DNA of 64,000 nt, taken from a virus. Below the pieces are notes generated by a model, which saw nothing but the letters and a program-made list of their open reading frames with translations, did no database searches and had not been told where the DNA came from. The stretch lies in the IMG/VR virus record IMGVR_UViG_3300032805_000001, positions 56,104 through 120,103 of that record. One strand, written 5' to 3'. The position numbers were made by a program, and so were the translations under genes. Positions 1 to 64,000 of the stretch are shown piece after piece. Positions within the stretch are counted from its first letter, which is position 1. Each line of letters begins with the position of its first letter.

Positions 1-465
1 CAGCCCGGCGAGGTGTTCATCGCCGACTTCGAGGAGGGCAGTCATGGTCTCCTGACCGCCTGGTACAACGAGATGATCGCCTTGTATGGGCAGCAGATCG
101 CCCCCCATCTGTGGACCTACACGGGGCTGAACTTCGGGGCGGCGCAGGGTGTGCTGCCGGTTCAGTGGCTCGCCGACTACACCAGCGCCGAGCCGGCGTC
201 GCCGCACAAACTGTGGCAGTTCACTTCGGCGTACCCGGTGCCCGGGGTCGGGTCCTGTGACTGCTCGGTGTTCCACGGCACTATCGACGAGCTCGCGGGG
301 CTGGCCTGCCAGCCGGCCGCGGCGTCTTTCCATGTTTCGGTTGCGCCGCCCGGCTGGTGGAGGCCGGGAGGCCCGCTCACCCTGACCGGCCCGGCACCGG
401 ACGGCAGCATGTGGGAGACGAGCACCGGCGATGGGAAGACGTGGACTGAGCCGGCCAGGCAGTGA
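1..465 (+). CDS. GH25-like lysozyme/endolysin, C-terminal part (open at window edge)
   Basis: The reading frame is open from base 1, so the gene begins upstream and only about 154 residues are visible. The segment WQFTSAYPVPGVG followed by CDCSVFHGTIDEL matches the closing beta-alpha unit of GH25 muramidases (typically WQYTS...PGI...D.D.F.G...L), which cut peptidoglycan and are common phage lysins. A Pro/Gly-rich tail of about 45 residues follows (GPAPDGSMWETSTGDGKTW). The catalytic Asp/Glu residues would lie upstream, outside the window. The downstream glycosyltransferase operon starts 70 bp later. GH25 is my best reading; a DUF1906-type glycoside hydrolase fold is the alternative. Confidence 0.6.
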   Translation, partial: QPGEVFIADFEEGSHGLLTAWYNEMIALYGQQIAPHLWTYTGLNFGAAQGVLPVQWLADYTSAEPASPHKLWQFTSAYPVPGVGSCDCSVFHGTIDELAGLACQPAAASFHVSVAPPGWWRPGGPLTLTGPAPDGSMWETSTGDGKTWTEPARQ

Positions 466-535
466 GGCCTGTGTGGCTGTAGGCTTCCCGATGGCTCCCT
501 GACACCTCACCAGGCACTCCCAACCCCCGAAGGCG

Positions 536-1330
536 ATGATGAAAACTTGGGACACGTTCATGCTCGGCGGTTCCGAGTCCGAGATGGACGTCCTTGAGTG
601 CAGGCTCCGGGAACTGGAGGGGGTTCCGGATCTGCATCACATCATCACCGAAGCTGAGATCACCCACCGCGGTGATCCGAAGCCGCTGTGGTTCAGGGAG
701 TTCCGGGAACGGTTCGCCTCGTGGGGGGAGCGGATCACCTACGTGCACGTCCCGGCGACCGCTCTCCCGTCACGGAGAGACAACCCGGACCCGTGGTCGC
801 GGGAGTACGCGCAGCGGGAGTTCTGCCACGCCGGCCTCGACCAGGCCGACCCCCGCGACATTGTGCTGCACGGCGACCTCGACGAGATCCCCCGGCCCGG
901 GGCGCTCGCCGCGGTCAGCGCGAAAGAGCTGCCGTTCCCGGCCGTGTTCCAGATGCGGCTGTGCATGTACGCCGTGGACTGGCTGCATCCGCTGCCGTGG
1001 CATGGGACGATCCGCACCCGGGTACGGTCGGCGGGGTCGTTCGCCAGTTTGCGGGGGATGCGGAACGACCTGCCGATGATCATGGAAGGCGGGTCGCATC
1101 TGTCGTGGATGGGCGGCACCCCCGCGCACGTCGACAAACTGGACACGCACTGTCACCTGGAGATGACCCCCGAGACGGAGACGGCGCTCCGGTCGGGGGA
1201 GTGGCTGCGGGAAGGCCGGCACAGCGACGGGCACACACTCGAGCCTGTTGACGTGGACGACACGTGGCCCCGGTGGGTGTTCGAGCGGAACTGCCCTAGC
1301 ACATGGTTCCGGCCGAGAAAGGAAACCTGA
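536..1330 (+). CDS. Glycosyltransferase family 17-like protein
   Basis: 264 residues. The N-terminus (MKTWDTFMLGGSESEMDVLECRLREL) and the later VLHGDLDEIP motif are characteristic of GT17, the family of beta-1,4-N-acetylglucosaminyltransferases; DLDEIP supplies the metal-binding acidic residues. Phages and actinobacterial capsule loci carry short GT17 proteins of this size. Start at the first ATG; a second ATG three bases later is equally possible. It opens a tightly packed plus-strand operon running to 5272. The acceptor cannot be inferred; a cell-surface or virion glycan is likely. Confidence 0.75.
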   Translation: MMKTWDTFMLGGSESEMDVLECRLRELEGVPDLHHIITEAEITHRGDPKPLWFREFRERFASWGERITYVHVPATALPSRRDNPDPWSREYAQREFCHAGLDQADPRDIVLHGDLDEIPRPGALAAVSAKELPFPAVFQMRLCMYAVDWLHPLPWHGTIRTRVRSAGSFASLRGMRNDLPMIMEGGSHLSWMGGTPAHVDKLDTHCHLEMTPETETALRSGEWLREGRHSDGHTLEPVDVDDTWPRWVFERNCPSTWFRPRKET

Positions 1331-1332
1331 CG

Positions 1333-1980
1333 TTGCTCGTGTCCGTCCTGCTGCCCTCCCGGGGGCGGCCCGGCTCTCTCCACGGAACCATCACCGGCCT
1401 GTTCGAGCTCGCCACCGACCCCGGGCAAGTTGAGATCCTCATCGCCGCCGACCCCGACGACGACGCCACCATCCACGCCCCGCTCCCCGAAGGCAACATC
1501 CGCATGTGGGTCGCCCCGGAACGGTACGGCTACCACGGCCTGCACCACTACGTGAACCACCTCGCCACCATGTCCGGCGCGACGTGGCTGATGCTGTGGA
1601 ACGACGACGCGAAAATGCTCAGCCGGGGATGGGACGCTATCATCGGCGGCTACGACCCGTCCACCGTCATCTGGCCCACCCACAACGACGCCGCCGCCTA
1701 CGGGTGCAACATCTTCCCGATCTGGCCCCGCATCTGGACCGACTGCATGGGCCACGTCGCGCTCAACGCCCACTGCGACTCGTGGATCCAGGACGTCGGC
1801 AACGACCTCGGCCGGACCGGGGAACGGAACACGATCGCGATCATGCACGACCGGTTCGACCTGACCGGCGGTCACAACGACGGAACCTACCGCGACCGGA
1901 TCTACACCAAAGACGAATACTTCCAGATGGAAGAAGCCCGCCACGCCGACGCGGACAAGATCCGGGAAAAGCTCCATTAA
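1333..1980 (+). CDS. GT-A-fold glycosyltransferase (small, phage-type)
   Basis: 215 residues from a TTG start. I chose this start because GAAAGGA lies 9 bases upstream, while an in-frame ATG at 1303 would overlap the GT17 gene and has no ribosome binding site. The N-terminus LVSVLLPSRGRPGSLHGTI is the classic opening of GT2-like GT-A enzymes, and MLWNDDAKMLSRGWD places a D-D metal-binding pair at about residue 90. Compact glycosyltransferases of this type are common in actinophages. It begins 2 bases after the GT17 stop and ends in a TAATG overlap with the next gene, so translation is probably coupled. Confidence 0.7.
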   Translation: MLVSVLLPSRGRPGSLHGTITGLFELATDPGQVEILIAADPDDDATIHAPLPEGNIRMWVAPERYGYHGLHHYVNHLATMSGATWLMLWNDDAKMLSRGWDAIIGGYDPSTVIWPTHNDAAAYGCNIFPIWPRIWTDCMGHVALNAHCDSWIQDVGNDLGRTGERNTIAIMHDRFDLTGGHNDGTYRDRIYTKDEYFQMEEARHADADKIREKLH

Positions 1981-2585
1981 TGGGCGGTTCCGCTTACACG
2001 TACGCCGCCAGTCTCAGCTACACGCCGGAAGAATGCATCGTCGAGGTTGGCTCGGAACGCGGCGAAGGATCCACCGCATACCTTGCGTTTCTCGCCAGTG
2101 AATGCGGCGTCCCGTTCTTCTCGATCGACGTTGACCCGGACGCTGCGGAACGCGCCCGGAGCATCGGGGGCGTGCAGGTTCTTCTTGGTTACGCCGAGGA
2201 TCACCTCGCGAACTGGGATGGGCCGCCGGTCAGGTTCGCCTGGATCGACGGGCACGACTGGCCCTACTCCTGGTGTGCCCGGGAAACCTGGTTCAAAGAT
2301 CAGCAAGCACGGTACGCGGCCCGCGGTGACACCGTGACCGAGGAAGCGAGCATGGCGTCCCATCTGGTGATCGCCAGGCTTATTGATCCGCTGACCCGTT
2401 CAGGAACGGTAGTGATGTTCGACGACACCTGGCGTGACAGGAACCGGCGGCGCGGTGAGGGCCGCTGGCGCGGCAAAGGCGGCACGGCGGTCCCGTACCT
2501 GATCAAGACGGGGGCGTGGCGGCTGACCGGCTGCGTCAACGGCACCGAACCCGATGACGGCTTCGCCCGGCTGGAGAAAATGTGA
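1980..2585 (+). CDS. SAM-dependent methyltransferase-like protein
   Basis: 201 residues; the ATG overlaps the preceding TAA. The region CIVEVGSERGEGSTAYLAFLA, then FFSIDVDPDAAERA and FAWIDGHDWPYS, resembles class I methyltransferase motifs I, II and IV of the cephalosporin-hydroxylase/FkbM-like kind (VEVGS-x-GEGSTA, D-x-D at the end of beta 2). The C-terminal part has VVMFDDTW, a further acidic motif. Its operon position suggests methylation of a sugar or glycan precursor. An alternative is a nucleotide-sugar-modifying protein with the same Rossmann fold. Confidence 0.65.
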   Translation: MGGSAYTYAASLSYTPEECIVEVGSERGEGSTAYLAFLASECGVPFFSIDVDPDAAERARSIGGVQVLLGYAEDHLANWDGPPVRFAWIDGHDWPYSWCARETWFKDQQARYAARGDTVTEEASMASHLVIARLIDPLTRSGTVVMFDDTWRDRNRRRGEGRWRGKGGTAVPYLIKTGAWRLTGCVNGTEPDDGFARLEKM

Positions 2586-3823
2586 ACGTCGGCTGGATTG
2601 GCCTGGGCCGTCTCGGGCTGCCGTGCGCGCTGGTCCTCGACGCCGCCGGGCACACCGTCACCGGCTACGACCTGTCCCCGGTACCAGCAGAAATCCTCAC
2701 CGGCAAGTGTCCCCCGATGCAGGAAGAACACATCACCGGCCTGCTGGCCTCCTCGTCGCTGAAACTGCTCAGCTCACCCCGTGACGTGGCAGCCACCTCC
2801 GATGTTGTGTTCGTCGCCGTGCAAACCCCTCACGCGCCCGCCTACGGGGGAGAAGTACCCGCACCGGAGGACCGGCGGGACTTCGAGTACGCCTACCTTG
2901 TGCAGGCGTGCCGGGACGTGTGCGCCGCCGCAGCGGCCATGGCGAAACCTGTCACTCTCGTCGTCGTGTCCACGGTCCTGCCCGGCACCGTGAACCGGCT
3001 CATCCGCCCCCTCCTCAACCCGCATGTGCGGCTCATCTACTCCCCGGCGTTCATCGCGATGGGCACCACCATCAGCGACTACCGCAACCCCGAGTTCGTC
3101 ACCTGCGGCGTTGACCGGGACGAGGACGCGGAACCGCTACGGGACGTGTTCGGGGCCGTGCACACCCGGCCCCTGTTCGTCACCAGCATCGAAACCGCCG
3201 AACTGATCAAGGTCTTTTACAACTGTTTCATCAGCACCAAAATCGTCCTCGGTAACACGCTGATGGAGATCGCGCATAAGACCGGCGCGGACTGTGACGC
3301 GGTAATTGACGCCCTGACGCTGGCAACCGACCGGATCATCTCCCCGAAGTACCTGCGCGGCGGCATGGGAGACGGCGGCGGCTGCCACCCCCGCGACAAC
3401 ATCGCCATGTCCTGGCTCGCGGAACGCCTCGACCTGTCCTACGACCTGATGGGAGAAGTCACCAGGGCCCGGGAAGCGCAAACCTGGTGGCTCGCCGACC
3501 TCGCCCGCTCCTACGCCGACCAATCCGGCCTGCCGATCACAATCCTCGGGAAAGCCTACAAACCCGGCTCGGACCTCACCGCAGGCTCACCGGCGCTGCT
3601 GCTCGCCCACCAGTTGCGGGACAGGGAACCAGCCCACTGGGATCCCCACGTGGAACCACGATCAGCCTCACCGCTGCAACGCCCGGCCGTGTTCGTAGTC
3701 GCCACCCGGCACCCCGCCTTCAGCAAGGCCTGCTACCCGGAAGGGTCGATCGTCGTGGACCCGTTCGGGTACGTCCCCGACCATTCACACATCACCGTCA
3801 TCAGGGTGGGCCGCAAATCATGA
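2582..3823 (+). CDS. UDP-glucose/GDP-mannose dehydrogenase family protein
   Basis: 413 residues, GTG start overlapping the upstream TGA (GTGA). The N-terminal Rossmann motif WIGLGRLGLPCALVLDAAGH with GYDLSP is the NAD-binding site of the family that oxidises UDP-sugars to uronic acids. ALIKVFYNCFISTKIVLGN-like helices (residues about 205-230, seen here as AELIKVFYNCF) form the dimer core. The catalytic-Cys loop reads GGGCHPRD, where most members have GG-x-CFPKD, so Cys is kept but Phe and Lys are replaced by His and Arg. The C-terminal UDP-binding domain ends VIRVGRKS. Probable role: making a uronic acid or related donor for the neighbouring transferases. Confidence 0.8.
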   Translation: MNVGWIGLGRLGLPCALVLDAAGHTVTGYDLSPVPAEILTGKCPPMQEEHITGLLASSSLKLLSSPRDVAATSDVVFVAVQTPHAPAYGGEVPAPEDRRDFEYAYLVQACRDVCAAAAAMAKPVTLVVVSTVLPGTVNRLIRPLLNPHVRLIYSPAFIAMGTTISDYRNPEFVTCGVDRDEDAEPLRDVFGAVHTRPLFVTSIETAELIKVFYNCFISTKIVLGNTLMEIAHKTGADCDAVIDALTLATDRIISPKYLRGGMGDGGGCHPRDNIAMSWLAERLDLSYDLMGEVTRAREAQTWWLADLARSYADQSGLPITILGKAYKPGSDLTAGSPALLLAHQLRDREPAHWDPHVEPRSASPLQRPAVFVVATRHPAFSKACYPEGSIVVDPFGYVPDHSHITVIRVGRKS

Positions 3824-4272
3824 GGAAGCTCAACCTGGGCTGCGGCACCCGTCCCCTGCCGTGGCATGTGAACGTCGACATCGTGCAGATGACCGGCGTC
3901 AACGTCGTCTGGGACCTCGACGTAACCCCGTGGGAGCCGTTCAAAGACGAAGAGGCCGACGAGATCGCCGGCTACGACATCTTCGAGCACGTCAACGACC
4001 CGATCGGGTTCATGTGCGAGTGCGCCCGGATCCTGAAACCCGGCGGCATCCTCAACTTGCACACCAACTACTGGCAGTCCCAGAACGCCTACACCGACCC
4101 GACCCACAAACGGTTCTGCACTGAGCGGACGTTCGAGTACTGGGTGAAAGGCACCGAGTTCAACGACCGGTACGGCCCCGCCTACGCACGCAACGGGATC
4201 GTGTTCGAGTACGTATCCGGCTTCCCCTGCCTGGAGGGCACCGAGCTGGCCGTGAAGATGCGGCGGATCTGA
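3820..4272 (+). CDS. Class I SAM-dependent methyltransferase (type 11-like)
   Basis: 150 residues, ATG overlapping the dehydrogenase stop (ATGA). KLNLGCGTRPLPWHVNVDI is a clear SAM-binding motif I with the acidic end of beta 2. YDIFEHVNDPIGFMCECARILKPGGIL is the textbook motif IV to VI region of small-molecule and glycan methyltransferases. The length is short, with a compact C-terminus ending in LAVKMRRI. The operon context argues for glycan methylation. Start choice is firm because of the coupled overlap and the immediate motif. Confidence 0.8.
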   Translation: MRKLNLGCGTRPLPWHVNVDIVQMTGVNVVWDLDVTPWEPFKDEEADEIAGYDIFEHVNDPIGFMCECARILKPGGILNLHTNYWQSQNAYTDPTHKRFCTERTFEYWVKGTEFNDRYGPAYARNGIVFEYVSGFPCLEGTELAVKMRRI

Positions 4273-4481
4273 TGGGCGGCTACAAGCTACTGCTGGTGCC
4301 AGTTGACGAGATAGACCCGTCATGGCCTGGATCGCCGCTAGAGGCCTTGGTGAGGGCCGAGCGCGGCGTTAGCCCGCTCAGGGCTGGCCCGTTCGAGGTG
4401 ATCGCGGACGTGGGCGAGGACAAGCGCATCAGGATGTCCCGCGCGCTCTACGACGAGATTGAGGTAGTGGACCCCCAGTGA
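4272..4481 (+). CDS. Small conserved-looking protein, function unknown
   Basis: 69 residues, ATG overlapping the methyltransferase stop (TGATG) and ending in a GTGA overlap with the next glycosyltransferase, so it sits inside the translationally coupled operon. Acidic, no membrane segment, no recognised motif; the sequence GGYKLLLVPVDEIDPSWPGSPLEALVRAERG suggests a small alpha/beta fold. Arrangement and codon use support it being real; function is not inferable. Confidence 0.6.
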   Translation: MGGYKLLLVPVDEIDPSWPGSPLEALVRAERGVSPLRAGPFEVIADVGEDKRIRMSRALYDEIEVVDPQ

Positions 4482-5272
4482 ACCTCTCCCGTACCGCCAT
4501 CATGATGACAGGCTGGCGCCGCCCCCAGTACCTGCGCCGCACCCTCGCCTCCTGGGCACGCGTCGACGGCGTGCACGACGTGGCCGCGTTCACCATCTGC
4601 CTCGACCCGTCCGACCGCACCACCGCCATGCTCCAGGTCGTCCACGAAGCACAAGACGCCGGGATGCCCGTCACCGCCCACGTCAACCCGGTCCACCTCG
4701 GCGTGTCCATCAACCCCGTCGAATCCGGCACCGCAATCCTCAAAGAATACGAGGACGTGGACTACCTCGTCCTCGCCGAAGAAGACCTTGTGGTCGCCGA
4801 CGACGTGCTCCGCTACCTCACCTGGGCCGATGAGACGTTCCGGGGCAACCCGGAGGTGCTCATCGCCTGCGCGCACTCACCGGACAACCCCACTGCAGAC
4901 GCCGACCCGGCCGCGGTCGTACTCCAGCGCCGGTTCCGGTGCTGGATCTGGGGAACCTGGCGGGACCGCTGGTTCGGCACGCTCGAACCGACATGGGATC
5001 GGGCGTACTACACGGGAAACCAGGAAACAGGACAGCAAGCCGGGTTCGACTGGCACCTCGACCTGCGGGTCATCCGCGGCAAAGACCCGCACACCAAAGG
5101 CCGGCAGTACCTGTGCGCCCTGCCGCTCGCATCCCGCAGCCAGAATATCGGCCGGTTCGAGGGCGTGCACGCCGACCCGACCGCCTTTCCCGCAACGCTC
5201 AACCCGTCGTTCCGGGAAACGTTCGGCGAAGTGGAGTACAAGGTTCGGTTCGGCCTGCAGGCGCCAGCCTGA
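4478..5272 (+). CDS. GT2/GNT-I-like glycosyltransferase
   Basis: 264 residues, GTG start overlapping the upstream TGA. The opening TAIMMTGWRRPQYLRRTLASW and the acidic LVLAEEDLVVADDVLRYL (E-E-D in place of D-x-D) match eukaryote-like GNT-I/POMGnT GT-A domains, in which E-D-D coordinates the nucleotide-sugar metal. The later FRCWIWGTWRDRW and NIGRFEGVHADPTAF are also typical of bacterial homologues (R-CWGWATW and N-G-DG-H). Last gene of the plus-strand glycan operon; the stop lies 20 bases before the end of the convergent GT4 gene. Confidence 0.7.
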   Translation: MNLSRTAIMMTGWRRPQYLRRTLASWARVDGVHDVAAFTICLDPSDRTTAMLQVVHEAQDAGMPVTAHVNPVHLGVSINPVESGTAILKEYEDVDYLVLAEEDLVVADDVLRYLTWADETFRGNPEVLIACAHSPDNPTADADPAAVVLQRRFRCWIWGTWRDRWFGTLEPTWDRAYYTGNQETGQQAGFDWHLDLRVIRGKDPHTKGRQYLCALPLASRSQNIGRFEGVHADPTAFPATLNPSFRETFGEVEYKVRFGLQAPA

Positions 5273-5292
5273 TCACCGGGAAGAACGGGCCG

Positions 5293-6519
5293 TTACATCT
5301 CCTCGAGCTCTTTGAGTACCGGGACCAGGTGGTTGGCGAGCACAAGATCCGCGTCGTACGACTCAGCGAACGTCCGGGCCCGCTTCCGCCGCATCACCGC
5401 CGCCTCAGTGCCCTTCTCCTGGTAGGCCTCCTCGTACGCCGCGGCGATCTCACCGGCGTACGGGGCCTTCCACCAGGCGTTGTGCCCGGTGATGTGACCG
5501 AGCTGGCCGTTCCAGTACGGCTCACCGTCCACCAGCCACCCGGCCCCGCACAGTTCCGTCATCGCCGAATGATCAGTGACAACCGCCGGCGTGCCACCCG
5601 CGGCAGCCTCAACGATCGGCAACCCGAACCCTTCACCATGCGAAGCGTTCGACAGCAGGTCAAGGACCCCGTACCAGGCAGCGAGATTCACCGGCTTGAT
5701 CGCCCCGGTCACATACGTGTACCAGTCGCTGAACCGCACATGCTGATCCAGGTCCAGCGCCGACACGATGGCCTGCAAGTCCAGGGCACCCGGGGAGCGG
5801 GGGAGCGCGTGAATCAGCAGCAGCGCGTCATCATGCCGTTTACGGAACTCCGCGAACGCCCGCAACTGCGCCGGGTACGACTTGCGGATCGTGTCCTTGT
5901 TCGCCCCGTTGATCCCGATCAGGAATGCGTCCTCGGGCAAGCCGAGCTCGCGGCGGTTCTGCGCCGGGTCCGCGAGCGGCCGGTACACCTTCTGCGTCTC
6001 GATCCCGTGCGGGACATACAGCGGGGAGAACCCCGCCTTCCGCAGCTCCTGCTCGCCGTACCGGGACATCGCGATCGGCACTGCCCCGGACCGCTGCAAA
6101 GCCTGCCGGTCCATGATCCCCATCGGCTGGCAGTCGACCGGCATCCAGTTGGCCACCTTCAGGCCCTGCAACTGGCCCGGGTCGAGCACCCACTGATCCA
6201 TCAAGGTGATCACAAAGTCCGCGTTGGTGCGGAGAGCATGCTCGCGGAGGATGTCGTTGCCGTACGGGTCGACCGCGCCGGGCAGGACTGGGACACCGCC
6301 CCAGTCGATCGACATGCCCTGGATGCCGTAGTAGGCGGAAACGATCATCTCGTGGCCGAGAGCTTGCAGGCGGGGAATCCAGACCTGAGTCTGCTGCCCG
6401 TACCCAGTTATCGTGGGGCCGTTGGAGTGCCAGAGGATGCGGGCTACCGGAACCACCCCCGCGGGGTGGTCGTGATCGTCATGAGGTAAGGGTAACGGGA
6501 ACTGCCGCATGTAGCACAT
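5293..6519 (-). CDS. Glycosyltransferase family 4 protein
   Basis: 408 residues. ARILWHSNGPTITGYGQQTQVWIPRL is the GT-B N-terminal domain with its Gly-rich loop. The C-terminal domain carries SHGEGFGLPIVEAAAGGTPAVVT, the E-x7-E donor-binding motif of GT4 retaining enzymes. It is transcribed toward the glycan operon. The first about 20 residues (MCYMRQFPLPLPHDDHD) look unlike a GT4 start, so the true start may be a GTG nearer VVPVARILW. It probably acts on the same surface glycan as the plus-strand operon, though on its own transcript. Confidence 0.85.
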   Translation of the reverse strand: MCYMRQFPLPLPHDDHDHPAGVVPVARILWHSNGPTITGYGQQTQVWIPRLQALGHEMIVSAYYGIQGMSIDWGGVPVLPGAVDPYGNDILREHALRTNADFVITLMDQWVLDPGQLQGLKVANWMPVDCQPMGIMDRQALQRSGAVPIAMSRYGEQELRKAGFSPLYVPHGIETQKVYRPLADPAQNRRELGLPEDAFLIGINGANKDTIRKSYPAQLRAFAEFRKRHDDALLLIHALPRSPGALDLQAIVSALDLDQHVRFSDWYTYVTGAIKPVNLAAWYGVLDLLSNASHGEGFGLPIVEAAAGGTPAVVTDHSAMTELCGAGWLVDGEPYWNGQLGHITGHNAWWKAPYAGEIAAAYEEAYQEKGTEAAVMRRKRARTFAESYDADLVLANHLVPVLKELEEM

Positions 6520-6561
6520 GGTGGATATGGGGTTCCTTGCATGCTTCTGGGCTACTCCCCC

Positions 6562-6597
6562 GCTCTGAAATTTTAGAGCGCGAGAAGACGGCTTCTC
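6562..6597. promoter_or_regulatory. Two adjacent inverted repeats upstream of the tyrosine recombinase
   Basis: GCTCTGAAATTTTAGAGC (6562-6579) is a near-perfect AT-centred palindrome. Next to it GAGAAG-ACGG-CTTCTC (6582-6597) is a perfect 6-bp inverted repeat. They lie 20-55 bp ahead of the integrase start and just upstream of the GT4 gene start. The form suits a repressor or recombinase arm-binding site in a divergent promoter; which protein binds is unknown. Confidence 0.45.
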
Positions 6598-6615
6598 ACG
6601 AATTGATCATGTATC

Positions 6616-7680
6616 ATGGGGGACATGACCATAACCCCGATCGAGCGGATCATCCTCCCGCCCGGCGACGGCCGGCCCGACTGGCTCCCCGTCGCCGTCA
6701 GCGGCACACCCGCCCCGCCACCCGGCATCGACCCGCACGCCGCCTACATCGCCCGGCTCAAGAGCCCGCAATCCAAGCGCGTCATGAACGGCTGCCTGAA
6801 CAACCTCGCCCGCATGATCGCCAGCGACGCCCTCGGCGCCGAACCCGAACTTGACGACAACCCCGGCAAGGCCTTCCCGTGGTGGCTGCTCCGCTACCAG
6901 CACACCTCCCGCCTCACAGCCCTCCTCGACAGCCACCAGCCGCCCTACGCAGCGTCCTACATCAACAAGCACCTCGCGGCGCTGCGCGGCATCCTTGAGG
7001 AATGCTGGAAACTTGAGCTGATGAGCGGCGACGACTACACCCGCGCCAGGCGCATCGAGGACGTCAAGTTTCACCGCGAGCCCGCCGGCCGGCTCATCCA
7101 CGACGACGACATGGCCAGGCTGCTCGCCGTCTGCTCGGACGGCATCATCGGAATCCGGGACACCGCGCTGCTCGCCACGCTGTACTGCACCGGTATCCGC
7201 TGCGAAGAAGCCGCCACCGCGCTCATCGAGCACTACGACGGCCGCGAGCGGACCCTGCGTGTCCTCGGCAAGGGAAACAAGGAACGCACTGTCCCCATCC
7301 ACCCGGCCGGGATCCCCCACCTTGAAACGTGGCTCGCCCTGCTCGGCGACCAGCGCGGGCCGCTGTTCCGCACCGTCGACAAGCACAACCGGATCGGCGG
7401 CGCGGTCAGCCCTGGTGCCATCCAGCGGCGGATCAGCCAGCGTTACCAGCAGGCCGGCATACGCAGGCTCACGGCACACGACTTCCGCCGGACGTTCCTC
7501 AGCGAGTTCCTCGATTCTGGTGCCGACGCGATGCAGGCACGAAAGGTCGCCGGGCACGCGAGCGTCGCCACGACCCAGCTTTACGACCTTCGCGAGGACC
7601 GCGGCATCCGCGAAGCCGTGAGCCGGATGAAGATCGCCCTCCCTGCCCCGCCGTCAGTGGATGCCGTCTCTCCTTCCTGA
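6616..7680 (+). CDS. Tyrosine recombinase/integrase
   Basis: 354 residues. The N-terminal SAM-like core-binding domain (about residues 40-150) precedes a catalytic domain with all expected residues: Arg in CTGIRCEEA (about 195), Lys in GKGNKERTVP (about 220), HDFRR (about 286-290), GHAS (about 313) and the nucleophile Tyr in TTQLYDLRED (about 322). It is shorter than typical phage integrases, which often have an arm-binding domain, and resembles XerC/D-like or transposon integrases. An ATG closer to the GGGGGA run (6625) has spacing too short for it. It ends just before a strong hairpin. No tRNA or obvious att core is visible beside it. Confidence 0.9.
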   Translation: MGDMTITPIERIILPPGDGRPDWLPVAVSGTPAPPPGIDPHAAYIARLKSPQSKRVMNGCLNNLARMIASDALGAEPELDDNPGKAFPWWLLRYQHTSRLTALLDSHQPPYAASYINKHLAALRGILEECWKLELMSGDDYTRARRIEDVKFHREPAGRLIHDDDMARLLAVCSDGIIGIRDTALLATLYCTGIRCEEAATALIEHYDGRERTLRVLGKGNKERTVPIHPAGIPHLETWLALLGDQRGPLFRTVDKHNRIGGAVSPGAIQRRISQRYQQAGIRRLTAHDFRRTFLSEFLDSGADAMQARKVAGHASVATTQLYDLREDRGIREAVSRMKIALPAPPSVDAVSPS

Positions 7681-7691
7681 CCTCTCCCCCC

Positions 7692-7723
7692 GAAAGCCCC
7701 CCGGCCTCCTCCGGGGGGCTTTC
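7692..7723 (+). terminator. Strong GC hairpin after the tyrosine recombinase
   Basis: A perfect 13-bp stem (GAAAGCCCCCCGG with its complement, 6-base loop) starts 12 bases after the integrase stop and is followed by CTTATA. It has the position and strength of an intrinsic terminator, though the T-run is weak, which is usual in high-GC actinomycetes. Confidence 0.75.
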
Positions 7724-7741
7724 CTTATACCTGGAGGCAGC

Positions 7742-8707
7742 GTGACCGTTCCCGCCCGTGTCCCCGGTTTGCGTGGCCGTCTCCCGGTCAAGCCGCCGGG
7801 TGAAAGGTTTGCTCTCCGGTTTGTCCACGAGTACGTCGTCGAGCCGCTTCCGGCACCGTCGTACCCGGTCGACGTGACCGGCGGGATCGGCGACCAGGAC
7901 TGGTTCATGCTAGGCAATGGCCCTGACCCAACCTGTACTACTCATCCCAACGGGGTGGGTGACTGCGGGTTCGCCGGCCGGCAGCACCTTCGCATGGCGA
8001 AGGCCGCGAACTACGGGCAGATGGAAACGTGGGAGACCAGCGACGAACTCGTCGCTGAGTACCTTGCGTACGACGGCGGCCAGGATGCCGGCGTGAACCT
8101 CGCTGACGTGCTTCTGGCGTGGTACAAGGCGGGGAGGATTTTCGGGTTCGCCCCGGTCGATCACACTGATCCGGCTGCGGTCGATTCGGCTATGGAGGCG
8201 TTCAATGGTGCCTACGCCGGTGTGAATCTGACCGATGATGCCAATGACTTGTTCAGCCAGGGTCAGCCGTGGACTGTCGCTGATGGTGAGCAGCCCGATC
8301 CTGACCAGGGTCATTGCATTGTGAAGGTGAAGGCGGACGGGCGGAGTGTCGACGGGTATGTGACGTGGGGGGCGCTGCAGCCGGCGATGGTGGATTGGAG
8401 TGCGGCTTGCCTGGAGGAAGTGTGGGCGGTGATTACTACTGAGGATGAGGCGGCGAAGGTTGACATGGCTGCGCTGGTGGCTGATATCGAGGCCTTGGGC
8501 GGTACGGTTCCCACGCCTGCGCCGGTTCCTCCCGCCCCATCTCCTCCAGCGCCGCCCGCCCCGCCGGTGCCGCCCGCACCGGTGCCACCCGCACCGCAGC
8601 CCGCGAACCTGCTCGAGGAACTCGCCGCCCGGATCCGCATGGTGGCCGCCTCCGCGCAGCAGGACATCACCGAACTGCTCGCGTTCCTCGCCTCACATGG
8701 CTTGTAA
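7742..8707 (+). CDS. Papain-like-fold (C39/C1-like) protein with proline-rich linker
   Basis: 321 residues; the GTG start is set by GGAGG 5 bases upstream. A possible cysteine-peptidase triad is visible: Cys in GVGDCGFAGRQHL (about residue 75, after a conserved-looking HPNGVGDC), His in DQGHCIVKVKAD (about 190) and a following VTWG. A proline-alanine linker (about 255-290) separates this domain from a helical C-terminus (LLEELAARIRMVAASAQQDI). Similar proteins occur in actinobacterial prophages without a known role. No signal peptide. It may be a defective or regulatory protease; the catalytic assignment is inference. Confidence 0.6.
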   Translation: MTVPARVPGLRGRLPVKPPGERFALRFVHEYVVEPLPAPSYPVDVTGGIGDQDWFMLGNGPDPTCTTHPNGVGDCGFAGRQHLRMAKAANYGQMETWETSDELVAEYLAYDGGQDAGVNLADVLLAWYKAGRIFGFAPVDHTDPAAVDSAMEAFNGAYAGVNLTDDANDLFSQGQPWTVADGEQPDPDQGHCIVKVKADGRSVDGYVTWGALQPAMVDWSAACLEEVWAVITTEDEAAKVDMAALVADIEALGGTVPTPAPVPPAPSPPAPPAPPVPPAPVPPAPQPANLLEELAARIRMVAASAQQDITELLAFLASHGL

Positions 8708-8729
8708 CCGCCTGCTTTTCGTGTAGCCT

Positions 8730-8890
8730 TTTCGCTGGGTTCTGATTCTGGCACCTCCAGCCGGCCCCGGCTGAGCAACGTGATCCGGCCCCACTGAGGC
8801 GATCACGGACCCGTCCTGGCAAGTCGTTCTGGCCCCGCCTGAGCGCCCCGATCGCAGCAACTTCTCCTGGCTCCACCGGGGCGAAACATA
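8730..8890. repeat. istA: IS21-family-like left end with repeated subterminal motif
   Basis: The minus strand here carries four degenerate copies of TGGRGCCAGA plus GTTGC spaced by about 35-45 bp (for example GTGGAGCCAGGAGAAGTTGC near 8857). IS21-family ends contain multiple transposase-binding repeats, and this block lies directly upstream of an istA-like start. The same motif recurs in the 250-bp repeats at 11948-12197 and 57061-57310. I read it as the left end of an IS21-type element with the outer tip near 8735. The exact terminal bases and target duplication are not resolved. Confidence 0.55.
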
Positions 8891-8994
8891 ACGGGTAGTA
8901 CGCAAAACATACCAGTGGTTATCACGGGCAGTAGTGGACACGGAAGGGGCTGTAGTGAGACGCTTCATCGGTCGGTCGTGTCAGGAGGCCGCTG

Positions 8995-9522
8995 ATGTTG
9001 ACGCGCATACAGCTGTTCGAGAAGATCCGCAGGGACCGGCGCCTGGAGCCGGACGTGTCGCAGCGAGAGCTGTCGCGGCGGTATAACGTGCACCGCAGGA
9101 CGGTGCGGGCGGCGCTGGAGTCAGCGATCCCGCCTCCTCGCAAGAAACCCGCCCGAGGCCGGCTCTCCGTCATAGGCCCCGCCGCGGTGTGGATCGACGC
9201 GATGCTGCGGGAAGACCTCACGGCCCCGCGCAAGCAGCGTCACACGATCCAGCGCATCCACGACCGGCTGCGGATCGAGCGGAGCCTTGACAGCGGCGAC
9301 CACTCGGCGCCGTTCCCCGTCGAACTGCCCATGCGCTGCATCGGGGCCGGGTGCAAGCCGGCCGGCGTCGTGCTGGATATGTTCGCGGGGACCGGGACGA
9401 CGTGCGAGGCGGCACGCAAGCTCGGACGGAAGGCCATCGGCATCGACCTGAATCCGGCCTCGCTGGACTTGGCCATACGACACCGGCTGAGCCAAGGGGA
9501 CTTGTTCGGTGATGCGGCGTGA
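8995..9522 (+). pseudogene. IstA N-terminus fused to DNA-methyltransferase C-terminus
   Basis: 175-residue chimera. Residues 1 to about 95 (MLTRIQLFEKIRRDRR, SQRELSRRYNVHRRTVRAAL, KQRHTIQRIHDRL) are the helix-turn-helix N-terminus of an IS21-type IstA transposase. Residues about 115-175 (GVVLDMFAGTGTTCEAARKL, IGIDLNPASLDLA) are motif I and the end of an N4/N6 DNA methyltransferase. The IstA DDE core and the methyltransferase target-recognition part are both missing, so neither activity is expected. The junction lies near 9280-9310. The TGA overlaps the next GTG, so the chimera now heads a passenger-gene operon. Confidence 0.75.
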
Positions 9523-9941
9523 CCTGCGTAGAGATAGCGGCGTTCCTGGCCGCCCGGCTGGGCGAGGACGAGGCGACGGCGAAGGCGGCCACGGCCGGCC
9601 CGTGGGAATTCGAGGGCGACGATCCGACCGATGACGAGCTCTACTCCATCCATGACGGCATCGTTGACCTCACGGGCGTGACCGTGGCGTTCACCAGGGA
9701 CCGGCAGGTGGCCAACGGTCGCCACATGGCCCGCCACGACCCCACCCGGACGATCCGCGAGGTCGAGGCCAGCCGGGCGCTCATCGAGCGATATAAGCGC
9801 GCCTGCGCCGTGCGAGAGTCGGTCGTGAGCTTCACCGCCGGCCAGGACGACGGTTACCGGCAGGCATGCCTTGATGCGATCCGCGACCTCGCCGCCATTC
9901 ATAGCGACCATCCCGACTACCAGCAGGAATGGAAGCCGTGA
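9519..9941 (+). CDS. DUF6221 family protein, copy 1
   Basis: 140 residues, GTG overlapping the upstream TGA. It shows the family signature: N-terminal AAFLAARLGEDEATAKAA, central ARHDPTRTIREVEASRALIERY, and a C-terminal HSDHPDYQQEWKP. DUF6221 proteins are short, acidic, of unknown function and very common in Streptomyces mobile DNA. Three further members lie in this window (9938, 57736, 63046). Overlap with the next gene suggests coupled translation. Confidence 0.85.
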   Translation: MTCVEIAAFLAARLGEDEATAKAATAGPWEFEGDDPTDDELYSIHDGIVDLTGVTVAFTRDRQVANGRHMARHDPTRTIREVEASRALIERYKRACAVRESVVSFTAGQDDGYRQACLDAIRDLAAIHSDHPDYQQEWKP

Positions 9942-10306
9942 ACGACCTGCTTGCGTTCGTGAGCGCCCGCCTCGACGAGGACGAGCAGGAGGCGAAGTAC
10001 GCCCTGGAGCGCCTGTCCGAGTGCGCGGGAATCCAGGTCTCCGACCCTGAAGACGGCGGCAACATCGGGCACATGGTCGCCTACTCGTTCCACGCCCGCC
10101 GCCACGACCCCGCCCGCGCACTCCGCGAGGTCGAAGCTAAGCGCGGCATCATCCGCGAGCATGAGAGCAGGGACGGTCGCTGCCGCGTCTGCACGGCTAT
10201 CCACGACGGGCGCGCTACCCGGTTCCGCGCGCCGTGCCCGACTCTGCTCTCCCTCGCTGCCGTCTTTAGCAGCCACCCCGCCTACCAGCAGGAATGGGAG
10301 CTATGA
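9938..10306 (+). CDS. DUF6221 family protein, copy 2
   Basis: 122 residues. I chose GTG 9938 because it overlaps the previous stop as GTGA and begins VNDLLAFVSARLDEDEQEA, the family's usual start; an ATG at 9929 is also in frame. The signature ARRHDPARALREVEAKRGII and the final HPAYQQEWEL are present, with an extra CRVC...CPT cysteine set between them (about residues 85-105) that copy 1 lacks, perhaps metal-binding. Tandem duplicate of copy 1 that has diverged strongly. Confidence 0.85.
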   Translation: MNDLLAFVSARLDEDEQEAKYALERLSECAGIQVSDPEDGGNIGHMVAYSFHARRHDPARALREVEAKRGIIREHESRDGRCRVCTAIHDGRATRFRAPCPTLLSLAAVFSSHPAYQQEWEL

Positions 10307-10449
10307 ACACGCAATCAGGATCGGTGAGCGAAGCCGAGGCCATGGACGAAGCGCTCGCCACCGCGGCCGTGCTCGGTGCAGCCCTCGCACGCTTCGAGAA
10401 TGCGGTCGACCGCCTGAAAGAGGCGCAAGCCGGGAAGATAAGCGTATGA
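10303..10449 (+). CDS. Small helical protein, function unknown
   Basis: 48 residues (MNTQSGSVSEAEAMDEALAT...EAQAGKISV), ATG overlapping the DUF6221 stop and ending in an ATGA overlap with the next gene. It is predicted as a single long amphipathic helix with no motif. Coupled overlaps at both ends are the main support. Confidence 0.55.
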   Translation: MNTQSGSVSEAEAMDEALATAAVLGAALARFENAVDRLKEAQAGKISV

Positions 10450-10697
10450 CGGAAAGCACCGATAACCGCATAGCCAAGGCCCTCAGCATCGCTCCGGACG
10501 GCATGCATGACGGCGCGCACCACAAGGACTGGGTGATCGACCAGATCGTCCGCGCCCTCACCGGCTGCCCCGTGGTCACCAAAACCGCGACGGACTACCG
10601 GGGCCAGGAATACGACTACGAAGCACAGGGAGAGTCGACGCAGTACAAGGCTTTCGTCGCAGCGAACGACGGCTGGAGTGAAGGGGTGGCGCCATGA
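10446..10697 (+). CDS. Small actinophage-type protein (DGAHHKDWVIDQ motif)
   Basis: 83 residues, start overlapping the previous stop (ATGA). It contains MHDGAHHKDWVIDQIVRALTG, a motif I recognise as common in short actinophage and actinobacterial mobile-element proteins, followed by a Tyr-rich YRGQEYDYEAQGES and a terminal W. Function unknown. It is the last convincing plus-strand gene before convergent DNA. Confidence 0.65.
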   Translation: MTESTDNRIAKALSIAPDGMHDGAHHKDWVIDQIVRALTGCPVVTKTATDYRGQEYDYEAQGESTQYKAFVAANDGWSEGVAP

Positions 10698-10725
10698 CCG
10701 AAGAGGAAAAAGGCCGGGAAACCCG

Positions 10726-10893
10726 CTATCCCCCCGTGATCTCCAGGTCAGCCACCAGCTTGGCGAACTCGGCGTCAGAGGTCTCGTATTCGCTCTTGCT
10801 GGCCAGGAACTCGCCGTCACACATCAGCCGTACCTCGTTGGCGTACTGGATGAAGGCGTCCAGCGCCTCTTTGCTGACAACGACACGGGACAT
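10726..10893 (-). CDS. Small acidic protein, function unknown
   Basis: 55 residues (MSRVVVSKEALDAFIQYANE...FAKLVADLEITGG) with excellent actinomycete codon use on this strand. The plus-strand reading through the same bases (starting 10694) is Ser/Arg-rich and unconvincing. No motif recognised; size and composition would suit a regulatory or anti-restriction protein, but that is a guess. Convergent with the DUF6221 operon. Confidence 0.6.
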   Translation of the reverse strand: MSRVVVSKEALDAFIQYANEVRLMCDGEFLASKSEYETSDAEFAKLVADLEITGG

Positions 10894-10960
10894 GTCCGTA
10901 ATTCTTCGCCCTGTCTTCACCCGCTGGCCGGGAGTACGTCTCACGCTAGCAACGTGCTCC

Positions 10961-11076
10961 GTCGCGCCGCAGAGGCTTAACGCCGCAACCAGGCGGCCTG
11001 ACTTCACCTCTGCGGCGCGACGATCAGGGGCGCATCCCGTGAGGGTTCCCGCAGTTCGCGCGGGGTGGTGCGCCCC
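10961..11076. repeat. Two consecutive strong inverted repeats (possible structured RNA or terminator)
   Basis: GTCGCGCCGCAGAGG (10961-10975) is a perfect 15-bp inverted repeat with 11007-11021; its 31-base loop contains a second GCCGC/GCGGC hairpin (10982-10997). Six bases on, GGGGCGCA (11027-11034) pairs with 11069-11076. The block fills the 216-bp gap between the convergently placed 10726 gene and the gene at 11110. No T-run follows, so a plain terminator is not obvious. Confidence 0.55.
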
Positions 11077-11109
11077 AGCCACCGCAAGCCACCCTAGCAG
11101 CAGGACGCG

Positions 11110-11391
11110 ATGATCGACATCAGAAGCACAGGCCTCCAGTTCCGCGGCGTCCCGGTCACTCTTATGAGCGAGGGCGTGGAGGCGCTGTTCCGCCGTTGCG
11201 GCGAGAATGTGGGAACCGGCGTTGGCATGATCCTGCAGACCGCCACGGATCTCGTTGAGCCGCTTGGCTGCATACTCCAATCCGATGCTGTCGGCGGCGT
11301 GACGGTCCTGGTCGAGCGGTTCGATTGCACATACGACTTCGGCCGTCACGAGGGCGGACGCTGGTCCGTCTTCCTGCCGAGCGAACGATAG
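11110..11391 (+). CDS. IS-arm passenger protein with IDIRS...LQFRGVPVTL motif
   Basis: 93 residues, no family recognised. It is a clear paralog of the minus-strand gene at 57461: both read IDIRS-x-GLQFRGVPVTL, SEGVEALFRRCG, then EGG-x-WSVFLP-x-ER at the end, and the DNA is visibly similar too (roughly four bases in five by eye). In both arms it follows DUF6221 and precedes the 250-bp IS21-like repeat. Mixed alpha/beta composition with no membrane segment. Confidence 0.75.
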   Translation: MIDIRSTGLQFRGVPVTLMSEGVEALFRRCGENVGTGVGMILQTATDLVEPLGCILQSDAVGGVTVLVERFDCTYDFGRHEGGRWSVFLPSER

Positions 11392-11504
11392 TGGGGAACC
11401 GGAGTGCGGAGATTACACTCGCTGAGCGGCTGCGCCTGTTCTGGTGGAACTGGGTGCGCCGGCCGCTCATCAATGCCCTGTGGCGGCTGCGGAGACGGCG
11501 GTGA
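11391..11504 (+). CDS. Short basic protein, possible
   Basis: 37 residues from a GTG overlapping the previous TAG. An amphipathic Trp-rich helix (LRLFWWNWVRRPLINALWRLRRRR) follows a short acidic start. It could be a membrane-associating peptide. The only support is the stop-start overlap and the helix pattern, so this is tentative. Confidence 0.4.
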   Translation: MGNRSAEITLAERLRLFWWNWVRRPLINALWRLRRRR

Positions 11505-11582
11505 TCCCGCAGGAGGCATTTGGGGAGGGCCGCACTGACCCGCCCTGTCAGGGGGCAGGCCGGTCGCACTCATCCACCAAGC

Positions 11583-11909
11583 TTAACGGCGATTTTCCTC
11601 GCTGCGCGTTTCAAGTTCACCAGCGAGGAGCGCTGCCGCCTCGGCTTTCGTCGGGGCAGCCACTTTGATGCCTGTCGGCTGGTGGAGGAGACGCACGGTC
11701 GCACCAGGACCACGGAAGACCTCAATGCGGCAGTCCTGCAGGAAGGCGGGTTCGAGGTTGAGGTGGAGCAGGATGCGCTTCACGTCAGCTTCCAATCCGG
11801 TAAGGCGCTGTTCTAGCCGTTCGCCGCGTGACTTGTCCTGCGCGTCGGCCATCGCGGCGTAGCTTCCCTTGCCGTGAACGCGGTCCCAGTCATCGATGTC
11901 AGCACCCAT
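11583..11909 (-). CDS. Coiled-coil small protein, function unknown
   Basis: 108 residues. A predicted coiled coil (RGERLEQRLTGLEADVKRILLHLNL, residues about 30-55) precedes a beta-rich segment with TVRLLHQPTGIKVAAPTKAEAAALL. Codon use favours this strand. It starts 39 bases inside the 250-bp repeat at 11948, so its promoter probably lies in or beyond the IS-like end. No family recognised. Confidence 0.6.
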   Translation of the reverse strand: MGADIDDWDRVHGKGSYAAMADAQDKSRGERLEQRLTGLEADVKRILLHLNLEPAFLQDCRIEVFRGPGATVRLLHQPTGIKVAAPTKAEAAALLAGELETRSEENRR

Positions 11910-11947
11910 GCAGCGGACCTTACCCTGCCGACGGCGCGAGCGGTGAT

Positions 11948-12197
11948 GGGGAACCGGGCCGGGCTGACCCAGCTCTGTCAGGGAGAGGATCGACCGGCCC
12001 GATTCCTGAAACCCATGCTAGGGCCTAGTCAGGTGACCGCAGCAGGGCCGGAGTGGAGCCAAAACTCCTTGCGATCCGGCTCGTGATCCGGGGCGGCCGG
12101 GTGGGGCCAGATCTAGCTGCTACGACAGCACCCGTGGAGACAAGTGGAGCCAGATGAAGTTGCTCTCCTGGAGCCAGAACACGTTGCCCTACTCACT
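11948..12197. repeat. 250-bp inverted repeat, copy A (IS21-like right end)
   Basis: By direct reading this block is nearly identical, in inverted orientation, to 57061-57310; differences are a handful of bases (for example at 12062-12068 and 12091-12100). It contains the repeated motif GTGGAGCCA/GTGGGGCCAGA at about 12051, 12100, 12143 and 12167, and the terminal copies share TGGAGCCAGA-n-n-A-n-GTTGC with the block at 8730-8890. This is what a right end of an IS21-family element with multiple transposase sites would look like, with body to the left and tip at about 12197. It also encodes MKLLSWSQNTLPYSL, the start of the gene at 57104 in copy B. Confidence 0.85.
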
Positions 12198-12200
12198 GGG

Positions 12201-12268
12201 TTCGTTAGTTTCGTTAGTTTCGGGACGCCGGCCAGCCGCCCTGCGGGGGTGGCTGGCCGGCGTTTTTT
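12201..12268 (+). terminator. Intrinsic terminator preceded by a short tandem repeat
   Basis: TTCGTTAGTT is directly repeated at 12201-12220, then a perfect 13-bp stem (12225-12237 with 12251-12263) is followed by six T. This is the best-formed intrinsic terminator in the window, oriented to stop plus-strand transcription leaving the IS-like arm. Confidence 0.85.
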
Positions 12269-12384
12269 GCGTGCCCGGGTAACCGCCGCGGGAACGGGTT
12301 CACGGGGAACAGGGCCGGGGATACGGTCCCGGTCGCCGGCTTGTCCAGTGAGCCGAGAGCGTTGCCGAGGCTTTCACCGAACAT
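12214..12384 (-). CDS. Small protein with strong RBS, possible
   Basis: 56 residues (MFGESLGNALGSLDKPATGTVSPALFPVNPF...) preceded by AAGGAG 7 bases upstream, the feature that decides the start. The last about 17 codons run through the terminator stem at 12225-12263, which is unusual and lowers confidence. It lies downstream of and collinear with the secreted protein at 12458. Confidence 0.4.
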   Translation of the reverse strand: MFGESLGNALGSLDKPATGTVSPALFPVNPFPRRLPGHAKNAGQPPPQGGWPASRN

Positions 12385-12457
12385 GGGTGTCTCCTTACAC
12401 ATGGTTCCGGCCCAGCCGCCTGAACGGGCAGCCGGGCCGGAGACTTTGGTGCCCCGA

Positions 12458-13279
12458 TCAGGGGCAGTTGTAGAAGCCGGGTGTCAGGCTGGTGACCGGG
12501 TTGGTGCAGCCGACGACCTTCCAGATCGAGTTGGCGGTGTCGCTTTCCGGGTAGAGCATCTGCCACGTGCCAGGGCCGCCCCAGCCGGTGTCGTTGAGGG
12601 TCTCCAGGGTGTTGTGGGAGTGGAAACCGTTCGACACGGTGTCCTCGGCGAGGACGTAACCGCCGGTCACCGGGACCGGGGAGAAAACCTGCCACTGGTT
12701 TGCGCTGGTGACGATCCCCGGGTTGCCGGCGCCGCCGTTAGGTGTGCCGGGAGTGAAGGCGGCCCCGGCCGAACTGCATGTACGGAGCACGGTCCACCAG
12801 TGCTTCCAGCCGGCCGGCTTCTCAACCGACAGGCACAGGTTCGCTGAGCTGTTCCAGTCGGCCGTTGTCACGGGGCCGCTGCCGGTGTGGCCGAGCGGCA
12901 CGCCGTCCGGCGTGTACATGGCGACGTATTCGCCCTGCCCGTCGAGCGGGTCCTTCACCTGAACGCCGCCCAGGTTGTACTGGAAGACCGTCCAGTCTTC
13001 GCTGCTGTCACTGGCGCTGTACGGCTCGATGACGACCTTGGAGTTCCAGACCGAACCGGTCGCCGACAGCGTGAGGCTGGAGGCGTTGGGCTGCGTGCCG
13101 TTGCCGAGGCCCGGAAGGTAGATGCCGCCGCACCCGATGGGCGGCGACGTCGGGTGGGCGATATTGGTGCACGTTGAGGTGGTGGCGCTGGCCGGGCCTG
13201 CGAGCGCGGCGGCTCCCATCCCCCCGGCCAGAGCAAGCACGCCGGCACTGGCTGCAAGCTTTCCCTTGAAACGGTTCAA
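12458..13279 (-). CDS. Secreted protein of unknown function
   Basis: 273 residues. A classic Sec signal peptide is visible: MNRFKGKLAASAGVLALAGG, hydrophobic core, then AGPASA with probable cleavage near residue 33. The mature part is Gly/Ser/Thr/Trp-rich with several cysteines (CTNIAHP, IGCGGIYLPG, LCLSVEKPAGW, RTCSSAG, VVGCTNP, FYNCP), suggesting disulfides in an extracellular beta domain. AGGAGAA lies just upstream of the ATG. No catalytic motif recognised; an inhibitor or carbohydrate-binding protein is possible. It shows no sign of belonging to a phage. Confidence 0.75.
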   Translation of the reverse strand: MNRFKGKLAASAGVLALAGGMGAAALAGPASATTSTCTNIAHPTSPPIGCGGIYLPGLGNGTQPNASSLTLSATGSVWNSKVVIEPYSASDSSEDWTVFQYNLGGVQVKDPLDGQGEYVAMYTPDGVPLGHTGSGPVTTADWNSSANLCLSVEKPAGWKHWWTVLRTCSSAGAAFTPGTPNGGAGNPGIVTSANQWQVFSPVPVTGGYVLAEDTVSNGFHSHNTLETLNDTGWGGPGTWQMLYPESDTANSIWKVVGCTNPVTSLTPGFYNCP

Positions 13280-13427
13280 CGTTTCTCCTGTTGTATTTGT
13301 ATTTGGCGTGACTGAAATTTCCCAGCCCTAATCCGATGGCTGGCTGGACGGGGACATGTTCCCCCGGCACCTGGCAGCGGCTCCACGGGACGCTGGCACA
13401 TGCCCGGGGACTGTCCCCGGCCGGGGG

Positions 13428-13850
13428 TTACGCCACCTGCTCCCCCGGTTTCTCCTTCTTCGGCGGCTTCTTCTTCCCGCGCCTCAGCGTCTGTTCCCAG
13501 TGCTTTACCACCGCCGCGATCTCGTCGTCGTCCGCGAGACGTTCCTGGGCTTCCCGCAGGATCCGGTCACATTCCCCGAGAGAAACCGGGCGCGGGCGGC
13601 GCCGGCGCGGGAGAGGCTGTTCCCGGTACCCCGGGTCGTCCATCTCGGATGTCATGAACGTCATCGCGCCCACGACCATCGAGAGGATCGACAACGCGAA
13701 CGCGAGAGGCTGGCCGAGCAGCAGCCACCATGCGGGGCCCAGCACGCCTGCCAGGATGACCCAGACGACGGAGAAGGGGAGGCGGGCACGGAGAATCCAC
13801 GCCGCGGCGGGCGGGAAGAAAAACGCCCCGAGGGCGATGGCGGTGCTCAC
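13428..13850 (-). CDS. Membrane protein with cytoplasmic basic tail
   Basis: 140 residues. Three hydrophobic segments (about 3-20, 25-45 and 48-68, e.g. VVWVILAGVLGPAWWLLLG) are followed by a soluble tail with LGECDRILREAQERLADDDEIAAVVKHWEQTLRRG and a Lys/Pro-rich end. Similar small membrane proteins occur beside DUF397 genes in mobile DNA of actinomycetes. Function unknown. Confidence 0.65.
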   Translation of the reverse strand: MSTAIALGAFFFPPAAAWILRARLPFSVVWVILAGVLGPAWWLLLGQPLAFALSILSMVVGAMTFMTSEMDDPGYREQPLPRRRRPRPVSLGECDRILREAQERLADDDEIAAVVKHWEQTLRRGKKKPPKKEKPGEQVA

Positions 13851-13985
13851 GTTAAGACACTCCGGATCACACGTAGTTGACGCGTCGGTTCGCTGCCGGG
13901 TTTACGTCCCGGGGTTTCGCTTCCCCGCTGCCGCGGGTATTCCTCTGGCGGGGACTACCGGATCCCCGCCCTCCGTTCCGGATGG

Positions 13986-14031
13986 TCACCCCCGGGGCAT
14001 CCCGCACGCTGGCAGGCGTGCCCGGGGGTGA
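13986..14031. terminator. Inverted repeat downstream of the DUF397 gene
   Basis: TCACCCCCGGG (13986-13996) pairs perfectly with 14021-14031, with a nested CACGC/GCGTG hairpin. It starts 16 bases past the DUF397 stop. No T-run, so termination is inferred from position. Confidence 0.5.
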
Positions 14032-14046
14032 CTGGACGGGCTGACG

Positions 14047-14271
14047 TCACTTCCCGAACGGGTCGAACTCGCCGCGTTTCGCACCGCCGAGGAACGCGTC
14101 CCATTCGGCTTTGGTGAGTTCAAGGAACGTGCCGGGTACCCGGCTGTTGCGGACGCCGACCATGCCGCCGGGCAGGGCCGCTACTTCGAGGCAGTTGCCG
14201 TTGGCGAGACTGTCGGAGCTTTTGACCCAGGATGATTCTGTGCCCGGCCGTCTCGATAGCTGCTCGTTCAT
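14047..14271 (-). CDS. DUF397 domain protein
   Basis: 74 residues; start chosen at the ATG preceded by GAGGAGG (spacing 7) rather than the upstream in-frame ATG at 14304. SSWVKSSDSLANGNCLEVAAL, then VGVRNSRVPGTFLELTKAEWDAFLGG, is the complete DUF397 pattern. These small proteins accompany XRE-type regulators in Streptomyces and relatives (the BldB/AbaA-like group); no XRE partner is adjacent here, although 14301 may belong to the same unit. Confidence 0.9.
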   Translation of the reverse strand: MNEQLSRRPGTESSWVKSSDSLANGNCLEVAALPGGMVGVRNSRVPGTFLELTKAEWDAFLGGAKRGEFDPFGK

Positions 14272-14300
14272 GTCCTGTCCTCCTCGGGGTTTTCTGGTTT

Positions 14301-14546
14301 TCACGTGGGCCTATGGCCCGTTACCGCAAGCTGTTCCCGGACCCATTCCGGGTTGCGGCGGATGAACTCGCGGACCTGGGCGGTCACGTCATGCCGCTCG
14401 CTGGCCGCGAACGTTGCCGTCCCGTCCCTGTTCTCGCTGACCACCCGGCGCCGGGTGACCGCGAAAACCTGCCCGCTGAAATCGGTGAGGTAAAGACTCA
14501 CCGGGTAGTGCCGTCTGCATCCCGGTTCGGTGCAGCAGCCGCTCAC
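14301..14546 (-). CDS. Small protein with N-terminal Cys/His cluster
   Basis: 81 residues. MSGCCTEPGCRRHYP may bind metal; the rest is a mixed domain ending QVREFIRRNPEWVREQL, a helix. It overlaps the upstream gene's stop by 4 bases (ATGA), so it is translationally coupled to 14543-14935. No family recognised. Confidence 0.6.
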   Translation of the reverse strand: MSGCCTEPGCRRHYPVSLYLTDFSGQVFAVTRRRVVSENRDGTATFAASERHDVTAQVREFIRRNPEWVREQLAVTGHRPT

Positions 14547-14935
14547 GTCCCCTCCCCGGGCGGTGCGTGCACGCCGGTTTCCAGGCCGTCTGCCCGCGTG
14601 GCCAGCAGTTGCGCCGCGTCCTCAAACTTCCGGGCTTCCGCCAGGTCGAGGACAGCTTCCGGGCCGGGGGCCACGCTGGCGGCGACACGTGAGCAGGTGG
14701 CCTCGCCGCGCAGGAAGCTGATGCACTGCTGCCGTTCGTCGGCGCGGGCCAGCGCGATGAACTGTTCCGCGATCCGTGCCGTGAGGTCCGTTGCTGCCTG
14801 AACGTCGGTGACAAGAGCGGTCGCCACGGAACCGGGTGTGCGGGCGGTCAGGAACGCCTTGTTCAGGCACCTCCGCAGGGAAGGCGGCGGATCGGAGGCT
14901 GCCGCAACGTCACGCTTGCCGTTTGCGCTGGTCAC
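14543..14935 (-). CDS. Small helical protein, function unknown
   Basis: 130 residues from a GTG with GGGGAG 5 bases upstream; the longer open frame to 15169 reads poorly and would run into the integrase gene. Ala-rich helices (ATALVTDVQAATDLTARIAEQFIALARADERQQC) dominate. It is transcribed divergently from the serine integrase across an 84-bp gap, so it may be part of the same control unit. Function unknown. Confidence 0.55.
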   Translation of the reverse strand: MTSANGKRDVAAASDPPPSLRRCLNKAFLTARTPGSVATALVTDVQAATDLTARIAEQFIALARADERQQCISFLRGEATCSRVAASVAPGPEAVLDLAEARKFEDAAQLLATRADGLETGVHAPPGEGT

Positions 14936-15019
14936 AGGCACTCCCCTGCCGTTGACATTTGCTAGCCCTACCGGTAACAACGACCTCACACTAGCAGATG
15001 TTGAACTAGACTGGCCCGC

Positions 15020-16510
15020 ATGTCCCGCGACGAGAACGGCCGGCGTGCCGCAGTGATTTACCTGCGGCAATCCCTTGACCGTCTCGGCACTGAAGACGCC
15101 GTGACACGGCAGCGGGAAGACGCCGTGGCCATCGCCGCCAGCCGCGGATTCCGGGTCATCGCGATCCACGCCGACAATGACACGTCCGCGAGAGGCCGCA
15201 GTAAGCGGCCCGGGTTCGACGCCACCCTCGCCGACGTCGAAGCCGGCAACGCCAGTGTGATCATCGCCTGGAACATGGACCGGCTCACCCGCAACTCCCG
15301 CGACCGGCTCCGTCTCATCGAAACAGGCCGCAAAGCCAAAGCGCTCGTTGTTCTCGCCCGCGGATCAGACATCGACTTGTCTACCCCGTCCGGGCGGATG
15401 ACCGCTGACATTCTCGCGTCCGTCGCGCAGGCCGAGATCGAAACGAAATCCGACCGGCAGAAACGCGCCAACTTGCAGGCCGTGCAACGGGGACGCCGGG
15501 TCGGCGGGCGGCGGCCGTTCGGGTTCGAGCAGGACGGCAAGACGCTGCGGCTAGACGAAGCTGACGCGATCAGGGACGGCTACCACGCTTATCTCGCCGG
15601 TTCCACCCTGGCCGCTATCGCCCGTGACTGGAACGCCCGCGGGTTCACCGCGCAGAAAGCACCGTGGGCCGGGTACAGCGTCGCCATGATCCTGAAAAAC
15701 CCCCGCTACATGGGCTGGCGGGGGTACGCGCCCGCGGATGAGAACCGTAAGGGCCGGCCTGTGATCGAGGCGGTCACCCAGGCGGAATGGCCCGCGATCG
15801 TCACCGAGAACATCTGGCATGGAGTCAACGGGATGCTGGCCAGCAAAGCCACGTCGGCTGTGAGCCGCGGCGGGCGTTACCTCCTGACCGGTGTCGCCTG
15901 GTGCGCGCTGTGTGACGTTGAGGGGCAGCCGTCGACGGTGCACGGCGGCGGGGCGGTCCGGCATTACCCGATGTACCGGTGCAGCCGCACCTACGGCCAT
16001 GTCAGCCGCAAAGCCGAGCCGATTGACCGGTGGGTGTCCGCGTACGCTGTCGCCCGCCTGTCCCGCAAAGACGCCCGTGAGCTGCTGACCAGTGCATCAT
16101 CGGAACCTGGTATCGGGGAACTGCGCGCCGAGTACAAGTCGCTGCTCGAGCGGAAACGGAAACTTGCGGAGGACCTGGCGCTGACGGACATGGACCCTGG
16201 TGACTACCGGGAGATGCGGGAGGCTTTCCGGCGGCGTCTCGGTGAGCTTGAGACCGCGATGGCCGGCAGCGGGCGGGCTTCGATTCTCAGGCCGCTCATC
16301 GACGCTGACAATGTTGAGGCGATGTGGGATGCGATGCCCAGAGCCCACCAGCGGCAGGTGATCGACAGTATTTTCACTGTCACCTTGTACCCGGCTGGGC
16401 AGGGAACGCGGACGTTCCGGCCGGAGACGGTGCGGGTTGAACCGAAGCGGGAGAAGCAGGCACTGAAAACACAGCCGGTACTCAACGAGAAACGGCGGAT
16501 AAGGCAGTGA
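15020..16510 (+). CDS. Large serine recombinase (phage-type integrase)
   Basis: 496 residues. The resolvase-like catalytic domain has the nucleophile in VIYLRQSLDRLG (Ser18) and the Arg-rich motif DNDTSARGRSKRPGF, then IIAWNMDRLTRNSRD and GRMTADILASVAQAEIETKSDR. The recombinase domain (about 150-260) contains RRPFGFEQDG and ILKNPRYMGWRGY. A zinc-ribbon segment (CALCDVEG...YRCSRTYGHV) and a coiled coil (about 370-430, ELRAEYKSLLERKRKLAEDLAL) follow, as in phiC31/Bxb1 integrases. It is the most likely integrase of the phage-like module to its right. Start is the ATG directly after a Shine-Dalgarno-poor leader. Confidence 0.95.
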   Translation: MSRDENGRRAAVIYLRQSLDRLGTEDAVTRQREDAVAIAASRGFRVIAIHADNDTSARGRSKRPGFDATLADVEAGNASVIIAWNMDRLTRNSRDRLRLIETGRKAKALVVLARGSDIDLSTPSGRMTADILASVAQAEIETKSDRQKRANLQAVQRGRRVGGRRPFGFEQDGKTLRLDEADAIRDGYHAYLAGSTLAAIARDWNARGFTAQKAPWAGYSVAMILKNPRYMGWRGYAPADENRKGRPVIEAVTQAEWPAIVTENIWHGVNGMLASKATSAVSRGGRYLLTGVAWCALCDVEGQPSTVHGGGAVRHYPMYRCSRTYGHVSRKAEPIDRWVSAYAVARLSRKDARELLTSASSEPGIGELRAEYKSLLERKRKLAEDLALTDMDPGDYREMREAFRRRLGELETAMAGSGRASILRPLIDADNVEAMWDAMPRAHQRQVIDSIFTVTLYPAGQGTRTFRPETVRVEPKREKQALKTQPVLNEKRRIRQ

Positions 16511-17103
16511 CAGACGAAATCCTTGAGGAAGCGCGAACTCGGGTGCTAGCTGATATTGATGCTGCGCTTGCACGCGACTGGAACAACATCCGCCTGTGTT
16601 CCACGCTCGAACGTGAACGGAAGATCATTCTTCAATCCGACTGGCAGCCGAGCCGGCCACCACGCCGGATGCCGTCACTCTGGGCCATCGCCTCCTACTG
16701 GGACGAGCGCGACACTTTCGGTGACATCCCGCTCGATGCCGCCCCATTCTGCTTCGGATGCCGCAAGCACGCTGGATGGTGGGGACTTCCAGCATGCGAG
16801 GCCCGATGGAATGACGCCTCCTGCTTCCTGGACCGGGCGCATCTTATTACCCGGGACAAGGGTGGTCTTGATGGACCTCAGAACCTCGTCCCCCTCTGCG
16901 AGCGCTGCCATAAGACGATGCCGTTCTTTGGTGTCGGCGACGAGTGTGACGCAATCGAATGGGTGCGGGCTGGCGGCCGATTCGCGACGCCGGGTGTACT
17001 TGAGATGGAGGTCGCGGCGCTAGAAGCCAGATACGCTGCGGCGCGCGACGAGGCTAGGGCGGAAGCGGCCATGGCGCTCGGCGGCCAGTACTCACTCTGG
17101 TGA
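16507..17103 (+). CDS. HNH-family nuclease-like protein
   Basis: 198 residues, GTG overlapping the integrase TGA. A zinc-HNH core is present: CFGCRKHAGWWG, then DRAHLITRDKGGLDGPQNLVPLCERCHKTMP (about residues 80-140) with the AH, N and H of the beta-beta-alpha fold and two CxxC pairs. The N-terminal helix region is not recognised. Coupling to a large serine integrase is unusual and may reflect an accessory in excision or an independent homing-type nuclease. Confidence 0.75.
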   Translation: MTDEILEEARTRVLADIDAALARDWNNIRLCSTLERERKIILQSDWQPSRPPRRMPSLWAIASYWDERDTFGDIPLDAAPFCFGCRKHAGWWGLPACEARWNDASCFLDRAHLITRDKGGLDGPQNLVPLCERCHKTMPFFGVGDECDAIEWVRAGGRFATPGVLEMEVAALEARYAAARDEARAEAAMALGGQYSLW

Positions 17104-17195
17104 GGACGGTGGCTGCTGCGCCGGACGGGTGGTGGCTGAAACCTGACGAGCGCATCAAGGTCCAGGTGGACCGGCCGGAAGGTGGGAGCCAGTGA
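17100..17195 (+). CDS. 31-residue peptide, possible
   Basis: GTG overlaps the HNH stop (GTGA) and its own stop overlaps the next GTG. The sequence VRTVAAAPDGWWLKPDERIKVQVD... is plausible but carries no motif. Kept because of the unbroken chain of coupled starts. Confidence 0.4.
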   Translation: MRTVAAAPDGWWLKPDERIKVQVDRPEGGSQ

Positions 17196-17449
17196 CAGTC
17201 GTGATCAGCGTCGTCGCCATCGTCGTCTTCGTCCTGGCCATCGGGGAGGTCATCTGGCGGATGTGGGACTGGCCGGCGAGAGACCCCGGATGGTGGGGTG
17301 CGGGACGGCTGACCGCGATGGTCCTGATCGCGGTCCTGACGTTGCTGATGTTAGATGCGGACCCGGGGCGTCCTCGCTTCCGCGGGTGTCAAGCCCGCCC
17401 CGGGCCGCCACTTCGGGCCGCCCCCCTAGGTCGCCCGCAGAGAGTGTAG
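17192..17449 (+). CDS. Small membrane protein
   Basis: 85 residues; two hydrophobic segments (VVISVVAIVVFVLAIGEVIW and AMVLIAVLTLLML) flank a Trp-rich loop (MWDWPARDPGWWGAG). The C-terminal 30 residues are Pro/Arg-rich. Last gene of the integrase operon; the stop lies 46 bp before the convergent metallophosphoesterase. Confidence 0.5.
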   Translation: MTVVISVVAIVVFVLAIGEVIWRMWDWPARDPGWWGAGRLTAMVLIAVLTLLMLDADPGRPRFRGCQARPGPPLRAAPLGRPQRV

Positions 17450-17495
17450 CGACAAAAGAGGCGATTTCGGGAACCGGCGCGGGGAGACCGCAGGT

Positions 17496-18071
17496 TTACG
17501 CTGCCTCGCACTCACGGATCCGTTGCAGCACTTCCCCCTCGCTGGCTGGCCGCAGATCCCACGCGTCAGTCCCAGCGTGCAGTGAGCGGTGCCCGTCGAC
17601 CTGTGCCGGCTGGTGGGTGTGGCCGTGGATCAGCCACAGGCCCTCGTCGGGCAGCCGGTACTGCGTGCCGCGTTCTTCGGCAGTGTGGTCACCGGCACCA
17701 AGGTAGGGGAAGTGAGACAGCAGGACCGGGCGGCCGTCGATCCGGATCCGGGCGAATGCCTGCACCGACTCGAACACTTCAAGCCAGCGGCGCTGCCGGG
17801 AACGCGCGCCGCGGTTGCCGGGCCAGCAAGAATCGTGGTTGCCGGTGATGAGCTGCTTGCGGCCGTTCAGCCGGGCGGCCTGCTCGAGTATGCGCGTCTC
17901 GTTGCCGAGGCCGACGTCTCCCAGATGCCACACGAGGTCGCCGGGGCGGACGGTTTCGTTCCAGCGCTTGACGATGAGGTCGTCATGTTCTGCGGGGCCG
18001 GTGAAGCCGCGCAGTTCCGCGACCATCTTGTGCAGGAAATGCGTGTCCGAGGTGAAGTAAACCGCGCTCAT
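17496..18071 (-). CDS. Calcineurin-like metallophosphoesterase
   Basis: 191 residues. All metal-binding motifs are visible: YFTSDTHF (D-x-H), LVWHLGDVG (GD), ITGNHDS (GNHD), LLSHFP and LIHGHTHQP (GH-x-H). Phage-encoded members of this class are usually nucleotide or small phosphoester hydrolases. The stop overlap with 18068 places it at the 3' end of the long minus-strand phage operon. Confidence 0.9.
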   Translation of the reverse strand: MSAVYFTSDTHFLHKMVAELRGFTGPAEHDDLIVKRWNETVRPGDLVWHLGDVGLGNETRILEQAARLNGRKQLITGNHDSCWPGNRGARSRQRRWLEVFESVQAFARIRIDGRPVLLSHFPYLGAGDHTAEERGTQYRLPDEGLWLIHGHTHQPAQVDGHRSLHAGTDAWDLRPASEGEVLQRIRECEAA

Positions 18072-18295
18072 TTAGCCTGCGCCCGCATCTCTGGTTTGTG
18101 AACGTCCCGGTGCCAGCGCTTGCGGGCCCCGTCCGACCCCAGTACGGGTGACACCGCTCCGCAGGAGCACTTGGCGACTCCCGTTCTTGGGTGTCCCCAT
18201 GGGCGCACGTACTGGCCGTCCCGGTCGCTCCACTGGAACGGCTTCCCTTCACGCTCCAGGCCGTGGCCGGGGAGGCGGGTGCTGGTGTCAGGCAT
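18068..18295 (-). CDS. Small zinc-ribbon-like protein
   Basis: 75 residues, start set by GGAGGAG ahead of the ATG. It contains KCSCGAVSPVLGSDGARKRWHRDVHK, a C-x-C...H...H arrangement that could bind zinc, and YVRPWGHPRTGVA before it. It overlaps the metallophosphoesterase start (ATGA). Phage-type small protein; role unknown. Confidence 0.65.
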   Translation of the reverse strand: MPDTSTRLPGHGLEREGKPFQWSDRDGQYVRPWGHPRTGVAKCSCGAVSPVLGSDGARKRWHRDVHKPEMRAQAK

Positions 18296-18578
18296 CGCCA
18301 CTCTCCTCCCGTGCAGGCTCACCGTCAGCCAGGATCACCTTGCAGAAGCGGCAGTACCGGGTGCCGGGCTCGATCCGCTTCCCGTAGCCGAGGTACGTGA
18401 CGTACCCCTTCTTTGCTACGGCCTCATCGTGTTCGCCGCGGGCACACCGGGCCTGCTGGTTTGCGACAGCGAACAGTTCAGCGGCCGGATCGGGGCGGGG
18501 CAGTGACCGCTGGATGTAGTTGGTGCCACGCTTGAAACCGTCCTTGTGGCCCCAGCGGTCCACCGGGTCAGGCTGCAC
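18288..18578 (-). CDS. Small Cys-containing phage protein (GFKRGTNY family), copy 1
   Basis: 96 residues, paralogous to the gene at 62438: both have GFKRGTNY near the start, C-A-x-GEHDE in the middle and a C-terminal RYC-x-x-C pair (YCRFCKVILADG here). The invariant cysteines suggest zinc binding. Overlaps neighbours on both sides by a few bases. Confidence 0.7.
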   Translation of the reverse strand: MQPDPVDRWGHKDGFKRGTNYIQRSLPRPDPAAELFAVANQQARCARGEHDEAVAKKGYVTYLGYGKRIEPGTRYCRFCKVILADGEPAREESGDA

Positions 18579-19032
18579 GGCTCATCCGCGATGTTCGCTG
18601 CCGTTTGCGCTGCGCCCAGTACCTGCGGGCCGCTTCCCGGCAGTCATCGTCGACCAGTTCACCGCGGTCCTTGTGACGCGCGTAGGCGGCGTAAGTGCCG
18701 CACGGCTGAAGCTCATCCAGCGGCCGGTAGCGGCCCTTGACGGGCATTTCGCGGACGGGACCTTCGAGGGGGCGCCCGTGCTCGTCCCATTGCACCCATG
18801 CGAGCATGTCCGCTGCTGACATGTCGTCGATAGGGATCATGCCGGCCTGGACGACGATCAGCGCCCGGATCGGCTCGGGGATTTCCTGGCCGGTCAGGGT
18901 GGTGAGGAACCGGCCTACCGCGTCGCGGTTTTCTTCACGGACGAGGATGGCGAGATCGCAGGCGGCTTGCACCATCCGGGCGGCCAGGTCCCCTCGGCGG
19001 GCTGCTTCGGCCCGGTCTCTGGCAGCGGTCAA
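18568..19032 (-). CDS. Phage protein with C-terminal CGTYAAYARHKDRGE motif
   Basis: 154 residues; the TTG start is chosen because AAGGAG precedes it and the upstream gene's stop overlaps it. The C-terminus PCGTYAAYARHKDRGELVDDDCREAARRYWAQRKRQR is a motif I know from many actinophage proteins (CGT-x-AAYxRH...GE...D..C..A) that often closes DNA-binding or WhiB-neighbouring proteins. The N-terminal two thirds is helical with no recognised fold. Confidence 0.65.
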   Translation of the reverse strand: MTAARDRAEAARRGDLAARMVQAACDLAILVREENRDAVGRFLTTLTGQEIPEPIRALIVVQAGMIPIDDMSAADMLAWVQWDEHGRPLEGPVREMPVKGRYRPLDELQPCGTYAAYARHKDRGELVDDDCREAARRYWAQRKRQRTSRMSRAA

Positions 19033-19208
19033 CCCGGCTCCTTCTCCCCCGCCGTTTCGTATTCGGCGAGTTTCTGGCGGAGCCGGCTGCATTCGGCGCG
19101 GAGCCGGGCCAGTTGGATACCCGCCTCGATGAAGTCCCTGGGTTCCTCCCATGCGGTCGGCGCCGCGCCGGGAGCCGGGGTTATGTCCTGGCCGGGTTCG
19201 GTGCCCAT
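19029..19208 (-). CDS. Small coiled-coil protein
   Basis: 59 residues: disordered start (GTEPGQDITPAPGAAPTAW) then a coiled coil (FIEAGIQLARLRAECSRLRQKLAEYE). It overlaps genes on both sides, as is usual in this operon. Function unknown. Confidence 0.55.
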   Translation of the reverse strand: MGTEPGQDITPAPGAAPTAWEEPRDFIEAGIQLARLRAECSRLRQKLAEYETAGEKEPG

Positions 19209-19549
19209 AAGCCCATCACCGCCGCATCGTTGCCGCTGAGCGCCCTGATCGCGGCGAGGATCAGCGCATCAGCCCGGGGCCGTTCGACGTACCACTCTTC
19301 CCGCCCGCAGTTGAACACGCCGTTCTCGTCGGCGGTGACGCCGAGCATCCCGGCATGGGCGAGCGGAACGTACAGTTCGTAACGCCACCGGGGGCTGCCG
19401 AACGGGGCTCTGCCGCTGAAAATTTCCCCTTCACGCCACACTGCGGCGACGAGAGCGGCGAGGTATCCGCGGATTGTTGCGGCGCCGGAGTCGTTCGCTG
19501 GCATTGGCAGGTTGAGGACCTGTTCGGGGTCCGGTTTGGCGGTGGTCAC
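19181..19549 (-). CDS. Phage early-region protein, function unknown
   Basis: 122 residues. Trp/Tyr-rich middle (FGSPRWRYELYVPLAHAGMLGVTADENGVFNCG) and RADALILAAIRALSG helix. Reads as a genuine compact domain with good codon use. No family recognised; overlaps both neighbours. Confidence 0.6.
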   Translation of the reverse strand: MTTAKPDPEQVLNLPMPANDSGAATIRGYLAALVAAVWREGEIFSGRAPFGSPRWRYELYVPLAHAGMLGVTADENGVFNCGREEWYVERPRADALILAAIRALSGNDAAVMGLWAPNPART

Positions 19550-19773
19550 GGCGTGGCTCCTTTCGCGGGCTGGGCGGATTCGCCGATGACACGGCGAATG
19601 TCCCCGGCGGCCATGCGGAGCGCGCCGCCTACCGCTGGCCGGCAGCCTTTGTCGTCAGCTAGGGCGGTGTAAACCTCGGTGAGATCGTGGAGGCGGCGGA
19701 TCAGGCCTGCCGTGTCCACGCCACCCTCGGTGATCGTTTCGGCGGCGGTTTCGGTGGTGTCGGTGCCGCTCAT
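19546..19773 (-). CDS. Small phage protein, function unknown
   Basis: 75 residues; an acidic Thr-rich start (SGTDTTETAAETITEGG) followed by helices (LIRRLHDLTEVYTALADDKGC, ALRMAAGDIRRVIG). Coupled by ATGA overlap on both sides. No motif. Confidence 0.55.
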   Translation of the reverse strand: MSGTDTTETAAETITEGGVDTAGLIRRLHDLTEVYTALADDKGCRPAVGGALRMAAGDIRRVIGESAQPAKGATP

Positions 19774-20267
19774 GCGATCAGCCCCATCTCCCGCGCCCGC
19801 ATTTCAGCGGCCGGGACCGCGAACTGGACCGGCTTCCCGCGGGCAATCGCATGCAGGATTTCGCCTGTCGTGGATTGGCCGAAGTAGCCCGTCTCGTCGC
19901 TCACCACGAGCACGTAGTCAGCGAGGTCAATTTTGTGTTTGTGCAGCTCGTCCAGTGCGGTCTTGGCGGGCGCGAGGTCACCGGCGATGATGCCGAGGTC
20001 GGCGTCGGACTTGGTGTCGCAGCCGATCGAGAGCACGATTTCGCCGGCGAGCGTGCGCCGCAGGTTCGCTTCGCGGAACGCATTGAAGAACCGCGTTGAC
20101 CCGCAGAGGCAGACGATGCGCGGCCGGGGCCCGCTGAAGTCCGGTTCATCGTTACAGCCCTCCGAGCATGGTGCGGTGTGCACCTCGTCATCGTCGTGGT
20201 CGCAGTGGACGCAGCACACGTGGGCGTCGCCGTAGAACTCGTCTTCGCCGGGCTTGATCTCGGTCAT
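19770..20267 (-). CDS. Nucleoside 2-deoxyribosyltransferase-like protein with zinc-binding N-terminus
   Basis: 165 residues. RIVCLCGSTRFFNAF, LAGEIVLSIGC, and then YVLVVSDETGYFGQSTTGEILHAIARGKPV match the DUF4406/deoxyribosyltransferase fold used by phages to remodel nucleotides. The N-terminal 45 residues carry a Cys/His cluster (HVCCVHCDHDDDEVHTAPC...C) absent from minimal family members. No catalytic Glu is assigned with certainty. Likely cytosolic nucleotide metabolism. Confidence 0.65.
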   Translation of the reverse strand: MTEIKPGEDEFYGDAHVCCVHCDHDDDEVHTAPCSEGCNDEPDFSGPRPRIVCLCGSTRFFNAFREANLRRTLAGEIVLSIGCDTKSDADLGIIAGDLAPAKTALDELHKHKIDLADYVLVVSDETGYFGQSTTGEILHAIARGKPVQFAVPAAEMRAREMGLIA

Positions 20268-20275
20268 GATTCCCC

Positions 20276-20458
20276 CTAACTCTCGTAGTCCAGCAGTTCC
20301 CGCAGGACCATCCCGAAGGCGATCTCACGGAGCCTGAGACGGTCTATTACGTGCGAGTCGTCTACCGGGGTTGCGGGGAGTGCCACGTTGACGATTTCCC
20401 TGGCGGCCGTCACGCAGCGGATGAGCTCGTCACGGTCGTTGCTCTTGCGCCTGCTCAT
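20276..20458 (-). CDS. Small helical protein, function unknown
   Basis: 60 residues (MSRRKSNDRDELIRCVTAAREIVNVALPATP...), overlapping the next gene upstream by 4 bases. Predominantly helical, mixed charge, no motif. Confidence 0.5.
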   Translation of the reverse strand: MSRRKSNDRDELIRCVTAAREIVNVALPATPVDDSHVIDRLRLREIAFGMVLRELLDYES

Positions 20459-20733
20459 TCCGCACCGCCCTGGAGTGGCGACAGCCCGAACGCGGCACGC
20501 TCAGCGTTGATTCGGGCGGTGTAAGCGTCATCGTCCTCGCCGGCGAGGGCAGTCGCACAGCGGCCATCCTCTGGCATGAGTTCAATGTCGCAGCCGGTGC
20601 CGCATTCCATGCAGCACCAGGCGGGGCAGCCGGCCGCGTCGCAGCCGGTGTCGTACAGCGGGGCGCCGCAGTCCTCGCAGGTGTCAGGCGATACGGCGAA
20701 CTGTTCGCTGGTGCTGTCGTACCAGACGGGCAT
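20455..20733 (-). CDS. Cys-rich zinc-ribbon-like protein
   Basis: 92 residues; the ATG preceded by GGAGG (6-base spacing) is preferred over the GTG one codon earlier. Four CxxC-like pairs appear in DTCEDCGAPLYDTGCDAAGCPAWCCMECGTGCD, suggesting at least two zinc sites. The C-terminal part (YTARINAERAAFGL) is helical. Likely a phage nucleic-acid-binding or adaptor protein; role unknown. Confidence 0.65.
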   Translation of the reverse strand: MPVWYDSTSEQFAVSPDTCEDCGAPLYDTGCDAAGCPAWCCMECGTGCDIELMPEDGRCATALAGEDDDAYTARINAERAAFGLSPLQGGAE

Positions 20734-21068
20734 CACTGGCCTCCCGTCGCTGCCGGGGTCTCGCCGAGGTAAGCGCGGGCGACATCCAGGGCGTAGGCCC
20801 AGTGACCGGCTGCGTCCTTGCCGTGGACGGCGTAGTCGGCTGCGGCGAGCTGAAGCCAGTTAGCGACTGCGTGAGCTACGCCGGGGTGCATGTCTGCGAT
20901 GTGCTCAGCGTTCGCGGGATTGAGGCCGTCTACGACAGTTTCCTGGTCACCGTCGATCACTTCGGTGTCGTTCTGTTTCCACGGGCTGGGCGCAGCATGC
21001 TCAGCGCGTTCCCGCATCCGTTTGGCTGCGCGCCTCATCGTCTCGGCGGGGGATTCGGTACTGGTCAT
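20733..21068 (-). CDS. Phage early protein, function unknown
   Basis: 111 residues. A basic helical start (AETMRRAAKRMRERAEHA), a central EVIDGDQETVVDGLNPANAEHIADMHPGVAHAVANWLQLAA, and a helical tail. The pattern 'A-PSPW' then 'AEHIA..HP' is common in short actinophage proteins. Function unknown. Confidence 0.65.
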   Translation of the reverse strand: MTSTESPAETMRRAAKRMRERAEHAAPSPWKQNDTEVIDGDQETVVDGLNPANAEHIADMHPGVAHAVANWLQLAAADYAVHGKDAAGHWAYALDVARAYLGETPAATGGQ

Positions 21069-21724
21069 GGTGTTACTGCTCCTCGGGGTTCTGTCGTTGC
21101 TGATGGTGCTGTCACTGCTGGTACGGATACTGATGGGCTCGCCGCGGCGGGCCTGGTGGCGGGTACGGCGGGCAGGGCCGGGGTCACCGTCGATGTGGGT
21201 GCTGCTGTCGCGGGTGCTGTCGCTGTCGGTGTGGCGGGGATCGTGGGGACGGTTTCACCCGGCGCCGGGGAGACAAAGCTGGAAGGGGTCTCAGACGGCT
21301 CTGGGATGGACGGAGACGGCCTTACGGGTGCGCCCCCGACCAATGACCCCACCGTCGTCCCCGAAGCCTTAGCGTGCCCCACAGAGGCTGCCAGGGACTT
21401 GTGGAGCACCTTCGCCTCCACCCCCGACAAACCAGCCATCGACACAGCGAACACACCCACCGCGACAGCAGGAACCGCGACCGCGTACTGCCACGGCTTC
21501 GCCGGCTTCACCCGCCGCCACGGCAACTGCCGCGCGTGATACGTGGCCCGCAGGAACAGCCACCCCGCCACCACAGGCAGCACCGACCCGATCGCAGTCC
21601 CGGTCACAGTGCCCGTCGTCCCGGTGTGAGAACCGATCCACGCACCCGCCCAGGGAACCGCGAGAGCCGTGAACACCGCACCGCCAACCTGGGTGGGGGT
21701 GAGCTTCGGGGGGGCGTCCGTCAC
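21065..21724 (-). CDS. Membrane-anchored protein with Pro/Thr-rich extracellular tail
   Basis: 219 residues. Transmembrane segments at about 15-35, 40-55 and 80-105 (WQYAVAVPAVAVGVFAVSMAGL), then about 90 residues of low-complexity Pro/Thr/Ala/Ser (e.g. TPTATAPATAAPTSTVTPA). It sits among phage early genes, where a holin or superinfection-exclusion role would be unusual but possible. No motif identifies it. Confidence 0.6.
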   Translation of the reverse strand: MTDAPPKLTPTQVGGAVFTALAVPWAGAWIGSHTGTTGTVTGTAIGSVLPVVAGWLFLRATYHARQLPWRRVKPAKPWQYAVAVPAVAVGVFAVSMAGLSGVEAKVLHKSLAASVGHAKASGTTVGSLVGGAPVRPSPSIPEPSETPSSFVSPAPGETVPTIPATPTATAPATAAPTSTVTPALPAVPATRPAAASPSVSVPAVTAPSATTEPRGAVTP

Positions 21725-22011
21725 GCGACCCTCCGCAGGTGCCTGCGCCTGCCGTCCCGCCCGGTCCCCTCGGGATGGTCCCGCTCGTGCGCGGCCACCG
21801 CAGCTTCCAGGACCCTCCGGTGTTCCTCCGCCTCTGTCGCGGTCACCGGCAGGAACCTGCCGGACGGTCCCGCCGGCTGCGGGCGGGCCGCTTCAGCGGC
21901 GAGAGCAGCAGCCCGTTCCGCCTGAGCGCACCAGCCGCACGGGGCTTCCCCCGCAGCCTGGTGGGCGAGCATCCCCCGCAGGGTGCCGCACGTCTCCCTG
22001 AACGTCGTCAC
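21721..22011 (-). CDS. Small Cys-containing protein
   Basis: 96 residues from GTG at 22011, which overlaps the upstream stop. TFRETCGTLRGMLAHQAAGEAPCGWCAQAERAAA has the C..C pattern seen in short WhiB-neighbour proteins, followed by a basic helical tail (GRDGRRRHLRRVA). Frame choice is supported by the coupled overlaps. Confidence 0.55.
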   Translation of the reverse strand: MTTFRETCGTLRGMLAHQAAGEAPCGWCAQAERAAALAAEAARPQPAGPSGRFLPVTATEAEEHRRVLEAAVAAHERDHPEGTGRDGRRRHLRRVA

Positions 22012-22286
22012 GCTGCGTCTCCCGTCCGGTTCGTGTCCCGGCCCCAGCCGCGTTCCGCGCGCAGCGCCCCGAGGATCTCCCGGCGTGTCTCCTCCGACGA
22101 TGGGGCACCCGTCTGGGGGCGTTCCCATGGGGCCAGCGCCTCGACCGGGCGCCAGCCGTTGCCGAGGAGCGCGGTCACGTAGCCGCGGGCGAACACTTCG
22201 TCGTCCTCTTCGGGGTCGCGGTGCTTCAGGCGGTAGACGAGCGCCTCAGTGGCGCGGGCAGCCTCCCGGTCAAGACTGGTCATCAC
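22008..22286 (-). CDS. Phage early protein, function unknown
   Basis: 92 residues. Helical (SLDREAARATEALVYRLKHRDPEEDDEVFARGYVTALLGNGWRPV), Trp-rich tail. The segment 'VFARGYVTALLGNGWRPVEAL' looks like a small conserved domain. Coupled on both sides. Confidence 0.6.
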   Translation of the reverse strand: MMTSLDREAARATEALVYRLKHRDPEEDDEVFARGYVTALLGNGWRPVEALAPWERPQTGAPSSEETRREILGALRAERGWGRDTNRTGDAA

Positions 22287-22522
22287 CGCACCTCCGGGAC
22301 GGGAGCGACCCAGCCCGCGTTCAGGAACGCCGCGGTGATCACCCGGGCCAGCTCCTCAGCCGACAAGTTCAGGCCGCCGGGGAACACTCCCCCGCAGGTA
22401 CGGGCGGCGGTGCGGAACATGTCCCAGGTGCGGACCAGGGCCTCAACCTCGCCCTCGATGAAGTCGAGAGGGGCGATGCCAAGGTCGTAGGACTCCCGGG
22501 CTTCCGGGCTCAAGTGGGTCAT
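22283..22522 (-). CDS. Phage early protein, function unknown
   Basis: 79 residues. GEVEALVRTWDMFRTAARTCGGVFPGGLNLSAEELARVITAAFLNAGWVAPV resembles the short proteins that accompany the preceding gene. Start chosen at MTHLSPEARES after a purine-rich leader; an upstream ATG at 22573 gives a poor N-terminus. Confidence 0.55.
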   Translation of the reverse strand: MTHLSPEARESYDLGIAPLDFIEGEVEALVRTWDMFRTAARTCGGVFPGGLNLSAEELARVITAAFLNAGWVAPVPEVR

Positions 22523-22538
22523 GACGCCGCCTCCGTGG

Positions 22539-22844
22539 TCACAGCGCATCCTCCGGGTTCCATCGCAAGGCATCCGTGCGCCGGTTCTGACGTGCTTCGA
22601 TGTACGCCTCGTCCTCGGCTGCCCGCAGGGCGTACTCAGCGAGGACGAGGGCTTGCCGGGCTTCGGCCCACTGCTGCCGGGCCCGGCTGATCCTGGCCGG
22701 GTCGGCGTCTCCTGTGCGGACGTCCATGTAGTTCCGGGCGGTCGCGATGGCTGTGGCGTTAGCCGACCGGTACGCCTCGGCGAGGCATCTGAGGCAGTTG
22801 CAGCCGGGTTCGTGGGTGATGCCGAGCGGAATGGCGTCGGTCAT
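22539..22844 (-). CDS. Phage protein with CNCLRC motif
   Basis: 101 residues. GITHEPGCNCLRCLAEAYRSANATAIATARNYMD, then a long helix (ARQQWAEARQALVLAEYALRAAEDEAYIEARQNRR). The CNC-LRC set may bind metal. The ATG overlaps the stop of the initiator gene (ATGA), so the two are co-translated. Confidence 0.6.
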   Translation of the reverse strand: MTDAIPLGITHEPGCNCLRCLAEAYRSANATAIATARNYMDVRTGDADPARISRARQQWAEARQALVLAEYALRAAEDEAYIEARQNRRTDALRWNPEDAL

Positions 22845-23641
22845 GCGGCATCTCCGTACAGCGGCAGGAATCGGGTCTTGGGGTCGGGTTCGCGTTCGAT
22901 TGCAGCCTTGACGTAGGCGAATGGGTTGGCGACGGGCTGCCCGGCGAGGATCCGATCTCGCACCTTGGCGGCCCATTCGGCGCCGACGACGCGATCCGTG
23001 CGGTCGTAGAGGGTCTGAATGATCATGATCAAAATCGGATCATCGGGTACCCGATCGCTACGGTCCGCAGATTGATCACTTAGAGAAGTAATAGATCTAT
23101 CTATCTCTGACTCTGACTCTGCGATCGATACCCGATCCGACCCCGATCGGGTAGGCGATTCGCCCTCCCGATCGGGTACCCGATCACCTCCCGATCGGGT
23201 AGGCGGCTCGGGGTGAGGACAGAGGGGGCAGTCAGGGTCGATACGGCCCCGTCCGACATGCCACCGCTTGTGGTTGCCGAGCGAGCCACCCTTCCCCATC
23301 GCTGTGCGCGCCTCATGCGCCTCCTCGGCGCTGCGCTGATGCACCAGGTAGTCGTGGATGACGTAATCCCCGGGGCTGGGCTGCGGGCAGCGTTTGCAGT
23401 CATGCCCGGGTCCGTGCCAGAGGTCGTTGGCGAGCAGCAGTCTGGCGAGTTTCAGCGGCTGCTTGCGATCCGATAGGCGCGGCACCATGCCCTGGGGAAA
23501 GAACCCGTCGGTGAGGTTGCGGGAAGCGTAGGCCATGGCGCAGACGTGCAGCCACGCAGCGTCGCCGCCGACGGTGATGATTTTCCGGTTCTCAGGCAGA
23601 TCGTCGGCCATCCTGAAGTAGGTGCGGCTGTCACCGCCCAC
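22841..23641 (-). CDS. Phage replication initiator-like protein (helix-turn-helix, origin within gene)
   Basis: 266 residues. The N-terminal about 110 residues (TYFRMADDLPENRKIITVGGDAAWLHVCAMAYASRNLTDGFFPQGMVPRL) match the winged-helix/DnaD-like N-domain of phage replication proteins (pattern: 'D..P.h.KI...G..A..L.v....Y....LTDG'). A low-complexity linker (about 145-190) with repeated DRVPD/PTRSG is encoded by the iteron-like DNA at 23042-23206. The C-terminal helical domain (WAAKVRDRILAGQPVANPFAYVKAAIE) resembles the helicase-loader-contacting part of such proteins. Confidence 0.6.
   Translation of the reverse strand: MGGDSRTYFRMADDLPENRKIITVGGDAAWLHVCAMAYASRNLTDGFFPQGMVPRLSDRKQPLKLARLLLANDLWHGPGHDCKRCPQPSPGDYVIHDYLVHQRSAEEAHEARTAMGKGGSLGNHKRWHVGRGRIDPDCPLCPHPEPPTRSGGDRVPDREGESPTRSGSDRVSIAESESEIDRSITSLSDQSADRSDRVPDDPILIMIIQTLYDRTDRVVGAEWAAKVRDRILAGQPVANPFAYVKAAIEREPDPKTRFLPLYGDAA
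23042..23206. other. Putative replication origin: three identical iterons beside an AT-rich block
   Basis: CCCGATCGGGTA occurs exactly three times (23142-23153, 23167-23178, 23190-23201) at 25- and 23-bp spacing, with related half-sites at 23042-23057 (ATCGGGTACCCGATC) and 23127-23138. Between the two groups lies a 40-bp AT-rich stretch (about 23070-23110) in otherwise about 65-70% GC DNA. All of it is inside the replication-initiator reading frame, like the lambda ori inside gene O. Confidence 0.5.
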
Positions 23642-23674
23642 CTACGCCTCCCCTCTGGGTGTTGCCGATGATGT

Positions 23675-24397
23675 CTATCCCGGCGGCCACCTCACGAGGC
23701 ATGCCGTCGAACGTGAGCCTATACGTGCGCCGACGCATGGTGCAAGTCGCGCCGCTCCGCATGCGCATGGTAAGGTGATCCCAGTTGCGACCTGGATCGC
23801 GATAACGAGCATGTTGCGGACCTTGCGCCGCAGCACGCCAGCCCCGATAGTTGGAGCGTGGACGTGGTAGAGGAGCTGGTCGCCGAAGCGGCGGCAGCGA
23901 ACAAGGCAAAAGCGGCGTACGACGCCCACCTGAAGCGTGTCCGTGAACTGCTGCCCATCGTCCGGAAAGAACGCCCGGACCTGACAGTCGTCCGGCTGGA
24001 AGCCATGATCGGCCGCGCCTACGACCGGGGTACCATCTCCCGCTACACCGCCGAAGCGGCCGGTACCGCGAAGAAGGCAAAGCCCGGCCGTGAGCCGCAT
24101 CCCGCTTCCTGACCCGCCCACTAACGCCACCGCCCCCTCATCCCGCACTACCCGCACCTCTGCCGGGTCCGTGACCTCATCCAGGTCCCGGGTGCTGACT
24201 TTCCACACCTCACCGCGATCCGCGATGAGCACCTCAACCCACCCGGTCCTTCTGCCGATGACTCCCGACACTCCGAGCACCCTGGCGTCGCCGGTGAACC
24301 CCTTACAGGCAGCTTCAGCGCCGGCGAGGAGAGCGGTGAGCCGCCCATCCTGGGATGCGGGGAGGACCGGTGGCGGCAGGAGGGCGGGGGCGGTCAT
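23675..24397 (-). CDS. Unknown protein; N-terminal 105 codons convincing, C-terminal part doubtful
   Basis: Full open frame 240 residues. Residues 1-105 (TALLAGAEAACKGFTGDARVL...GWVEVLIADRGEVWKVSTRDLDEV) have good codon use and couple to the gene at 24394 by overlap. From about 24110 to 23858 the frame is antisense to a better plus-strand gene (23858-24112), and the last 60 residues are Cys/Arg-rich and unlikely. A sequence loss or frameshift near 24090, or overlapping convergent genes, could explain this. Confidence 0.45.
   Translation of the reverse strand: MTAPALLPPPVLPASQDGRLTALLAGAEAACKGFTGDARVLGVSGVIGRRTGWVEVLIADRGEVWKVSTRDLDEVTDPAEVRVVRDEGAVALVGGSGSGMRLTAGLCLLRGTGRFGGVAGDGTPVVGAADHGFQPDDCQVRAFFPDDGQQFTDTLQVGVVRRFCLVRCRRFGDQLLYHVHAPTIGAGVLRRKVRNMLVIAIQVATGITLPCACGAARLAPCVGARIGSRSTACLVRWPPG
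23858..24112 (+). CDS. Small helical DNA-binding-like protein (lone plus-strand gene)
   Basis: 84 residues from GTG. Strong actinomycete codon bias on the plus strand. The long helix VAEAAAANKAKAAYDAHLKRVRELLPIVRKERPDLTVVRLEAMIGRAYDRGTISRYTA ends in a helix-turn-helix-like segment of the sort seen in sigma-factor region 4 relatives. It is the only plus-strand gene between 17.5 and 29.9 kb, and GTTGGAG lies just upstream. It could be a regulator of the opposing operon. Confidence 0.55.
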   Translation: MDVVEELVAEAAAANKAKAAYDAHLKRVRELLPIVRKERPDLTVVRLEAMIGRAYDRGTISRYTAEAAGTAKKAKPGREPHPAS

Positions 24398-24642
24398 GCG
24401 GCGTCCTGCCAGAGTGCGAGCTGCCCGGCCTGCGGCGGCTCGCGGGCATCAAGCCAGTTAGTGACAGCGGCGTAGTCGGCGGGCCTGCCGGGAAACCGGG
24501 TCCGCGGGTCGTTGACCTGGGCGGCGAGGATGCGCCGCATCGCGGGCACGATCGGGTCGTCCCAGGCGGCGATGGCGGTGCGCCCGTCAGGGAGGTGGGA
24601 GCACACCCAGTGGCCCGGCGGGAGGTCGCGGATGCTGGTCAT
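24394..24642 (-). CDS. Phage early protein, function unknown
   Basis: 82 residues with SIRDLPPGHWVCSHLPDGRTAIAAWDD and a helical tail ending LALWQDAA. Overlaps both neighbours as ATGA. No family recognised. Confidence 0.55.
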   Translation of the reverse strand: MTSIRDLPPGHWVCSHLPDGRTAIAAWDDPIVPAMRRILAAQVNDPRTRFPGRPADYAAVTNWLDAREPPQAGQLALWQDAA

Positions 24643-25052
24643 GCTGTTCTCGCCGCGAGCCGGCTGATAGCGGTGAGCTCGCGCGCCATCCGCCCCGACA
24701 GATAATCCCCGGGCCTCCAGACCGACCAGTCCTGCCCTGCTGCTGTGAGCGCTTCTCCCATTGCCTGCTGTGCCGGGGACAGTTTCCCTTTGGCTGTTTT
24801 CAGTTCCCGCCAGAGGATGCCGTCAGAGCCCACTAGGAGATCGTCGGGGACGCCGGGGGTGGTACCGCGGCTGGAATAGACGTGGATGCGGATGACGCCG
24901 AGGTCGTTGCAGATGGCCCGGACGTGTTCCTCGAGTTCCGCTTCGCTCATCGCCGCGGCGAGCGCGTCCCGGCCGTCTGCTGACCCGGCGGCGGAAGACC
25001 TGCCCCTTCCCCTGAGCTGGCCTTCCGCCACCGGGAGTTCTGGGGTGTTCAC
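24639..25052 (-). CDS. VRR-NUC domain nuclease
   Basis: 137 residues from GTG 25052 (overlapping the upstream TGA); the open frame further upstream reads as shadow. MSEAELEEHVRAICNDLGVIRIHVYSSRGTTPGVPDDLLVGSDGILWRELKTAKGKLSPAQQAMGEAL is a textbook VRR-NUC: E...G-x-PD...E-x-K plus Q. Phage VRR-NUC proteins act on branched DNA and Holliday junctions in recombination. Consistent with the ERF annealing protein 2 kb upstream. Confidence 0.85.
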   Translation of the reverse strand: MNTPELPVAEGQLRGRGRSSAAGSADGRDALAAAMSEAELEEHVRAICNDLGVIRIHVYSSRGTTPGVPDDLLVGSDGILWRELKTAKGKLSPAQQAMGEALTAAGQDWSVWRPGDYLSGRMARELTAISRLAARTA

Positions 25053-25321
25053 GGTTCCGCGCCCACGGGTACCGGTTCCCGTTCCGCGGCGAGACGTGCC
25101 CGCGCCGCGTCTCGCTGTTCGATCGAGCGGGTGATCCGCTGCCATTCGCGTACCAGGACAGCCGCCTCGGCGAGGAGCACACCGTCGCTCCACGGGGCGC
25201 CTAGCACGTGGAGTGTTGCCGGGTCGCAGGCTTCGGTGACTTTGGCGCGGATCCGGCTCATGATGAGGTCGCGGCGTTCAACGTCGGTGACTTTCACCCT
25301 GTACTTGTCGTCGCCCCTCAT
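25049..25321 (-). CDS. Phage early protein, function unknown
   Basis: 90 residues from ATG 25321, overlapping both neighbours. KYRVKVTDVERRDLIMSRIRAKVTEACDPATLHVLG, then a coiled-coil-like tail (REWQRITRSIEQRDAARARLAAER). No motif recognised. Confidence 0.5.
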   Translation of the reverse strand: MRGDDKYRVKVTDVERRDLIMSRIRAKVTEACDPATLHVLGAPWSDGVLLAEAAVLVREWQRITRSIEQRDAARARLAAEREPVPVGAEP

Positions 25322-25485
25322 GCGGGTACCAGGTCGATCCACCGGGTGCCTGAGGCCGGGCATGGTTCGCCTGTGGTGTCGTTGTGCCTGGCGACCACGA
25401 ACGGGTCTGTGGGGGTGCCGGAGCCGCCTAGCAGGGTCCGTTCGCGGCAGGTGAAGCAGATGTGCACGGTCATGTCCGCGGTCAT
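25318..25485 (-). CDS. Small Cys-pair protein
   Basis: 55 residues (MTADMTVHICFTCRERTLLGG...), start set by GAAAGGA upstream. An ICFTC pair and a terminal GEPCPASGTRWIDLVPA suggest a zinc knuckle with a second half at the C-terminus. Function unknown. Confidence 0.55.
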   Translation of the reverse strand: MTADMTVHICFTCRERTLLGGSGTPTDPFVVARHNDTTGEPCPASGTRWIDLVPA

Positions 25486-25520
25486 GTCGGGGGTCCTTTC
25501 GGGGGTACGGAGCGGGCGGT

Positions 25521-26045
25521 TCACGCGGCCGATCCTCCGTCCGGCTCGTAGTCGATCCACTCGCCTGTGCATGTGGGCCAGACGCGGACCCCGCTGCCGT
25601 CTTCGTAGCCGTGCACGAGAACGGGCAGCAGGCCGGGGAGGCGTGCCGCGCCGGGGACGATGAGTCCTTCGGCGAGGGCGAAGAACCGTTCCCGGTGGGC
25701 GAGTTCATGGCCGGCCACGCACAAGCTCACGAGATTGCAGCAGCAGTCCGCGTGGGCGCGGGTGTCGCCGCCGTGGCCTTTGAGCCGGCGGTGGTGCTGG
25801 TGTTTGGCGGGGAGCCCGCAGTGCACGCATAGGCCGAGGTCTCGTCTGGTGACGAGACGCCGGATGTCCGGGGGGATCGTGTCGCGTGGTGCGGTGCGGC
25901 GGGCGGTTTCCAGTTTGATGACGGGCGCGAGATGCTGCCCGGTGATCTTGGTGACCGTGCCGGGCTGCCTGGTGCGGGACAGTCCGCTGGTGCGGGACAG
26001 TCCCTTGTAACCCTCGCTGGGACGGAGGGGTGTTGTGCGGTTCAC
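25521..26045 (-). CDS. HNH endonuclease
   Basis: 174 residues from GTG preceded by GGAGG. The HNH core CVHCGLPAKHQHHRRLKGHGGDTRAHADCCCNLVSLCVAGHELAHRER shows the H-x-H/N/H scaffold and three Cys pairs of phage-type HNH nucleases; in tailed phages HNH proteins often assist terminase cleavage, but none is annotated here, so this copy may act in replication or recombination. The N-terminal 45 residues are basic and unstructured. 35 bp separate it from the next gene, wider than the other overlaps. Confidence 0.85.
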   Translation of the reverse strand: MNRTTPLRPSEGYKGLSRTSGLSRTRQPGTVTKITGQHLAPVIKLETARRTAPRDTIPPDIRRLVTRRDLGLCVHCGLPAKHQHHRRLKGHGGDTRAHADCCCNLVSLCVAGHELAHRERFFALAEGLIVPGAARLPGLLPVLVHGYEDGSGVRVWPTCTGEWIDYEPDGGSAA

Positions 26046-26161
26046 CAGAGCACCTCCAGGTGGCATCCGTGCTCACAGGGCGGCCCGTCGCAGGCCTCAC
26101 AGTCGCCTGCGCCGCAGGTCTCGGGGTTGATCAGGGTGGCTGGTTCCGGGTCGCGGTGCAT
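26042..26161 (-). CDS. Cys-rich peptide, possible
   Basis: 39 residues (MHRDPEPATLINPETCGAGDCEACDGPPCEHGCHLEVLW) with five cysteines (C-x-G-x-DC-x-x-C, PPC-x-x-GC), ATG and TGA overlapping both neighbours. Size and Cys pattern fit a zinc-binding phage peptide; no homologue named. Confidence 0.45.
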   Translation of the reverse strand: MHRDPEPATLINPETCGAGDCEACDGPPCEHGCHLEVLW

Positions 26162-26544
26162 CACGCCCCCGCCCCGGCCATCTCGTAGGCCTGCCGCACG
26201 CTGGCCCCGAGCGAGCGGACGATTTCGGCTTGGTCGCGGAGCACCCGCAGATGGTCTTGTGCGGATTCGCGGGTGACGACGGCCCGGTCGTAGGTGAACT
26301 GAAGGTCGGTCACCTTGTCGTCGACCCAGGCGTCCCGTTCGGCGGTGGTGACACCGCCGCGGGTGACTTTGGGTGCCTGCCCGGACAGGAGAGCCCGGCG
26401 GCGGGCCCGGTTCAGTTCATGCTTGGCGTCAACTTCGACGTCGCGGGCCTGCGCGAGGGCTTGCTGCGCGCGGGTCAGGTCGGTGACGAGGCTGCGAAGT
26501 TTCGCTTCCACCGCCAGCGGCGTCAAAGGCTCAGCCGCGGTCAT
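26161..26544 (-). CDS. Phage protein, likely helical
   Basis: 127 residues, coiled-coil heavy: LTPLAVEAKLRSLVTDLTRAQQALAQARDVEVDAKHELNRARRR, then AERDAWVDDKVTDLQFTYDRAVVTRESAQDHLRVLRDQAEIVRSL. Similar proteins sit next to ERF/RecT recombination genes in actinophages. Role unknown; an ERF accessory is plausible from position only. Confidence 0.6.
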   Translation of the reverse strand: MTAAEPLTPLAVEAKLRSLVTDLTRAQQALAQARDVEVDAKHELNRARRRALLSGQAPKVTRGGVTTAERDAWVDDKVTDLQFTYDRAVVTRESAQDHLRVLRDQAEIVRSLGASVRQAYEMAGAGA

Positions 26545-27077
26545 GCTGCCCTCGGCTCACCCTGGTCCGCGGAATCCTCAGCCGGGCCGGGGAGGAGCTC
26601 GGCGGGGGCGACGAGGTTCACGCCCTGCAGGTCGCCGTTCCGCCACGCCTCCGCGATGGCTTCCCTGCCGCTGGTCTCGAACCGGATCGACACGTACGGC
26701 TTCGACTCGCCGACCTCAATACCCGGCACCACTTCCCCGGTAGCCGGGTCGATCGCCCTGCCGGCTTTCTTTGCCGCGTCGGTCAGCTTCTTGACGTAAC
26801 TGGGCCGGATGACCATTTCCACTTCGCCGGGATGGTTGGCGAGCACCCACGCCATCAGCAGTTCCTCGCTGGCGACGTAAGCGGAGTGACCTTCCCCGCC
26901 GGCCATGGACACTGTGGCGACCTTCGTGCCGTCGGGCAGGCGCGCGGCAGCCCGGTTGGTTTCCGTCGCGGTGAAGCTCGCTTCAGCTTGCAGTTTGAGA
27001 GTTTTGAGGCGGTCGCTGATGAGGTCGCCGAGGGCCTTGACGACGACTGCCTGCATTGCGGTTTCGCTGAGTTTCAC
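26541..27077 (-). CDS. Phage recombination-region protein (partner of ERF)
   Basis: 178 residues. MQAVVVKALGDLISDRLKTLKLQAEASFTATETNRAAARLPDGTKVATVSMAGGEGHSAYVASEELLMAWVLANHPGEVEMVIRPSYVK is a strongly conserved-looking domain I associate with actinophage ERF neighbourhoods, but I cannot name the family. Overlaps the ERF stop, so co-translation with it is likely. Confidence 0.65.
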   Translation of the reverse strand: MKLSETAMQAVVVKALGDLISDRLKTLKLQAEASFTATETNRAAARLPDGTKVATVSMAGGEGHSAYVASEELLMAWVLANHPGEVEMVIRPSYVKKLTDAAKKAGRAIDPATGEVVPGIEVGESKPYVSIRFETSGREAIAEAWRNGDLQGVNLVAPAELLPGPAEDSADQGEPRAA

Positions 27078-27955
27078 GCCGCCCCCTTGGCTGCTGCCTG
27101 CTCGTTCATGACGGCGGCCACCTTGGCGGCGATCAGGCCTTCAAGACCTTTCCGGTCCGCCGGCGTGCAGGTGCCGTCGTTGAAGGCCGCAACGACCTTT
27201 CCCCAGACTTTGGTGCCGTCTTCCCGGCTACTGATGCCATCGATCTCGCGCTCGATCACCTCAAGCCAGGCGGGAGCTGACTGTGCGGGTTCCGGCCGGG
27301 TGGCGTGCGGTTTGGGATCCGGTCCCGGCACGGGTGCGAGCGCCCGGGGTGCTGCCTCTTGGGTGCCGTCGCTGTTTCCGGTGTCACTGTCCGTGGTGGC
27401 CTGTGCGGCAGGCTTAGCGGTGTGGGCGCGCGATGGGTTCTGCTGCGTCCAGGGCCGGGCTGGTGCCGCGTTTTCAAACACGTCCCCCGCCGACTGGCGG
27501 TAGGACTGCTCGGCTGCCCCGGCGTCGTCGTCGTCGCCGTCCGGTGCGACCCCGGTCACGGCGCACAGAGAGTACCGGCGGGCATACGTGATCGCCCCGC
27601 CGATCGCCTGTGGCGTCCCGTTTGACGGCAGCGGGTACACACCCTCATCGGTCTCGCCGGAGATGTGTGTGAGCTTGTACACGAGAACGAACTGCCCGTC
27701 GATCAGGGTCGGTTTGGATGTGAATGCGAGGCCATGCTTGGCGAGCCTCGGGAGAACCGCCTGGGACACGTCGGCAAGGTCGGCGTACTTGTACGTGTAG
27801 CCCTGCTTGCCGTCCTTGCCGGGAACCTTGGCGGTCTCGCCCTTGCCGATTCTCGGCAGGTCGGCTTGCAGGGCGGCGAGGGCCGCAAACAGGTTGTCTT
27901 GTGCGCTCACGCTGTCACCTTCTTCCCGGGTCGTGGCCGTGCTGGGTGCGCTCAT
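27074..27955 (-). CDS. ERF-family single-strand annealing protein
   Basis: 293 residues from ATG 27955 (MSAPSTATTREEGDSV...). The ERF core is evident: NLFAALAALQADLPRIGKGETAKVPGKDGKQGYTYKYADLADVSQAVLPRLAKHGLAFTSKPTL, then LVYKLTHISGETDEGVYPLPSNGTPQAIGGAITYARRYSLCAVTGVAPDGDDDD. Such proteins anneal single strands and, with a nuclease like the VRR-NUC here, drive phage homologous recombination. A long low-complexity Ala/Pro linker (about 140-240) precedes a C-terminal helical domain (APAWLEVIEREIDGISSREDGTKVWGKVVAAFNDGT). Confidence 0.9.
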   Translation of the reverse strand: MSAPSTATTREEGDSVSAQDNLFAALAALQADLPRIGKGETAKVPGKDGKQGYTYKYADLADVSQAVLPRLAKHGLAFTSKPTLIDGQFVLVYKLTHISGETDEGVYPLPSNGTPQAIGGAITYARRYSLCAVTGVAPDGDDDDAGAAEQSYRQSAGDVFENAAPARPWTQQNPSRAHTAKPAAQATTDSDTGNSDGTQEAAPRALAPVPGPDPKPHATRPEPAQSAPAWLEVIEREIDGISSREDGTKVWGKVVAAFNDGTCTPADRKGLEGLIAAKVAAVMNEQAAAKGAA

Positions 27956-27959
27956 GCCG

Positions 27960-28358
27960 TCACCGGCCTTTCCGGGGCGATGGAGGTGATGACTTCTCCG
28001 GGGCGATGGAGGTGATAACTTCCGGGATGCGCCACTCGCCGTCTGCCTGCTCGCACGTGTCTTTGCGGTAGGCGGCAAGTTCGACTTTCACGCCGTGAAG
28101 GTCACCGTCCAGGTAGAGGTAGGCGTCCTGGTCGCCTCCTTCGCGGTAGGTGTCGATCCGGCTGGTGAAAGCGCACGGAATTGCCTGCATCGCGTACCGC
28201 ATCTCGGTCACCGGGTCTGGCGAGCTGAGATAGTGAAAGGTGATGGGGCTAACTGCTCCCTGGTACGGGAGCGGCAGGTCGTTGTTCTGGTCGATCGCGT
28301 CGGCGAGGGCACGCAGGCCCCTTGTGAAGGCTTCCCGGCTGGCTGGTTGCCTGGCCAT
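27960..28358 (-). CDS. Phage protein with repeat-altered C-terminus
   Basis: 132 residues; ATG 28358 overlaps the next gene's stop. The core (EAFTRGLRALADAIDQNNDLPLPYQGAVSPITFHYLSSPDPVTEMRYAMQAI...DTYREGGDQDAYLYLDGDLHGVKVELAAYRKDTCEQ) reads as a genuine domain. The last about 18 residues are encoded by a 26-bp tandem repeat at 27971-28022, so the original C-terminus may have been shifted. Confidence 0.6.
   Translation of the reverse strand: MARQPASREAFTRGLRALADAIDQNNDLPLPYQGAVSPITFHYLSSPDPVTEMRYAMQAIPCAFTSRIDTYREGGDQDAYLYLDGDLHGVKVELAAYRKDTCEQADGEWRIPEVITSIAPEKSSPPSPRKGR
27971..28022. repeat. 26-bp tandem duplication
   Basis: Two adjacent 26-bp units (27971-27996 and 27997-28022) differ at one base. 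Because 26 is not a multiple of 3, the duplication shifts the frame of the gene at 27960-28358 near its 3' end. Confidence 0.85.
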
Positions 28359-28852
28359 CAGGCGGCTCCCCCTTCGATCGCGGCGATGGGATGGACACCG
28401 AAACTGGCTTCGTACCGGCGGGCGCACCGCGGGCACCGCCACACCGCCCCGAACAGGTCCTGCCGCCACCCGCACCGCTCGCTGGCCGCGTACAAGCCGG
28501 CGAACCCGTCAGCGTTGGTGTCGCGGAACTCACGTGAGCACCCAAAACACCGGATGCCGAAGCGGAAGTCGCTCAGGCGGGGGGTGCATTGCACGCCGTC
28601 CCGGCAGGCGGAGAAGATCGGCGGTTCCTGGGAGACGTGCCGGGGCCGGTACGGGGCGGGCACGGTCTGCGTGTCAGCTATCGACCCTGGTTCGGGAGGG
28701 AACGCGCTGAGAGGAAGGACCGTGACCGGGCCGTAAAGCATCTGGGTCGCGGCACCGTCCACCAGAACGGCGGGAAACTGGCGGGCGGATGCGGCAGTGC
28801 GGGCGGTCACGGCTTCCGGGGTGTGCCTGCCGCGCCGCGCCCGGAACCTCAT
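28358..28852 (-). CDS. Phage protein with two CxxC zinc motifs
   Basis: 164 residues. CTPRLSDFRFGIRCFGCSREFRDTNADGF, then CGWRQDLFGAVWRCPRCARRYEASFGVHPIAAIEGG: CFGC and CPRC likely form zinc ribbons. The N-terminal part (RFRARRGRHTPEAVTARTAA) is basic. Function unknown; possible nucleic-acid-binding early protein. Confidence 0.6.
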   Translation of the reverse strand: MRFRARRGRHTPEAVTARTAASARQFPAVLVDGAATQMLYGPVTVLPLSAFPPEPGSIADTQTVPAPYRPRHVSQEPPIFSACRDGVQCTPRLSDFRFGIRCFGCSREFRDTNADGFAGLYAASERCGWRQDLFGAVWRCPRCARRYEASFGVHPIAAIEGGAA

Positions 28853-29121
28853 GCCGCAGCCCCCACGTCCGTGAGGTCGGGCACGAGCATCTCCCATTCG
28901 ACGGGGGCGGCCGTGTCCCGGCCCGCGTAGAACGCGGCGAGGTCCCGTGCTTGCGGCGGCAGGGCAACAGTCGCCTGGCTGCCGCCGGGGATGCGGAAGA
29001 CCACACGGTCGCCGCAGTCGATGATGATGGTGCCGCGCGGCACTGTCCTGCTGAGCGCGAGCACGATCGCGTCACCGGCCACGATGTCTTCGGCTGTCAT
29101 GGCCACCCGTGCGGTTCTCAT
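28849..29121 (-). CDS. Phage early protein, function unknown
   Basis: 90 residues from ATG 29121. A beta-rich core (MTAEDIVAGDAIVLALSRTVPRGTIIIDCGDRVVFRIPGGSQATVALP) that could be a small OB-like or Tudor-like fold. Overlaps both neighbours. No family recognised. Confidence 0.55.
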   Translation of the reverse strand: MRTARVAMTAEDIVAGDAIVLALSRTVPRGTIIIDCGDRVVFRIPGGSQATVALPPQARDLAAFYAGRDTAAPVEWEMLVPDLTDVGAAA

Positions 29122-29396
29122 GCCGCCGGCTTCCCGTGCCGCTGCTGCTGCAGCGTGGCGACGGTCATGGTGGCGGCGAGCAGGTCGCGGACTTCGCGTT
29201 CCCTGTACCGGCGGTGGCCGCCGAGCGTGCGGACACACGAGATCCTGCCCGCCTTCGCCCACCTGGTGACTGTCTTCGGGTCGACCCGGAAGATCGTCGC
29301 GACTTCGGTTGGCGTCAGCAGCGGCCCGTTTTCGTCGGCGAGGGACGGGGCGGGGGGCGGGGTGGGGGATGGGACGGAAGCAAGAACCTTAGCCAT
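29118..29396 (-). CDS. MerR/BldC-like helix-turn-helix protein (excisionase-like)
   Basis: 92 residues. LLTPTEVATIFRVDPKTVTRWAKAGRISCVRTLGGHRRYREREVRDLLA is the BldC/MerR-superfamily winged-helix motif used by phage excisionases and by the developmental regulator BldC. Pro-rich N-terminus; helical C-terminus. Its place just upstream of the early operon and downstream of the repressor gene fits an excisionase or early activator. Confidence 0.85.
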   Translation of the reverse strand: MAKVLASVPSPTPPPAPSLADENGPLLTPTEVATIFRVDPKTVTRWAKAGRISCVRTLGGHRRYREREVRDLLAATMTVATLQQQRHGKPAA

Positions 29397-29482
29397 GAGG
29401 CTTCTTCCCTTTCGCTGGTAAAGTTGGTGCGCGGCTTCTTCCCGCACCAATGCCTCCCGGTTGCGCGGGGGGCATTGACTTT

Positions 29483-29608
29483 TCAGGCGGCCTCCGGGAT
29501 GCGGAGGATGAGCGCTGTTTCCTGCGCGGGCGTGAACGGGGGGTAGCTGTCCACTTCGGCGCGGATGCGTTCTTGATCCTCGGGCGGCAGGCTGCTCAGG
29601 GCCTTCAT
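29483..29608 (-). CDS. 41-residue protein, possible
   Basis: MKALSSLPPEDQERIRAEVDSYPPFTPAQETALILRIPEAA: an acidic helix plus a short C-terminal segment. ATG overlaps the repressor stop (29605). Plausible by coupling and codon use; no motif. Confidence 0.45.
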   Translation of the reverse strand: MKALSSLPPEDQERIRAEVDSYPPFTPAQETALILRIPEAA

Positions 29609-29865
29609 GCCGCGTCGGCGGTGTCGGTTTCTTCGGGGTTTTCTTCGCCGTCGTCCCTGACGATGGCGGAATAGTCCACTTTGAGGGCGTTGGCGATCTG
29701 ATGCATGAACACCTTGCTGGTGTTTGGCTCACGGCCCTCGATGTTCCAGATGGACTGCGGGTGCCTGCCGATCTTGCGCGCGAGCTGAGGCACGGTGATT
29801 CCGCGTTCCTCGCGGAGGCGGCGCAGCTCTGCTCCGTTCGGCTTTATTGTTCGGACTGGAGGCAT
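29605..29865 (-). CDS. XRE-family repressor (Cro/CI-type HTH)
   Basis: 86 residues; the ATG at 29865 is preferred because a promoter (TTGCGC-18 bp-TATTCT) puts the start about 6 bases after the -10, i.e. a leaderless message. GAELRRLREERGITVPQLARKIGRHPQSIWNIEGREPNTSKVFMHQIANALKVDY is a clear helix-turn-helix of the phage repressor type. It faces the gene at 30066 across a compact divergent control region, the usual lysogeny-switch layout. Confidence 0.85.
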   Translation of the reverse strand: MPPVRTIKPNGAELRRLREERGITVPQLARKIGRHPQSIWNIEGREPNTSKVFMHQIANALKVDYSAIVRDDGEENPEETDTADAA

Positions 29866-30065
29866 GTCACGAGAATATGAGACAAGTTGAGCTAAGCGCA
29901 AGTAGGACATGCCGTGAGTTGGAGAGGACCGATGATGCTCAAGTCAACTCTGAGCAACTAAGACCCGGGATACGCTGCTAAAACTTTGATAGAGTCGCGG
30001 ACACTTGACGACTCTCAATCCCTCATACAGAGTCATACAGAGGGCAAACCAGAGGAGTTGCGTGA
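29866..30065. promoter_or_regulatory. Divergent control region between repressor and early plus-strand gene
   Basis: Contains the minus promoter (-35 at 29896-29901, -10 at 29872-29877) and, toward the plus gene, a perfect tandem repeat TCATACAGAG at 30023-30032 and 30033-30042, one helical turn apart, preceded by TTGACG at 30005. Several GAGTC/GACTC half-sites lie nearby. Repressor operators are expected here; exact sites need footprinting. Confidence 0.5.
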
Positions 30066-30662
30066 ATGACCGCCGACACGGACGAAACCCGGACATGGAA
30101 GCGCCTTGGTGAGCTGCTGACCCGCCGTCGCGTCGCCCTTGACCCCCGCTACCACAATCGCCGCCTGTTCTGCGACGAACGGCAGATCAACTATCGCCTC
30201 GTCTACGACATCGAACTTGCCAAGCGCGCGGACTTTGCCATGGCAACCCTTGCCGCCGTGGCACAGGCTTACGCGGTGACATTCGAGTCCATCCAGCAGG
30301 CATTGGACGGCGGCGAGCTTGAGCCCATCCCCGAGGCCGCCAAGCCGGCCCCCCGCTTCCAGGTCCTCCCCGGCGGCGCCGGACAGGTCCCCGGCGAGAC
30401 TGACGCCAGGGACCTGTCCGTGTTCGACGTGCTCGCCGGGCCGATCATCCGCGAGCTGTGGGAAACGATCGAGAAGGCGCGGGCAGCCAATCCTGACGCG
30501 TCAGGACGGGACATCTTCCCATCCGATCAGACACTCGCGGACATATGGGACATGGGCGGTCAGCATGTGCCCGTGCATCTGCGCCTCAATGATCGTGAAA
30601 GACTCCGGCCGATGGCCGCATATGTCCTGAGCAGGAGGGGTGAGGCAGGCAGGGCAGGCTAG
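30066..30662 (+). CDS. Regulatory protein with degenerate XRE-like N-terminus
   Basis: 198 residues. TWKRLGELLTRRRVALDPRYHNRRLFCDERQINYRLVYDIELAKRADFAMATLAAVAQAYAVTFESIQQAL has the size and pattern of an XRE domain (KRLGELLTRRR...DIE...ATLAAVA.AY...) that has drifted. The C-terminal part (FDVLAGPIIRELWETIEKARAANPD, ILWDMGGQHV-like TLADIWDMGGQHVP, RERLRPMAAYVLSRR) is common in actinobacterial mobile-element regulators. Probable antirepressor or activator of the early operon; inference from position. Confidence 0.65.
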   Translation: MTADTDETRTWKRLGELLTRRRVALDPRYHNRRLFCDERQINYRLVYDIELAKRADFAMATLAAVAQAYAVTFESIQQALDGGELEPIPEAAKPAPRFQVLPGGAGQVPGETDARDLSVFDVLAGPIIRELWETIEKARAANPDASGRDIFPSDQTLADIWDMGGQHVPVHLRLNDRERLRPMAAYVLSRRGEAGRAG

Positions 30663-30769
30663 TAGCCTGGCGATTATGGTCATAACAGTCCGCTCCCTTG
30701 CAAATGCGGTACGTTTCCCGTTAATTAGGGGGTAGTTCCCGCGAAGTCGCAGAACAAGGGGGTTGGGGG

Positions 30770-31243
30770 ATGGACAAACCGGACACAGGTGAGTTTCGCA
30801 GGATGCGAGCCCAGCTCGACGAGGAACGCCGCCGCCGCATCTGGCTAGAAGAACGCCTCACCGGCCTCGCCGAGCTCGTCGGCCTCATCAAAGGCGAGCA
30901 AGGATCAATCTGGGAACGGTTCAGCAGGACTGAAAGCCACGGCCAGGCGCAGGACGCCGCGTGGCGGAGGGCGCTCGGCCTGCCGGAACCGCGCAAGCCG
31001 GGCGACGGGCCGCCACTGCACACGGTCAAGGCCGTCGCCTTGTTCGCCGTGCTGCGGCTGCTCGTGACCCACAAGACGGTCCTGGCACTGGCGATGGTCA
31101 CAACGACGGCCTGCATGTCCCCGGCCACCGTCCACGCCTCGCTGCGGGCAGCCCCCGCAGCGCATGCCCACCACGGGAGACGGCCACACCCCGCCCCGCC
31201 GGCCGCCTGCCACCGGCCCGCCCCGCCGGCTGCGGCACTTTGA
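30770..31243 (+). CDS. Membrane protein with N-terminal coiled coil
   Basis: 157 residues. DTGEFRRMRAQLDEERRRRIWLEERLTGLAELVGLIK is a coiled coil; VKAVALFAVLRLLVTHKTVLALAMVTTTACM gives one or two transmembrane segments; the tail is Ala/His/Pro-rich. The leader contains TTGCAA and AT-rich DNA (about 30704-30730), consistent with its own promoter. Function unknown. Confidence 0.55.
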   Translation: MDKPDTGEFRRMRAQLDEERRRRIWLEERLTGLAELVGLIKGEQGSIWERFSRTESHGQAQDAAWRRALGLPEPRKPGDGPPLHTVKAVALFAVLRLLVTHKTVLALAMVTTTACMSPATVHASLRAAPAAHAHHGRRPHPAPPAACHRPAPPAAAL

Positions 31244-31268
31244 CCGCCACACGCCCCGGACATGAAAA

Positions 31269-31309
31269 GACCTCCGCCCGGCCGGATCATCGACGGCCGC
31301 GCGGAGGTC
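31269..31309 (-). terminator. Bidirectional terminator between 31243 and 31318 genes
   Basis: A 16-base stem (31269-31284 with 31294-31309, one mismatch) is followed on the minus strand by CTTTTC, giving a usable T-run for the methyltransferase transcript. It lies between convergent stops. Confidence 0.7.
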
Positions 31310-31317
31310 CCCCAAGC

Positions 31318-32238
31318 CTACGGTTTCCGCGCCACCCCCGCATACACGATGGCCGCGCTCACATCCCGGACTTCCCCGTCCGGCCGCCAGCACCGGGCCG
31401 GCACCAGCCCCGGCTCCACCATGTCCAGGCCCGTGAAATACCCGGCGACATGCTCCCGCGTATGCGGATGCACCCGGACCCGGCCATTCCCCGCCACCTG
31501 GTTGTACTGCGCCGCGGCGTCCTCACCGGCGATCCCCGCGGAAATCACCACCAGCGACCCGGAAACGATCAGCGACCGGAACACCTCCATCGCCTCCCGC
31601 GCCTCATCCGGTGACACGAAATGCAGCACAAGCGTGAGGATCAGGCACACCGGCCGGCCCGGGTTCATCACCTCCCGGACCCGGCTGTCCCCCCAGATGA
31701 TCCCCGGCGCCCGCAAATCCTGGGTGATCGCCGCCACCCCGGGCGTTTTCGCCGCGGCAAGATCAGCGGCAGTTTCCGCTGTGATCACCGTGTCCACGTC
31801 GACGTAAACAACCCGGACCATATCGGGGTACGGGCTGGCCGCCCGTGCGATCTCATGCACCATCGGATGCACGGGCGCCCCGGCACCCACGTCAACGAAC
31901 CGGGTGTACCCCTCCCCGGCCGCGTAGGCGACAGCACGCTCGACGAACTCGCGGTTCTCGGCCGCTGCGGGCGCGATCCAGGGCAGCCGCCTGCCCACCT
32001 CGGCTGCCGCTACCCGGTCAGTCTCGAACGCGGGTCCTTTCTTCAGCCACGCGGTGTACATGCGTCCCGGTGCCGGCCCGGAAAGGCCGCTGCCCTCATC
32101 CCCTTCACCTGCCTGGCCGCTCCACGGGCTGCGCATCACAGGTGTCCCGGACGCGGCGAGCCTGGTACCGAACCTCACCTCAGCGAGACGATGCTCCAGG
32201 CTGGCATGGTTGCGGCTGCCGTTTAACGGCATGTTCAT
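31318..32238 (-). CDS. SAM-dependent methyltransferase, SAV2177/DUF574 type (Methyltransf_19)
   Basis: 306 residues. FVDVGAGAPVHPMVHEIARAASPYPDMVRVVYVDVDTVITAETAADLAA is the motif I/II region of this actinobacterial family; LTLVLHFVSPDEAREAMEVFRSLIVSGSLVVIS is motif IV-VI; MYTAWLKKGPAFETDR and VEPGLVPARCWRPDGEV are family-specific. Such proteins are abundant in Streptomyces and Streptosporangiales, targets usually unknown. Monocistronic, with its own terminators on both sides. Confidence 0.9.
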   Translation of the reverse strand: MNMPLNGSRNHASLEHRLAEVRFGTRLAASGTPVMRSPWSGQAGEGDEGSGLSGPAPGRMYTAWLKKGPAFETDRVAAAEVGRRLPWIAPAAAENREFVERAVAYAAGEGYTRFVDVGAGAPVHPMVHEIARAASPYPDMVRVVYVDVDTVITAETAADLAAAKTPGVAAITQDLRAPGIIWGDSRVREVMNPGRPVCLILTLVLHFVSPDEAREAMEVFRSLIVSGSLVVISAGIAGEDAAAQYNQVAGNGRVRVHPHTREHVAGYFTGLDMVEPGLVPARCWRPDGEVRDVSAAIVYAGVARKP

Positions 32239-32365
32239 CCCGATCCCCCCAAGGATTCCGCGAACGTGCGCCTGCCATCACGTTAGCCGCAATTACGTCC
32301 CATGCAATAGAGGTATCCCGCAACCCTGCGTATGCATCCCGTATGCACTGGGTGCCCGGAACATA

Positions 32366-32407
32366 GAACACCCTCCCACCGCCGGGGGAAGCGATGGGAG
32401 GGTGTTC
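32366..32407. terminator. Strong inverted repeat upstream of the methyltransferase
   Basis: GAACACCCTCCCA (32366-32378) pairs perfectly with 32395-32407 (13 bp). No long T-run, but position after the 32550-33997 minus unit and before the methyltransferase leader supports termination. Confidence 0.6.
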
Positions 32408-32549
32408 TCGGTCATCCGCCGGAGAGGCGGTTCCGGGCACGCGACCCGACGGGGGCGCGGGACGCGTGTTCGCAACACTTCCCACGGTGAGGGAATGATC
32501 CCATTCTGTCAAGCGAGACGCCAAAACGGGAAGACAGTCAGCAGGGCGG

Positions 32550-32750
32550 TCATTCCTCCAGTCCGAGCCGGCAACCGCCGATGTACTCCGCGTCGCGCGG
32601 GTCACCGTCCGGGAAATAACCTTCGTCGTCGCCCCCCGGAAGCGCCCCGGCCAGTCCGCAGGCGCAGCACTTGCCACCTTCCCGCCAGTGACCACAGTGA
32701 TAGCCGTCGCTGGTCTCCGGGCAAATATCCTCCGGTTCGGGAATGCTCAC
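32550..32750 (-). CDS. Small Cys-rich zinc-binding-like protein
   Basis: 66 residues. MSIPEPEDICPETSDGYHCGHWREGGKCCACGLAG has H-C-x-H and C-C-x-C ligands for one or two zinc ions, followed by an acidic GGDDEGYFPDGDPRDAEYIGG tail. Such proteins recur in actinophage and mobile DNA. Overlaps the next gene by 4 bases. Confidence 0.6.
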   Translation of the reverse strand: MSIPEPEDICPETSDGYHCGHWREGGKCCACGLAGALPGGDDEGYFPDGDPRDAEYIGGCRLGLEE

Positions 32751-32926
32751 TTCGCCGCCTCCGGGATCTGCCGCCGCAAGTCCCTCACCTCTAGGGCCTT
32801 GGCCGACTGGCGGTCGTCCAGAATCCGGTACTCCCGGTACGCGGCCCGGGTTTCTTCGGCCATGACATCAAGCTCCGCCTCGGCCGCCGCAAGGCTGGCC
32901 TTGAGGCCGGTCAGCGTGTCGTTCAC
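32747..32926 (-). CDS. Small coiled-coil protein
   Basis: 59 residues from GTG 32926 overlapping the next gene's stop. NDTLTGLKASLAAAEAELDVMAEETRAAYREYRILDDRQSAKALEVRDLRRQI is a near-continuous coiled coil. Function unknown. Confidence 0.55.
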   Translation of the reverse strand: MNDTLTGLKASLAAAEAELDVMAEETRAAYREYRILDDRQSAKALEVRDLRRQIPEAAK

Positions 32927-33120
32927 TTCTGCTCCTCGGGGTTCTCGCTGTTCTCGATAGCACGCCGGTAGTACTTCACGGCTGCAATCACGACCTTGCG
33001 AACGTTCAGGCCGGTCTTCTCGGCGTAGGCGCGGATCCAGGCGTCGTCGTCGGCGTTGTCCAGGCGTATCCCGCCAAGAGTCTTCAGTGTGTGCCGGTCG
33101 GCGCTGCGATCCTTGGTCAC
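32923..33120 (-). CDS. Ribbon-helix-helix-like DNA-binding protein
   Basis: 65 residues. GGIRLDNADDDAWIRAYAEKTGLNVRKVVIAAVKYYRRA resembles an RHH/CopG motif (short strand, then helix-turn-helix pair). Neighbours encode a plasmid-like stability-type gene order (coiled coil, RHH, unknown), so it may be an antitoxin or repressor, but no toxin is recognised. Confidence 0.55.
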   Translation of the reverse strand: MTKDRSADRHTLKTLGGIRLDNADDDAWIRAYAEKTGLNVRKVVIAAVKYYRRAIENSENPEEQK

Positions 33121-33521
33121 AGTCGCCCGCGATCAAGTGCCGGGAAGGTGCTGGCGACCTCAGCCAGCGCCTCGATCTGCTCAAGGGTGACACGCTGGGA
33201 ATAGTCGATCGACACGCCAGCCGTAAAGAGAATCTTCTCGGCCGCCTTCCGGCGCTGGTCGAGCTCGAACTGCTCAAACGTCCGCACATATGACCCGTAG
33301 TGGCTGGTGGAGCCGCGCTCGTTGCCGGTTTCCATGTCGAACTCAATCGTGCAGTGGTCGCGCACTTCATTGCCGCGCCAATCGCGGCGCGTTTTCTCGT
33401 AGGTGACGGTCGCGTACTTGCGGCCGACCTTGGTCACGGCACCGCGGTAGTTCTCCTCTGGGCTCTCCGGGTAACGCATCCGACACAGGATGAGTACCTC
33501 GTCACCGATCTTGAGGTTCAT
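33117..33521 (-). CDS. Beta-barrel small protein, function unknown
   Basis: 134 residues. The N-terminal half reads as a beta-barrel (NLKIGDEVLILCRMRYPESPEENYRGAVTKVGRKYATVTYEKTRRDWRGNEVRDHCTIEFDMETG), possibly Tudor/SH3-like; the C-terminal half is helical (EQFELDQRRKAAEKILFTAGV...VTLEQIEALAEVAS). Phage regulatory or host-takeover protein of unknown function. Coupled to the RHH gene. Confidence 0.6.
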   Translation of the reverse strand: MNLKIGDEVLILCRMRYPESPEENYRGAVTKVGRKYATVTYEKTRRDWRGNEVRDHCTIEFDMETGNERGSTSHYGSYVRTFEQFELDQRRKAAEKILFTAGVSIDYSQRVTLEQIEALAEVASTFPALDRGRL

Positions 33522-33614
33522 TGGGCCCCGTTTCTCGCGGTGGTGTTTTTCAGAGCGTATAAGGGTGGAGTTCCACCGTCAAGGCCCCCACCCGTGATCC
33601 CCGGCAGCCGCAGG

Positions 33615-33722
33615 TCAGCCGTCCCGCGCCTCCGCGAGCCCGGCCCGGATCAGCGCGTTCACCTCGGCGACTTCCTCCGCATACGCGAGTTCATCATCAG
33701 CCGGCGTTTCGTCATCATTCAT
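33615..33722 (-). CDS. 35-residue acidic peptide, possible
   Basis: MNDDETPADDELAYAEEVAEVNALIRAGLAEARDG: a highly acidic helix. Frame is clean and codon use good; nothing overlaps it, so support is weak. Confidence 0.35.
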   Translation of the reverse strand: MNDDETPADDELAYAEEVAEVNALIRAGLAEARDG

Positions 33723-33784
33723 CCCCTGAGCGTCACCTCAGATGCCGGCGACGGCAAGGGACGTTCAGACTGCCACCCCGATGA

Positions 33785-33997
33785 CTATTGCCACCAGCGG
33801 GCGGCCGGCCGTGCCGCATCCCGGGCCGCCAGCCGCCCGTTGTGCGCCGCGCACGCCTCCGCAGCCAGCTCCGGTGTATCCATCACCCCGATCAGGACGT
33901 CATCATCGCTGATGTCGTCGCCGATCTGCGCGTACACCATGCGCCCGGTGTGACCCACACGCCACGGGAAGGTTGCGAGACGGATGTCAGTAGTCAT
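33785..33997 (-). CDS. Small conserved-looking mobile-element protein
   Basis: 70 residues. MTTDIRLATFPWRVGHTGRMVYAQIGDDISDDDVLIGVMDTPELAAEACAAHNGRL matches a short protein type I have seen repeatedly in Streptomyces mobile DNA (pattern 'PWRVG...IYAQ.G...D.LIG.MDTPELAA.A...HN'). Stands alone with a purine-rich start region; function unknown. Confidence 0.6.
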   Translation of the reverse strand: MTTDIRLATFPWRVGHTGRMVYAQIGDDISDDDVLIGVMDTPELAAEACAAHNGRLAARDAARPAARWWQ

Positions 33998-34259
33998 GGG
34001 TACATAATGGCGTTATCGCCCTGTCACGGAAAGCAGCGAGAGGGCGCCGGACCCCGAGACGCCGGCGCCCCCTCGCAGTGGCCGCCTCAACGGTTAAGCG
34101 GAGGCCGGAGGCAGCCACGACTGGCGGGGAACGCGTCCGCCGGGCCCGCGGGATATTCCGGGTGCGCTCCCGTAAGCCAAGGGTATTGGATCACCTGCCC
34201 GCGCCCGCATCATGCCCGCTGCTCTTGCCGGGCTCGGCCCGCTCAGGGACGATCAGGGC

Positions 34260-34487
34260 ATGGTCGCTGCGATCCTCGTACCGCTCGGGTTAATCATCAT
34301 CGTCCGGCTCGTCTGGCCGAAAGCCAACCCGGGGGCGAAGCTCGCAGCTATTGGCGGGGTCCTGTTCGCCCTGTGGGCGTGTATCGCGGTCGCGAGCCTG
34401 CATGCTGCCGGTGTCGTCGCTGCGGGTGTCGCTGACGGGATCACCGGGTTCATCCACGGGCTCGTGGGGCTCCTTGATCACCTGTGA
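34260..34487 (+). CDS. Small membrane protein of conjugative element
   Basis: 75 residues from ATG 34260; upstream in-frame starts give a poor N-terminus. Two hydrophobic helices (VAAILVPLGLIIIVRLV and GGVLFALWACIAVASLHAAGVVAAGV) with a short tail. Similar peptides open SpdB-like transfer clusters of actinobacterial AICEs. Role unknown. Confidence 0.6.
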   Translation: MVAAILVPLGLIIIVRLVWPKANPGAKLAAIGGVLFALWACIAVASLHAAGVVAAGVADGITGFIHGLVGLLDHL

Positions 34488-34635
34488 CCGGCACATCCCG
34501 CCGCAGCAGGTCAAGCTCACCTTGCAGGTAGGCGATGCGGCCCCGCCGTCTCCGCTCAGCAACTGCGGGACTGCCATCTGCGGCCAGTTGGAGTACCCCC
34601 TGTAGATGCTTGTGGAGTAAACGCAAGTCGGTCAA
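34450..34635 (-). CDS. Possible small basic coiled-coil protein
   Basis: 61 residues from TTG, overlapping the convergent gene by 38 bp. RLLHKHLQGVLQLAADGSPAVAERRRRGRIAYLQGELDLLRRDVP looks helical and has fair codon use, but no RBS is visible. The rest of 34488-34803 holds nothing firm: a stretch open toward 34804 has no start codon and may be a remnant. Confidence 0.3.
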   Translation of the reverse strand: MTDLRLLHKHLQGVLQLAADGSPAVAERRRRGRIAYLQGELDLLRRDVPVTGDQGAPRARG

Positions 34636-34803
34636 GATCTTCGGGTTTTCTGCCGCCCTGACGCCGAGTTCTTCCTTCTAAAGCAACTCTGCGAACGCAG
34701 ACAGGAGGAGTTCGGCAAGCGCAAACGCGGGTTCACCAAGGCATCCAGGCCCACATCGAGGCGCCGATCACCTGGCAGGGAGGAACGGGAGGAGGCCGCA
34801 GCG

Positions 34804-35121
34804 ATGCGGGACGCGATCAGCGAGCACGCCTATCAGGCCATGCAGACCGCGCCGCCCGGCGCGCAGAACAACCCAATGTTCTGGCGGGCGTCGAAGGTGG
34901 AAGCGCTGATCGGTGAACTGTCTGCCATCAGTCCCGAGGTAGCGGCCGGCCAGCTCCTCGACCCGGCGTTCCGGTACTTCACTGGCTACAGCCGGGAATG
35001 GTGGTCCCGGTTTACCGAAGCCTGCGAGAAGCGGCTAGCCGAGGAGAGGCCCGATCTGGAGCCGGTCAGGCGCAAACCGGGCCGCGCGCCGTGGGCCGAA
35101 AGCGGACTGAACAGCCGGTAA
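34804..35121 (+). CDS. Mobile-element protein, function unknown
   Basis: 105 residues. SEHAYQAMQTAPPGAQNNPMFWRASKVEALIGELSAISPEVAAGQLLDPAFRYFTGYSREWWSRFTEACEKRLAE is a well-formed domain I cannot name. The frame is open upstream to about 34600 without a start codon, so an N-terminal part may have been lost. TAATG overlap with the next gene. Confidence 0.55.
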   Translation: MRDAISEHAYQAMQTAPPGAQNNPMFWRASKVEALIGELSAISPEVAAGQLLDPAFRYFTGYSREWWSRFTEACEKRLAEERPDLEPVRRKPGRAPWAESGLNSR

Positions 35122-35381
35122 TGGGCTTACGAGCATGGTGGCGGCGACGGCTCATCGTGGCCTGGACTACGCCGAAGCCGCACCGTGATGGGCGCCCGGC
35201 AACACTCCCCGCCGTCCGCGTGACAGTCGGCGACCTGTGCCCCTGCGGCAACGGGAGCGTCCGCCGCACCTACTCAAGTCAGCATGGGGCGTTTCTCGGA
35301 TGCACCAACTACCCGAGGTGCCGTCGCGCGTGGCTGCCTGATGGCAGTCGCCTGGCTGTATGGCAGTGGCGAGGCGTGTAG
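35121..35381 (+). CDS. Topoisomerase-type C4 zinc-finger protein
   Basis: 86 residues, ATG overlapping the previous TAA. LCPCGNGSVRRTYSSQHGAFLGCTNYPRCRRAWL is a zf-C4_Topoisom/topoisomerase I zinc domain (CxC...GxFLGC..YPxC). Such stand-alone domains in mobile elements probably bind single-stranded DNA during transfer. N-terminus is Trp/Arg-rich. Confidence 0.75.
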   Translation: MGLRAWWRRRLIVAWTTPKPHRDGRPATLPAVRVTVGDLCPCGNGSVRRTYSSQHGAFLGCTNYPRCRRAWLPDGSRLAVWQWRGV

Positions 35382-35390
35382 CAGCAAAAA

Positions 35391-35421
35391 GACGGCCCGG
35401 GGTTTCAAGTCCCGGGCCGTC
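35391..35421. terminator. Bidirectional intrinsic terminator
   Basis: GACGGCCCGGG pairs perfectly with 35411-35421 (11 bp, 9-base loop). T-runs flank both sides (AAAAA before, TTTG after), so it can stop the convergent zinc-finger and GntR transcripts. Placed exactly between them. Confidence 0.85.
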
Positions 35422-35435
35422 TTTGCGTGTACGGC

Positions 35436-36185
35436 CTAACTCTTCTCGCCCTCGCTGCGGACCACGTAGTCGTACCCGAGCACCTGATCTGGCGGCATGC
35501 ACCACTCCCCGTACAGGATGACGCCTTGCTGATCACTCCAGATGTGCGTGCCAGCCAGGATCGGGGAGCCGACGGGCAGCCTCAGCGCCCCCGCCTCCCG
35601 CGCGTCGGACGCCCGGCCCCGCACATAGTCCCTGCCGTGGGTGACGCGCCGCTTTGTCGCCCGCTCAATCATCGTGATCGCTCCCCCGGGGATCGGTGCC
35701 CGCTCAAGCAGGTCCGGCGCGACCATCCGGCTTGACTCGGGAATCCAGTCCACGGACAGCGCCCGCGGCCTGCCGCCGTGATGGGAGACCTCCTCGCGGC
35801 GGATGATCTGCGTTCCCGGTTCGATGCCGAGCACGTCCGCGACATAGGGGGGGGCGCTCACGATGTCCACTTCGGTAACGACGATCGTCTCCCCGTTACT
35901 GCCGGCACGGTGCATCGGCGACGTTGACACCCGGTCTTTCGGTGTCCGGCTGGTGCCGTGCGGGTCGGACACGAAACTGCCCTGCGGGGACGTGTAGATC
36001 AGGCCCTCGACCTGAAGGAGCCCGATCGCTTTCGCGGCCGTGGATGGGGCGACGCTCCACTGGCTGGCGATAGCGGAGATCGCGGGCAGCCGGTCACCGA
36101 CGCTGAGCCGACCGCCCACAATCTCGGATCGATAGAAGCCCGCGATCTGGGCATATGGCGGGGCGGGTCGTTCGGCTGGCGGCAT
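35436..36185 (-). CDS. GntR-family regulator (KorSA-like, UTRA domain)
   Basis: 249 residues. N-terminal winged helix (YAQIAGFYRSEIVGGRLSVGDRLPAISAIASQWSVAPSTAAKAIGLLQVEGLIYTSPQG) plus a UTRA-like ligand domain (VVTEVDIVSAPPYVADVLGIEPGTQIIRREEVSHHGGRPRALSVDWIP...). KorSA of pSAM2 has this architecture and silences transfer genes. It reads away from the conjugation genes across a control region containing two CTAGCGGACG repeats, so a transfer repressor role is likely. Confidence 0.85.
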   Translation of the reverse strand: MPPAERPAPPYAQIAGFYRSEIVGGRLSVGDRLPAISAIASQWSVAPSTAAKAIGLLQVEGLIYTSPQGSFVSDPHGTSRTPKDRVSTSPMHRAGSNGETIVVTEVDIVSAPPYVADVLGIEPGTQIIRREEVSHHGGRPRALSVDWIPESSRMVAPDLLERAPIPGGAITMIERATKRRVTHGRDYVRGRASDAREAGALRLPVGSPILAGTHIWSDQQGVILYGEWCMPPDQVLGYDYVVRSEGEKS

Positions 36186-36207
36186 CCGGGGATCTCCCTG
36201 TCGTGTG

Positions 36208-36290
36208 CTAGCGGACGGGTGTCCAACCCAACCGTCCGTCTTTCAGTAAGCGTATGCCAGTAGACGTTGACTCTCGCGTACTAGCGGACG
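36208..36290. promoter_or_regulatory. Paired CTAGCGGACG operators between GntR gene and HTH gene
   Basis: CTAGCGGACG occurs twice (36208-36217 and 36281-36290), one copy near each divergent start, with a related AACCGTCCGTC between. A possible -35 TTGACT (36267-36272) places the second repeat in the spacer of the plus promoter. Sites for the KorSA-like regulator are the obvious reading. Confidence 0.5.
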
Positions 36291-36344
36291 TACTCTCAGC
36301 GGAGACGCTGGAATCCCCGGCGGTTCCACGGAAGGACGGCGAAC

Positions 36345-36656
36345 ATGACGGCTCCCGCCACTGGCACCCGGAAACCCCGGCCACGTCGCCGGATTCCCGG
36401 GCGTCCCGACGGGGACCGCCTAGTCCCGTTCTCTGCGGCATCCGAGCGCTTGGGCCGCTCCACGGACACGCTGCGCGAATGGCACGACGAAGGAAACCTT
36501 CCCGCCGTTGTGACACCGGGCAGCCAGTGGATGACGTTCGAGTCGTTCATTGCCTCGGTGCTCGCGTCGGCCCGCCCGGGTAAGCCGGGCGACATTGCCG
36601 CTCTTGCCCGCGCATGGTTCGCGGCGCACCCCGCCATGGAAGGAGTGGTTGCCTGA
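36345..36656 (+). CDS. Excisionase-like helix-turn-helix protein
   Basis: 103 residues. VPFSAASERLGRSTDTLREWHDEGNLPAVVTPGSQWMTFESFIASVLASARPG is a MerR/AlpA-type winged helix. Upstream basic tail (PRPRRRIPGRPDGD) suits DNA contact. First gene of the conjugation module; a second open frame at 36656 (TGATG overlap) runs into an out-of-frame position and is not convincing. Confidence 0.75.
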   Translation: MTAPATGTRKPRPRRRIPGRPDGDRLVPFSAASERLGRSTDTLREWHDEGNLPAVVTPGSQWMTFESFIASVLASARPGKPGDIAALARAWFAAHPAMEGVVA

Positions 36657-36749
36657 TGGCCCGCTCGGCGGCAAAAGAGAACGGCCCCAAGGCGCTGAGG
36701 ACACCTGGAGCCGTTGAACAGGATCGCCCCCCTGAAAGGACCCATCCTG

Positions 36750-37049
36750 ATGGCCAGAAACGTAGCACGCACCCAGGTCGTCCATGTGGACGACACGCCG
36801 GCCGCCGGCTACGGCCGCCGTCTCGGCCGGCAAGCCGCCGCGATGGGCCCGGCCACCGACCGCCGTCCCGTGTCCAGGCCCATGGAACAGTCCTGGGTCC
36901 GCGCGCGGGAGATCGCCAAGACCCTCCACGGCAGCCTCACCCCGTCCGTGCGGCAGGCCTACGCCACATCAGGCGACCCGATGGACCAGATGATCACCGA
37001 GGCGCTCGGGGAACTGGACGAACAGCGCCACTTGGCGGCCGTCCGGTGA
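36750..37049 (+). CDS. Mobile-element protein, function unknown
   Basis: 99 residues from ATG 36750 with GAAAGGA upstream. RNVARTQVVHVDDTPAAGYGRRLGRQAAAMGPATDRRPVSRPMEQSWVRAREIAKTLHGSLTPSVRQAYATSGDPMDQMITEALGELDEQ: excellent codon use; MEQSWVRAREIAKTL resembles small transfer-region proteins in AICEs. Coupled to the next gene by GTGA. Confidence 0.6.
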   Translation: MARNVARTQVVHVDDTPAAGYGRRLGRQAAAMGPATDRRPVSRPMEQSWVRAREIAKTLHGSLTPSVRQAYATSGDPMDQMITEALGELDEQRHLAAVR

Positions 37050-37306
37050 GCGCCCCGCCTTTCCTGGGCCAGCCCGGCTACGAAGACGACGACCCGCAGC
37101 CCGACCTGACCATGGTCATCCTGCACGAGGCCCTCGACCTGCTCGCGACCGCCGCGCTCGCCGCCGAGACAGACGAGGCGGCCCGGGTGCACGGGCTGCT
37201 CGGCGAGGTCGAGACGGTCGCGTTCGGGTTCGCCGCGGACTCCGCCGAAGCGAACGGGCTAAACCTTCTCACCGGCGCGATCCGGCGCAGGGCGGAAGCG
37301 GCGTGA
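37046..37306 (+). CDS. Small protein of conjugation region, function unknown
   Basis: 86 residues, GTG overlapping the previous TGA. SAPPFLGQPGYEDDDPQPDLTMVILHEALDLLATAALAAETDEAARVHGLLGEVETVAFGFAADSAEANGLNLLTGAIRRR, largely helical. A longer in-frame start at 36656 is possible but the intervening frame is poor. Coupled to the membrane protein at 37303. Confidence 0.55.
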   Translation: MSAPPFLGQPGYEDDDPQPDLTMVILHEALDLLATAALAAETDEAARVHGLLGEVETVAFGFAADSAEANGLNLLTGAIRRRAEAA

Positions 37307-37509
37307 ACTCGATCATCCCTCCCGCCATAGCCCCTTTCATGAACTGGCTGGGGACGCAGATCGCCGCGATGCGAACCGTCATCGGTGCCCTGATCACAGG
37401 CGCTTCGATGCCGGCCCGGCAGACGCTGCTCTACACGTTCGTCCTGATTGTCATCCTGTACTTCCTCGTCAGGATCTTTACCCGCAAGAAGAAGCCAAAG
37501 AAGACGTAA
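37303..37509 (+). CDS. Single-span membrane protein
   Basis: 68 residues from GTG. LYTFVLIVILYFLVRIFTRKKKPKKT is one transmembrane helix with a basic tail; an N-terminal amphipathic segment may be a second. Typical of the small Spd-type proteins clustered in actinobacterial transfer regions, where they are thought to help plasmid spread between cells. Confidence 0.6.
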   Translation: MNSIIPPAIAPFMNWLGTQIAAMRTVIGALITGASMPARQTLLYTFVLIVILYFLVRIFTRKKKPKKT

Positions 37510-37563
37510 CCCCCCAACCCCAGTACCGCACGGTGCCGGGCCCATCACCGAAGGAAACAGCCC

Positions 37564-37710
37564 ATGAACTCCGCCCATGTTCTCGCCGCGACTTCCCCGT
37601 CCGTTCACATGCCGCAGCCGATGGCCGCCGCCATCGCGATCACGTTCCTCGTCCTCTTCGTCTTCCTCGTCCTCAGGGGGCTCGCCAGCTTCGGCAAGTC
37701 CAGCCGGTAA
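37564..37710 (+). CDS. Small membrane peptide
   Basis: 48 residues. One hydrophobic helix (MAAAIAITFLVLFVFLVLRGL) after a short polar start (NSAHVLAATSPSVHMPQ). Stand-alone, good codon use, GGAAAC-rich leader. Spd-like small protein by context. Confidence 0.55.
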   Translation: MNSAHVLAATSPSVHMPQPMAAAIAITFLVLFVFLVLRGLASFGKSSR

Positions 37711-37758
37711 GCAAGCCGCCGTCCAAGCGGGCCACCGTCATCGAAGGAGAAATCACCC

Positions 37759-37938
37759 ATGAGCTTCGCTCACATCATCACCGACCCGGCCGTCCATCAG
37801 GCGGCCAGTAACACCTGGGACGCCTACGACACCAAGACCGCCGGGCAGGCCGGCATCTTCGCCGGATGCGTCGCCGGTTTCCTGCTCCTGGTCAAGATCG
37901 TCAGGGCCGCTGGCCGTAAGCCCGCCACCAGCAACTAG
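37759..37938 (+). CDS. Small membrane protein
   Basis: 59 residues. FAHIITDPAVHQAASNTWDAYDTKTAGQAGIFAGCVAGFLLLVKIVRAAGRK: one transmembrane helix with a Gly-rich approach. AAGGAGA lies before the ATG and decides the start. Conjugation-region peptide of unknown function. Confidence 0.55.
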   Translation: MSFAHIITDPAVHQAASNTWDAYDTKTAGQAGIFAGCVAGFLLLVKIVRAAGRKPATSN

Positions 37939-38012
37939 GCCGGGGGTCCGGCAAGGCGCCCATTCCACGCCGGGCCCCCGCAAGATCCACTTCAGCCAAA
38001 AGGGAGCAGATC

Positions 38013-38288
38013 GTGTCTGCATTCAACCACCCGGCCACGAGGAAAACCCTCGCCGCCCTGGGTGGTACCGCCGCAGTCGTCGCCGTCTGCCTGATCGCCG
38101 GTGCTGTTTCCCGGCTCGCCGGCGGCGGGACAGGTGTAGCGGTCATCGTGGCCACGTTCGCGGGCTGCTGGATCGTCTTCAGCCCCCGGCCCCGCCGGCA
38201 TCCCGCAACACCGCGGCGTCGCAGCCGGGGCCGCGACCCCCAGATCACCGTGACCGAAAGCCAGGAACCGGCGCAACTCGCCGCATGA
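38013..38288 (+). CDS. SpdB-like small membrane protein
   Basis: 91 residues from GTG. Two transmembrane helices (TLAALGGTAAVVAVCLIAGAV and GVAVIVATFAGCWIVF) followed by an Arg-rich cytoplasmic tail (RPRRHPATPRRRSRGR). This matches the SpdB-type spread proteins of Streptomyces plasmids in size and topology. Overlaps the DUF2637-like gene. Confidence 0.65.
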   Translation: MSAFNHPATRKTLAALGGTAAVVAVCLIAGAVSRLAGGGTGVAVIVATFAGCWIVFSPRPRRHPATPRRRSRGRDPQITVTESQEPAQLAA

Positions 38289-39205
38289 CCACGGAATCCG
38301 CTAAAACGATCTTCAAAGGGACCACGATGCCCGGCATGACAAAGCACCGCACCACCGAACGGCACGCCAGCAAGACGCGCCGCGACCACCTGTGGGTACT
38401 AGCCGTCATCGCCGCCTTCGCCCTGTACGACGTATGGGGAGGCTGGACACATATCGGCAATGAGTCCGGTTTCCCGCACGGCACCGGATGGACCCTCACA
38501 GTAATCGTGGAAGTCTACTGGGGCTACGCCCTTTACGCATGGCTCGCCGCCGCCCCCGGCCCCCGCTCCCGCAAATTCGCCATGTGGTCCGCAGGGGGAG
38601 TATTTATCCTCAGCCTCGCCGGCCAGGCCGCCGCGCATTTGGCCGCACACAAAATGCCCCCAGTCGGGGTAGTGGTATTCGTCAGCGCACTCCCGGTTAT
38701 TGTGCTCGCGCTCATCGCCATTCTCGTTCACCTGCGTCACATCGACCGGGCAGAGATGGCTGAGGGGGAAACAGAATCGGCCGGGCAGGCGGAACTCGCT
38801 GCGGTACGGGCCGAGCTGAGCGAGGCGCGGGAAGCGGCCAAGGTCATGCAAGCCGGCTTGGATGCGGCCCGCGCCGAGACCGCCGAGGCGGTAGCGAAGG
38901 CGGAAGTACTCGCGCGGAAGCCGGCCGGTACCGCAAAACCCAAGGGGGCTCAGCGCGGTACCCGGAAGCAGGGCCGGGGGAGCGGTACCGCCGCCGCTAA
39001 CGCGGAGCGCACGTTCGATGAGTTGCTAGCCGACGCCCGCGCCTACCGCGCCGAGCTCGCCACAGCAGGCAAGGGGGAGAGGCCGACGAAGGAGCGGCTG
39101 CGGCTCCGCTTCGGAGTAAGCAGCGGCACGGCTCTCGCGGTCTGCCGGGCACTCAAGGATGACGAGCCCATCGAGGCTCCGGAAGCGCCCGGGGCGGTGG
39201 GCTGA
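38285..39205 (+). CDS. DUF2637-like membrane protein with C-terminal coiled coil (Spd-type)
   Basis: 306 residues. Four transmembrane segments in the first 150 residues (LWVLAVIAAFALYDVWGGWTHIG, WTLTVIVEVYWGYALYAWLAAAPG, FAMWSAGGVFILSLAGQAAAHL, VVVFVSALPVIVLALIAILVHL) match the DUF2637 pattern. A long Ala/Glu coiled coil (about 160-220) and a terminal helix-turn-helix-like segment (KGERPTKERLRLRFGVSSGTALAVCRAL) follow. Three CGGTACC sites lie within it. Likely part of the intercellular spread machinery. Confidence 0.75.
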   Translation: MTTESAKTIFKGTTMPGMTKHRTTERHASKTRRDHLWVLAVIAAFALYDVWGGWTHIGNESGFPHGTGWTLTVIVEVYWGYALYAWLAAAPGPRSRKFAMWSAGGVFILSLAGQAAAHLAAHKMPPVGVVVFVSALPVIVLALIAILVHLRHIDRAEMAEGETESAGQAELAAVRAELSEAREAAKVMQAGLDAARAETAEAVAKAEVLARKPAGTAKPKGAQRGTRKQGRGSGTAAANAERTFDELLADARAYRAELATAGKGERPTKERLRLRFGVSSGTALAVCRALKDDEPIEAPEAPGAVG

Positions 39206-39456
39206 GATGACCCTCCCGTCCCGGTGTCCGGGCGGCGGTTCGCGGGGCCGCATGCCCGGCCTCCACGGGACCTCTCACAGGCACTGGAATCGGGGGGAAA
39301 TTCCTGAGATTTCTTCCGCCCCCCATGCGGTGGCCTGTCAGGCGACCCCACTCCCCCGGGAGATGACCCCCTTCTGGCGGCGGCCCCGGCCTTGGGTGTC
39401 ACCCGCCGGCCCGACGTGCGCGCGTGATTTTACTACTTCTGAAAGGTGGTCTCGCC

Positions 39457-39762
39457 ATGCACGTTAACGTCACACCCGCTTCGCGGAAGCGCCAGTGGCA
39501 CATCGACAAGGTAAACAACGCCACCACTCCAGCGGATCAGATGGATTGCGCGATCTCCTGGGCGCGTGCCGAGCTGGCCCAGTGTGCGTCAGCAAGACCG
39601 GAGGACGCTCCCGGCCTGCGCCGCCAGCTCGCTCACATGATCGCGATGTTCGCAGCGGACATTCACCGCGTTCACCCCGCGCCCGAATTCAGGGATTCGC
39701 TCCCACCTCTGCCCGGTGGCGGGTGGGCACCTAAGCCTCGCAGTGACGCCCGGCACCCCTGA
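39457..39762 (+). CDS. Small protein, function unknown
   Basis: 101 residues from ATG 39457, preceded by GAAAGGTGG. HVNVTPASRKRQWHIDKVNNATTPADQMDCAISWARAELAQCASARPEDAPGLRRQLAHMIAMFAADIHRV is mostly helical and reads as a real domain. Placed between Spd-type genes; no motif. Confidence 0.55.
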   Translation: MHVNVTPASRKRQWHIDKVNNATTPADQMDCAISWARAELAQCASARPEDAPGLRRQLAHMIAMFAADIHRVHPAPEFRDSLPPLPGGGWAPKPRSDARHP

Positions 39763-39785
39763 GAAGACTGGAGACGAAGACGGCC

Positions 39786-40322
39786 ATGGCCAACGACCAC
39801 GCCACCCCAGTACCGCCCCGCGCGCTGTTCGTGCTGCGCGGTGGTGCCGGTACTGACGATGCGGTACCGGAGGCCAGTCCTGCGACACTACCGGCCCCGG
39901 TAGAGGCCGGCGCCGGGGACGGTACCGAGATGCAGCCGGTACCGGTCTCGGTCCCGATGACGGTACCGGAGCGTGCCAGTCTCGCCGCCCGGCACTGGGC
40001 CACCGTCGCCGCGGACGGTGCCGGGCGGCTATGGCTGAACCCCGGCCGGATCCTTTACGTCCTGTGGCACGGCCAGCCTGAATCACTCGCCGGTCATCGC
40101 GTTTACGTGAAATCCCGGGCATGGGTGCCACCAGACCTGGACGGCAAAGCAGCGTCGTTTATCACGGGCGCGGGAATCGTTTACCACCTGCTGATCGCCC
40201 GCCCCCTGAAAACGGTCTGCCTGATCGTGAGCGGGGCAGCGGAAAGACCGCTGCGTCTCGCCGGGCTCATCGCATTGCTGCTCGTCCTCATCTTCGCCGT
40301 CCTGCCGCACGTTCCATTCTGA
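39786..40322 (+). CDS. Membrane protein with four CGGTACCG sites
   Basis: 178 residues. N-terminal 60 residues are low-complexity Pro/Val; ASLAARHWATVAADGAGRLWLNPGRILYVLWHG, then two transmembrane helices near the C-terminus (AASFITGAGIVYHLLIARP and LAGLIALLLVLIFAVLPHV). Function unknown. Four palindromic CGGTACCG octamers lie at 39862-39968. Confidence 0.6.
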   Translation: MANDHATPVPPRALFVLRGGAGTDDAVPEASPATLPAPVEAGAGDGTEMQPVPVSVPMTVPERASLAARHWATVAADGAGRLWLNPGRILYVLWHGQPESLAGHRVYVKSRAWVPPDLDGKAASFITGAGIVYHLLIARPLKTVCLIVSGAAERPLRLAGLIALLLVLIFAVLPHVPF

Positions 40323-40334
40323 AAGGAGACCACC

Positions 40335-40421
40335 ATGTGGTGGGTAATTTTGTTCCTTATTCTCGCCGGGTTCGTGGTTATCGTCGCTGAACTCCTGACT
40401 CACATCCCGCAGATCGCCTGA
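40335..40421 (+). CDS. 28-residue membrane peptide
   Basis: MWWVILFLILAGFVVIVAELLTHIPQIA, a single transmembrane helix. GAAAGGAGACCACC precedes the ATG, a strong RBS that makes translation likely. Typical of the tiny Spd-like peptides seen beside FtsK genes of AICEs. Confidence 0.55.
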   Translation: MWWVILFLILAGFVVIVAELLTHIPQIA

Positions 40422-40432
40422 AAGGACTCATC

Positions 40433-40891
40433 GTGAATTGGGCTTCGCTTCTTCTCGCCGCCGTGTTCGGCACCCCGGCGGTGGTGATGCTGATACGCCA
40501 CAAGGCGCCTCGTGTGACGGCGATCCTCGCCGCGCTCGCAGCGATATGCCTCATCGCAGGCATCCCGTCGTTCCTGGCCATGATCGGTCACCCGATCGGT
40601 TCCGGCCCGATCCTGCTCGGGATCGTCGTCGCCACCATCGCGTTCCTGATGTTCTTCTGGCTCGACGTGATCCGCGGCGAGCACAAGATTCCCCTGATCG
40701 GCCGGAAGGGCGCCGCTGGCGGCCAGCCGGGCAGCGGCGGGAAAGCAAACCATCACATCCGCCCGCTGGTGGCGAGCGTGGGTCTCGCCGTGTTCGGTTT
40801 GATGATCGCGATCAACTGGCATTCGGTTGTCACGGGCACGAGCACCGGCGTCTCTCAGACGTTCACGTCGATCACGCACGCGGGGGCCTGA
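40433..40891 (+). CDS. Four-helix membrane protein
   Basis: 152 residues from GTG; four transmembrane helices (ASLLLAAVFGTPAVVMLI, TAILAALAAICLIAGIPSF, ILLGIVVATIAFLMFFW, PLVASVGLAVFGLMIAI) with a cytoplasmic loop GRKGAAGGQPGSGGK. Directly upstream of the translocase with a 3-bp gap, so likely part of the same transfer machinery. Confidence 0.6.
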   Translation: MNWASLLLAAVFGTPAVVMLIRHKAPRVTAILAALAAICLIAGIPSFLAMIGHPIGSGPILLGIVVATIAFLMFFWLDVIRGEHKIPLIGRKGAAGGQPGSGGKANHHIRPLVASVGLAVFGLMIAINWHSVVTGTSTGVSQTFTSITHAGA

Positions 40892-40894
40892 CCG

Positions 40895-43000
40895 GTGGGC
40901 CGCGTCGTGAGGTCCTGGAGCGGAGACGGCCTGGTGCACGGCGAGGTCGTCTCCGATTCCGGCGTGCCCGATGACACGGCGCGGCCCGGACCTGAGCCGG
41001 GGGAAACGCCCCGCAAGCCGGGCGCGCTGCGCCTGATGTGGCGCCACCACGGCCCGGTCGTCCGGCCGTACCTGTGGCTGGCCGCGATCTGGCTGGACGC
41101 TGCCGCCGCGCACCGTGCGGCGCCGGCTGCCCGGCTGCTGCTCACCGCCGGCCCTGTAGCGGTCATGTACTTCCGCCTGCGCCGGAAACAACCCCGTAAG
41201 GGGGGGCGCCTGACGGAAGCGGATGAGATCGCCGCGCGGCATTCGCTGGTGTCGTGGACAGCCGGATCGGCGTGGCTGCTGACTGCGGGTATTCTCACCG
41301 GCCCGTCCGTGTGGGCGGTCACAGTACTGGTCGTCGCCGGTTCCGTGCTCGCCGGCGCGCACGCGCACGAAGCAGCGGCGGCCCGGCAGGCGCCGACCCC
41401 GCCACCCGCAGAAGAAGACGAAACCGACGCGACAATCCCTGTCCCGGTCCCGGAGCCGGCGGGGGAGGAACACGGCCTAGCCCGGCAGGCTGCCCTCGGC
41501 GAAGACGAGTACACCCCGCCCAGCCTCAGCCTCCTGCAGTCCGCCCCGCCAGCCGACAGCACCCAGGTCACCAAAACCACCAGCGACGTCGCGGCTGCCT
41601 TGTCCGCGGTGCTGGAACAGTTCGGTATCGACGCCCAGGTAGCCGGGTTCACCCGCGGCCCGCAGGTCACCCGGTACGCGATCGAGGTCGGCCCCGGTGT
41701 CAAAGTCGAACGGGTCACGGCGCTGACCAAGAACATCGCCTACGCGGTCAAAAGCGCCGACGTGCGGGTCCTGTCGCCGATCCCGGGCCAGTCCGCGATC
41801 GGCGTGGAAATCCCCAACACGGTCAAAGAAATCGTCGCCCTCGCCGACGTGCTGAAGTCCGCGGCGGCCCTCGCCGACCATCACCCGATGATCGCCGGGC
41901 TCGGCAAAGACGTCGAAGGCCGCGTGGTGATCGCGAACCTCGCGAAAGCCCCGCACATGCTCATCGCCGGGGCGACCGGATCAGGCAAATCAATCTGCGT
42001 GAACAGCCTCATCACGTCGATTCTGCTACGCGCCACCCCCGGCGAGGTGCGGATGATCCTGGTCGACCCGAAACGGGTCGAGCTGAGCATCTACGAAGGC
42101 ATCCCGCACCTGATCACCCCGATCATCACCAGCCCGAAGAAAGCCGCCGGGGCGCTGGAATGGGCTGTGGGGGAGATGGAACGCCGCTACGACGACCTGG
42201 CCGCTTCCGGGTTCCGCCACGTCGACGACTTTAACCGCGCGGTCCGCGCGGGAACCCTGACCGCGCCTCCCGGCAGCGACCGGGTGTACCGGCCGTACCC
42301 GTACCTGCTGATCATCGTCGACGAACTCGCGGACCTGATGATGGTCGCCCCCCGCGACGTCGAGGAGTCCGTCGTCCGCATCACCCAGCTTGCCCGCGCC
42401 GCCGGCATCCACCTCGTGCTGGCCACGCAGCGGCCGTCCGTGGACGTGGTGACGGGGCTGATCAAAGCGAACGTGCCGTCCCGGCTCGCGTTCGCCACCT
42501 CCAGCCTCACCGACTCCCGGGTCGTCCTCGACCAGCCCGGGGCGGAGAAGCTCATCGGCCAGGGCGACGCCTTGTTCCTGCCGATGGGGGCGAGCAAGCC
42601 GCTGCGGCTTCAGGGCGCGTTCGTGTCAGAGAAAGAGATCCGGGCGGTCGTCGCGCACTGCAAGAAGCAGGCCCGCCCCGCCTACCTGGACGGCGACCCG
42701 CTCGAGGTGACCGCCACCGCGACCGCCCGTGAGGCTGACGGCGACATCGGCGACGACCTGGACCTGCTCGTACAGGCCGTCGAGCAGGTCGTCACCACTC
42801 AGTTCGGGTCGACGTCGATGCTGCAGCGCAAGCTGCGCGTCGGGTTCGCCAAGGCAGGCCGGCTGATGGACCTGATGGAGGCCCGGGGCATCGTCGGCCC
42901 ATCCGAGGGTTCCAAGGCCCGCGACGTGCTGGTCAAGCCGGACGAGCTTGACGAGACCCTGGCCAGCCTGCGGCTGGCCAGCAACCCCGAGGAGAACTAG
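40895..43000 (+). CDS. FtsK/SpoIIIE-family DNA translocase, full-length with gamma domain
   Basis: 701 residues. Two N-terminal membrane segments (about 60-105 and 125-150), an alpha domain ([50 protein letters not shown], about 225-300), a beta motor with Walker A GATGSGKS (about 357) and Walker [14 protein letters not shown] (about 470), and a C-terminal gamma winged helix ([42 protein letters not shown], about 625-690) that recognises oriented repeats in FtsK. In AICEs such motors pump double-stranded DNA to the recipient. The gamma domain is unusual for AICE Tra proteins, which tend to have simpler C-termini. Confidence 0.95.
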
Positions 43001-43003
43001 CTA

Positions 43004-43204
43004 GTGATGATCAACGAAAATGCCCCCCTAGCCGAACTTGCCCGCATCGCGGATGACGTTGAGGCTGGTCGCATCCCGCTGCCGCCCCGCTGGAAGTTCG
43101 AGCGGCCAAGTCCCGGTGTACAGGTGTGGACCGTCCCGTCAGGCCGGCGTTTTGTGTGCGACGCGGACGGCAACTTTCTGCCGGATCTCAGTGACCGGCG
43201 ATGA
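43004..43204 (+). CDS. Small DUF-like conjugation protein
   Basis: 66 residues from GTG (ATG at 43007 also possible). NAPLAELARIADDVEAGRIPLPPRWKFERPSPGVQVWTVPSGRRFVCDADGNFLPDL: a short beta domain known to me as a frequent neighbour in Streptomyces AICEs but without a name. Overlaps the next gene by 4 bases. Confidence 0.55.
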   Translation: MMINENAPLAELARIADDVEAGRIPLPPRWKFERPSPGVQVWTVPSGRRFVCDADGNFLPDLSDRR

Positions 43205-43614
43205 CATCGATTCTCGACCGCGTGACCGGCACCGACGAGGGGACCTTGATGCCGATCCCAGAATCACTTCCGGCCGTCCCGGGTACGTCTGCGATTCCCT
43301 GGTGGGTTGGCGTGCCCGGCCTCGACCCGGACGCACGGTGCGCCGACCACGTGTTCGCCGCGCAAGCAACCGCCATGGCATGCGCCGCGCACGTTCTCGG
43401 CGCCGACGCGGGCCGGTGGGACTGGTGGCGCACAGAACGGTCCGCCCCGGTCGCCAGGTGGCTTGAATGGCTGCTGAGACACAACGGTGAAGCCGACGCC
43501 TACATGCGGCGGCTCGCGTTGCGGCTGATCTGCGAACGTGCCGCCGCCTTGCCCGATGATGAGATTCTGCGCGCCGCCCAGTCGCTGCACCGGGCGTGCA
43601 CACCCCGGCGCTGA
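43201..43614 (+). CDS. Helical conjugation-region protein
   Basis: 137 residues. Trp-rich helical domain (IPWWVGVPGLDPDARCADHVFAAQATAMACAAHVLGADAGRWDWWRTERSAPVARWLEWLLRHNGEADAYMRRLALRLICERAAALPDDEILRAA). Function unknown. Stops 8 bases before the NlpC/P60 gene. Confidence 0.55.
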   Translation: MTSILDRVTGTDEGTLMPIPESLPAVPGTSAIPWWVGVPGLDPDARCADHVFAAQATAMACAAHVLGADAGRWDWWRTERSAPVARWLEWLLRHNGEADAYMRRLALRLICERAAALPDDEILRAAQSLHRACTPRR

Positions 43615-43622
43615 GGTGACCC

Positions 43623-44123
43623 GTGCGGAAGGTCCTCATCCTCGGCGCCGCCGCGGCGGCACTGTACGCCAGCACCAGTCACAGTGTTCCCGCCCTCACC
43701 GCCTCATCCCCGGCCGCGAAAGCAGTCAGCTACACCGAGGCGCAAACCAGCAAACCGTACCTGTGGGGCGGCCCGACCGCCCCCGGTACGTCTGGCGGGT
43801 TCGACTGCTCGGGCCTGGCACAGGCGGCGTGGAACGCGGCGGGAGTGAACATTGCGAGGACCTCCCAGCAGCAGTGGGCCACCGAAAAACACGTCACCGA
43901 TCCGGGCCCCGGCGATCTGGTGTTCTTCGCCGGCAGCGACGGCACACCATCCGCTCCCGGGCACGTCGGCGTGGTAACCGACCCGGCCCGGCACCTCATG
44001 GTCGACGCCTACGGCAGCGGAGAAGGCATCAGGGCCGAAACGTACGGCCTGCCCACCTCAGCGCCGGGCCTGACCACCCCAGCAGGGTTCACCGACCCTG
44101 CCGCGAGCGGGAGTGCAGCATGA
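43623..44123 (+). CDS. NlpC/P60 (C40) endopeptidase, secreted
   Basis: 166 residues. Signal-like hydrophobic start (MRKVLILGAAAAALYAS), then the C40 core: catalytic Cys in GGFDCSGLAQAAWNAAGVNIARTSQQQW (about 60), His in GHVGVVTDP (about 118). These D,L-endopeptidases cut peptidoglycan stems. In AICEs a wall hydrolase encoded near the translocase is thought to open the wall for transfer. Overlaps the lysozyme-like gene (ATGA), so the two are co-translated. Confidence 0.9.
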   Translation: MRKVLILGAAAAALYASTSHSVPALTASSPAAKAVSYTEAQTSKPYLWGGPTAPGTSGGFDCSGLAQAAWNAAGVNIARTSQQQWATEKHVTDPGPGDLVFFAGSDGTPSAPGHVGVVTDPARHLMVDAYGSGEGIRAETYGLPTSAPGLTTPAGFTDPAASGSAA

Positions 44124-44539
44124 AAAAAGGCCTCGTCGTCATCGCGGCGGCTGTGACACTGTACGCGGGCACCCACCATGGCCTCCCGGCGAACGTCGCC
44201 GGAGCCGGCGCCTCCCCGGGACGGGGAACGGCAGGCAGCAACGAGACCCTCGCCAACTCGATGGCCGCGTCATACGGCTGGACCGGTTCAGAAGTGACCT
44301 GCCTCGACGAACTCTGGACCGAGGAGTCCGGGTTCAGTTCCACGGCACTCAACAGTTCATCCGGCGCCTACGGCATCCCGCAGTCACTGCCCGCCTCGAA
44401 AATGGCCGCCGCCGGGCCAGACTGGCGGACGAATCCATCCACACAGGTCAAATGGGGCCTTGGTTACATTCATGATGTTTACGGGACGCCGTGCGCCGCA
44501 TGGGCGCACGAGAAGTCCACTAACCCAAACTGGTACTAG
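44120..44539 (+). CDS. Transglycosylase/lysozyme-like wall protein, secreted
   Basis: 139 residues with a signal peptide (KKGLVVIAAAVTLYAGTHHG). SNETLANSMAASYGWTGSEVTCLDELWTEESGFSSTALNSSSGAYGIPQSLPASKMAAAGPDWRTNPSTQVKWGLGYIHDVYGTPCAAWAHEKSTNPNWY matches the short transglycosylase SLT-type domain common in Streptomyces transfer regions (C-LDELWTEESG...GAYGIPQSLP...W..NP..QVKWGL.YI..RYG.PC.AW). Acts on the glycan backbone outside the cell. Partner of the C40 peptidase. Confidence 0.9.
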   Translation: MKKGLVVIAAAVTLYAGTHHGLPANVAGAGASPGRGTAGSNETLANSMAASYGWTGSEVTCLDELWTEESGFSSTALNSSSGAYGIPQSLPASKMAAAGPDWRTNPSTQVKWGLGYIHDVYGTPCAAWAHEKSTNPNWY

Positions 44540-44551
44540 CGGGGAGCACCC

Positions 44552-44980
44552 TTGAACACCTTCGATAACGCCGGGATAACCCCCGAAGCCGCCCGCAAAG
44601 CGGCAGCGCAGGCCGCTGAGGCGATCAGGTTCCTGAACAACGCCACCTCCAGCACTAGCACGGAAGCGCTCAGGGAACCGGGTGACGTGGACGCGATCCT
44701 GGGAGACATGGAAACCCTCGTCCAGCGTCTCCCGCAGCTATTCACCCAGTTGAGCCAGTGGATGACCGCCCAGTGCCGTGAAGGCGGTGTGCATGTCGAC
44801 TGGGCAGCCCTGTACTTCTCGTCAACTGCGCCTCTTGCGGTCAACGCGCTGACAGGCGACCTTACTGAAGCTGCTGCCATGGCTGAGATGCTGCGGGAAG
44901 TGCTGCACGGGGCCCGGCAGATCACGGCCAGGCTCAAAAGCGCGGACGGCTGGGGCGAGGAGGAGCGATCTGATGGCTGA
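44552..44980 (+). CDS. Conjugation-region protein, function unknown
   Basis: 142 residues from TTG. ITPEAARKAAAQAAEAIRFLNNATSSTSTEALREPGDVDAILGDMETLVQRLPQLFTQLSQWMTAQCREGGVHVD...AVNALTGDLTEAAAMAEMLREVLHGARQITARL is the recurring AICE protein beside the transfer hydrolases (pattern 'A..A.R.LNHAT..P...Y...VY..lG.l..l...LPQ...QL..WL'). Helical, possibly structural. Confidence 0.65.
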   Translation: MNTFDNAGITPEAARKAAAQAAEAIRFLNNATSSTSTEALREPGDVDAILGDMETLVQRLPQLFTQLSQWMTAQCREGGVHVDWAALYFSSTAPLAVNALTGDLTEAAAMAEMLREVLHGARQITARLKSADGWGEEERSDG

Positions 44981-45161
44981 GATTCTGACACCCCGCTGCC
45001 CGCTGTGCGACAGCCTGCCGGTGATGGTGTTCGGCGCTGGCACGCAGGCGTTCTGCGGCAACGACGACTGCGCCTTGCTGTGCTGGGATCCGTCGCTCAG
45101 TTTGGACGCGAACCTGCTCGATAGTGGCGTCATCAAGTTCCCGCCGATTACTGAAAGCTGA
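44973..45161 (+). CDS. Small zinc-ribbon protein
   Basis: 62 residues. CPLCDSLPVMVFGAGTQAFCGNDDCALLCWDPS is a C4 zinc ribbon; the same short type follows the preceding gene in other actinobacterial mobile elements. ATG overlaps its stop. Nucleic-acid or protein contact unknown. Confidence 0.7.
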   Translation: MAEILTPRCPLCDSLPVMVFGAGTQAFCGNDDCALLCWDPSLSLDANLLDSGVIKFPPITES

Positions 45162-45369
45162 GATCTGCGGGGGCGACCTGGACAGCGAGGTAAGAACGAG
45201 TGGCAGCGCGCCGGCTGGCTGGGCGCGGATGCTGAGACATGCCACACATCGCCGCCCTCTCTGCAGGTCACGGCCGGCTTGGCTAGCGCCCCCCAAACGC
45301 GAGTGAGTGTCCTCCCCGGGCTGGGATCTGCGATCCGGTAGCCTGTCCGGCGAACGCGCATACTTCACC

Positions 45370-46104
45370 ATGTCCGGTGAAAAGGGGGGCATGCCGCTAA
45401 TGACCGGCTACACGTTCTCCGACGACTTCGACGGCCCCGCAGGATCGCCGCCGGACCCGTCGAAGTGGGTGTATGACCTCGGCGGCGGCGGCTGGGGCAA
45501 CCAGGAACTGGAGACCTACACCGCCTCGCGGGCCAACAGCTACCTGGACGGCAACAGTAATCTCGTGATCGCCGCCACTGAGGTCAGCGGCGCTTACTGC
45601 TCGGCGCGACTGAAAACCCTCGGCATGTTCGCTCAGATCGGCGGCAGTTTCGAGGCGCGTATCAAGCTCGCGTCGCAGCCGGGCGTGTGGCCGGCGTTCT
45701 GGCTGATGGGCCAGAACATCACCAAGGCAGGCTGGCCGGCCTGCGGCGAGATCGACGTCATGGAGGACTTCGGCCAGTCCGCGATCCGCTCGACGGTGCA
45801 CACCCCCAACCAGGCGGCCACCTACGCGCAAGGCTTCGACCTTGCCAGCGACACAGCCTGGCACACCTACCGGGCGGACATCAGCGGCGAGGGCGTGGTC
45901 TTCTCCCGGGACGGCTACGAGTACGGGCACACCCCCCGCAGCTACTGCCCGCCGGGCGCGTGGGTGTTCGGCCCGGACGGCCCCAACAACGGCGGCCTGT
46001 TCATCCTCCTCAACGTTGCGGTCGGCGGGTACGTCGGCACCCCGCCGCCATCGGCGAAGTTTCCCGCCGTGATGCTCGTCGACTACGTGCGGGCCTGGAC
46101 CTGA
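45370..46104 (+). CDS. GH16-family endo-glucanase-like protein without signal peptide
   Basis: 244 residues; ATG 45370 is the earliest reasonable start, 45400 also has a G-rich leader. YTFSDDFDGPAGSPPDPSKWVYDLGGGGWGNQELETYT, then GSFEARIKLASQPGVWPAFWLMGQNI...ACGEIDVMEDFGQS is the GH16 laminarinase core; GEIDVMED carries the catalytic Glu pair (about residue 126). No signal peptide is visible, which is odd for a GH16 enzyme, so export may use a non-classical route or depend on the next gene. It stands just upstream of the GT2 synthase. Confidence 0.9.
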   Translation: MSGEKGGMPLMTGYTFSDDFDGPAGSPPDPSKWVYDLGGGGWGNQELETYTASRANSYLDGNSNLVIAATEVSGAYCSARLKTLGMFAQIGGSFEARIKLASQPGVWPAFWLMGQNITKAGWPACGEIDVMEDFGQSAIRSTVHTPNQAATYAQGFDLASDTAWHTYRADISGEGVVFSRDGYEYGHTPRSYCPPGAWVFGPDGPNNGGLFILLNVAVGGYVGTPPPSAKFPAVMLVDYVRAWT

Positions 46105-46126
46105 AAACCAGCGGAGAAACGGGAAC

Positions 46127-48133
46127 GTGAGCGGCAGCGGCAGTGAACTGGTAGACCGCGCGATCAGCGCGACGCTGAAACAGGTCAGCGACGGGCACGT
46201 GAAAGCGGGAGAAGACACCCTTGCAGGCTTCCGGGCTGTTACCGGCCACTGGAAAAGCGGCGAACGGTGGGTGCAGAAACCCCGGTACACGGGGTCCAGC
46301 GCGAGCACCGGCCCCCTGCAGGAAGGCCGGAAGGTCCGTTACAGGCCTACGCTGTCGCGGCGGCAGAACTGGACATTGGCCGCGCTCACCCTCCTCAGCA
46401 CGGGCGCGAGTCTACTGCTGCTCGTATGGCTGATCACCGCGTCAGCACTGACTCACACCGTCACCCTGGCGAGGCCGCCAGTACCGCGGGAGATCCCCGG
46501 CTGGACCGGCACCCTTACCGGCCTGCCGCCGTTCCCAGCCGCGATGCTCCTGCCCGGCACCTCATCCCGCCTCGACCCGATCGCGGTGATCCTCGTCGCG
46601 CTCATGGTGCTGCTGGAAAGCAACCGGGTGTGGCAGACCCTCAACCTTGCCGTGTTCGCCAGTAAAGCCCGCGACCCGATCCCGCTCCGCCCGGCGCGGC
46701 CGTTCCGGGTCGCCGTGCTCACCACCATCGTCCCGGGTAAGGAACCCGTGGAGATGGTCCTCGGCACCCTCCGTGCGATGAAAGCCATGCACGGGACATT
46801 TGACGTGTGGCTGCTCGACGAAGGCAACGACCCGGCGATCCGGGAAGCGTGCCACCAGATCGGCGTGAAACATTTCAGCCGCAAAGGCGCCGAACGCTAC
46901 CACCAGCCCAGTGGGGCCTACCGGACGAAAAGCAAGGCAGGCAACCATAACGCCTGGCGGGACCAGCATGGCAGCAGCTACGACATCGTGGCCCAGATGG
47001 ACCCAGATCACATCCCGTTCGAGGATTTCCTCGACCGCACCCTCGGATACTTCAACGATCCGGATACGGCGTTCATCGTCGCGCCGATGGTGTACGGAAA
47101 CTGGGAGGGAGCCGACTACGGCGGCCCCGCCTCAGCCGGGAACTGGATCGCGCACGGCGCCGCGCAGCAGGCGTTCGTGTTCCAGGGCGTAGTACAACGC
47201 GGCCTGAACGGCCTCGACTCCCCGCTGCTGATCGGCACAAACCACCTGTACCGGGTAACCGCCTGGGATCAGATCGGCGGCTACCAGGATTCGATCATCG
47301 AGGATCACTTCACCGCGATGGTCGTGTACGCGACGCATAACCCGGTAACGGGAAACCGGTGGAAAGGCGTGTACACGCCAGACATCATCGCGGTCGGCGA
47401 GGCCCCGACCTCGTTCACAGACTGGTTCAACCAGCAGAAACGCTGGGCTTACGGCATGTGGGAAGTCATTCTCCACCATTCCCGCCACGTGCTGCCGCGC
47501 CAGAAATGGTCACAGCGGCTGTCGTACGCGCTGCTTCAGCCTTACTACCCGTCGGTGGCTTTGAACTGGCTGCTGTCGATCGCGCTGACAACCACTTACA
47601 TGACATCCCGGGTGTCGCTGCATCTTCCGCTCGATATCTGGGCACCACTGTGGGCCGGGTCGGTGCTGTCCTGCCTCGCGCTGTCGTTCTGGTTCCGCCG
47701 GTTCAACCTCACCCCGGTCGAGCGGCGTGAGTGGGGGATGCCAGGCATGGTCCTGATGCTGATGACACTGCCCGTCTACGTGGTGGCGGGGGCCAGTAAG
47801 TGCGCGGGCCGGAAGCTCGTCTATGCGGTCACCGCGAAAGGGGACCTGGCATCTCCTGATGGCATCCGCACGTTCCGCTCGCATCTGCTGTGGGCCGCAT
47901 GGTCCGCGGTGGTCCTCGGCCTGAGTATCGCCGGGGTCGTCTCATCCTGGCCGGGCTTGCTGGTGTGGGCGGCGATAACGGGCGCGATCTCGATCTCCCC
48001 GGTCGCCGTGCATTACCTGCACCGGCTGTTGCGGCGAAGCGGCACCCCCGCGGTCGAGGCGCCCCCGGTGCTGCCTGCCGTGGAACAGCCGCGGCGGCTG
48101 GAGCTGGAAGGCTCTGGCGAGTGGCCACGCTAG
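46127..48133 (+). CDS. Cellulose-synthase-like GT2 membrane glycosyltransferase
   Basis: 668 residues from GTG. Two transmembrane helices (about 85-110 and 145-165) precede the processive GT2 domain: KSKAGNHNAWRDQHGSSYDIVAQMDPDHIPFEDFL (DxD-like DPDH near 290), SIIEDHFTAM (catalytic ED) and FNQQKRWAYGMW, the QxxRW motif of beta-glucan synthases. At least four more membrane helices follow (about 455-650). It polymerises a sugar chain at the membrane. It lacks a PilZ domain, so c-di-GMP control is not indicated. Pairing with GH16 is typical of exopolysaccharide clusters. Confidence 0.85.
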   Translation: MSGSGSELVDRAISATLKQVSDGHVKAGEDTLAGFRAVTGHWKSGERWVQKPRYTGSSASTGPLQEGRKVRYRPTLSRRQNWTLAALTLLSTGASLLLLVWLITASALTHTVTLARPPVPREIPGWTGTLTGLPPFPAAMLLPGTSSRLDPIAVILVALMVLLESNRVWQTLNLAVFASKARDPIPLRPARPFRVAVLTTIVPGKEPVEMVLGTLRAMKAMHGTFDVWLLDEGNDPAIREACHQIGVKHFSRKGAERYHQPSGAYRTKSKAGNHNAWRDQHGSSYDIVAQMDPDHIPFEDFLDRTLGYFNDPDTAFIVAPMVYGNWEGADYGGPASAGNWIAHGAAQQAFVFQGVVQRGLNGLDSPLLIGTNHLYRVTAWDQIGGYQDSIIEDHFTAMVVYATHNPVTGNRWKGVYTPDIIAVGEAPTSFTDWFNQQKRWAYGMWEVILHHSRHVLPRQKWSQRLSYALLQPYYPSVALNWLLSIALTTTYMTSRVSLHLPLDIWAPLWAGSVLSCLALSFWFRRFNLTPVERREWGMPGMVLMLMTLPVYVVAGASKCAGRKLVYAVTAKGDLASPDGIRTFRSHLLWAAWSAVVLGLSIAGVVSSWPGLLVWAAITGAISISPVAVHYLHRLLRRSGTPAVEAPPVLPAVEQPRRLELEGSGEWPR

Positions 48134-48142
48134 ATTCCCCGT

Positions 48143-49069
48143 ATGGTGAAGCGGCGGCCCGGCGAGAAGTACTGGCAGCACTCGTTCGAGCTCAACGGCG
48201 GCCGTGGCGGCGAAGACGGGCATGAGTGCGCTCGCGGCCGGTGGTGCGCCTCAGCTAAGAACGCCGAACAGCCCGATGGCACCACCGCCCGCGTACCCGG
48301 TTTCACCTACCAGGTGTTCTGCCAGGCATGCACAGACAAAATCGTCGAAGTACTCAAAATCATGCCAGCGTCCTATGCCCGGCTGGAAGAGGAATACGGC
48401 GCCCCCGTCCATCGCAACGACCACGCGGTACGTGTCCCGTTCGGCCCGTCCATCCCGATCCGCCTCGACGTCGACGCGCTGATGCGTGAGACGCCGCTCA
48501 TCATCGGCCAGTGGGCGGCCCGTGTCCGCTCCGTCCCCGGCCTGCAGCTCACCGTCCCGGATTACCCGCCGGACAGCCGTGAAGGGTTCGCGGACGCCTG
48601 CAAAGTGCTCCGCCTGCATCCCGGGCCGCTGTCTTCCCTGCTGCCCGCCTGGATGACCCGCACCTACCGGCTGCCGCTCGACGAGGATACTGAGATCCTG
48701 ATAGCCGACAAGGAAATCGTCCGCGCCGGCGAGGATTACGTGTCCGTCCAGGTGCTATGCGGCGGGGCGACCGCGGGCAACGAGATTCTCGGCCTGGATC
48801 ACCGGTTCGCTGCCGTGCTCGGGGAACTGCGCAGCAAGCCGCAAGAGTTCATGGGTGTCCCGTGCCGGGCTGACGGGTGCGGGTGGATGTCTCTCGTCCG
48901 CGCCGAGCCCCCTTCGGATCCGGATGACCCGGGCTATCACTCGATCTGCCTGAAATGCCGGAACAGGATGACGGAGAGTGAGTACAAGGAGTGGGTGGCG
49001 CTGTGCGCGGCGTATGAGCGGAACCGGCGCACCGTGCCGACCTTGGAAAACACGCCCGGCGTGGCGTGA
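48143..49069 (+). CDS. Actinobacterial mobile-element protein with zinc-binding ends
   Basis: 308 residues. KYWQHSFELNGGRGGEDGHECARGRWCASAKNAEQPDG, then TYQVFCQACTDKIVEVLKIMPASYARLEEEYGAP, RVPFGPSIPIRLDVDALMRETPLIIGQWAARVR and a C-terminal CGW/CLKCRNRMTESEYKEW: the family recurs next to actinophage and AICE genes (pattern 'CRP.EWCE...TY..FC..C...I...L..LP..Y..L'). The Cys pairs suggest two zinc sites. Role unknown. Confidence 0.7.
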   Translation: MVKRRPGEKYWQHSFELNGGRGGEDGHECARGRWCASAKNAEQPDGTTARVPGFTYQVFCQACTDKIVEVLKIMPASYARLEEEYGAPVHRNDHAVRVPFGPSIPIRLDVDALMRETPLIIGQWAARVRSVPGLQLTVPDYPPDSREGFADACKVLRLHPGPLSSLLPAWMTRTYRLPLDEDTEILIADKEIVRAGEDYVSVQVLCGGATAGNEILGLDHRFAAVLGELRSKPQEFMGVPCRADGCGWMSLVRAEPPSDPDDPGYHSICLKCRNRMTESEYKEWVALCAAYERNRRTVPTLENTPGVA

Positions 49070-49078
49070 TCACGCATG

Positions 49079-49172
49079 TTGATGTCACACCTGTAATTCA
49101 TGTATTGTCCAAACACAGGAGTAGTGGGCCCCGGATCAGGTGAAGCGCCGCCCGGGGCTTTCGTTTTGCCCC
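49079..49172 (+). promoter_or_regulatory. Probable promoter and GC hairpin ahead of 49186
   Basis: TTGATG (about 49079) and TATTGT (about 49103) with an 18-bp spacer give a sigma-70-like promoter. Downstream, GCCCCGG and CCGGGGC repeats around 49130-49172 can fold before the TTG start, leaving the GGGGGAGG RBS near it. Confidence 0.4.
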
Positions 49173-49185
49173 GGGGGAGGTTTCG

Positions 49186-49464
49186 TTGCGGATCACTCGC
49201 GGGGACGGCCTGATCTTTGTTGACCAGGCGGCCGAACTCTGCGGCGTCGAGGCTGTGACGGTGCGGAACTGGATCAACCGCGGGTACGTCGTCATCACGG
49301 TCACCGACGGCAAGAAGACCAAACGCCGGCACTACCTGCCGGTCGCCAAGCGGGAGAACGGCCTCATCCTGCTCGACCCGGTAGAAGTCGCCAAGGCTGA
49401 GCATGCGACTCGCAAAGCAGCCCGCCGTGACACCATTCGCGAACCGTTTCCCGCAGCCGCCTGA
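49186..49464 (+). CDS. MerR-like helix-turn-helix protein
   Basis: 92 residues from TTG 49186 (GGGGGAGG just upstream). RITRGDGLIFVDQAAELCGVEAVTVRNWINRGYVVITVTDGKKTKRRHYLPVAKRENGLILLDPVEVAKAEHATRKAARR: winged-helix motif of the type in actinophage 'replication relaxation'-neighbouring genes. The start is set by the RBS; an ATG does not exist here. Confidence 0.7.
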   Translation: MRITRGDGLIFVDQAAELCGVEAVTVRNWINRGYVVITVTDGKKTKRRHYLPVAKRENGLILLDPVEVAKAEHATRKAARRDTIREPFPAAA

Positions 49465-49542
49465 CACCAGGCCATGATCACCCGGGCGGTACACTTGAGC
49501 AGGGCGTTCGCCCTCTTCCTCCCTGCTCGCGGTCGGTGTTTC

Positions 49543-49701
49543 ATGCTGCTTTTGCGCGTTCTTCTCGCCGTGTCCTGGTTCGTGATCTTCGCCGGTTTCG
49601 GTGCCTTGTTCCTGTTCCTCGCCCCCCGCGACCCCGGCAACGACGACGACCCTGGTTCCCCGCCTGATCCGCCCGGAGGTGCCCTTGTACAGCTTCCGTG
49701 A
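49543..49701 (+). CDS. Small membrane protein
   Basis: 52 residues: LLLRVLLAVSWFVIFAGFGALFLFLAPRDPG with one or two transmembrane helices and an acidic Pro-rich tail (NDDDPGSPPDPPGG). A start 23 codons earlier (49474) is possible. Function unknown. Confidence 0.5.
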   Translation: MLLLRVLLAVSWFVIFAGFGALFLFLAPRDPGNDDDPGSPPDPPGGALVQLP

Positions 49702-50209
49702 GCGTAAGGCGGCCCTGGATGCGGCTGTGGCCGTGTCCGCCCAGCCCGGGGAAACAGCCACCCCTGCGGCGGTCCTGGCCGCCGCCACGGCGTTCCTCGG
49801 CTGGCTGACCGGAGCCCGTCTCCGCGTGGCAGTTGATCCGGTCACTTACACCCAGGGCAACCCAACCCGATCACAGGCAACCCTTTTCCTAGGAGGAGCT
49901 GTGCAGCTCACCGACACCCAGCAGGTCACCCTCGCCGTCGAACCCGAAGACTCGAAAGGGGAGGCGACCTCGGACACCCTCACCTGGTCCACCGCGGACA
50001 CCACCGTGATCTCCCTGCAGCCGTCCGCCGACACCCTGTCCTGCCTGTGCGTCGCCGGCGTACCGGGAACCGGCATCGTCGTCACCGTCACCGACGGCAC
50101 GATCTCGGCAAGCGAAAGCTTCGACGTGGTGGCAGGCACGGCCGCGTCGCTGGTGATCACCCCCGGAACCCCCGAGGAACAGCCGCCCCCCGCCCCCCCG
50201 GCGCCGTAA
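49685..50209 (+). CDS. Phage-type Ig-like beta-domain protein (possible internal second start at 49902)
   Basis: 174 residues from TTG 49685, supported by GGAGGT. N-terminal 65 residues are helical (YSFRERKAALDAAVAVSAQPGET...FLGWLTG); the C-terminal part is an Ig/Big2-like beta domain (VQLTDTQQVTLAVEPEDSKGEATSDTLTWSTADTTVISLQPSADTLSCLCVAGVPGTGIVVTVTDGTISASESFDVV) of the kind decorating phage tails and capsids. A strong TAGGAGG-AGCT-GTG at 49902 could also start a 103-residue version directly at VQLTD. Two products from one frame are possible. Confidence 0.6.
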   Translation: MYSFRERKAALDAAVAVSAQPGETATPAAVLAAATAFLGWLTGARLRVAVDPVTYTQGNPTRSQATLFLGGAVQLTDTQQVTLAVEPEDSKGEATSDTLTWSTADTTVISLQPSADTLSCLCVAGVPGTGIVVTVTDGTISASESFDVVAGTAASLVITPGTPEEQPPPAPPAP

Positions 50210-50289
50210 GACCGCAGCAGGGGGGAGGGGCCCGGGGTGCGCGTTTCCGTCACCGGCCCGCTGGGGCGTCTCACGCGGGGAACCCGGCG

Positions 50290-50406
50290 GTGAAACACTG
50301 CCCGGTGACCGGCGACCCCATCCCGCAATGTGACTGCGGCGCCTGCGACGACCTCGACGTACCCGAGCAGGACTGCGGCGACACCGAAAGCGGCCCCGGG
50401 CTATGA
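50290..50406 (+). CDS. Small Cys-rich peptide
   Basis: 38 residues from GTG: HCPVTGDPIPQCDCGACDDLDVPEQDCGDTESGPGL. Six Cys (HCP, QCDC, ACDD, DCGD) could bind metal or form disulfides. Overlaps the next ATG. Tentative. Confidence 0.4.
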   Translation: MKHCPVTGDPIPQCDCGACDDLDVPEQDCGDTESGPGL

Positions 50407-50582
50407 CCGCTGACGCTGAAGACCGGATTCCCGGCGCGTGCGGGAACTGCCACTCAGCCGACGTCCACCCTCACTGCCCGTCACCAACATGCACGTGGGC
50501 GAAATGCGGCCACTGCCACGCGGTCACGGCAATCATCAACGGCGTCCCGCGCGTCGTCGGCGGCGTCGGCGGCCTCCCATGA
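50403..50582 (+). CDS. Small zinc-binding peptide
   Basis: 59 residues. GACGNCHSADVHPHCPSPTCTWAKCGHCHAVTAIIN has several C-x-x-C/H units (GACGNC, CHSADVHPHC, CTWAKC, GHCH). Possible zinc knuckle protein. Coupled at both ends. Confidence 0.45.
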   Translation: MTADAEDRIPGACGNCHSADVHPHCPSPTCTWAKCGHCHAVTAIINGVPRVVGGVGGLP

Positions 50583-50836
50583 CCCCGCCGACCGCGGCGC
50601 AGATGGACGCCGCGCTTGCCGCCCTCACCGGCGCCCTGACCGAACACAAACCCGGCAGCGACCTCGAGCGGAACCTGCTGCGCCTGGAACTCGTCCGCCG
50701 GGCGACCATGGCCGGGATCCCCTGGTCCCGGATCGGCGCCGCGATGGGCCTATCCGGCAAGGCGTGCAAGGCGAGGATGAAGACGCTCGCGCGGGTGACA
50801 CAACGACAGGTGCTGCTCGCCAAACAGAACGGCTAG
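50579..50836 (+). CDS. HTH-like DNA-binding protein
   Basis: 85 residues from ATG 50579. LERNLLRLELVRRATMAGIPWSRIGAAMGLSGKACKARMKTLARVTQRQVLL resembles a helix-turn-helix (G-I-P-W-S-R-I-G-A-A-M-G-L-S-G-K-A). Preceded by acidic helices. Likely regulator of this small-gene cluster or terminase-small-like; the short size argues for regulation. Confidence 0.55.
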   Translation: MTPPTAAQMDAALAALTGALTEHKPGSDLERNLLRLELVRRATMAGIPWSRIGAAMGLSGKACKARMKTLARVTQRQVLLAKQNG

Positions 50837-50845
50837 GCTCACCCC

Positions 50846-51013
50846 GTGTCCGTCCTCACCGAAATCTTCACCGCCCAAGGCGAAACACCCGGTCTCGCTT
50901 CGGTGCAGGCCAGCCCGTCAGACGTGACTGCCGCCGCTGGCATGGTGGGCTGGCTGTCCGACCCGGATTCCCGCTGGATCCCGTGCGCGGTCGAGGCTGC
51001 CCATGATGCCTGA
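50846..51013 (+). CDS. Small protein, function unknown
   Basis: 55 residues from GTG (SVLTEIFTAQGETPGLASVQASPSDVTAAAGMVGWLSDPDSRWIPCAVEAAHDA). Overlaps the next ATG (51003). Clean frame, no motif. Confidence 0.45.
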   Translation: MSVLTEIFTAQGETPGLASVQASPSDVTAAAGMVGWLSDPDSRWIPCAVEAAHDA

Positions 51014-51191
51014 CAGCCTCCCAGACCCGTTCCTGCCCGTCGACGCGGGGGCGATTGCGCTGGCCAGCATGTACGCCGGGCTGCGCCGCGCCGGCCTTGA
51101 CATGGTTGAGGCCGCGGTCCTGGTCGGCGCGCAGACAGCGATGATGGCCGTGATCACGGAAGCCGCGCGGCAGCCACCACGGCAGGACTAG
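51003..51191 (+). CDS. Small helical protein, function unknown
   Basis: 62 residues (PDSLPDPFLPVDAGAIALASMYAGLRRAGLDMVEAAVLVGAQTAMMAVITEAARQ), amphipathic/hydrophobic helices that could associate with a membrane. Coupled to the previous gene. Ends 26 bp before the convergent DNA-binding gene. Confidence 0.5.
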   Translation: MMPDSLPDPFLPVDAGAIALASMYAGLRRAGLDMVEAAVLVGAQTAMMAVITEAARQPPRQD

Positions 51192-51217
51192 GGCACGGAC
51201 GCAGCGGGAGACGGCCT

Positions 51218-52252
51218 CTACCCGGCGGGCACGTCAAACCGTGCCGCCCATTCGCTGCCCGCATCAACTGGCCCCGGTTTCCCGTCCGCCCGCACCGCGA
51301 GCCGTTCCGGGTCAAACAACGCCCGCCGCATCGCGCCCAGCTTCTCCCGCTGGACAGGAGTCAGCTGCCGCCGCGTGATCGCGTTACTGATCGCGCTCGC
51401 ACCAACCCCGAACGCCTCCGCCACCTGTTTCGCGGTGACCAGCCCGTCCGGCCGGTCCGATTCCAGCGCCGCCAATTCCCCGTCCGCGCGGGGAACACAC
51501 GCCGCCGCAAGGTGCTCTACCCGTGCCCGTGCCAGCGCCGGACTTACCCGCCCCGCCCCCACAAACAGCCGCTCAGCTTTCAGAAGCTGCACCACCGTGT
51601 CACGGGATACCCCCTGCCCGTGTTCCTTCACAGCCCGCCTGGCGACCTCGGCAATCTCCTCATCGGTAGCAAGTTCACGATCCCCCGCAGACTTCAGGCC
51701 AGCGGCTTTGATCAGCCGGCCGGCCAGCCTGAAATCCCGGAACCCCACCGCGGCGTCCGGGAACTGGGCCGCCAGCTCCGCGGACACCCGCCGCGCCGTC
51801 ACATACCCGTCCCGATCGTTCATCTCCCGGATCGCCGCGATGAACTCATCACGCGGATAGTCCCACTTCCGGCCGGCCGCGCCGATAGCCCGCTTGTCGT
51901 CACGGCCCGCCATCCACGCGGCGAGCTCACCGATCATCCACTTCCGGCCTTCCTTAGTGGGCACCGACGCGGGCATGACCCGCCCAGTAGCCCGGTTTTC
52001 CCGCCGCGCCCGGTCAGCCTGCTTGTCGTAGGAACGAACCGACTCCCGCGCCAGCCCCGTCAGCTCAGCCGCCTCATCCACGCTGGCGAGGGTGAGCCGC
52101 CACGGCCGCCCATGCCACGGCGTCCCCGCCACCGCCCGGCGGGGAACCGCCAGCACACCAGCCCGCCCCTCCTCATCCAAGTCCCGCGTGGCAGCACGCA
52201 AGTCAAGGACGAGATAGGCGAAATCAGTGCGAGTGGGAAACTTAGCGGGCAT
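51218..52252 (-). CDS. DNA-binding protein with helix-turn-helix segments
   Basis: 344 residues. RLTLASVDEAAELTGLARESVRSYDKQADRARREN (about 55-90) looks like one HTH, and VTAKQVAEAFGVGASAISNAITRRQL (about 270-300) like a second; in between sit RRVSAELAAQFPDAAVGFRDFRLAGRLIKAAGL and EEIAEVARRAVKEHGQGVSRDTVVQLL, further HTH-like units. A multi-HTH architecture suits a large regulator or a replication/partition-type site-binding protein. I recognise no family name. Monocistronic on the minus strand, facing the small-gene cluster. Confidence 0.55.
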   Translation of the reverse strand: MPAKFPTRTDFAYLVLDLRAATRDLDEEGRAGVLAVPRRAVAGTPWHGRPWRLTLASVDEAAELTGLARESVRSYDKQADRARRENRATGRVMPASVPTKEGRKWMIGELAAWMAGRDDKRAIGAAGRKWDYPRDEFIAAIREMNDRDGYVTARRVSAELAAQFPDAAVGFRDFRLAGRLIKAAGLKSAGDRELATDEEIAEVARRAVKEHGQGVSRDTVVQLLKAERLFVGAGRVSPALARARVEHLAAACVPRADGELAALESDRPDGLVTAKQVAEAFGVGASAISNAITRRQLTPVQREKLGAMRRALFDPERLAVRADGKPGPVDAGSEWAARFDVPAG

Positions 52253-52316
52253 CGGTCACACCTCCTCCTCTCGTTCTCGCGCGCACTGAGCGCTGTATCT
52301 GCCTGTCACGCCCACC

Positions 52317-52526
52317 TCACGACTTGTGTTCTTTGCCGTCGATGTCGTGCGGGATGCCTCGCTCATCAAAAAACGCGCACAGTTCGCGGACTGCGGCCTC
52401 ATCGCCGGTAACAACCTCATAGCCGAATCGCCCGGACTCCGAGACCGGCAACGGCGCGGAGGTAGCCTGCCGCACGTAGTCCATTGCCTGGCCGATGGTG
52501 CTTGCCATGAACTCCAGAGTGATCAT
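52317..52526 (-). CDS. Small alpha/beta protein
   Basis: 69 residues: MITLEFMASTIGQAMDYVRQATSAPLPVSESGRFGYEVVTGDEAAVRELCAFFDERGIPHDI. Compact ferredoxin-like pattern (beta-alpha-beta-alpha). No motif; good codon use on this strand. Confidence 0.55.
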   Translation of the reverse strand: MITLEFMASTIGQAMDYVRQATSAPLPVSESGRFGYEVVTGDEAAVRELCAFFDERGIPHDIDGKEHKS

Positions 52527-52560
52527 TGGATTTGTCCTCTCGTCGCTGCTCTTGCCGTGC

Positions 52561-53070
52561 CTATGACCATCCGGTGACCGTCACTCCCACAAGCCGGTCC
52601 AGAATCCCCGCACTGCCCACAACCGCCGGCGCCCCCCACGTGAGCGCCTGTGACTGTCCCGGCTGCACCGTAATTGACGCCGGCTCACTCACTTCGGTAA
52701 TCACAGATCCCGCCCGGTCATTGACGAACCGGACCGTCACCGAATGAAGAGTGACCGCAGCGCCACCCTCATTGCTCACGTCGACCGTGACCACCGGCGT
52801 GCCGTAGCTTGAGTACGCCCCGTCCGTGAACGACACCACAGCCGGGCCCGCAGGCGTCGCCCCCGCCGCCGCGTGATGCACCGCGAGAACCGCGGCCAGG
52901 GCGAGGACGGGCAGCAGCGCCACCCGTCCCCACCGCTTCGCCGGCCCGTTGCCGATGATGGCGAACAAGAAAACGAACCCCGCCGCCAATGCCAGCCAGA
53001 ACGGCACCCCCAGCATCACGGCACCGCCCACGGGGACTCCCAGGGCAATGCAGACCGCCCAAGTTCTCAT
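52561..53070 (-). CDS. Membrane-anchored beta-domain protein
   Basis: 169 residues. TM segments at about 8-25, 28-45 and 55-70 (LLPVLALAAVLAVHHAAAG), then a beta domain exposed outside (AVVSFTDGAYSSYGTPVVTVDVSNEGGAAVTLHSVTVRFVNDRAGSVITEVSEPASITVQPGQSQALTWGAPAVVGSAGILD), typical of DUF4190-neighbour or FxLYD-like domains. ATG overlaps the stop of the zinc-ribbon HNH gene, so the two may be co-expressed. Confidence 0.6.
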   Translation of the reverse strand: MRTWAVCIALGVPVGGAVMLGVPFWLALAAGFVFLFAIIGNGPAKRWGRVALLPVLALAAVLAVHHAAAGATPAGPAVVSFTDGAYSSYGTPVVTVDVSNEGGAAVTLHSVTVRFVNDRAGSVITEVSEPASITVQPGQSQALTWGAPAVVGSAGILDRLVGVTVTGWS

Positions 53071-54260
53071 AACGCAACCCCCTCTTCATCGGCTGGCGCA
53101 GAAGCCAGCAGTCGTAGGTACTCGTGCTCAACTTTCCGCGAGTGTGCCACTCCGTAGGCGACCCTCCCGGGCCGCCATGAAGTCAGCAAAGAATCGTTCT
53201 TACTGCAGTTACAGGAGACGCAGGCCGGTACAAGGTTGAACTCAGCCTCAGCGCCGCCGCGCGTCAGCGGGCGAACGTGGTCGATCGTTGCGGCTTCCGC
53301 CCCGCAGTACACGCACGGCCCGGACGTGCGGATTGCCGCATACACCTCGGGCGGCACCGGTCCGGCCACCTCTGCGGCCTCTTTGCGGGCACGCCGACTG
53401 TTGCCGTACGAGCGGGCCCGCGCTTCCCACTCGCCGGGTGGTAGTGCGGAACGCCAGCATGCTTGGCAGTAGCGGGCGAGTCCGCGGAATCTGCGTCCAC
53501 AGCCTGCACAGTCGCGCTCTATGGCCTCGCAGGCGTGGCAGCGGCGGCTAGTTCCTTTGAAGACTTGCCCGCAGAACATGCACTCACGCTCGGTCGCCTG
53601 GCAGGCGTGGCAGCGGCGAGTGTGGTTCTTGAAGGGTTTTCCGCACTCAACGCAGGTTCGTTCAATCTTCCGGCAGGCGGGACACGGTTCCTGGTGCCCG
53701 CTGTACCGCTTGCCGCACTGAGGGCAATCACGCTCAACAGTCCGGCAGACGTGACAGCGCCGGTTCGTTCCCCTGAACTGGGCGCCGCACTCGATGCATG
53801 CACGCTCGCGCTGTAGGCAGGCAGAGCAGGTGTTCTGGTTTCCCTGGAAGCTCTGCCCGCATTCCTGGCAGGTTCTAGGAGTTGCCCGGCAGAGGTAGCA
53901 AATGCTGACGTCGCCCCGGAATTGCCTGCCGCACTGGTCGCATGCTCGCATTCCGTACGCTGGCCGACATGACCGGCAGCGAGTAAGGCGGCCCTTGATC
54001 GGCCGGCCACACTCGGCGCACTGCCGTTCGGGGACAGGCTTGCATGTCTTGCAGAGCCGTTCGTCCCCCTTGTATGCCGCCCCGCACTGAGTGCAGGTGC
54101 GCTCCGCCTGACGGCACATCTTGCAGCTGCGTCCGTTGCCCTTGAATGTGCGCCCGCACTTGATGCAGGAGCGCTCGGTCGCGGAGCAGGCACCACATCG
54201 CCGCTTGTCCCCCTTGAAGGTCTTCCCGCACTGTGCACACTCGCGCTGGCCGTAAGACAT
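53067..54260 (-). CDS. HNH nuclease with eleven tandem zinc ribbons
   Basis: 397 residues from ATG 54260. Residues 5-270 are eleven repeats of about 24 residues, each C-x-x-C-G-x-x-F/Y-x-G, then C-x-x-C (e.g. CAQCGKTFKGDKRRCGAC, CIKCGRTFKGNGRSCKMC, CVECGKPFKNHTRRCHAC). A Trp-containing linker leads to a C-terminal HNH: CVYCGAEAATIDHVRPLTRGGAEAEFNLVPACVSCN with D-H and N, plus two Cys pairs. The ribbons probably read DNA or RNA while the HNH cuts. Its start codon lies in a perfect palindrome shared with the divergent RHH gene. An eleven-ribbon/HNH combination is not one I recognise. Confidence 0.9.
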   Translation of the reverse strand: MSYGQRECAQCGKTFKGDKRRCGACSATERSCIKCGRTFKGNGRSCKMCRQAERTCTQCGAAYKGDERLCKTCKPVPERQCAECGRPIKGRLTRCRSCRPAYGMRACDQCGRQFRGDVSICYLCRATPRTCQECGQSFQGNQNTCSACLQRERACIECGAQFRGTNRRCHVCRTVERDCPQCGKRYSGHQEPCPACRKIERTCVECGKPFKNHTRRCHACQATERECMFCGQVFKGTSRRCHACEAIERDCAGCGRRFRGLARYCQACWRSALPPGEWEARARSYGNSRRARKEAAEVAGPVPPEVYAAIRTSGPCVYCGAEAATIDHVRPLTRGGAEAEFNLVPACVSCNCSKNDSLLTSWRPGRVAYGVAHSRKVEHEYLRLLASAPADEEGVAL

Positions 54261-54306
54261 GGGACCAGTGTAGTCCCATACCGGTCCATGTCTCATACTG
54301 GTCCCA
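54259..54306. promoter_or_regulatory. Shared palindromic operator of the zinc-ribbon HNH and RHH genes
   Basis: ATGGGACCAGT (54259-54269) is repeated inverted and exactly as ACTGGTCCCAT, ending at about 54306. Both divergent start codons lie in the arms (CAT at 54258-54260, ATG at 54306). Between them GTCCCATACCGG and CGGTCCATG add two more half-sites. With such short distances both messages may be leaderless. The RHH protein at 54306 is the natural ligand. Confidence 0.7.
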
Positions 54307-54482
54307 TGAAGCATGTGAATCTGCGCCTGGATGACGAACTGCACGCCCGCCTCAGGGCAGCGGCGGAAGCCGACCGGCGCTCCCTCAACACGATGATTGC
54401 GGTACTCATCGAAGAGGGATTGCAGCGGCGCACCGCGCCGGCTCCCGCAACTCCCGGACCTCACTCCTCCTCGCCCGTATAG
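54306..54482 (+). CDS. Arc-type ribbon-helix-helix repressor
   Basis: 58 residues from ATG 54306, the second base pair of the palindrome arm. KHVNLRLDDELHARLRAAAEADRRSLNTMIAVLIEEGLQRR is the Arc/MetJ RHH motif with the expected leading beta strand (VNLRLDD). A tail of 15 residues is disordered. A Mnt/Arc-like autorepressor of the two divergent genes is the natural reading; it could also be the antitoxin of a TA-like pair with the HNH protein. Confidence 0.9.
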   Translation: MKHVNLRLDDELHARLRAAAEADRRSLNTMIAVLIEEGLQRRTAPAPATPGPHSSSPV

Positions 54483-56158
54483 TCCAGCTCAGTGTTTTCA
54501 AGCGCGCCGCCGAGGTCCGCCGCGAACGACGCGAACTCTTCGGCCGCCGACTTGCCTTCGTCCTCAACTGGCGCAGTCGCCTGGTCAAGCGCGAGCTCCA
54601 CGACCGCGGCCCGGACACGCTCCGGCCATTCCCCGCCCGCAGCATCAGCAACGGCCACCAAGGGCGTGCTGATCTCCTCGGCCCGGCCATCCAGTTCTTC
54701 CGGCATGTCCGGCTGATAGTCCGCGAGCTCATCCCGCACCTGCGACGCCCACGCCTGCAGCCACTCATTCAGCTTGGCCGCCTGCCCCTCAGCGACGCGC
54801 GAGACCTTGGCAGGGCGATCATTCTTGCCCGCACGCTTCATGCGAATCTTGAAGCCACGCGAGAGCAAAGCGTCCATGCTGTTGCCCGTCGCCTTCTCTA
54901 TCGCGTCGAGCCCGGCAAGAGCCACGGCGCCGAACACGTTGACGCGGGTGGCCTTGTTGCCCTTGCCGTTCACTGTCGTACCGTGCCGCGCATAGCCTCC
55001 ATTAAGTACGGCCCGGACGCCCGAGGCGCGCTGAGCACTGGAGAAGAGCAGATCCCCTTCGTCGAGCAGAACCGTTGCATGCTCTTTGCTCAGCGTGTGA
55101 ATAAGCCCGGCCTTCGTCGGCTCAAGATCCAAGCCGAACGTGTCCGGGCACAGCATGTTGAGCAGCTCCAGGCACTTTGACTTCCCGGATCCGGGCTCGC
55201 TTGACAGGAAGTACAGCCGTGGCGTCGCGCGGAACACCAGCGTCCCGTTCTCATCTTTCATGTGGCTGTGCGCGACCCAAGCGACCATCACGTCAAGCGC
55301 TGCGGGTGACGGAAGGCGCACATACGTCCCGATCCACTGCCGCAGCAGATCCAGGAGCTGATCACCCGGTATCCGGTCCGCTCGTGGCCGGACCGGCGCA
55401 GCCGTCGGCCGGGGAACGACAGCGCCGGTCATCCCAGCCGCGGCGCGAGCCGCCGCGAGCCGCCGCTCCGCTGCTTCCCTGCCCGCTTCCATGTGCCGTG
55501 CCGTGTCCGCGGCGACACGCGCGGCCGTGGCAGCGTCGGTGGCGTCGCTCACTCCTGCCTCCCCTCGCCGTCCGTGATCAGCGACAGCAGATCCGCCGGC
55601 CCGGGCGGCGCCGTCTGCGCCCGCTTCCGCCCCGCCCGCGTCCCCGGCGCCTCGAACAGCACCAGGTCCGCGCTCGTGTCGAAGTCCCCGCGCTGCATCG
55701 CCGTCCAATCCGTCCCGCCCGTAGGTGTCCACGGAACCGTCATCGCCTGCCTCCTCAGTCATGTCTTCCCGTGCGAGCCGGTTACCGGCCTGCATCTGGC
55801 GGATGTACTCACCGATCGTCACCCGCGGCGACACACGCCAAAAGTCGTTAAGCTCCTCACTCGCGTACTTCGCGGCGACGTCCGCCCGGCCCGCCCAAAG
55901 CTGGAACGGGTTAGTGATCCCAGCCGCCTCACCGTCACGGGACAGCAGATTCCCGCAGCACTGCGCCTCCGCCGCGAGGAACTGCTCGTGCGCCGCGTCA
56001 TACCACTCCGCGCGGACCTGGGCGCGTTCCCGTGCCGCTCTGTCGGCCTGGTCGCGTCGTCTTGCTTCGGCGAGAACGGAAGCGTCCGCATCGGCCGCCC
56101 ACCTCTCCCGCAACTGTTCGTCGGACATGCCACGCACGTCCTCTACCGTGACCGACAC
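54461..56158 (-). CDS. AAA/DUF3631-like ATPase with fused N-terminal phage domain
   Basis: 565 residues from GTG (SD GAGGAGG 4 bases upstream). Residues 1-130 (SVTVEDVRGMSDEQLRERWAADADASVLAEARRRDQADRAARERAQVRAEWYDAAHEQFLAAEAQCCGNLLSRDG...ADVAAKYASEELNDFWRVSPRVTIGEYIRQMQAGNRLAREDM) are a known actinophage/AICE small-protein type; 265-end hold the ATPase with Walker A SSEPGSGKSKC (about 330) and Walker B TVLLDEGDLLF (about 370), then TKAGLIHTLSKEH. The middle 135-215 is low-complexity Gly/Asp/Arg and overlaps an alternative reading frame (55549-55743). Probably two ancestral genes joined. Confidence 0.75.
   Translation of the reverse strand: MSVTVEDVRGMSDEQLRERWAADADASVLAEARRRDQADRAARERAQVRAEWYDAAHEQFLAAEAQCCGNLLSRDGEAAGITNPFQLWAGRADVAAKYASEELNDFWRVSPRVTIGEYIRQMQAGNRLAREDMTEEAGDDGSVDTYGRDGLDGDAARGLRHERGPGAVRGAGDAGGAEAGADGAARAGGSAVADHGRRGEAGVSDATDAATAARVAADTARHMEAGREAAERRLAAARAAAGMTGAVVPRPTAAPVRPRADRIPGDQLLDLLRQWIGTYVRLPSPAALDVMVAWVAHSHMKDENGTLVFRATPRLYFLSSEPGSGKSKCLELLNMLCPDTFGLDLEPTKAGLIHTLSKEHATVLLDEGDLLFSSAQRASGVRAVLNGGYARHGTTVNGKGNKATRVNVFGAVALAGLDAIEKATGNSMDALLSRGFKIRMKRAGKNDRPAKVSRVAEGQAAKLNEWLQAWASQVRDELADYQPDMPEELDGRAEEISTPLVAVADAAGGEWPERVRAAVVELALDQATAPVEDEGKSAAEEFASFAADLGGALENTELDYTGEEE
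55549..55743 (-). CDS. Small protein in an alternative frame inside the ATPase gene
   Basis: 64 residues: MTVPWTPTGGTDWTAMQRGDFDTSADLVLFEAPGTRAGRKRAQTAPPGPADLLSLITDGEGRQE. Its sequence (DWTAMQRGDFDTSADLVLFEAPGTR) is more protein-like than the ATPase frame it overlaps, and it matches a short telomere/primase-neighbour protein type known from Streptomyces mobile DNA. If both are real, translation must switch frames or initiate internally here. Confidence 0.5.
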   Translation of the reverse strand: MTVPWTPTGGTDWTAMQRGDFDTSADLVLFEAPGTRAGRKRAQTAPPGPADLLSLITDGEGRQE

Positions 56159-56186
56159 GATGCCTCCTCATCGTTGGGTCTTGCAT

Positions 56187-56234
56187 GCCCTCCTCCCGTC
56201 ACGAACGGGCGCCGGCCTCATGCCGGGGGAGGGC
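56187..56234 (-). ncRNA. Structured leader RNA, copy 2 (upstream of the ATPase gene)
   Basis: Read on the minus strand, GCCCTCC...GGAGGGC forms an outer 7-bp stem enclosing two hairpins: CCGGC-ATGAG-GCCGG (56212-56226) and CCCGT-TCGTG-ACGGG (56195-56209). It begins 7 bases after the stop of the 56242 gene and ends about 28 bases before the GTG, leaving the SD (56163-56169) free. The 5' strand CCCUCC can alternatively base-pair with the SD GGAGG. Copy 1 (56747-56796) keeps every stem while changing one hairpin's sequence completely. Confidence 0.65.
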
Positions 56235-56241
56235 TGGCGGG

Positions 56242-56712
56242 TTACTGCCGCGCGGCGATGTACTTGTCGAGCGCTTCCAGTACGCCGTTAGCCGACTGGA
56301 CCGCTTCCCTCAAAATGTCCATGCCCGCCGCGATGCCCGTAGTGTCCGGCGTGCCAACGTGGCGCATCTCTATGCAGGGAGAGGCGAGCTTGAGGTGCGG
56401 GCCGGCGTACACGAAAAACTGATAGTGACCGCCGTCGGGGTCGGCCGCGTACTCGAAGTACAGTTCGGTTTGGTCAGGCTGGACGACGATCCCCTCTTCG
56501 CACGCGATGCGGACCACGGCGTCGACGTTGCACTCCTCGTCAAAGTCCCGCGGACTCCAGTCGGCGCCGATCTCGGGTAGCTTCTCCCCGGTGTCCGGGT
56601 TGCGCGTGCCGCCCCGCATGCCGTCCGGATACGCCTCTACCGCGGCCCGCAGCCATGCGCGGGCGCGCGTCTCATCGAGCGTGAACCGTGCCCTAGCCGC
56701 CTGAACCGTCAT
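56242..56712 (-). CDS. Acidic phage protein, function unknown
   Basis: 156 residues from ATG 56712 with SD GAGGAGG 5 bases upstream. FTLDETRARAWLRAAVEAYPDGMRGGTRNPDTGEKLPEIGADWSPRDFDEECNVDAVVRIACEEGIVVQPDQTELYFEYAADPDGGHYQFFVYAGPHLKLASPCIEMRHVGTPDTTGIAAGMDILREAV. Mixed alpha/beta; I cannot name the family. It is preceded by leader RNA copy 1 and followed by copy 2. Confidence 0.65.
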   Translation of the reverse strand: MTVQAARARFTLDETRARAWLRAAVEAYPDGMRGGTRNPDTGEKLPEIGADWSPRDFDEECNVDAVVRIACEEGIVVQPDQTELYFEYAADPDGGHYQFFVYAGPHLKLASPCIEMRHVGTPDTTGIAAGMDILREAVQSANGVLEALDKYIAARQ

Positions 56713-56746
56713 CTCTGCCTCCTCAGTGATGGGTTTGCTTTTGCGT

Positions 56747-56796
56747 GCCCTCCGCGCGTCTCGCTCGCGCCGCCGGCCTTATGCCGGCGGGAGGGC
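56747..56796 (-). ncRNA. Structured leader RNA, copy 1
   Basis: Same architecture as copy 2: outer stem GCCCTCC (56747-56753 complement) with GGAGGGC (56790-56796), hairpin GCCGGC-CTTAT-GCCGGC (56772-56788) and hairpin GCGCG-TCTCGCT-CGCGC (56754-56770, sequence entirely different from copy 2 yet still paired). It starts 8 bases after the 56805 gene's stop and ends about 22 bases from the downstream SD (56718-56724). Conserved GCAARA and CCCAnC follow in both copies. Confidence 0.7.
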
Positions 56797-56804
56797 AGGT
56801 CTTG

Positions 56805-57104
56805 CTAGAGCGATTCGGTTTCCCAGAGATAGGCGTCGTACAGGTCGCCGAGGAACACGCGCAGTTCATCGCGGCCCTTTTCGACGCGCCGGTAAAGCGC
56901 CTCCGCCTTGCGCGAGTCGTCGTCTGCGCCGTACTCGTCGCACCACTCCTCAAAGCTTCCCGTGTTCTCAAGTCCGGCCGCGTCGGACACAAAACTGTTC
57001 AGTACCTCATCGGCCCTCGGCTCATAGGTGAGCGCCTCACCCATGCCGAACATCGTTTTAAGTGAGTAGGGCAACGTGTTCTGGCTCCAGGAGAGCAACT
57101 TCAT
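56805..57104 (-). CDS. Acidic phage protein whose start lies in the IS21-like end
   Basis: 99 residues; a start at MFGMGEALTYEPRADE (57053) avoids the repeat, while the longer start MKLLSWSQNTLPYSL (57104) is encoded entirely inside the 250-bp IS-like repeat. EPRADEVLNSFVSDAAGLENTGSFEEWCDEYGADDDSRKAEALYRRVEKGRDELRVFLGDLYDAYLWETE is a domain I have met repeatedly in short actinophage proteins. The upstream flank is probably displaced by the IS-like arm. Confidence 0.6.
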   Translation of the reverse strand: MKLLSWSQNTLPYSLKTMFGMGEALTYEPRADEVLNSFVSDAAGLENTGSFEEWCDEYGADDDSRKAEALYRRVEKGRDELRVFLGDLYDAYLWETESL

Positions 57105-57310
57105 CTGGCTCCACTTGTCTCCACGGGTGCTGTCGTAGCAGCTAGATCTGGCCCCACTTCACTGGCCCGGATCACGACCCGGATCGCAAGCCATTTTGGC
57201 TCCACTCCAGCCCTGCTGCGGTCACCTGACTAGGCCCTAGCATGGGTTTCAGGAATCGGGCCGGTCGATCCTCTCCCTGACAGAGCTGGGTCAGCCCGGC
57301 CCGGTTCCCC
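57061..57310. repeat. 250-bp inverted repeat, copy B (IS21-like right end)
   Basis: Inverted copy of 11948-12197 (see that entry for motif and identity). Here the IS body would lie to the right (57311 upward) and the tip at about 57061, matching an element whose right end sits downstream of istB (59333). The 2-kb gap between the repeat and istB is filled by passenger genes. Confidence 0.85.
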
Positions 57311-57452
57311 ATTCTCCGGGCGGCAGGGTCCGCAGCGGGCGCGGGTCGAAATACATGCCGTGCGCTTCGGCCATATGCTCAGCCGTCTCGACCTCATCGA
57401 ACAGGTGCGCGTACTCGTGGCCGCACAGCGAGCACACAGCTACGATCTTCAT
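57291..57452 (-). CDS. C2H2-like zinc protein
   Basis: 53 residues from ATG 57452 (IVAVCSLCGHEYAHLFDEVETAEHMAEAHGMYFDP...). CSLC...H...AH gives a plausible C2H2 zinc site. The last few codons enter the 250-bp repeat. Same position in this arm as the short basic peptide at 11391 in the other arm; no sequence similarity seen. Confidence 0.55.
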   Translation of the reverse strand: MKIVAVCSLCGHEYAHLFDEVETAEHMAEAHGMYFDPRPLRTLPPGEWGTGPG

Positions 57453-57460
57453 GTTTAGCC

Positions 57461-57748
57461 TTACCGTTCTCTCGGCAGGAACACGGACCACGCGCCGCCC
57501 TCATGGCGGCCCTGCTCGAATGTGCAGCCGAACCGCTCAGCCCAGACGGCGACATCGCCGACTGCGAACGACAGGACTATGCAGCCGGCCGGGTCAATGT
57601 CCTCGGCCGTGCGCAGGATCAAGCCGATGCCGGTCTCGACGCTCTGACCGCAACGGCGGAACAGCGCCTCCACGCCCTCGCTTATCAGGGTGACCGGGAC
57701 GCCGCGGAACTGGAGTCCCGCGCTTCTGATGTCGATCACTGAAGCCAC
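57461..57748 (-). CDS. IS-arm passenger protein with IDIRS motif, copy 2
   Basis: 95 residues, the inverted paralog of 11110 (IDIRSAGLQFRGVPVTLISEGVEALFRRCGQSVETGIGLILRTAEDIDPAGCIVLSFAVGDVAVWAERFGCTFEQGRHEGGAWSVFLPRER; compare SEGVEALFRRCG and WSVFLP in both). Only the inner variable segment differs. DUF6221 precedes it and the 250-bp repeat follows, exactly as in the left arm. Function unknown. Confidence 0.75.
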   Translation of the reverse strand: MASVIDIRSAGLQFRGVPVTLISEGVEALFRRCGQSVETGIGLILRTAEDIDPAGCIVLSFAVGDVAVWAERFGCTFEQGRHEGGAWSVFLPRER

Positions 57749-58128
57749 CCCTCGTAGTCCGGGTGGTCATTCCAGATCGCGGCGCGGATCGCGATGACCT
57801 GGCGCAGGATCATAATCTCGGTATCGACGCGGAGGCGCTCGCCGAGTTCTTCGACCTGCCGGAGCTTGGCCAGCAGCGAGCGGTCCGCCTCGATCTCGCG
57901 GAGCGTCCGGGCCGGGTCATGGAGGACGATGTGGTCGGCGGCATAGCTTCCCCTGATAACCCCGAAGGACTCGTCAAGGCTGTCGTAGAGCGACACCGCT
58001 GATGGCAACGGCGAATCGGGAGCAACCGCCCTATCCCAGGGGCCAGGAAATCACAACTGCGTCGCCGTCGCCGCTGCCTCGTACTCGTCCAGCCGGGCAG
58101 TCAGGAACGCGATCAGGTCGGTGGTCAC
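57736..58128 (-). pseudogene. DUF6221 family, disrupted by an in-frame TGA
   Basis: The frame from GTG 58128 reads TTDLIAFLTARLDEYEAAATATQL, the family start, then a TGA at 58051-58053, then continues in the same frame as FPGPWD...SAADHIVLHDPARTLREIEADRSLLAKL...HPDYEGWLQ. A single base (TGA for TGG) breaks it. The downstream part alone could still be made from 58008 but lacks the N-terminus. Member of the DUF6221 set at 9519, 9938 and 63046. Confidence 0.75.
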
Positions 58129-58427
58129 GGACAGTCCCCGCAATCGCAGTCACGGGGATGCTCGCCCCATCCCACGGGCTTGCCCGCATCCGGGTGACCG
58201 GACGGCACCTGCCCCGGCTGCCTGGACTCCTTCGGTCTGCGCCCCGGCTTGCGCTCGGTGGCGAGGAATTTTGTCACATCCGACTCCAGCCATACCGGCC
58301 CCATCGCTAGCCGCTGAACGGGCTCCGGGAAGTCGGGGTGCGCGGCGAGCTGGCCCGCACGCGTTCTGGACACGCCGGCAAGGCTGGCCACTTCGGCCAG
58401 CCCTGCGAGCTTCGGAAACCGGGTCAT
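58125..58427 (-). CDS. AlpA/XRE-like helix-turn-helix protein
   Basis: 100 residues from ATG 58427. KLAGLAEVASLAGVSRTRAGQLAAHPDFPEPVQRLAMGPVWLESDVTKFLATER is an AlpA-type excisionase/HTH (A-G-L-A-E-V-A-S-L-A-G-V-S-R). The C-terminus carries HPRDCDCGDCP, a possible zinc site. Overlaps the next upstream gene and the DUF6221 remnant. Confidence 0.65.
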   Translation of the reverse strand: MTRFPKLAGLAEVASLAGVSRTRAGQLAAHPDFPEPVQRLAMGPVWLESDVTKFLATERKPGRRPKESRQPGQVPSGHPDAGKPVGWGEHPRDCDCGDCP

Positions 58428-58840
58428 CCGTAGTCCTTCTCGTATTGCGCAAGCAGGCGATGCGCGAGCAGGTCCCTCGTGACCGCGCCGCGCGTAGCGC
58501 CCAAACGGGTTTCGTAGCCGCATGAGCAGGTCACGTCGTAGCCGGGCCAGACTCCCCGCATCCTTGCCTGGCGCCTGATCCGTTCACGCCTGCCATTGAC
58601 CATCGCTCCGGTATAGACCCACCATGTGGCGCGGTGCTCGCGCATGGTCTCCGGGGAAACCGAGGTGACGCTCTTGGTCGTGATAGCGCCGCTTCGGCGC
58701 GGTGCCGTGAGCGCAGCACCACGGTCAAATGCTGGGTCTATGTCCGGGCAGCCGCGCCCCCCTGCTTCCCGTTCTCCTGCGCCAGCGGGGCCAGCCGCTT
58801 CGTCCGGCCCCGCGAGGTTCGCGATGCGCCTGTCAGGCAT
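58424..58840 (-). CDS. Cys-containing small protein, function unknown
   Basis: 138 residues from ATG 58840, chosen because it overlaps the stop of the 58833 gene (ATGCCTGA). The C-terminal part reads VTCSCGYETRLGATRGAVTRDLLAHRLLAQYE, a C-x-C zinc-like unit plus a helix. The N-terminal 65 residues are Arg/Ala-rich and poorly convincing; a shorter start at 58645 is possible. Confidence 0.5.
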   Translation of the reverse strand: MPDRRIANLAGPDEAAGPAGAGEREAGGRGCPDIDPAFDRGAALTAPRRSGAITTKSVTSVSPETMREHRATWWVYTGAMVNGRRERIRRQARMRGVWPGYDVTCSCGYETRLGATRGAVTRDLLAHRLLAQYEKDYG

Positions 58841-59018
58841 TGCGGCAGGCCTCGCACTGGCCGCCATACTCGCCGGCGCCGCGCGCTGACGGGTAGAGGG
58901 TGAAGTAAGAGTCGCGGTGGGACTGGCAGAGGATGCGGCCTGTGGTGTCGGTGTGGTCGTGGTAGACGCGCAGGGCCTGGTTGCTGACCTTCTGCCACTC
59001 GGCGAACTTCGTGCTCAT
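58833..59018 (-). CDS. Small His/Cys-rich phage protein
   Basis: 61 residues: MSTKFAEWQKVSNQALRVYHDHTDTTGRILCQSHRDSYFTLYPSARGAGEYGGQCEACRNA. HDH, HRD and CEAC suggest metal binding; the pattern matches short proteins seen near actinophage excisionase-like genes. Confidence 0.55.
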   Translation of the reverse strand: MSTKFAEWQKVSNQALRVYHDHTDTTGRILCQSHRDSYFTLYPSARGAGEYGGQCEACRNA

Positions 59019-59105
59019 GTCCCGCTCCCTTACGTCGTTTGCTTATGACTTAAGAGTACGGCATCCCCTGGATGTTGTCAAGGGTTTAGCTGTAATGTCC
59101 GCAGA

Positions 59106-59327
59106 TCAGTTCACGGTTCCGTCTAGCGAAACCCCTAGCGCAGCCGCGAGCTTGGCGGCGATGGAGAACGCCACGTCGCGGCCGTTCTCCGCACGCCACG
59201 CTACGGACTTGCTCGTGATTCCGGCCGCCTCGCACAGTTCCCGGACGCTCAGGCCCTGGTCGCGTCTCGCCTGCTTGAGACGCGCGGCCAGTGCGGTGAC
59301 CGCCGGGTCTGGATCGGCGCCAGTCAA
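59106..59327 (-). CDS. XRE-family transcriptional regulator
   Basis: 73 residues. LAARLKQARRDQGLSVRELCEAAGITSKSVAWRAENGRDVAFSIAAKLAAALGVSLDGTV is a clear XRE HTH. It lies directly downstream of istB within the arm, so it may regulate the arm's own genes. A single-base-resolution operator is not visible. Confidence 0.85.
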   Translation of the reverse strand: MTGADPDPAVTALAARLKQARRDQGLSVRELCEAAGITSKSVAWRAENGRDVAFSIAAKLAAALGVSLDGTVN

Positions 59328-59332
59328 CTTCC

Positions 59333-60130
59333 TTACCCGTTCTCCGCGCGAGCGCGGGTCTGTGCCAGCCTGAACGACTGGGTGCCGGTCTCGATGATGT
59401 GCGCGTTATACGTCAGCCGGTCCACGATCGCCGCGCACAACCTGGGGTCGGTGAAGGTGCGTTTCCACTCGGAGAACGGGGCGTTGGACGCGACCGCCAT
59501 CGCCCGGCGTTCCTCCCTGTCGGTGAAGATCTGGAATAGCAGCTTCGCGCCGGTCTTGTCTAGCTCGAGATAGCCGAACTCGTCCAGGCAGAGCAGGTCA
59601 CACCGGCCGTAACGGGCGATGACCTTCGTTAGCTGCCGTTCATCCTGAGCTTCGGCGAGCTCGTTGACGAGATTGGCGGCAGTGGTATAGCGGACCTTCA
59701 GCCCGGCCTCGGCGATGGCCGTCCCGATCCCGATGAGCAGGTGAGATTTCCCGGTGCCGGAGTCGCCGACCAGGCAGAGCGGCTGGCCCGCCACCACCCA
59801 TGCGGGGTGGCAGAGGGTGGCGATCTGCTCGGGTGAGATCTCCGGGTTGGCGGTGTAGTCGAAGTCCTCGATCCGCTTCGGCCGCGGGAACGCCGCCTCG
59901 CGGACCAGGCGTATCTTGCGGCGCTCGTCCCGGTGCTGCATCTCCTCGGTGAGCAGGGCGGCCAGGAAGTCTTTATAGGTTGCCCGCTCCTTGAGCGCCT
60001 GCTTGACGGCTTCTTCGTATCCCTCGCGGATAGCGGGCAGATGCAGGGCACGGGCGGCCTGCTCGATCACCATGTCGGCCGGGTCGTCGTCCACCACGGG
60101 CGGCCGGGCGTCCCTCGTCGCCGCGGTCAT
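59333..60130 (-). CDS. istB: IstB, AAA+ ATPase of an IS21-family element
   Basis: 265 residues. Walker A SLVGDSGTGKSHLLIGIGT (about 110-125) and Walker B DLLCLDEFGYLELDKTG (about 185-200) with the IstB sensor/box (FSEWKRTFTDPRLCAAIVDRLTYNAHIIETGTQSFRLA). IstB directs IS21 insertion sites. The overlap with the istA fragment on the same strand (ATGA) is retained. Full length for the family, so this arm's IstB may still be functional even though istA is not. Confidence 0.9.
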   Translation of the reverse strand: MTAATRDARPPVVDDDPADMVIEQAARALHLPAIREGYEEAVKQALKERATYKDFLAALLTEEMQHRDERRKIRLVREAAFPRPKRIEDFDYTANPEISPEQIATLCHPAWVVAGQPLCLVGDSGTGKSHLLIGIGTAIAEAGLKVRYTTAANLVNELAEAQDERQLTKVIARYGRCDLLCLDEFGYLELDKTGAKLLFQIFTDREERRAMAVASNAPFSEWKRTFTDPRLCAAIVDRLTYNAHIIETGTQSFRLAQTRARAENG

Positions 60131-60780
60131 GGCGCACCTCGCCGGGTGCGGCGGGACAGCAGTTCGTCATAGGCTGCTACCGATGGGAGGGGCCTGGTGT
60201 CCTCGGGTATCGGCGTCCGGCGTTCCGCCAGCGTGATCACGTCAGCCTGTCCTGTCTCTGTCGCTGCTGTCTTGACGGGTGCCACCTCGGGCGCGTCCTG
60301 GCTAGCCTTGCGCGCTTCGATGGCCACGAGCTCGGGGCTCGCCGCCCCGGCTTCCAGCGCCACCATGATTCCCGCGATCACCTGCGCGGCGGCCATGCGG
60401 CGATGCAGCAGCAGCACCTCGATAAGCGCCCTGGTCCCGGCCGCGTCGCCGTGCGCTTTGCGAGCCGCCGCCCAGAACGCGTCATGCGCAGTGGTGAACG
60501 TTCCTGCCTCGCGGGCCTGGGCGAGCCCCGTGGATCCGGCCAGCGCGCCGGGCCGGACCATCAGGATCTCCAGGTAGTGATCCAGCGTGTCCCGGTAGTC
60601 GTACCGGCGGGTCAGCCGTGCGTACTGGGCGATGACCTCGTTGCGGTCGAACACCAGCAGCTCGTTGGCCCGCAGGCTGACCCGGACCTGCCGGCCGATG
60701 AACCGTGCCGGGACCGAGTAGTAGCACTGGCGGATGACGATCCGCGAGTCACGGCGGACGGTCACCCCACGTACAGCCCC
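60127..60780 (-). pseudogene. istA: IstA C-terminal fragment
   Basis: The convincing part (about residues 35-242) begins GVTVRRDSRIVIRQCYYSVPARFIGRQVRVSLRANELLVFDRNEVIAQYARLTRRYDYRDTLDHYLEILMVRPGALAGSTGLAQAREAGTFTTAHDAFWAAARKAHG, the C-terminal domain of IS21-type transposases. The N-terminal HTH and DDE core are absent; upstream sequence belongs to a disrupted secreted-peptide gene. The missing N-terminus lies 51 kb away at 8995 in inverted orientation. Confidence 0.85.
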
Positions 60781-60886
60781 CCCAATGCGGCCCAGACGGC
60801 GCCGTAACGCGCCCCGCAACACCAGCACCAGCCAGCGCCGCACCAGCCAGCACACTCACAGCAGCAACCCTCGCGAACCTCCGCAT
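60749..60886 (-). pseudogene. Signal-peptide-bearing protein truncated at the istA fragment
   Basis: 45 residues visible. RRFARVAAVSVLAGAALAGAGVAGRVTA is a Sec signal peptide, preceded by GAGGAG; the reading frame is cut within about 20 residues of the expected cleavage site where the istA fragment begins (near 60770). The remainder of the mature protein is not present nearby, so the insertion or rearrangement removed it. Confidence 0.6.
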
Positions 60887-60965
60887 AGCAAGACTCCTCA
60901 CCCGGCACGCGCAACCCCTCCTGGTTGCACGCACAGGGCGAGAAGGGGACCAAAGGCCCCCTCGC

Positions 60966-61208
60966 TCACAACGGCAACGGCAACGGCTCAACCGGCCGCG
61001 TACGCGCCCACAAGCGAACCTCAGCCAATTCCGCAGCGTCGCACAGCACATCCACCATCGCGCCCGGATGCAGCGTCTCAAGGCCGTAGAGCGCGTCCTC
61101 AACACCGCTATACGGCGTCGGAGCCACGAAGTGACCTTCGCTGCCGAACGTCTCACACCACACCAGCACGTCACCAGGCAACGTGAACAAGTAAAACTGC
61201 TCAGGCAT
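60966..61208 (-). CDS. Small secretory-type or cytosolic protein, function unknown
   Basis: 80 residues from ATG 61208 (RBS GGGAG, 6-base spacing). MPEQFYLFTLPGDVLVWCETFGSEGHFVAPTPYSGVEDALYGLETLHPGAMVDVLCDAAELAEVRLWARTRPV. Reads as a compact alpha/beta domain; no family recognised. Lone gene beyond the IS-like arm. Confidence 0.55.
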   Translation of the reverse strand: MPEQFYLFTLPGDVLVWCETFGSEGHFVAPTPYSGVEDALYGLETLHPGAMVDVLCDAAELAEVRLWARTRPVEPLPLPL

Positions 61209-61903
61209 CATGAACTCCCTCACTCACAGCCCGCATCCCTCCTGATGTGAGCCTTGAGCAAGGCACGAGCAACCCCCCTACCCTGACGAGATAGGGACAT
61301 TGTTCGCACACTTGCATAACCGCAGGTCAGAGGCCATATCACTGAGTGCTGGGCAGAGCCAAGACCGGTTCCCCTCACGAGGTAACCCCAACTCAGGCAG
61401 ACAAGCCTGCTGCTATGTACGTGTCAAGAATCGAGCGGTCAAGCGTTCGCCGGCTACAGCTAGCGCTTGCCTAGGGTCTGATCTGAGCTACCTGCCGGGC
61501 GTTGTCCCTGCCCGTCGTGCTCATGACAGTGACTCTACCCTCGCACAGATCACGTGTCAACCCAGAGAATGAAGATTCTCACGAGTCAGGGTCACAGGGT
61601 ACCTGTACTAAGCAAGGAGCGGGCAGGCCGGGAAACCTCGGCTGGCCTGCCAGGATGGCGCGGACGGCGCCCGGGCCGGCCCGGCTCGGCTCGCGCGCGA
61701 GCTCATATCATCGAAGCGGGAGATCGCGGAAATTCCCACGACTACCTGAGCGATTTTCGTGCAGTATTTTCGCCCGGTTTCTAGGGGCCGATTCTGGTTA
61801 ACCGTTTCGCGGGTGTGGCTGGCCTATGGGCGGGTGACCCGGATTTTCTGGTTAACCTGTATTTCTGGCTGTGGTGTGTCCTGGTTTTGACGGTGGTGTC
61901 CGT
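61209..61903. other. 695-bp region without convincing genes
   Basis: No frame with good codon use. It contains an imperfect inverted repeat (GGTCAAGCG at 61437-61445 with CGCTTGCC at 61464-61471) that could end the 60966 message, and two GGTTAACC sites (61794, 61851) that belong to the promoter region downstream. Confidence 0.5.
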
Positions 61904-61935
61904 TTTACAGGTTAACGGTTAACCGCTATACTGGT
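61790..61935 (+). promoter_or_regulatory. Leaderless promoter with repeated GGTTAAC operators
   Basis: TTTACA (61904-61909) and TATACT (61927-61932) have exactly 17 bp between them, and the spacer is the tandem GGTTAACGGTTAACC. Two further GGTTAACC copies lie upstream. The -10 ends 6 bases before the ATG at 61939, so the message has essentially no leader. A repressor binding GGTTAACC would block this promoter directly. Confidence 0.7.
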
Positions 61936-61938
61936 CTC

Positions 61939-62106
61939 ATGACGAACCCCGAGAACATGCCCCGCCTGTCTGACGCTGCGATCGAGGATGGGCTCCGTGC
62001 TCTGCTCGAGGCGGCTCAGACCGCTGAGCGGCTGAAGGCTCAGACCCGTGCCGCGAAGGAGATCGAGGCGGCGTGGCACGATCCGCACTGGCTGGACGCG
62101 GGCTGA
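61939..62106 (+). CDS. Small helical protein (first gene of a leaderless operon)
   Basis: 55 residues (MTNPENMPRLSDAAIEDGLRALLEAAQTAERLKAQTRAAKEIEAAWHDPHWLDAG), helical with an acidic N-terminus. TGATG overlap with the next gene. Candidate for the GGTTAAC-binding regulator or its partner; no HTH motif is obvious. Confidence 0.6.
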   Translation: MTNPENMPRLSDAAIEDGLRALLEAAQTAERLKAQTRAAKEIEAAWHDPHWLDAG

Positions 62107-62441
62107 TGGGCCGCAGGAGGCTTCCTGAGGGGAAGCGGAACGTGATCGGCTTGAAGGTGTCTGACGCGAAGTTTCAGGCTGTGGAGGCGGCGCGGGGGGA
62201 TCTGGACCGGGCTGTGTGGGTGGAGGCTGCGATCGATGCGGCGCTCGGGCTGGATAGTTTGCCGCCGAGGATCCCGGCTCCGGCGGCTGTGCGGAAGGCT
62301 GTGAAACGGGGGGCTGGTGCTGTGACTGTTCCGGCGGCGACGCGGCAGCGGTGCGCTCATCCGGGGACGCGGCTGATCGGCGGGTTCTGCCGGGAGTGTG
62401 ATCATCTGATCGAACCGGGTGGCTACTGGCGGGAACTATGA
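62106..62441 (+). CDS. RHH-like DNA-binding protein with C-terminal zinc site
   Basis: 111 residues from ATG 62106. GKRNVIGLKVSDAKFQAVEAARGDLDRAVWVEAAIDAALG resembles a ribbon-helix-helix segment; a Pro/Ala linker follows, then CAHPGTRLIGGFCRECDHLIEPGGYWREL with a C...C-x-x-C...H zinc motif. Fusion of an RHH DNA-binding part and a zinc knuckle is uncommon. Likely operator-binding protein of this region. Confidence 0.6.
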   Translation: MGRRRLPEGKRNVIGLKVSDAKFQAVEAARGDLDRAVWVEAAIDAALGLDSLPPRIPAPAAVRKAVKRGAGAVTVPAATRQRCAHPGTRLIGGFCRECDHLIEPGGYWREL

Positions 62442-62677
62442 ACCGGGACGCCGACGGGTTTAAGCGCGGCACAAACTACTGCCACCGCATGGCGATGGCG
62501 AACTGCGATTCACGTGCCGAACTGGCCGCCGCGCTCACCCAGGACGGCAAGTGCGCTGCCGGAGAGCATGATGAACGGGTTGTCCCGCCTCGGTATAGCG
62601 TCTGGTCGTGGCGGGACAAGCGGCACCGGGAGACTGGCGAACGGTATTGCGCCCGCTGCGGATTGACGATCGCGTAA
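62438..62677 (+). CDS. GFKRGTNY-family small zinc protein, copy 2
   Basis: 79 residues, paralog of 18288 (GFKRGTNYCHRMAMANCDSRAELAAALTQDGKCAAGEHDERVVPPRYSVWSWRDKRHRETGERYCARCGLTIA). The start overlaps the previous stop. The conserved C-x-GEHDE and YC-x-x-C are intact here, with additional cysteines NYC and NCD. Function unknown, probably nucleic-acid associated. Confidence 0.7.
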   Translation: MNRDADGFKRGTNYCHRMAMANCDSRAELAAALTQDGKCAAGEHDERVVPPRYSVWSWRDKRHRETGERYCARCGLTIA

Positions 62678-62821
62678 CACGCCTGCGGGCCGGCACCACT
62701 GGGACGGTAGCCTGCATGATGGGTCACTGATACGGGATCGCGACCTTTCCGCTCCTCCGGCATCAGGCCCGGGATGCGGATAGGTGACCATTTAACGGCG
62801 GGTGCGGCCAGAGCTTCGGGC

Positions 62822-63058
62822 TCACAGCCGCACCCGTCGCCGTTTTCCCTGGTGATCTCGTAACGCCCGGTCTGGTTCGTAGCCTCCGCGGCGGCGTGCC
62901 CGTAGTTTGCGTTGTGCCATGACGCGGGCGCAGGCGGGGGAGCAGTAGATCGCGTTCGCGCGGCGGGAGCCGAGTTTCTGGCCGCAGTCGGGACGGGCGC
63001 ATGTCCTGGGTGGCGGCCCGGTAGCCCCGTCTGGTGCGGCGGTGTCTACGGTGCCCAT
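62822..63058 (-). CDS. Small zinc-finger protein (CGQKLGSRRANAIYCSPAC)
   Basis: 78 residues. PRTCARPDCGQKLGSRRANAIYCSPACARVMAQRKLRARRRGGYEP is a C4 zinc motif of the type in short actinophage proteins ('C..C...l...R...YCS.aC...a..r..R'). Lies downstream of a DUF6221 remnant. Likely nucleic-acid contact. Confidence 0.65.
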   Translation of the reverse strand: MGTVDTAAPDGATGPPPRTCARPDCGQKLGSRRANAIYCSPACARVMAQRKLRARRRGGYEPDRALRDHQGKRRRVRL

Positions 63059-63495
63059 TCGTGCTTGTAGTCCGGGTGATCGCTGTAGACGGCGGCAAGA
63101 GCGGTCACTGCCGGTCTGAGTACGGCCAGTTCACGTTTGGCGTCCATGTAGTCCTGGGCGCTGATTTTGCCGGCGTACGGGTGGCCTTCCCCCATGACCG
63201 GTGGGTGTTCCACGAGGAGCAGGGTATTCGCGTAGAGGTCCAGGATGCGGCGTTTGGCCGTGACCTCGCGGAAGACGCGGGCCGGGTCATGTCGGGCGAT
63301 GTGCGCTGTCAGGCCGGTTATGTGACCCTCGATCAGCGGCTCACCGTCCACTAGGACCACGCCGATAGCGGGTTCTTCCGCGACCCAATGCTCAGTGGGG
63401 CCGTTCCAACCTGAACTAGCTGGCCAGGGGGCTGGTATGGGCCGGTTGGGTGATGCTCGTACTGGTGGGAGCGGCTGAGCGTAGCTGCTGATCAT
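63046..63495 (-). CDS. DUF6221 family protein with replaced N-terminus
   Basis: 149 residues. The signature IARHDPARVFREVTAKRRILDLYANTLL and the final ALAAVYSDHPDYKHEWAP are present, but the family's normal start (FLxARLxEDE) is absent; the first about 30 residues (MISSYAQPLPPVRASPNRPIPAP) do not fit, suggesting an N-termin truncation or fusion. Fourth DUF6221-like gene of the window. Confidence 0.6.
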   Translation of the reverse strand: MISSYAQPLPPVRASPNRPIPAPWPASSGWNGPTEHWVAEEPAIGVVLVDGEPLIEGHITGLTAHIARHDPARVFREVTAKRRILDLYANTLLLVEHPPVMGEGHPYAGKISAQDYMDAKRELAVLRPAVTALAAVYSDHPDYKHEWAP

Positions 63496-63600
63496 TTGGC
63501 GCGCTTGGGTTGTTCGGCGTGTCGCGGCCGGATCGGGGGACCCTGCCGGTTATCGTCTGTGTCCATCCGTGTTCGCACAGTAAATACCCATGGGGGCGGG

Positions 63601-64000
63601 ATGGAGCTGACGGAACGGATCACCAGCCGGGTGACCGAGCTGACCGGCGAGGTCGAGCTACTGCGCAAACAGCTCGCCGACGCCGAGCACGAACTGGAAC
63701 GGCTGGAGATCGCCGGGCAGGTCATCACCCAGCTGACGGCCGATGACGCGGCTGCCGCCAGCCAGGAGCCGGCCGGTTCCGGGCCGTCCGGGCAGCGAGG
63801 GTTCGGGCTGCTGGTACCCCCGCGCAGCCAGGCGTCCGGCCCTGGCGGCCTGCCCGGTGACTACCGGTCGCTGCTGGAGGCGGTGTCCGCGGTCGCGGCC
63901 GAGACCGGCGGGGCGGTGACCTGCATGCAGGCCGCCCAGCGGGCCGGCATCGGCCTGGCCGGCCGCCAGGCCGAGAACGTCCGCGCCAAGCTCAAGCGGC
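63601..64000 (+). CDS. Transposon-associated coiled-coil/HTH protein, partial at window end
   Basis: About 133 residues visible, open at base 64000. A coiled coil (ELTERITSRVTELTGEVELLRKQLADAEHELERLEIAGQVITQL) is followed by a linker and PGDYRSLLEAVSAVAAETGGAVTCMQAAQRAGIGLAGRQAENVRAKLKR, the helix-turn-helix-like end. I know this combination as a common accessory protein immediately upstream of transposases in Streptomyces and Frankia. The partner gene should start just beyond the window. Confidence 0.65.
   Translation, partial: MELTERITSRVTELTGEVELLRKQLADAEHELERLEIAGQVITQLTADDAAAASQEPAGSGPSGQRGFGLLVPPRSQASGPGGLPGDYRSLLEAVSAVAAETGGAVTCMQAAQRAGIGLAGRQAENVRAKLKR

Follow-up and report, generated by a model that had tools for sequence, protein, structure and literature searches.

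On the minus strand of the DNA analysed here, a 64-kb stretch (the window) within a 120,103-base IMG/VR record, two intergenic segments are each built of a perfect outer stem and two inner hairpins, and the question raised by this locus is what these twin segments are and what they could do for the genes around them. Both segments, with this architecture, had been pointed out by an original prediction, and this part of it stood. The features are listed below in the order in which they are met along the minus strand; the assignment of the two copies relied on sequence, folding and a covariance model (R3) described further on.

56805-57104, minus strand: small gene upstream of copy 2, 99 aa, matching phrog_4273 (unknown function); its TAG stop codon lies 8 nt before copy 2
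56747-56796, minus strand: copy 2, tRNA-like element of 50 nt
56790-56796 with 56747-56753, minus strand: acceptor-like stem of copy 2, 7/7 bp
56771-56789, minus strand: middle hairpin of copy 2, CGCCGGC-ATAAG-GCCGGCG
56754-56770, minus strand: T-arm-like hairpin of copy 2, GCGCG-AGCGAGA-CGCGC, 5/5 bp
56712-56724, minus strand: Shine-Dalgarno GAGGAGG (56718-56724), then CAGAG and an ATG start with its first base at 56712
56242-56712, minus strand: small gene between the copies, 156 aa, no family match; its TAA stop codon lies 7 nt before copy 1
56187-56234, minus strand: copy 1, tRNA-like element of 48 nt
56228-56234 with 56187-56193, minus strand: acceptor-like stem of copy 1, 7/7 bp
56212-56226, minus strand: middle hairpin of copy 1, CCGGC-ATGAG-GCCGG
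56194-56210, minus strand: T-arm-like hairpin of copy 1, GCCCG-TTCGTGA-CGGGA, 4/5 bp
56158-56169, minus strand: Shine-Dalgarno GAGGAGG (56163-56169), then CATC and a GTG start with its first base at 56158
54461-56158, minus strand: open frame after copy 1, 565 codons

On this strand, the 99-aa gene is followed by 8 nt, copy 2, 34 nt, the 156-aa gene, 7 nt, copy 1, 28 nt and the frame at 56158. The distances of 7 and 8 nt from the stop codons to the elements were as predicted; those on the other side, given as 22-28 bases to GAGGAGG and start, had to be corrected to 17 nt (copy 1) and 22 nt (copy 2) for GAGGAGG and to 28 and 34 nt for the start codons. The last gene had been described as an ATPase at 54461. 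A DUF3631 ATPase is present in this frame, but its own likely start is a GTG at 55552, and the frame from 56158 to 54461 probably joins a small gene, placed ahead, to the ATPase. The N-terminal part of the frame resembles the C-terminus of phrog_12049; no stop codon separates the two parts, which may instead form a genuine fusion. Between them, in another frame, an overlapping ORF (55743-55549) has a Shine-Dalgarno sequence of its own. TGAGGAGGCA occurs three times on the minus strand (55748-55757, 56161-56170 and 56716-56725), each time immediately before a start, and two of these three starts also have ATGACGGTT in common, which makes a repeated start module. The gene at 53067-54464, on the same strand, encodes a protein in which many zinc-ribbon repeats, with a period of 72 nt in the DNA, precede an HNH nuclease domain. 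When protein relatives of the flanking genes were sought in viral contigs, phages and plasmids, either none or only distant DUF3631 relatives were obtained.

Both copies fold better than their dinucleotide shuffles (z -3.4 and -4.0). The outer stem GCCCTCC/GGAGGGC is a perfect 7-bp helix in each; pairs of CCCTCC..GGAGGG with a span like that of the copies occur three times in the window against 0.65 expected, and no third copy was found in the whole 120-kb record. The proposal that both copies form the same three-way junction held for copy 2, for which the junction is the minimum with RNA parameters, but not for copy 1, whose minimum is a single rod (-31.6) with the junction lying 2.7-3.6 kcal/mol above it; with DNA parameters, the junction was obtained for both. 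One inner hairpin had been reported as completely different in the two copies. This was an effect of misalignment: in register, hairpin 2 reads GCCCGTTCGTGACGGGA versus GCGCGAGCGAGACGCGC, the majority of letters being common to both copies, with one pair changed on both sides (C-G to G-C), one gained and one lost. A single compensatory change between paralogues is insufficient for the covariation that had been read directly from the twins; real covariation came from a wider family. The 3' flanks of the copies are also alike as far as the Shine-Dalgarno sequence, and the copies are therefore paralogous leader units.

The outer stem, with its 7 bp, resembles the acceptor stem of a tRNA, and the 3' inner hairpin (5 bp and a 7-nt loop, stacked on the outer stem) resembles a T-arm. 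In copy 1, this T-stem holds one G-A mismatch, and an A at position 73, directly after the acceptor-like stem, is followed by a T at position 74; in copy 2 the stem is followed by A and C. An ordinary tRNA gene was ruled out, since no cloverleaf with an anticodon arm was detected by ARAGORN or Rfam RF00005: ARAGORN reported no tRNA gene in the window and Rfam gave no tRNA match for the copies up to an E value of 10. Intrinsic terminators, defined as a GC stem plus a T-run, numbered zero at 55500-57600, and the missing T-run ruled out this identity for the copies.

A covariance model made from the two window copies alone (R1) was run on the window and on 83 loci, mostly with relatives of the DUF3631 ATPase. 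Its best non-self matches were tRNA-Glu genes, through their acceptor stem and T-arm (loci L033 and L046, with ARAGORN confirming both), and a short element in an integrated element of Streptomyces scopuliridis (L022). The latter lacks D and anticodon arms; it has a perfect 7-bp GCCCCGG/CCGGGGC stem and a T-arm of 5 bp closed by the loop TTCGACT, and sits 10 nt past a stop codon and 38 nt ahead of a GTG start. In another Streptomyces (L102), a homologue of the gene downstream also carries this element, there with one compensated pair in the T-arm; it is the sole further homologue having one, the element being missing at the remaining homologues listed. A second model (R2), built from the window copies and these two elements, was run on 394 Streptomyces genomes and gave matches of 50-56 nt, the highest at 61 bits, more than full tRNA genes score. 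In addition, a specific DNA pattern led to 35 IMG/VR contigs, one of which has three copies about 300 nt apart, and blastn led to 15 Streptomyces plasmids with the element. These searches yielded the further copies that the original prediction had anticipated, and 94 distinct elements of about 50 nt, from Streptomyces genomes, Streptomyces plasmids and the 35 IMG/VR contigs, were compared; as the many-genome searches scored few candidates per genome under strict filters, these counts are lower bounds.

Other searches delimited the family. R1 gave one match in 395 Actinomycetes (G300, locus L099, E 0.002), intergenic-looking and lacking the later family pattern. Exact DNA patterns of the two window copies gave, in viral contigs, no match or one chance match within a coding gene (L006), and the phage records searched for the element gave none. 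The element remained unmatched in Rfam 15 at the gathering score, both in the window and in 16 element-bearing loci. No published description of the family was found in open-licence papers, including those on tRNA-like elements in Streptomyces, on AICEs, on RNase P in operons and on DUF6284/DUF6251; the statement that no described element has this layout stood within these limits.

The ~50-nt tRNA look-alikes form an RNA family whose members, in Streptomyces plasmids and integrated elements, separate one small gene from the next. In 52 Streptomyces copies, from which the window was excluded, 98.2% of the pair cells are paired, against 23-60% in slid controls, and the acceptor-like 7-bp stem is 100% paired. 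Covariation beyond the two window copies was clear in this set: 49 compensatory cells were counted versus 13.2 ± 2.6 in shuffles, nine pairs were changed on both sides, and 0 of 500 shuffles reached any of the measures. The IMG/VR set alone gave the same picture (99.2% paired; 44 compensatory cells versus 12). For five members, the three-way junction of acceptor stem, small hairpin and T-arm is the thermodynamic minimum without use of any model. A fully compensated acceptor variant, GCTCTGG/CCAGAGC, exists, and one member (L209) has the T-stem GCGCG/CGCGC, identical to that of window copy 2. This bears out the original prediction insofar as the window segments are structured RNAs that occupy a constant place in the leader, with genuine covariation and with relatives outside this genome. 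A reading of the copies as DNA cruciforms is not needed, because the compensatory changes and the transcription-oriented placement indicate RNA.

The acceptor strands are GCCCCGG/CCGGGGC in 77 of 85 distinct elements, an invariance partly due to how members were found, some by sequence and the viral ones with a pattern that demanded GCCCCGG. The T-loop is mostly ATCGAAT or ATCGACT, and its position 54 is A in place of T in most members. The D-loop is absent, which leaves nothing for the T-loop to dock, and CCA is not encoded. Base 73 is a purine in 88 of 92 elements and base 74 a C in 89 of 92 (67/75 and 74/75, respectively, in nearby tRNA genes). A near-invariant acceptor combined with a variable T-arm exceeds what generic recognition by RNase P needs and suggests a specific partner.

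A third model (R3) was built only from Streptomyces copies, with no window sequence. It matches tRNA genes in many Actinomycetes, the best being an atypical short tRNA-Leu(CAA) with a GCCCCGG/CCGGGGC acceptor. This type-I tRNA-Leu (74-79 nt, at ~1501-1580 of each of the loci L217-L232) is seen across Actinomycetes and lacks the long variable arm that a Leu tRNA would normally have. It has in common with the elements the acceptor stem, a similar 5' linker (TATCCCA versus CATCCA) and A73 C74; unlike them, it is a full-length gene with D and anticodon arms, and its T-loop is TTCGAAT where theirs is ATCGAAT. From this sequence likeness, the elements may perhaps have been derived from the atypical tRNA-Leu. 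A longer relative lies between two small genes at L137:2088-2159 (plus strand), with a GCCCCGC/GCGGGGC acceptor, the loop TTCGAAT and a 35-nt middle; it may represent an intermediate step from tRNA to the short elements. Within the window, a perfect GCCCCGG..CCGGGGC palindrome at 49122-49164, about 60 nt past the gene 48143-49069, scores 20 bits with R3 and has no T-arm; it is probably a terminator-like hairpin.

The elements usually begin 6-24 nt past a stop codon, and 64% of them, compared with 14% of random positions, have within 20 nt upstream a stop that closes a frame of 40 codons or longer. On the other side, the main group reaches its next start after 27-56 nt; in a second group, often ahead of DUF6284 genes, this distance is about 90-150 nt. 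The genes that follow the elements are of many unrelated kinds. In the Streptomyces plasmid NZ_CP108706.1, three elements occupy three successive gaps between annotated genes, all within the operon leading to traA and traB (coordinates of locus L245):

7583-7753: gene
7762: element
7840-7992: gene
8001: element
8093-8281: gene
8294: element

Tandem copies alternating with small genes were also found in L163, L170, L174 and L187, and this is the arrangement of the window twins. Several observations were made on the surroundings of the elements. In L138, L155, L158, L159 and L182, the element directly follows a conserved GAAGGAGACATGCAC-like Shine-Dalgarno sequence with ATG, and therefore a short leader peptide would read into the element. 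In L136, L140, L142, L147 and L157 and in L138, L139, L155, L158 and L159, conserved non-coding stretches of ~100-130 nt separate the element from the gene that follows, often DUF6284; these are possibly a second structured RNA. In a Streptomyces genome, a gntR-DTE RNA (RF02989) lies upstream of two tandem tRNA-like elements (L174:253-406).

From the covarying structure, the stop-to-start position, the alternation with small genes and the tRNA-like features, we infer a role for the elements as tRNA-mimic mRNA punctuation, cut by RNase P (and RNase Z) in polycistrons of actinobacterial mobile elements, a reading to which we give an even chance. It is proposed because the elements retain the parts that RNase P needs, namely the acceptor/T-arm stack with R73 C74, and because there are known precedents: hairpins of an acceptor stem with T-stem and T-loop suffice as RNase P substrates, and the natural substrates of this enzyme include mRNAs and intergenic RNAs (PMC11143913). 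The stack with R73 C74 occurs in the family, with A,C in copy 2 and A,T in copy 1. In the proposed mechanism, the element, whose acceptor stem stacks on the T-arm and in which a short hairpin replaces the D and anticodon arms, would be taken for a pre-tRNA by the tRNA-processing enzymes of the host. RNase P would cut directly ahead of the first G of the element and RNase Z after the discriminator base. The cuts would separate the cistrons, so that the upstream message would end right behind its own stop codon and the downstream message would keep a short leader with its own Shine-Dalgarno sequence. More speculatively, ribosomes terminating at the nearby stop codon could mask the element and thereby couple processing to translation. 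Against punctuation count the A at T-loop position 54 of most members, the missing D-loop, the unencoded CCA, the scarcely varying acceptor and, in the window copies, the weak R3 scores and divergent T-loops, together with the G-A mismatch and T74 of copy 1.

The main rival to punctuation is a specific reader of the acceptor stem: the tRNA mimic would bind a particular protein (an aminoacyl-tRNA synthetase, a CCA-adding or modification enzyme, or a regulator encoded by the element) and control the downstream gene uncut, in the style of the thrS leader. The near-invariance of the acceptor while the T-arm pairs vary freely speaks for such a reader, as do the occurrence of the same acceptor stem in the atypical tRNA-Leu(CAA) and the fixed distance of the main class from the next start codon. 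Part of this invariance is search bias, however, and three of the seven acceptor pairs are altered in the window copies; moreover, the elements lack the anticodon arm, where many synthetases chiefly read identity, and the genes downstream vary widely in kind. On balance, we regard control by an uncut mimic as rather unlikely. It is far less probable still that the elements are mobile tRNA-derived repeats (SINE- or MITE-like) or remnants of attachment sites with no function for the genes. Their clear resemblance to tRNA, their occurrence in mobile elements, their presence upstream of some copies of one gene and absence from most others, and one match (L171) that looks like a partial tRNA copy and was left out of the family would suit this origin, but the strong compensatory change reveals selection on pairing, the typical site is the gap right after a stop codon in the direction of transcription, and several different copies can occur within one mobile element, each with both acceptor strands.

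Two further explanations concern the window copies themselves. These could be unrelated GC-rich intergenic hairpins, stabilising or terminating the mRNA, whose likeness to the family arose by convergence. In a search of both strands of the 64 kb with filters off, R3 ranked copy 2 first (24.3 bits, E 0.0097) and copy 1 third (19.2 bits, E 0.10); these scores are weak, R3 rewards any GC-rich junction of the same shape, and with default filters it missed both copies. The copies also lack the usual acceptor bases 5-7, and their T-loops (TTCGTGA and AGCGAGA) depart from the consensus ATCGA(A/C)T, the commonest rather than universal form, of which only C56 and G57 are kept by both. Among 250 genomes of the order of Actinomadura livida, the search for window-like intermediates gave only tRNA, tRNA-like-fragment or chance matches. 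Against convergence, the model that ranked the copies first and third had seen neither of them, and R1 in turn retrieved the family, with 12 of its top 13 matches in 439 kb of family-bearing loci being members. The copies have in common with the family the acceptor length, the directly stacked 5-bp/7-nt T-arm, G53-C61, A73 and the RNRAN loop of the middle hairpin (ATGAG and ATAAG versus GTGAG); their positions relative to stop and start codons fit it, they flank the 156-aa gene as in the tandem loci, and no T-run follows them. Convergence is consequently quite improbable and, given the ranks obtained with the window-free model, the copies are probably members of the family, though divergent ones. 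As for the switch that had been predicted, in which CCCUCC would alternate between its partner in the stem and the GGAGG that follows downstream, the CCUCC/GGAGG complementarity exists in both window copies but follows from the stem's own GGAGG strand. The alternative pairing lies above the best fold by 17 kcal/mol in copy 1 and by 6 kcal/mol in copy 2, and the family strand GCCCCGG, devoid of CCTCC, cannot pair with GGAGG. With an alternative pairing neither comparable in energy nor conserved, sequestration of the Shine-Dalgarno sequence was rejected, and we attach hardly any probability to it.

Returning to mRNA punctuation, a broader statement, which we hold more tentatively, is that actinobacterial plasmids, integrated elements and phage-like elements may carry a dedicated tRNA-mimic punctuation code that would split the mRNAs of transfer and replication operons into single messages. 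If true, this code would be a bacterial analogue of the tRNA punctuation of mitochondria. The data suggest that mobile elements adjust expression inside operons by turning the enzymes of tRNA maturation to their own use. For a well-studied genus and for its conjugative plasmids, they bring an RNA family that covariation supports and that Rfam 15 does not contain, and the near-invariant acceptor, in common with tRNA-Leu(CAA), raises the question of its reader.

Among known systems, mascRNA and menRNA are tRNA-like RNAs at the end of MALAT1 and MEN-beta. Like the elements, they are reduced tRNA-like RNAs serving as RNA-processing signals, a role that is putative for the elements; they differ in forming the 3' end of a eukaryotic nuclear lncRNA, in measuring ~60 nt with remnants of the other arms, and in not lying between coding genes. 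The minimal (armless) mitochondrial tRNAs of mites and nematodes are likewise very short and devoid of tRNA arms, but they are functional tRNAs with an anticodon, whereas the elements, located between genes of bacteria, lack an anticodon arm (PMC2797822). In Cluster K mycobacteriophages, the SAS/ESAS sequences, of unknown function, are repeated upstream of the starts of several small genes, where, as in our case, an inverted repeat precedes a Shine-Dalgarno-like motif; the ESAS, not described as tRNA-like, combines the fixed 13-bp GGGATAGGAGCCC with a pair of 17-bp inverted repeats (PMC3203893). In the window, GGGATAGGAGCCC is absent near the starts and at chance level overall (22 matches at up to 3 mismatches versus 27.6 expected), which ruled out membership of this group. 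A further likeness is with RNase P substrates in or between mRNAs, such as tRNA-like sites, the phage C4 antisense RNA and model acceptor/T-arm hairpins, which also place an acceptor on a T-stem and loop, with purine 73 and C74, in transcripts other than those of tRNA genes (PMC11143913). Compared with these, the elements, for which cleavage is predicted only, are a conserved, covarying and recurrent family set between successive cistrons of actinobacterial mobile elements.
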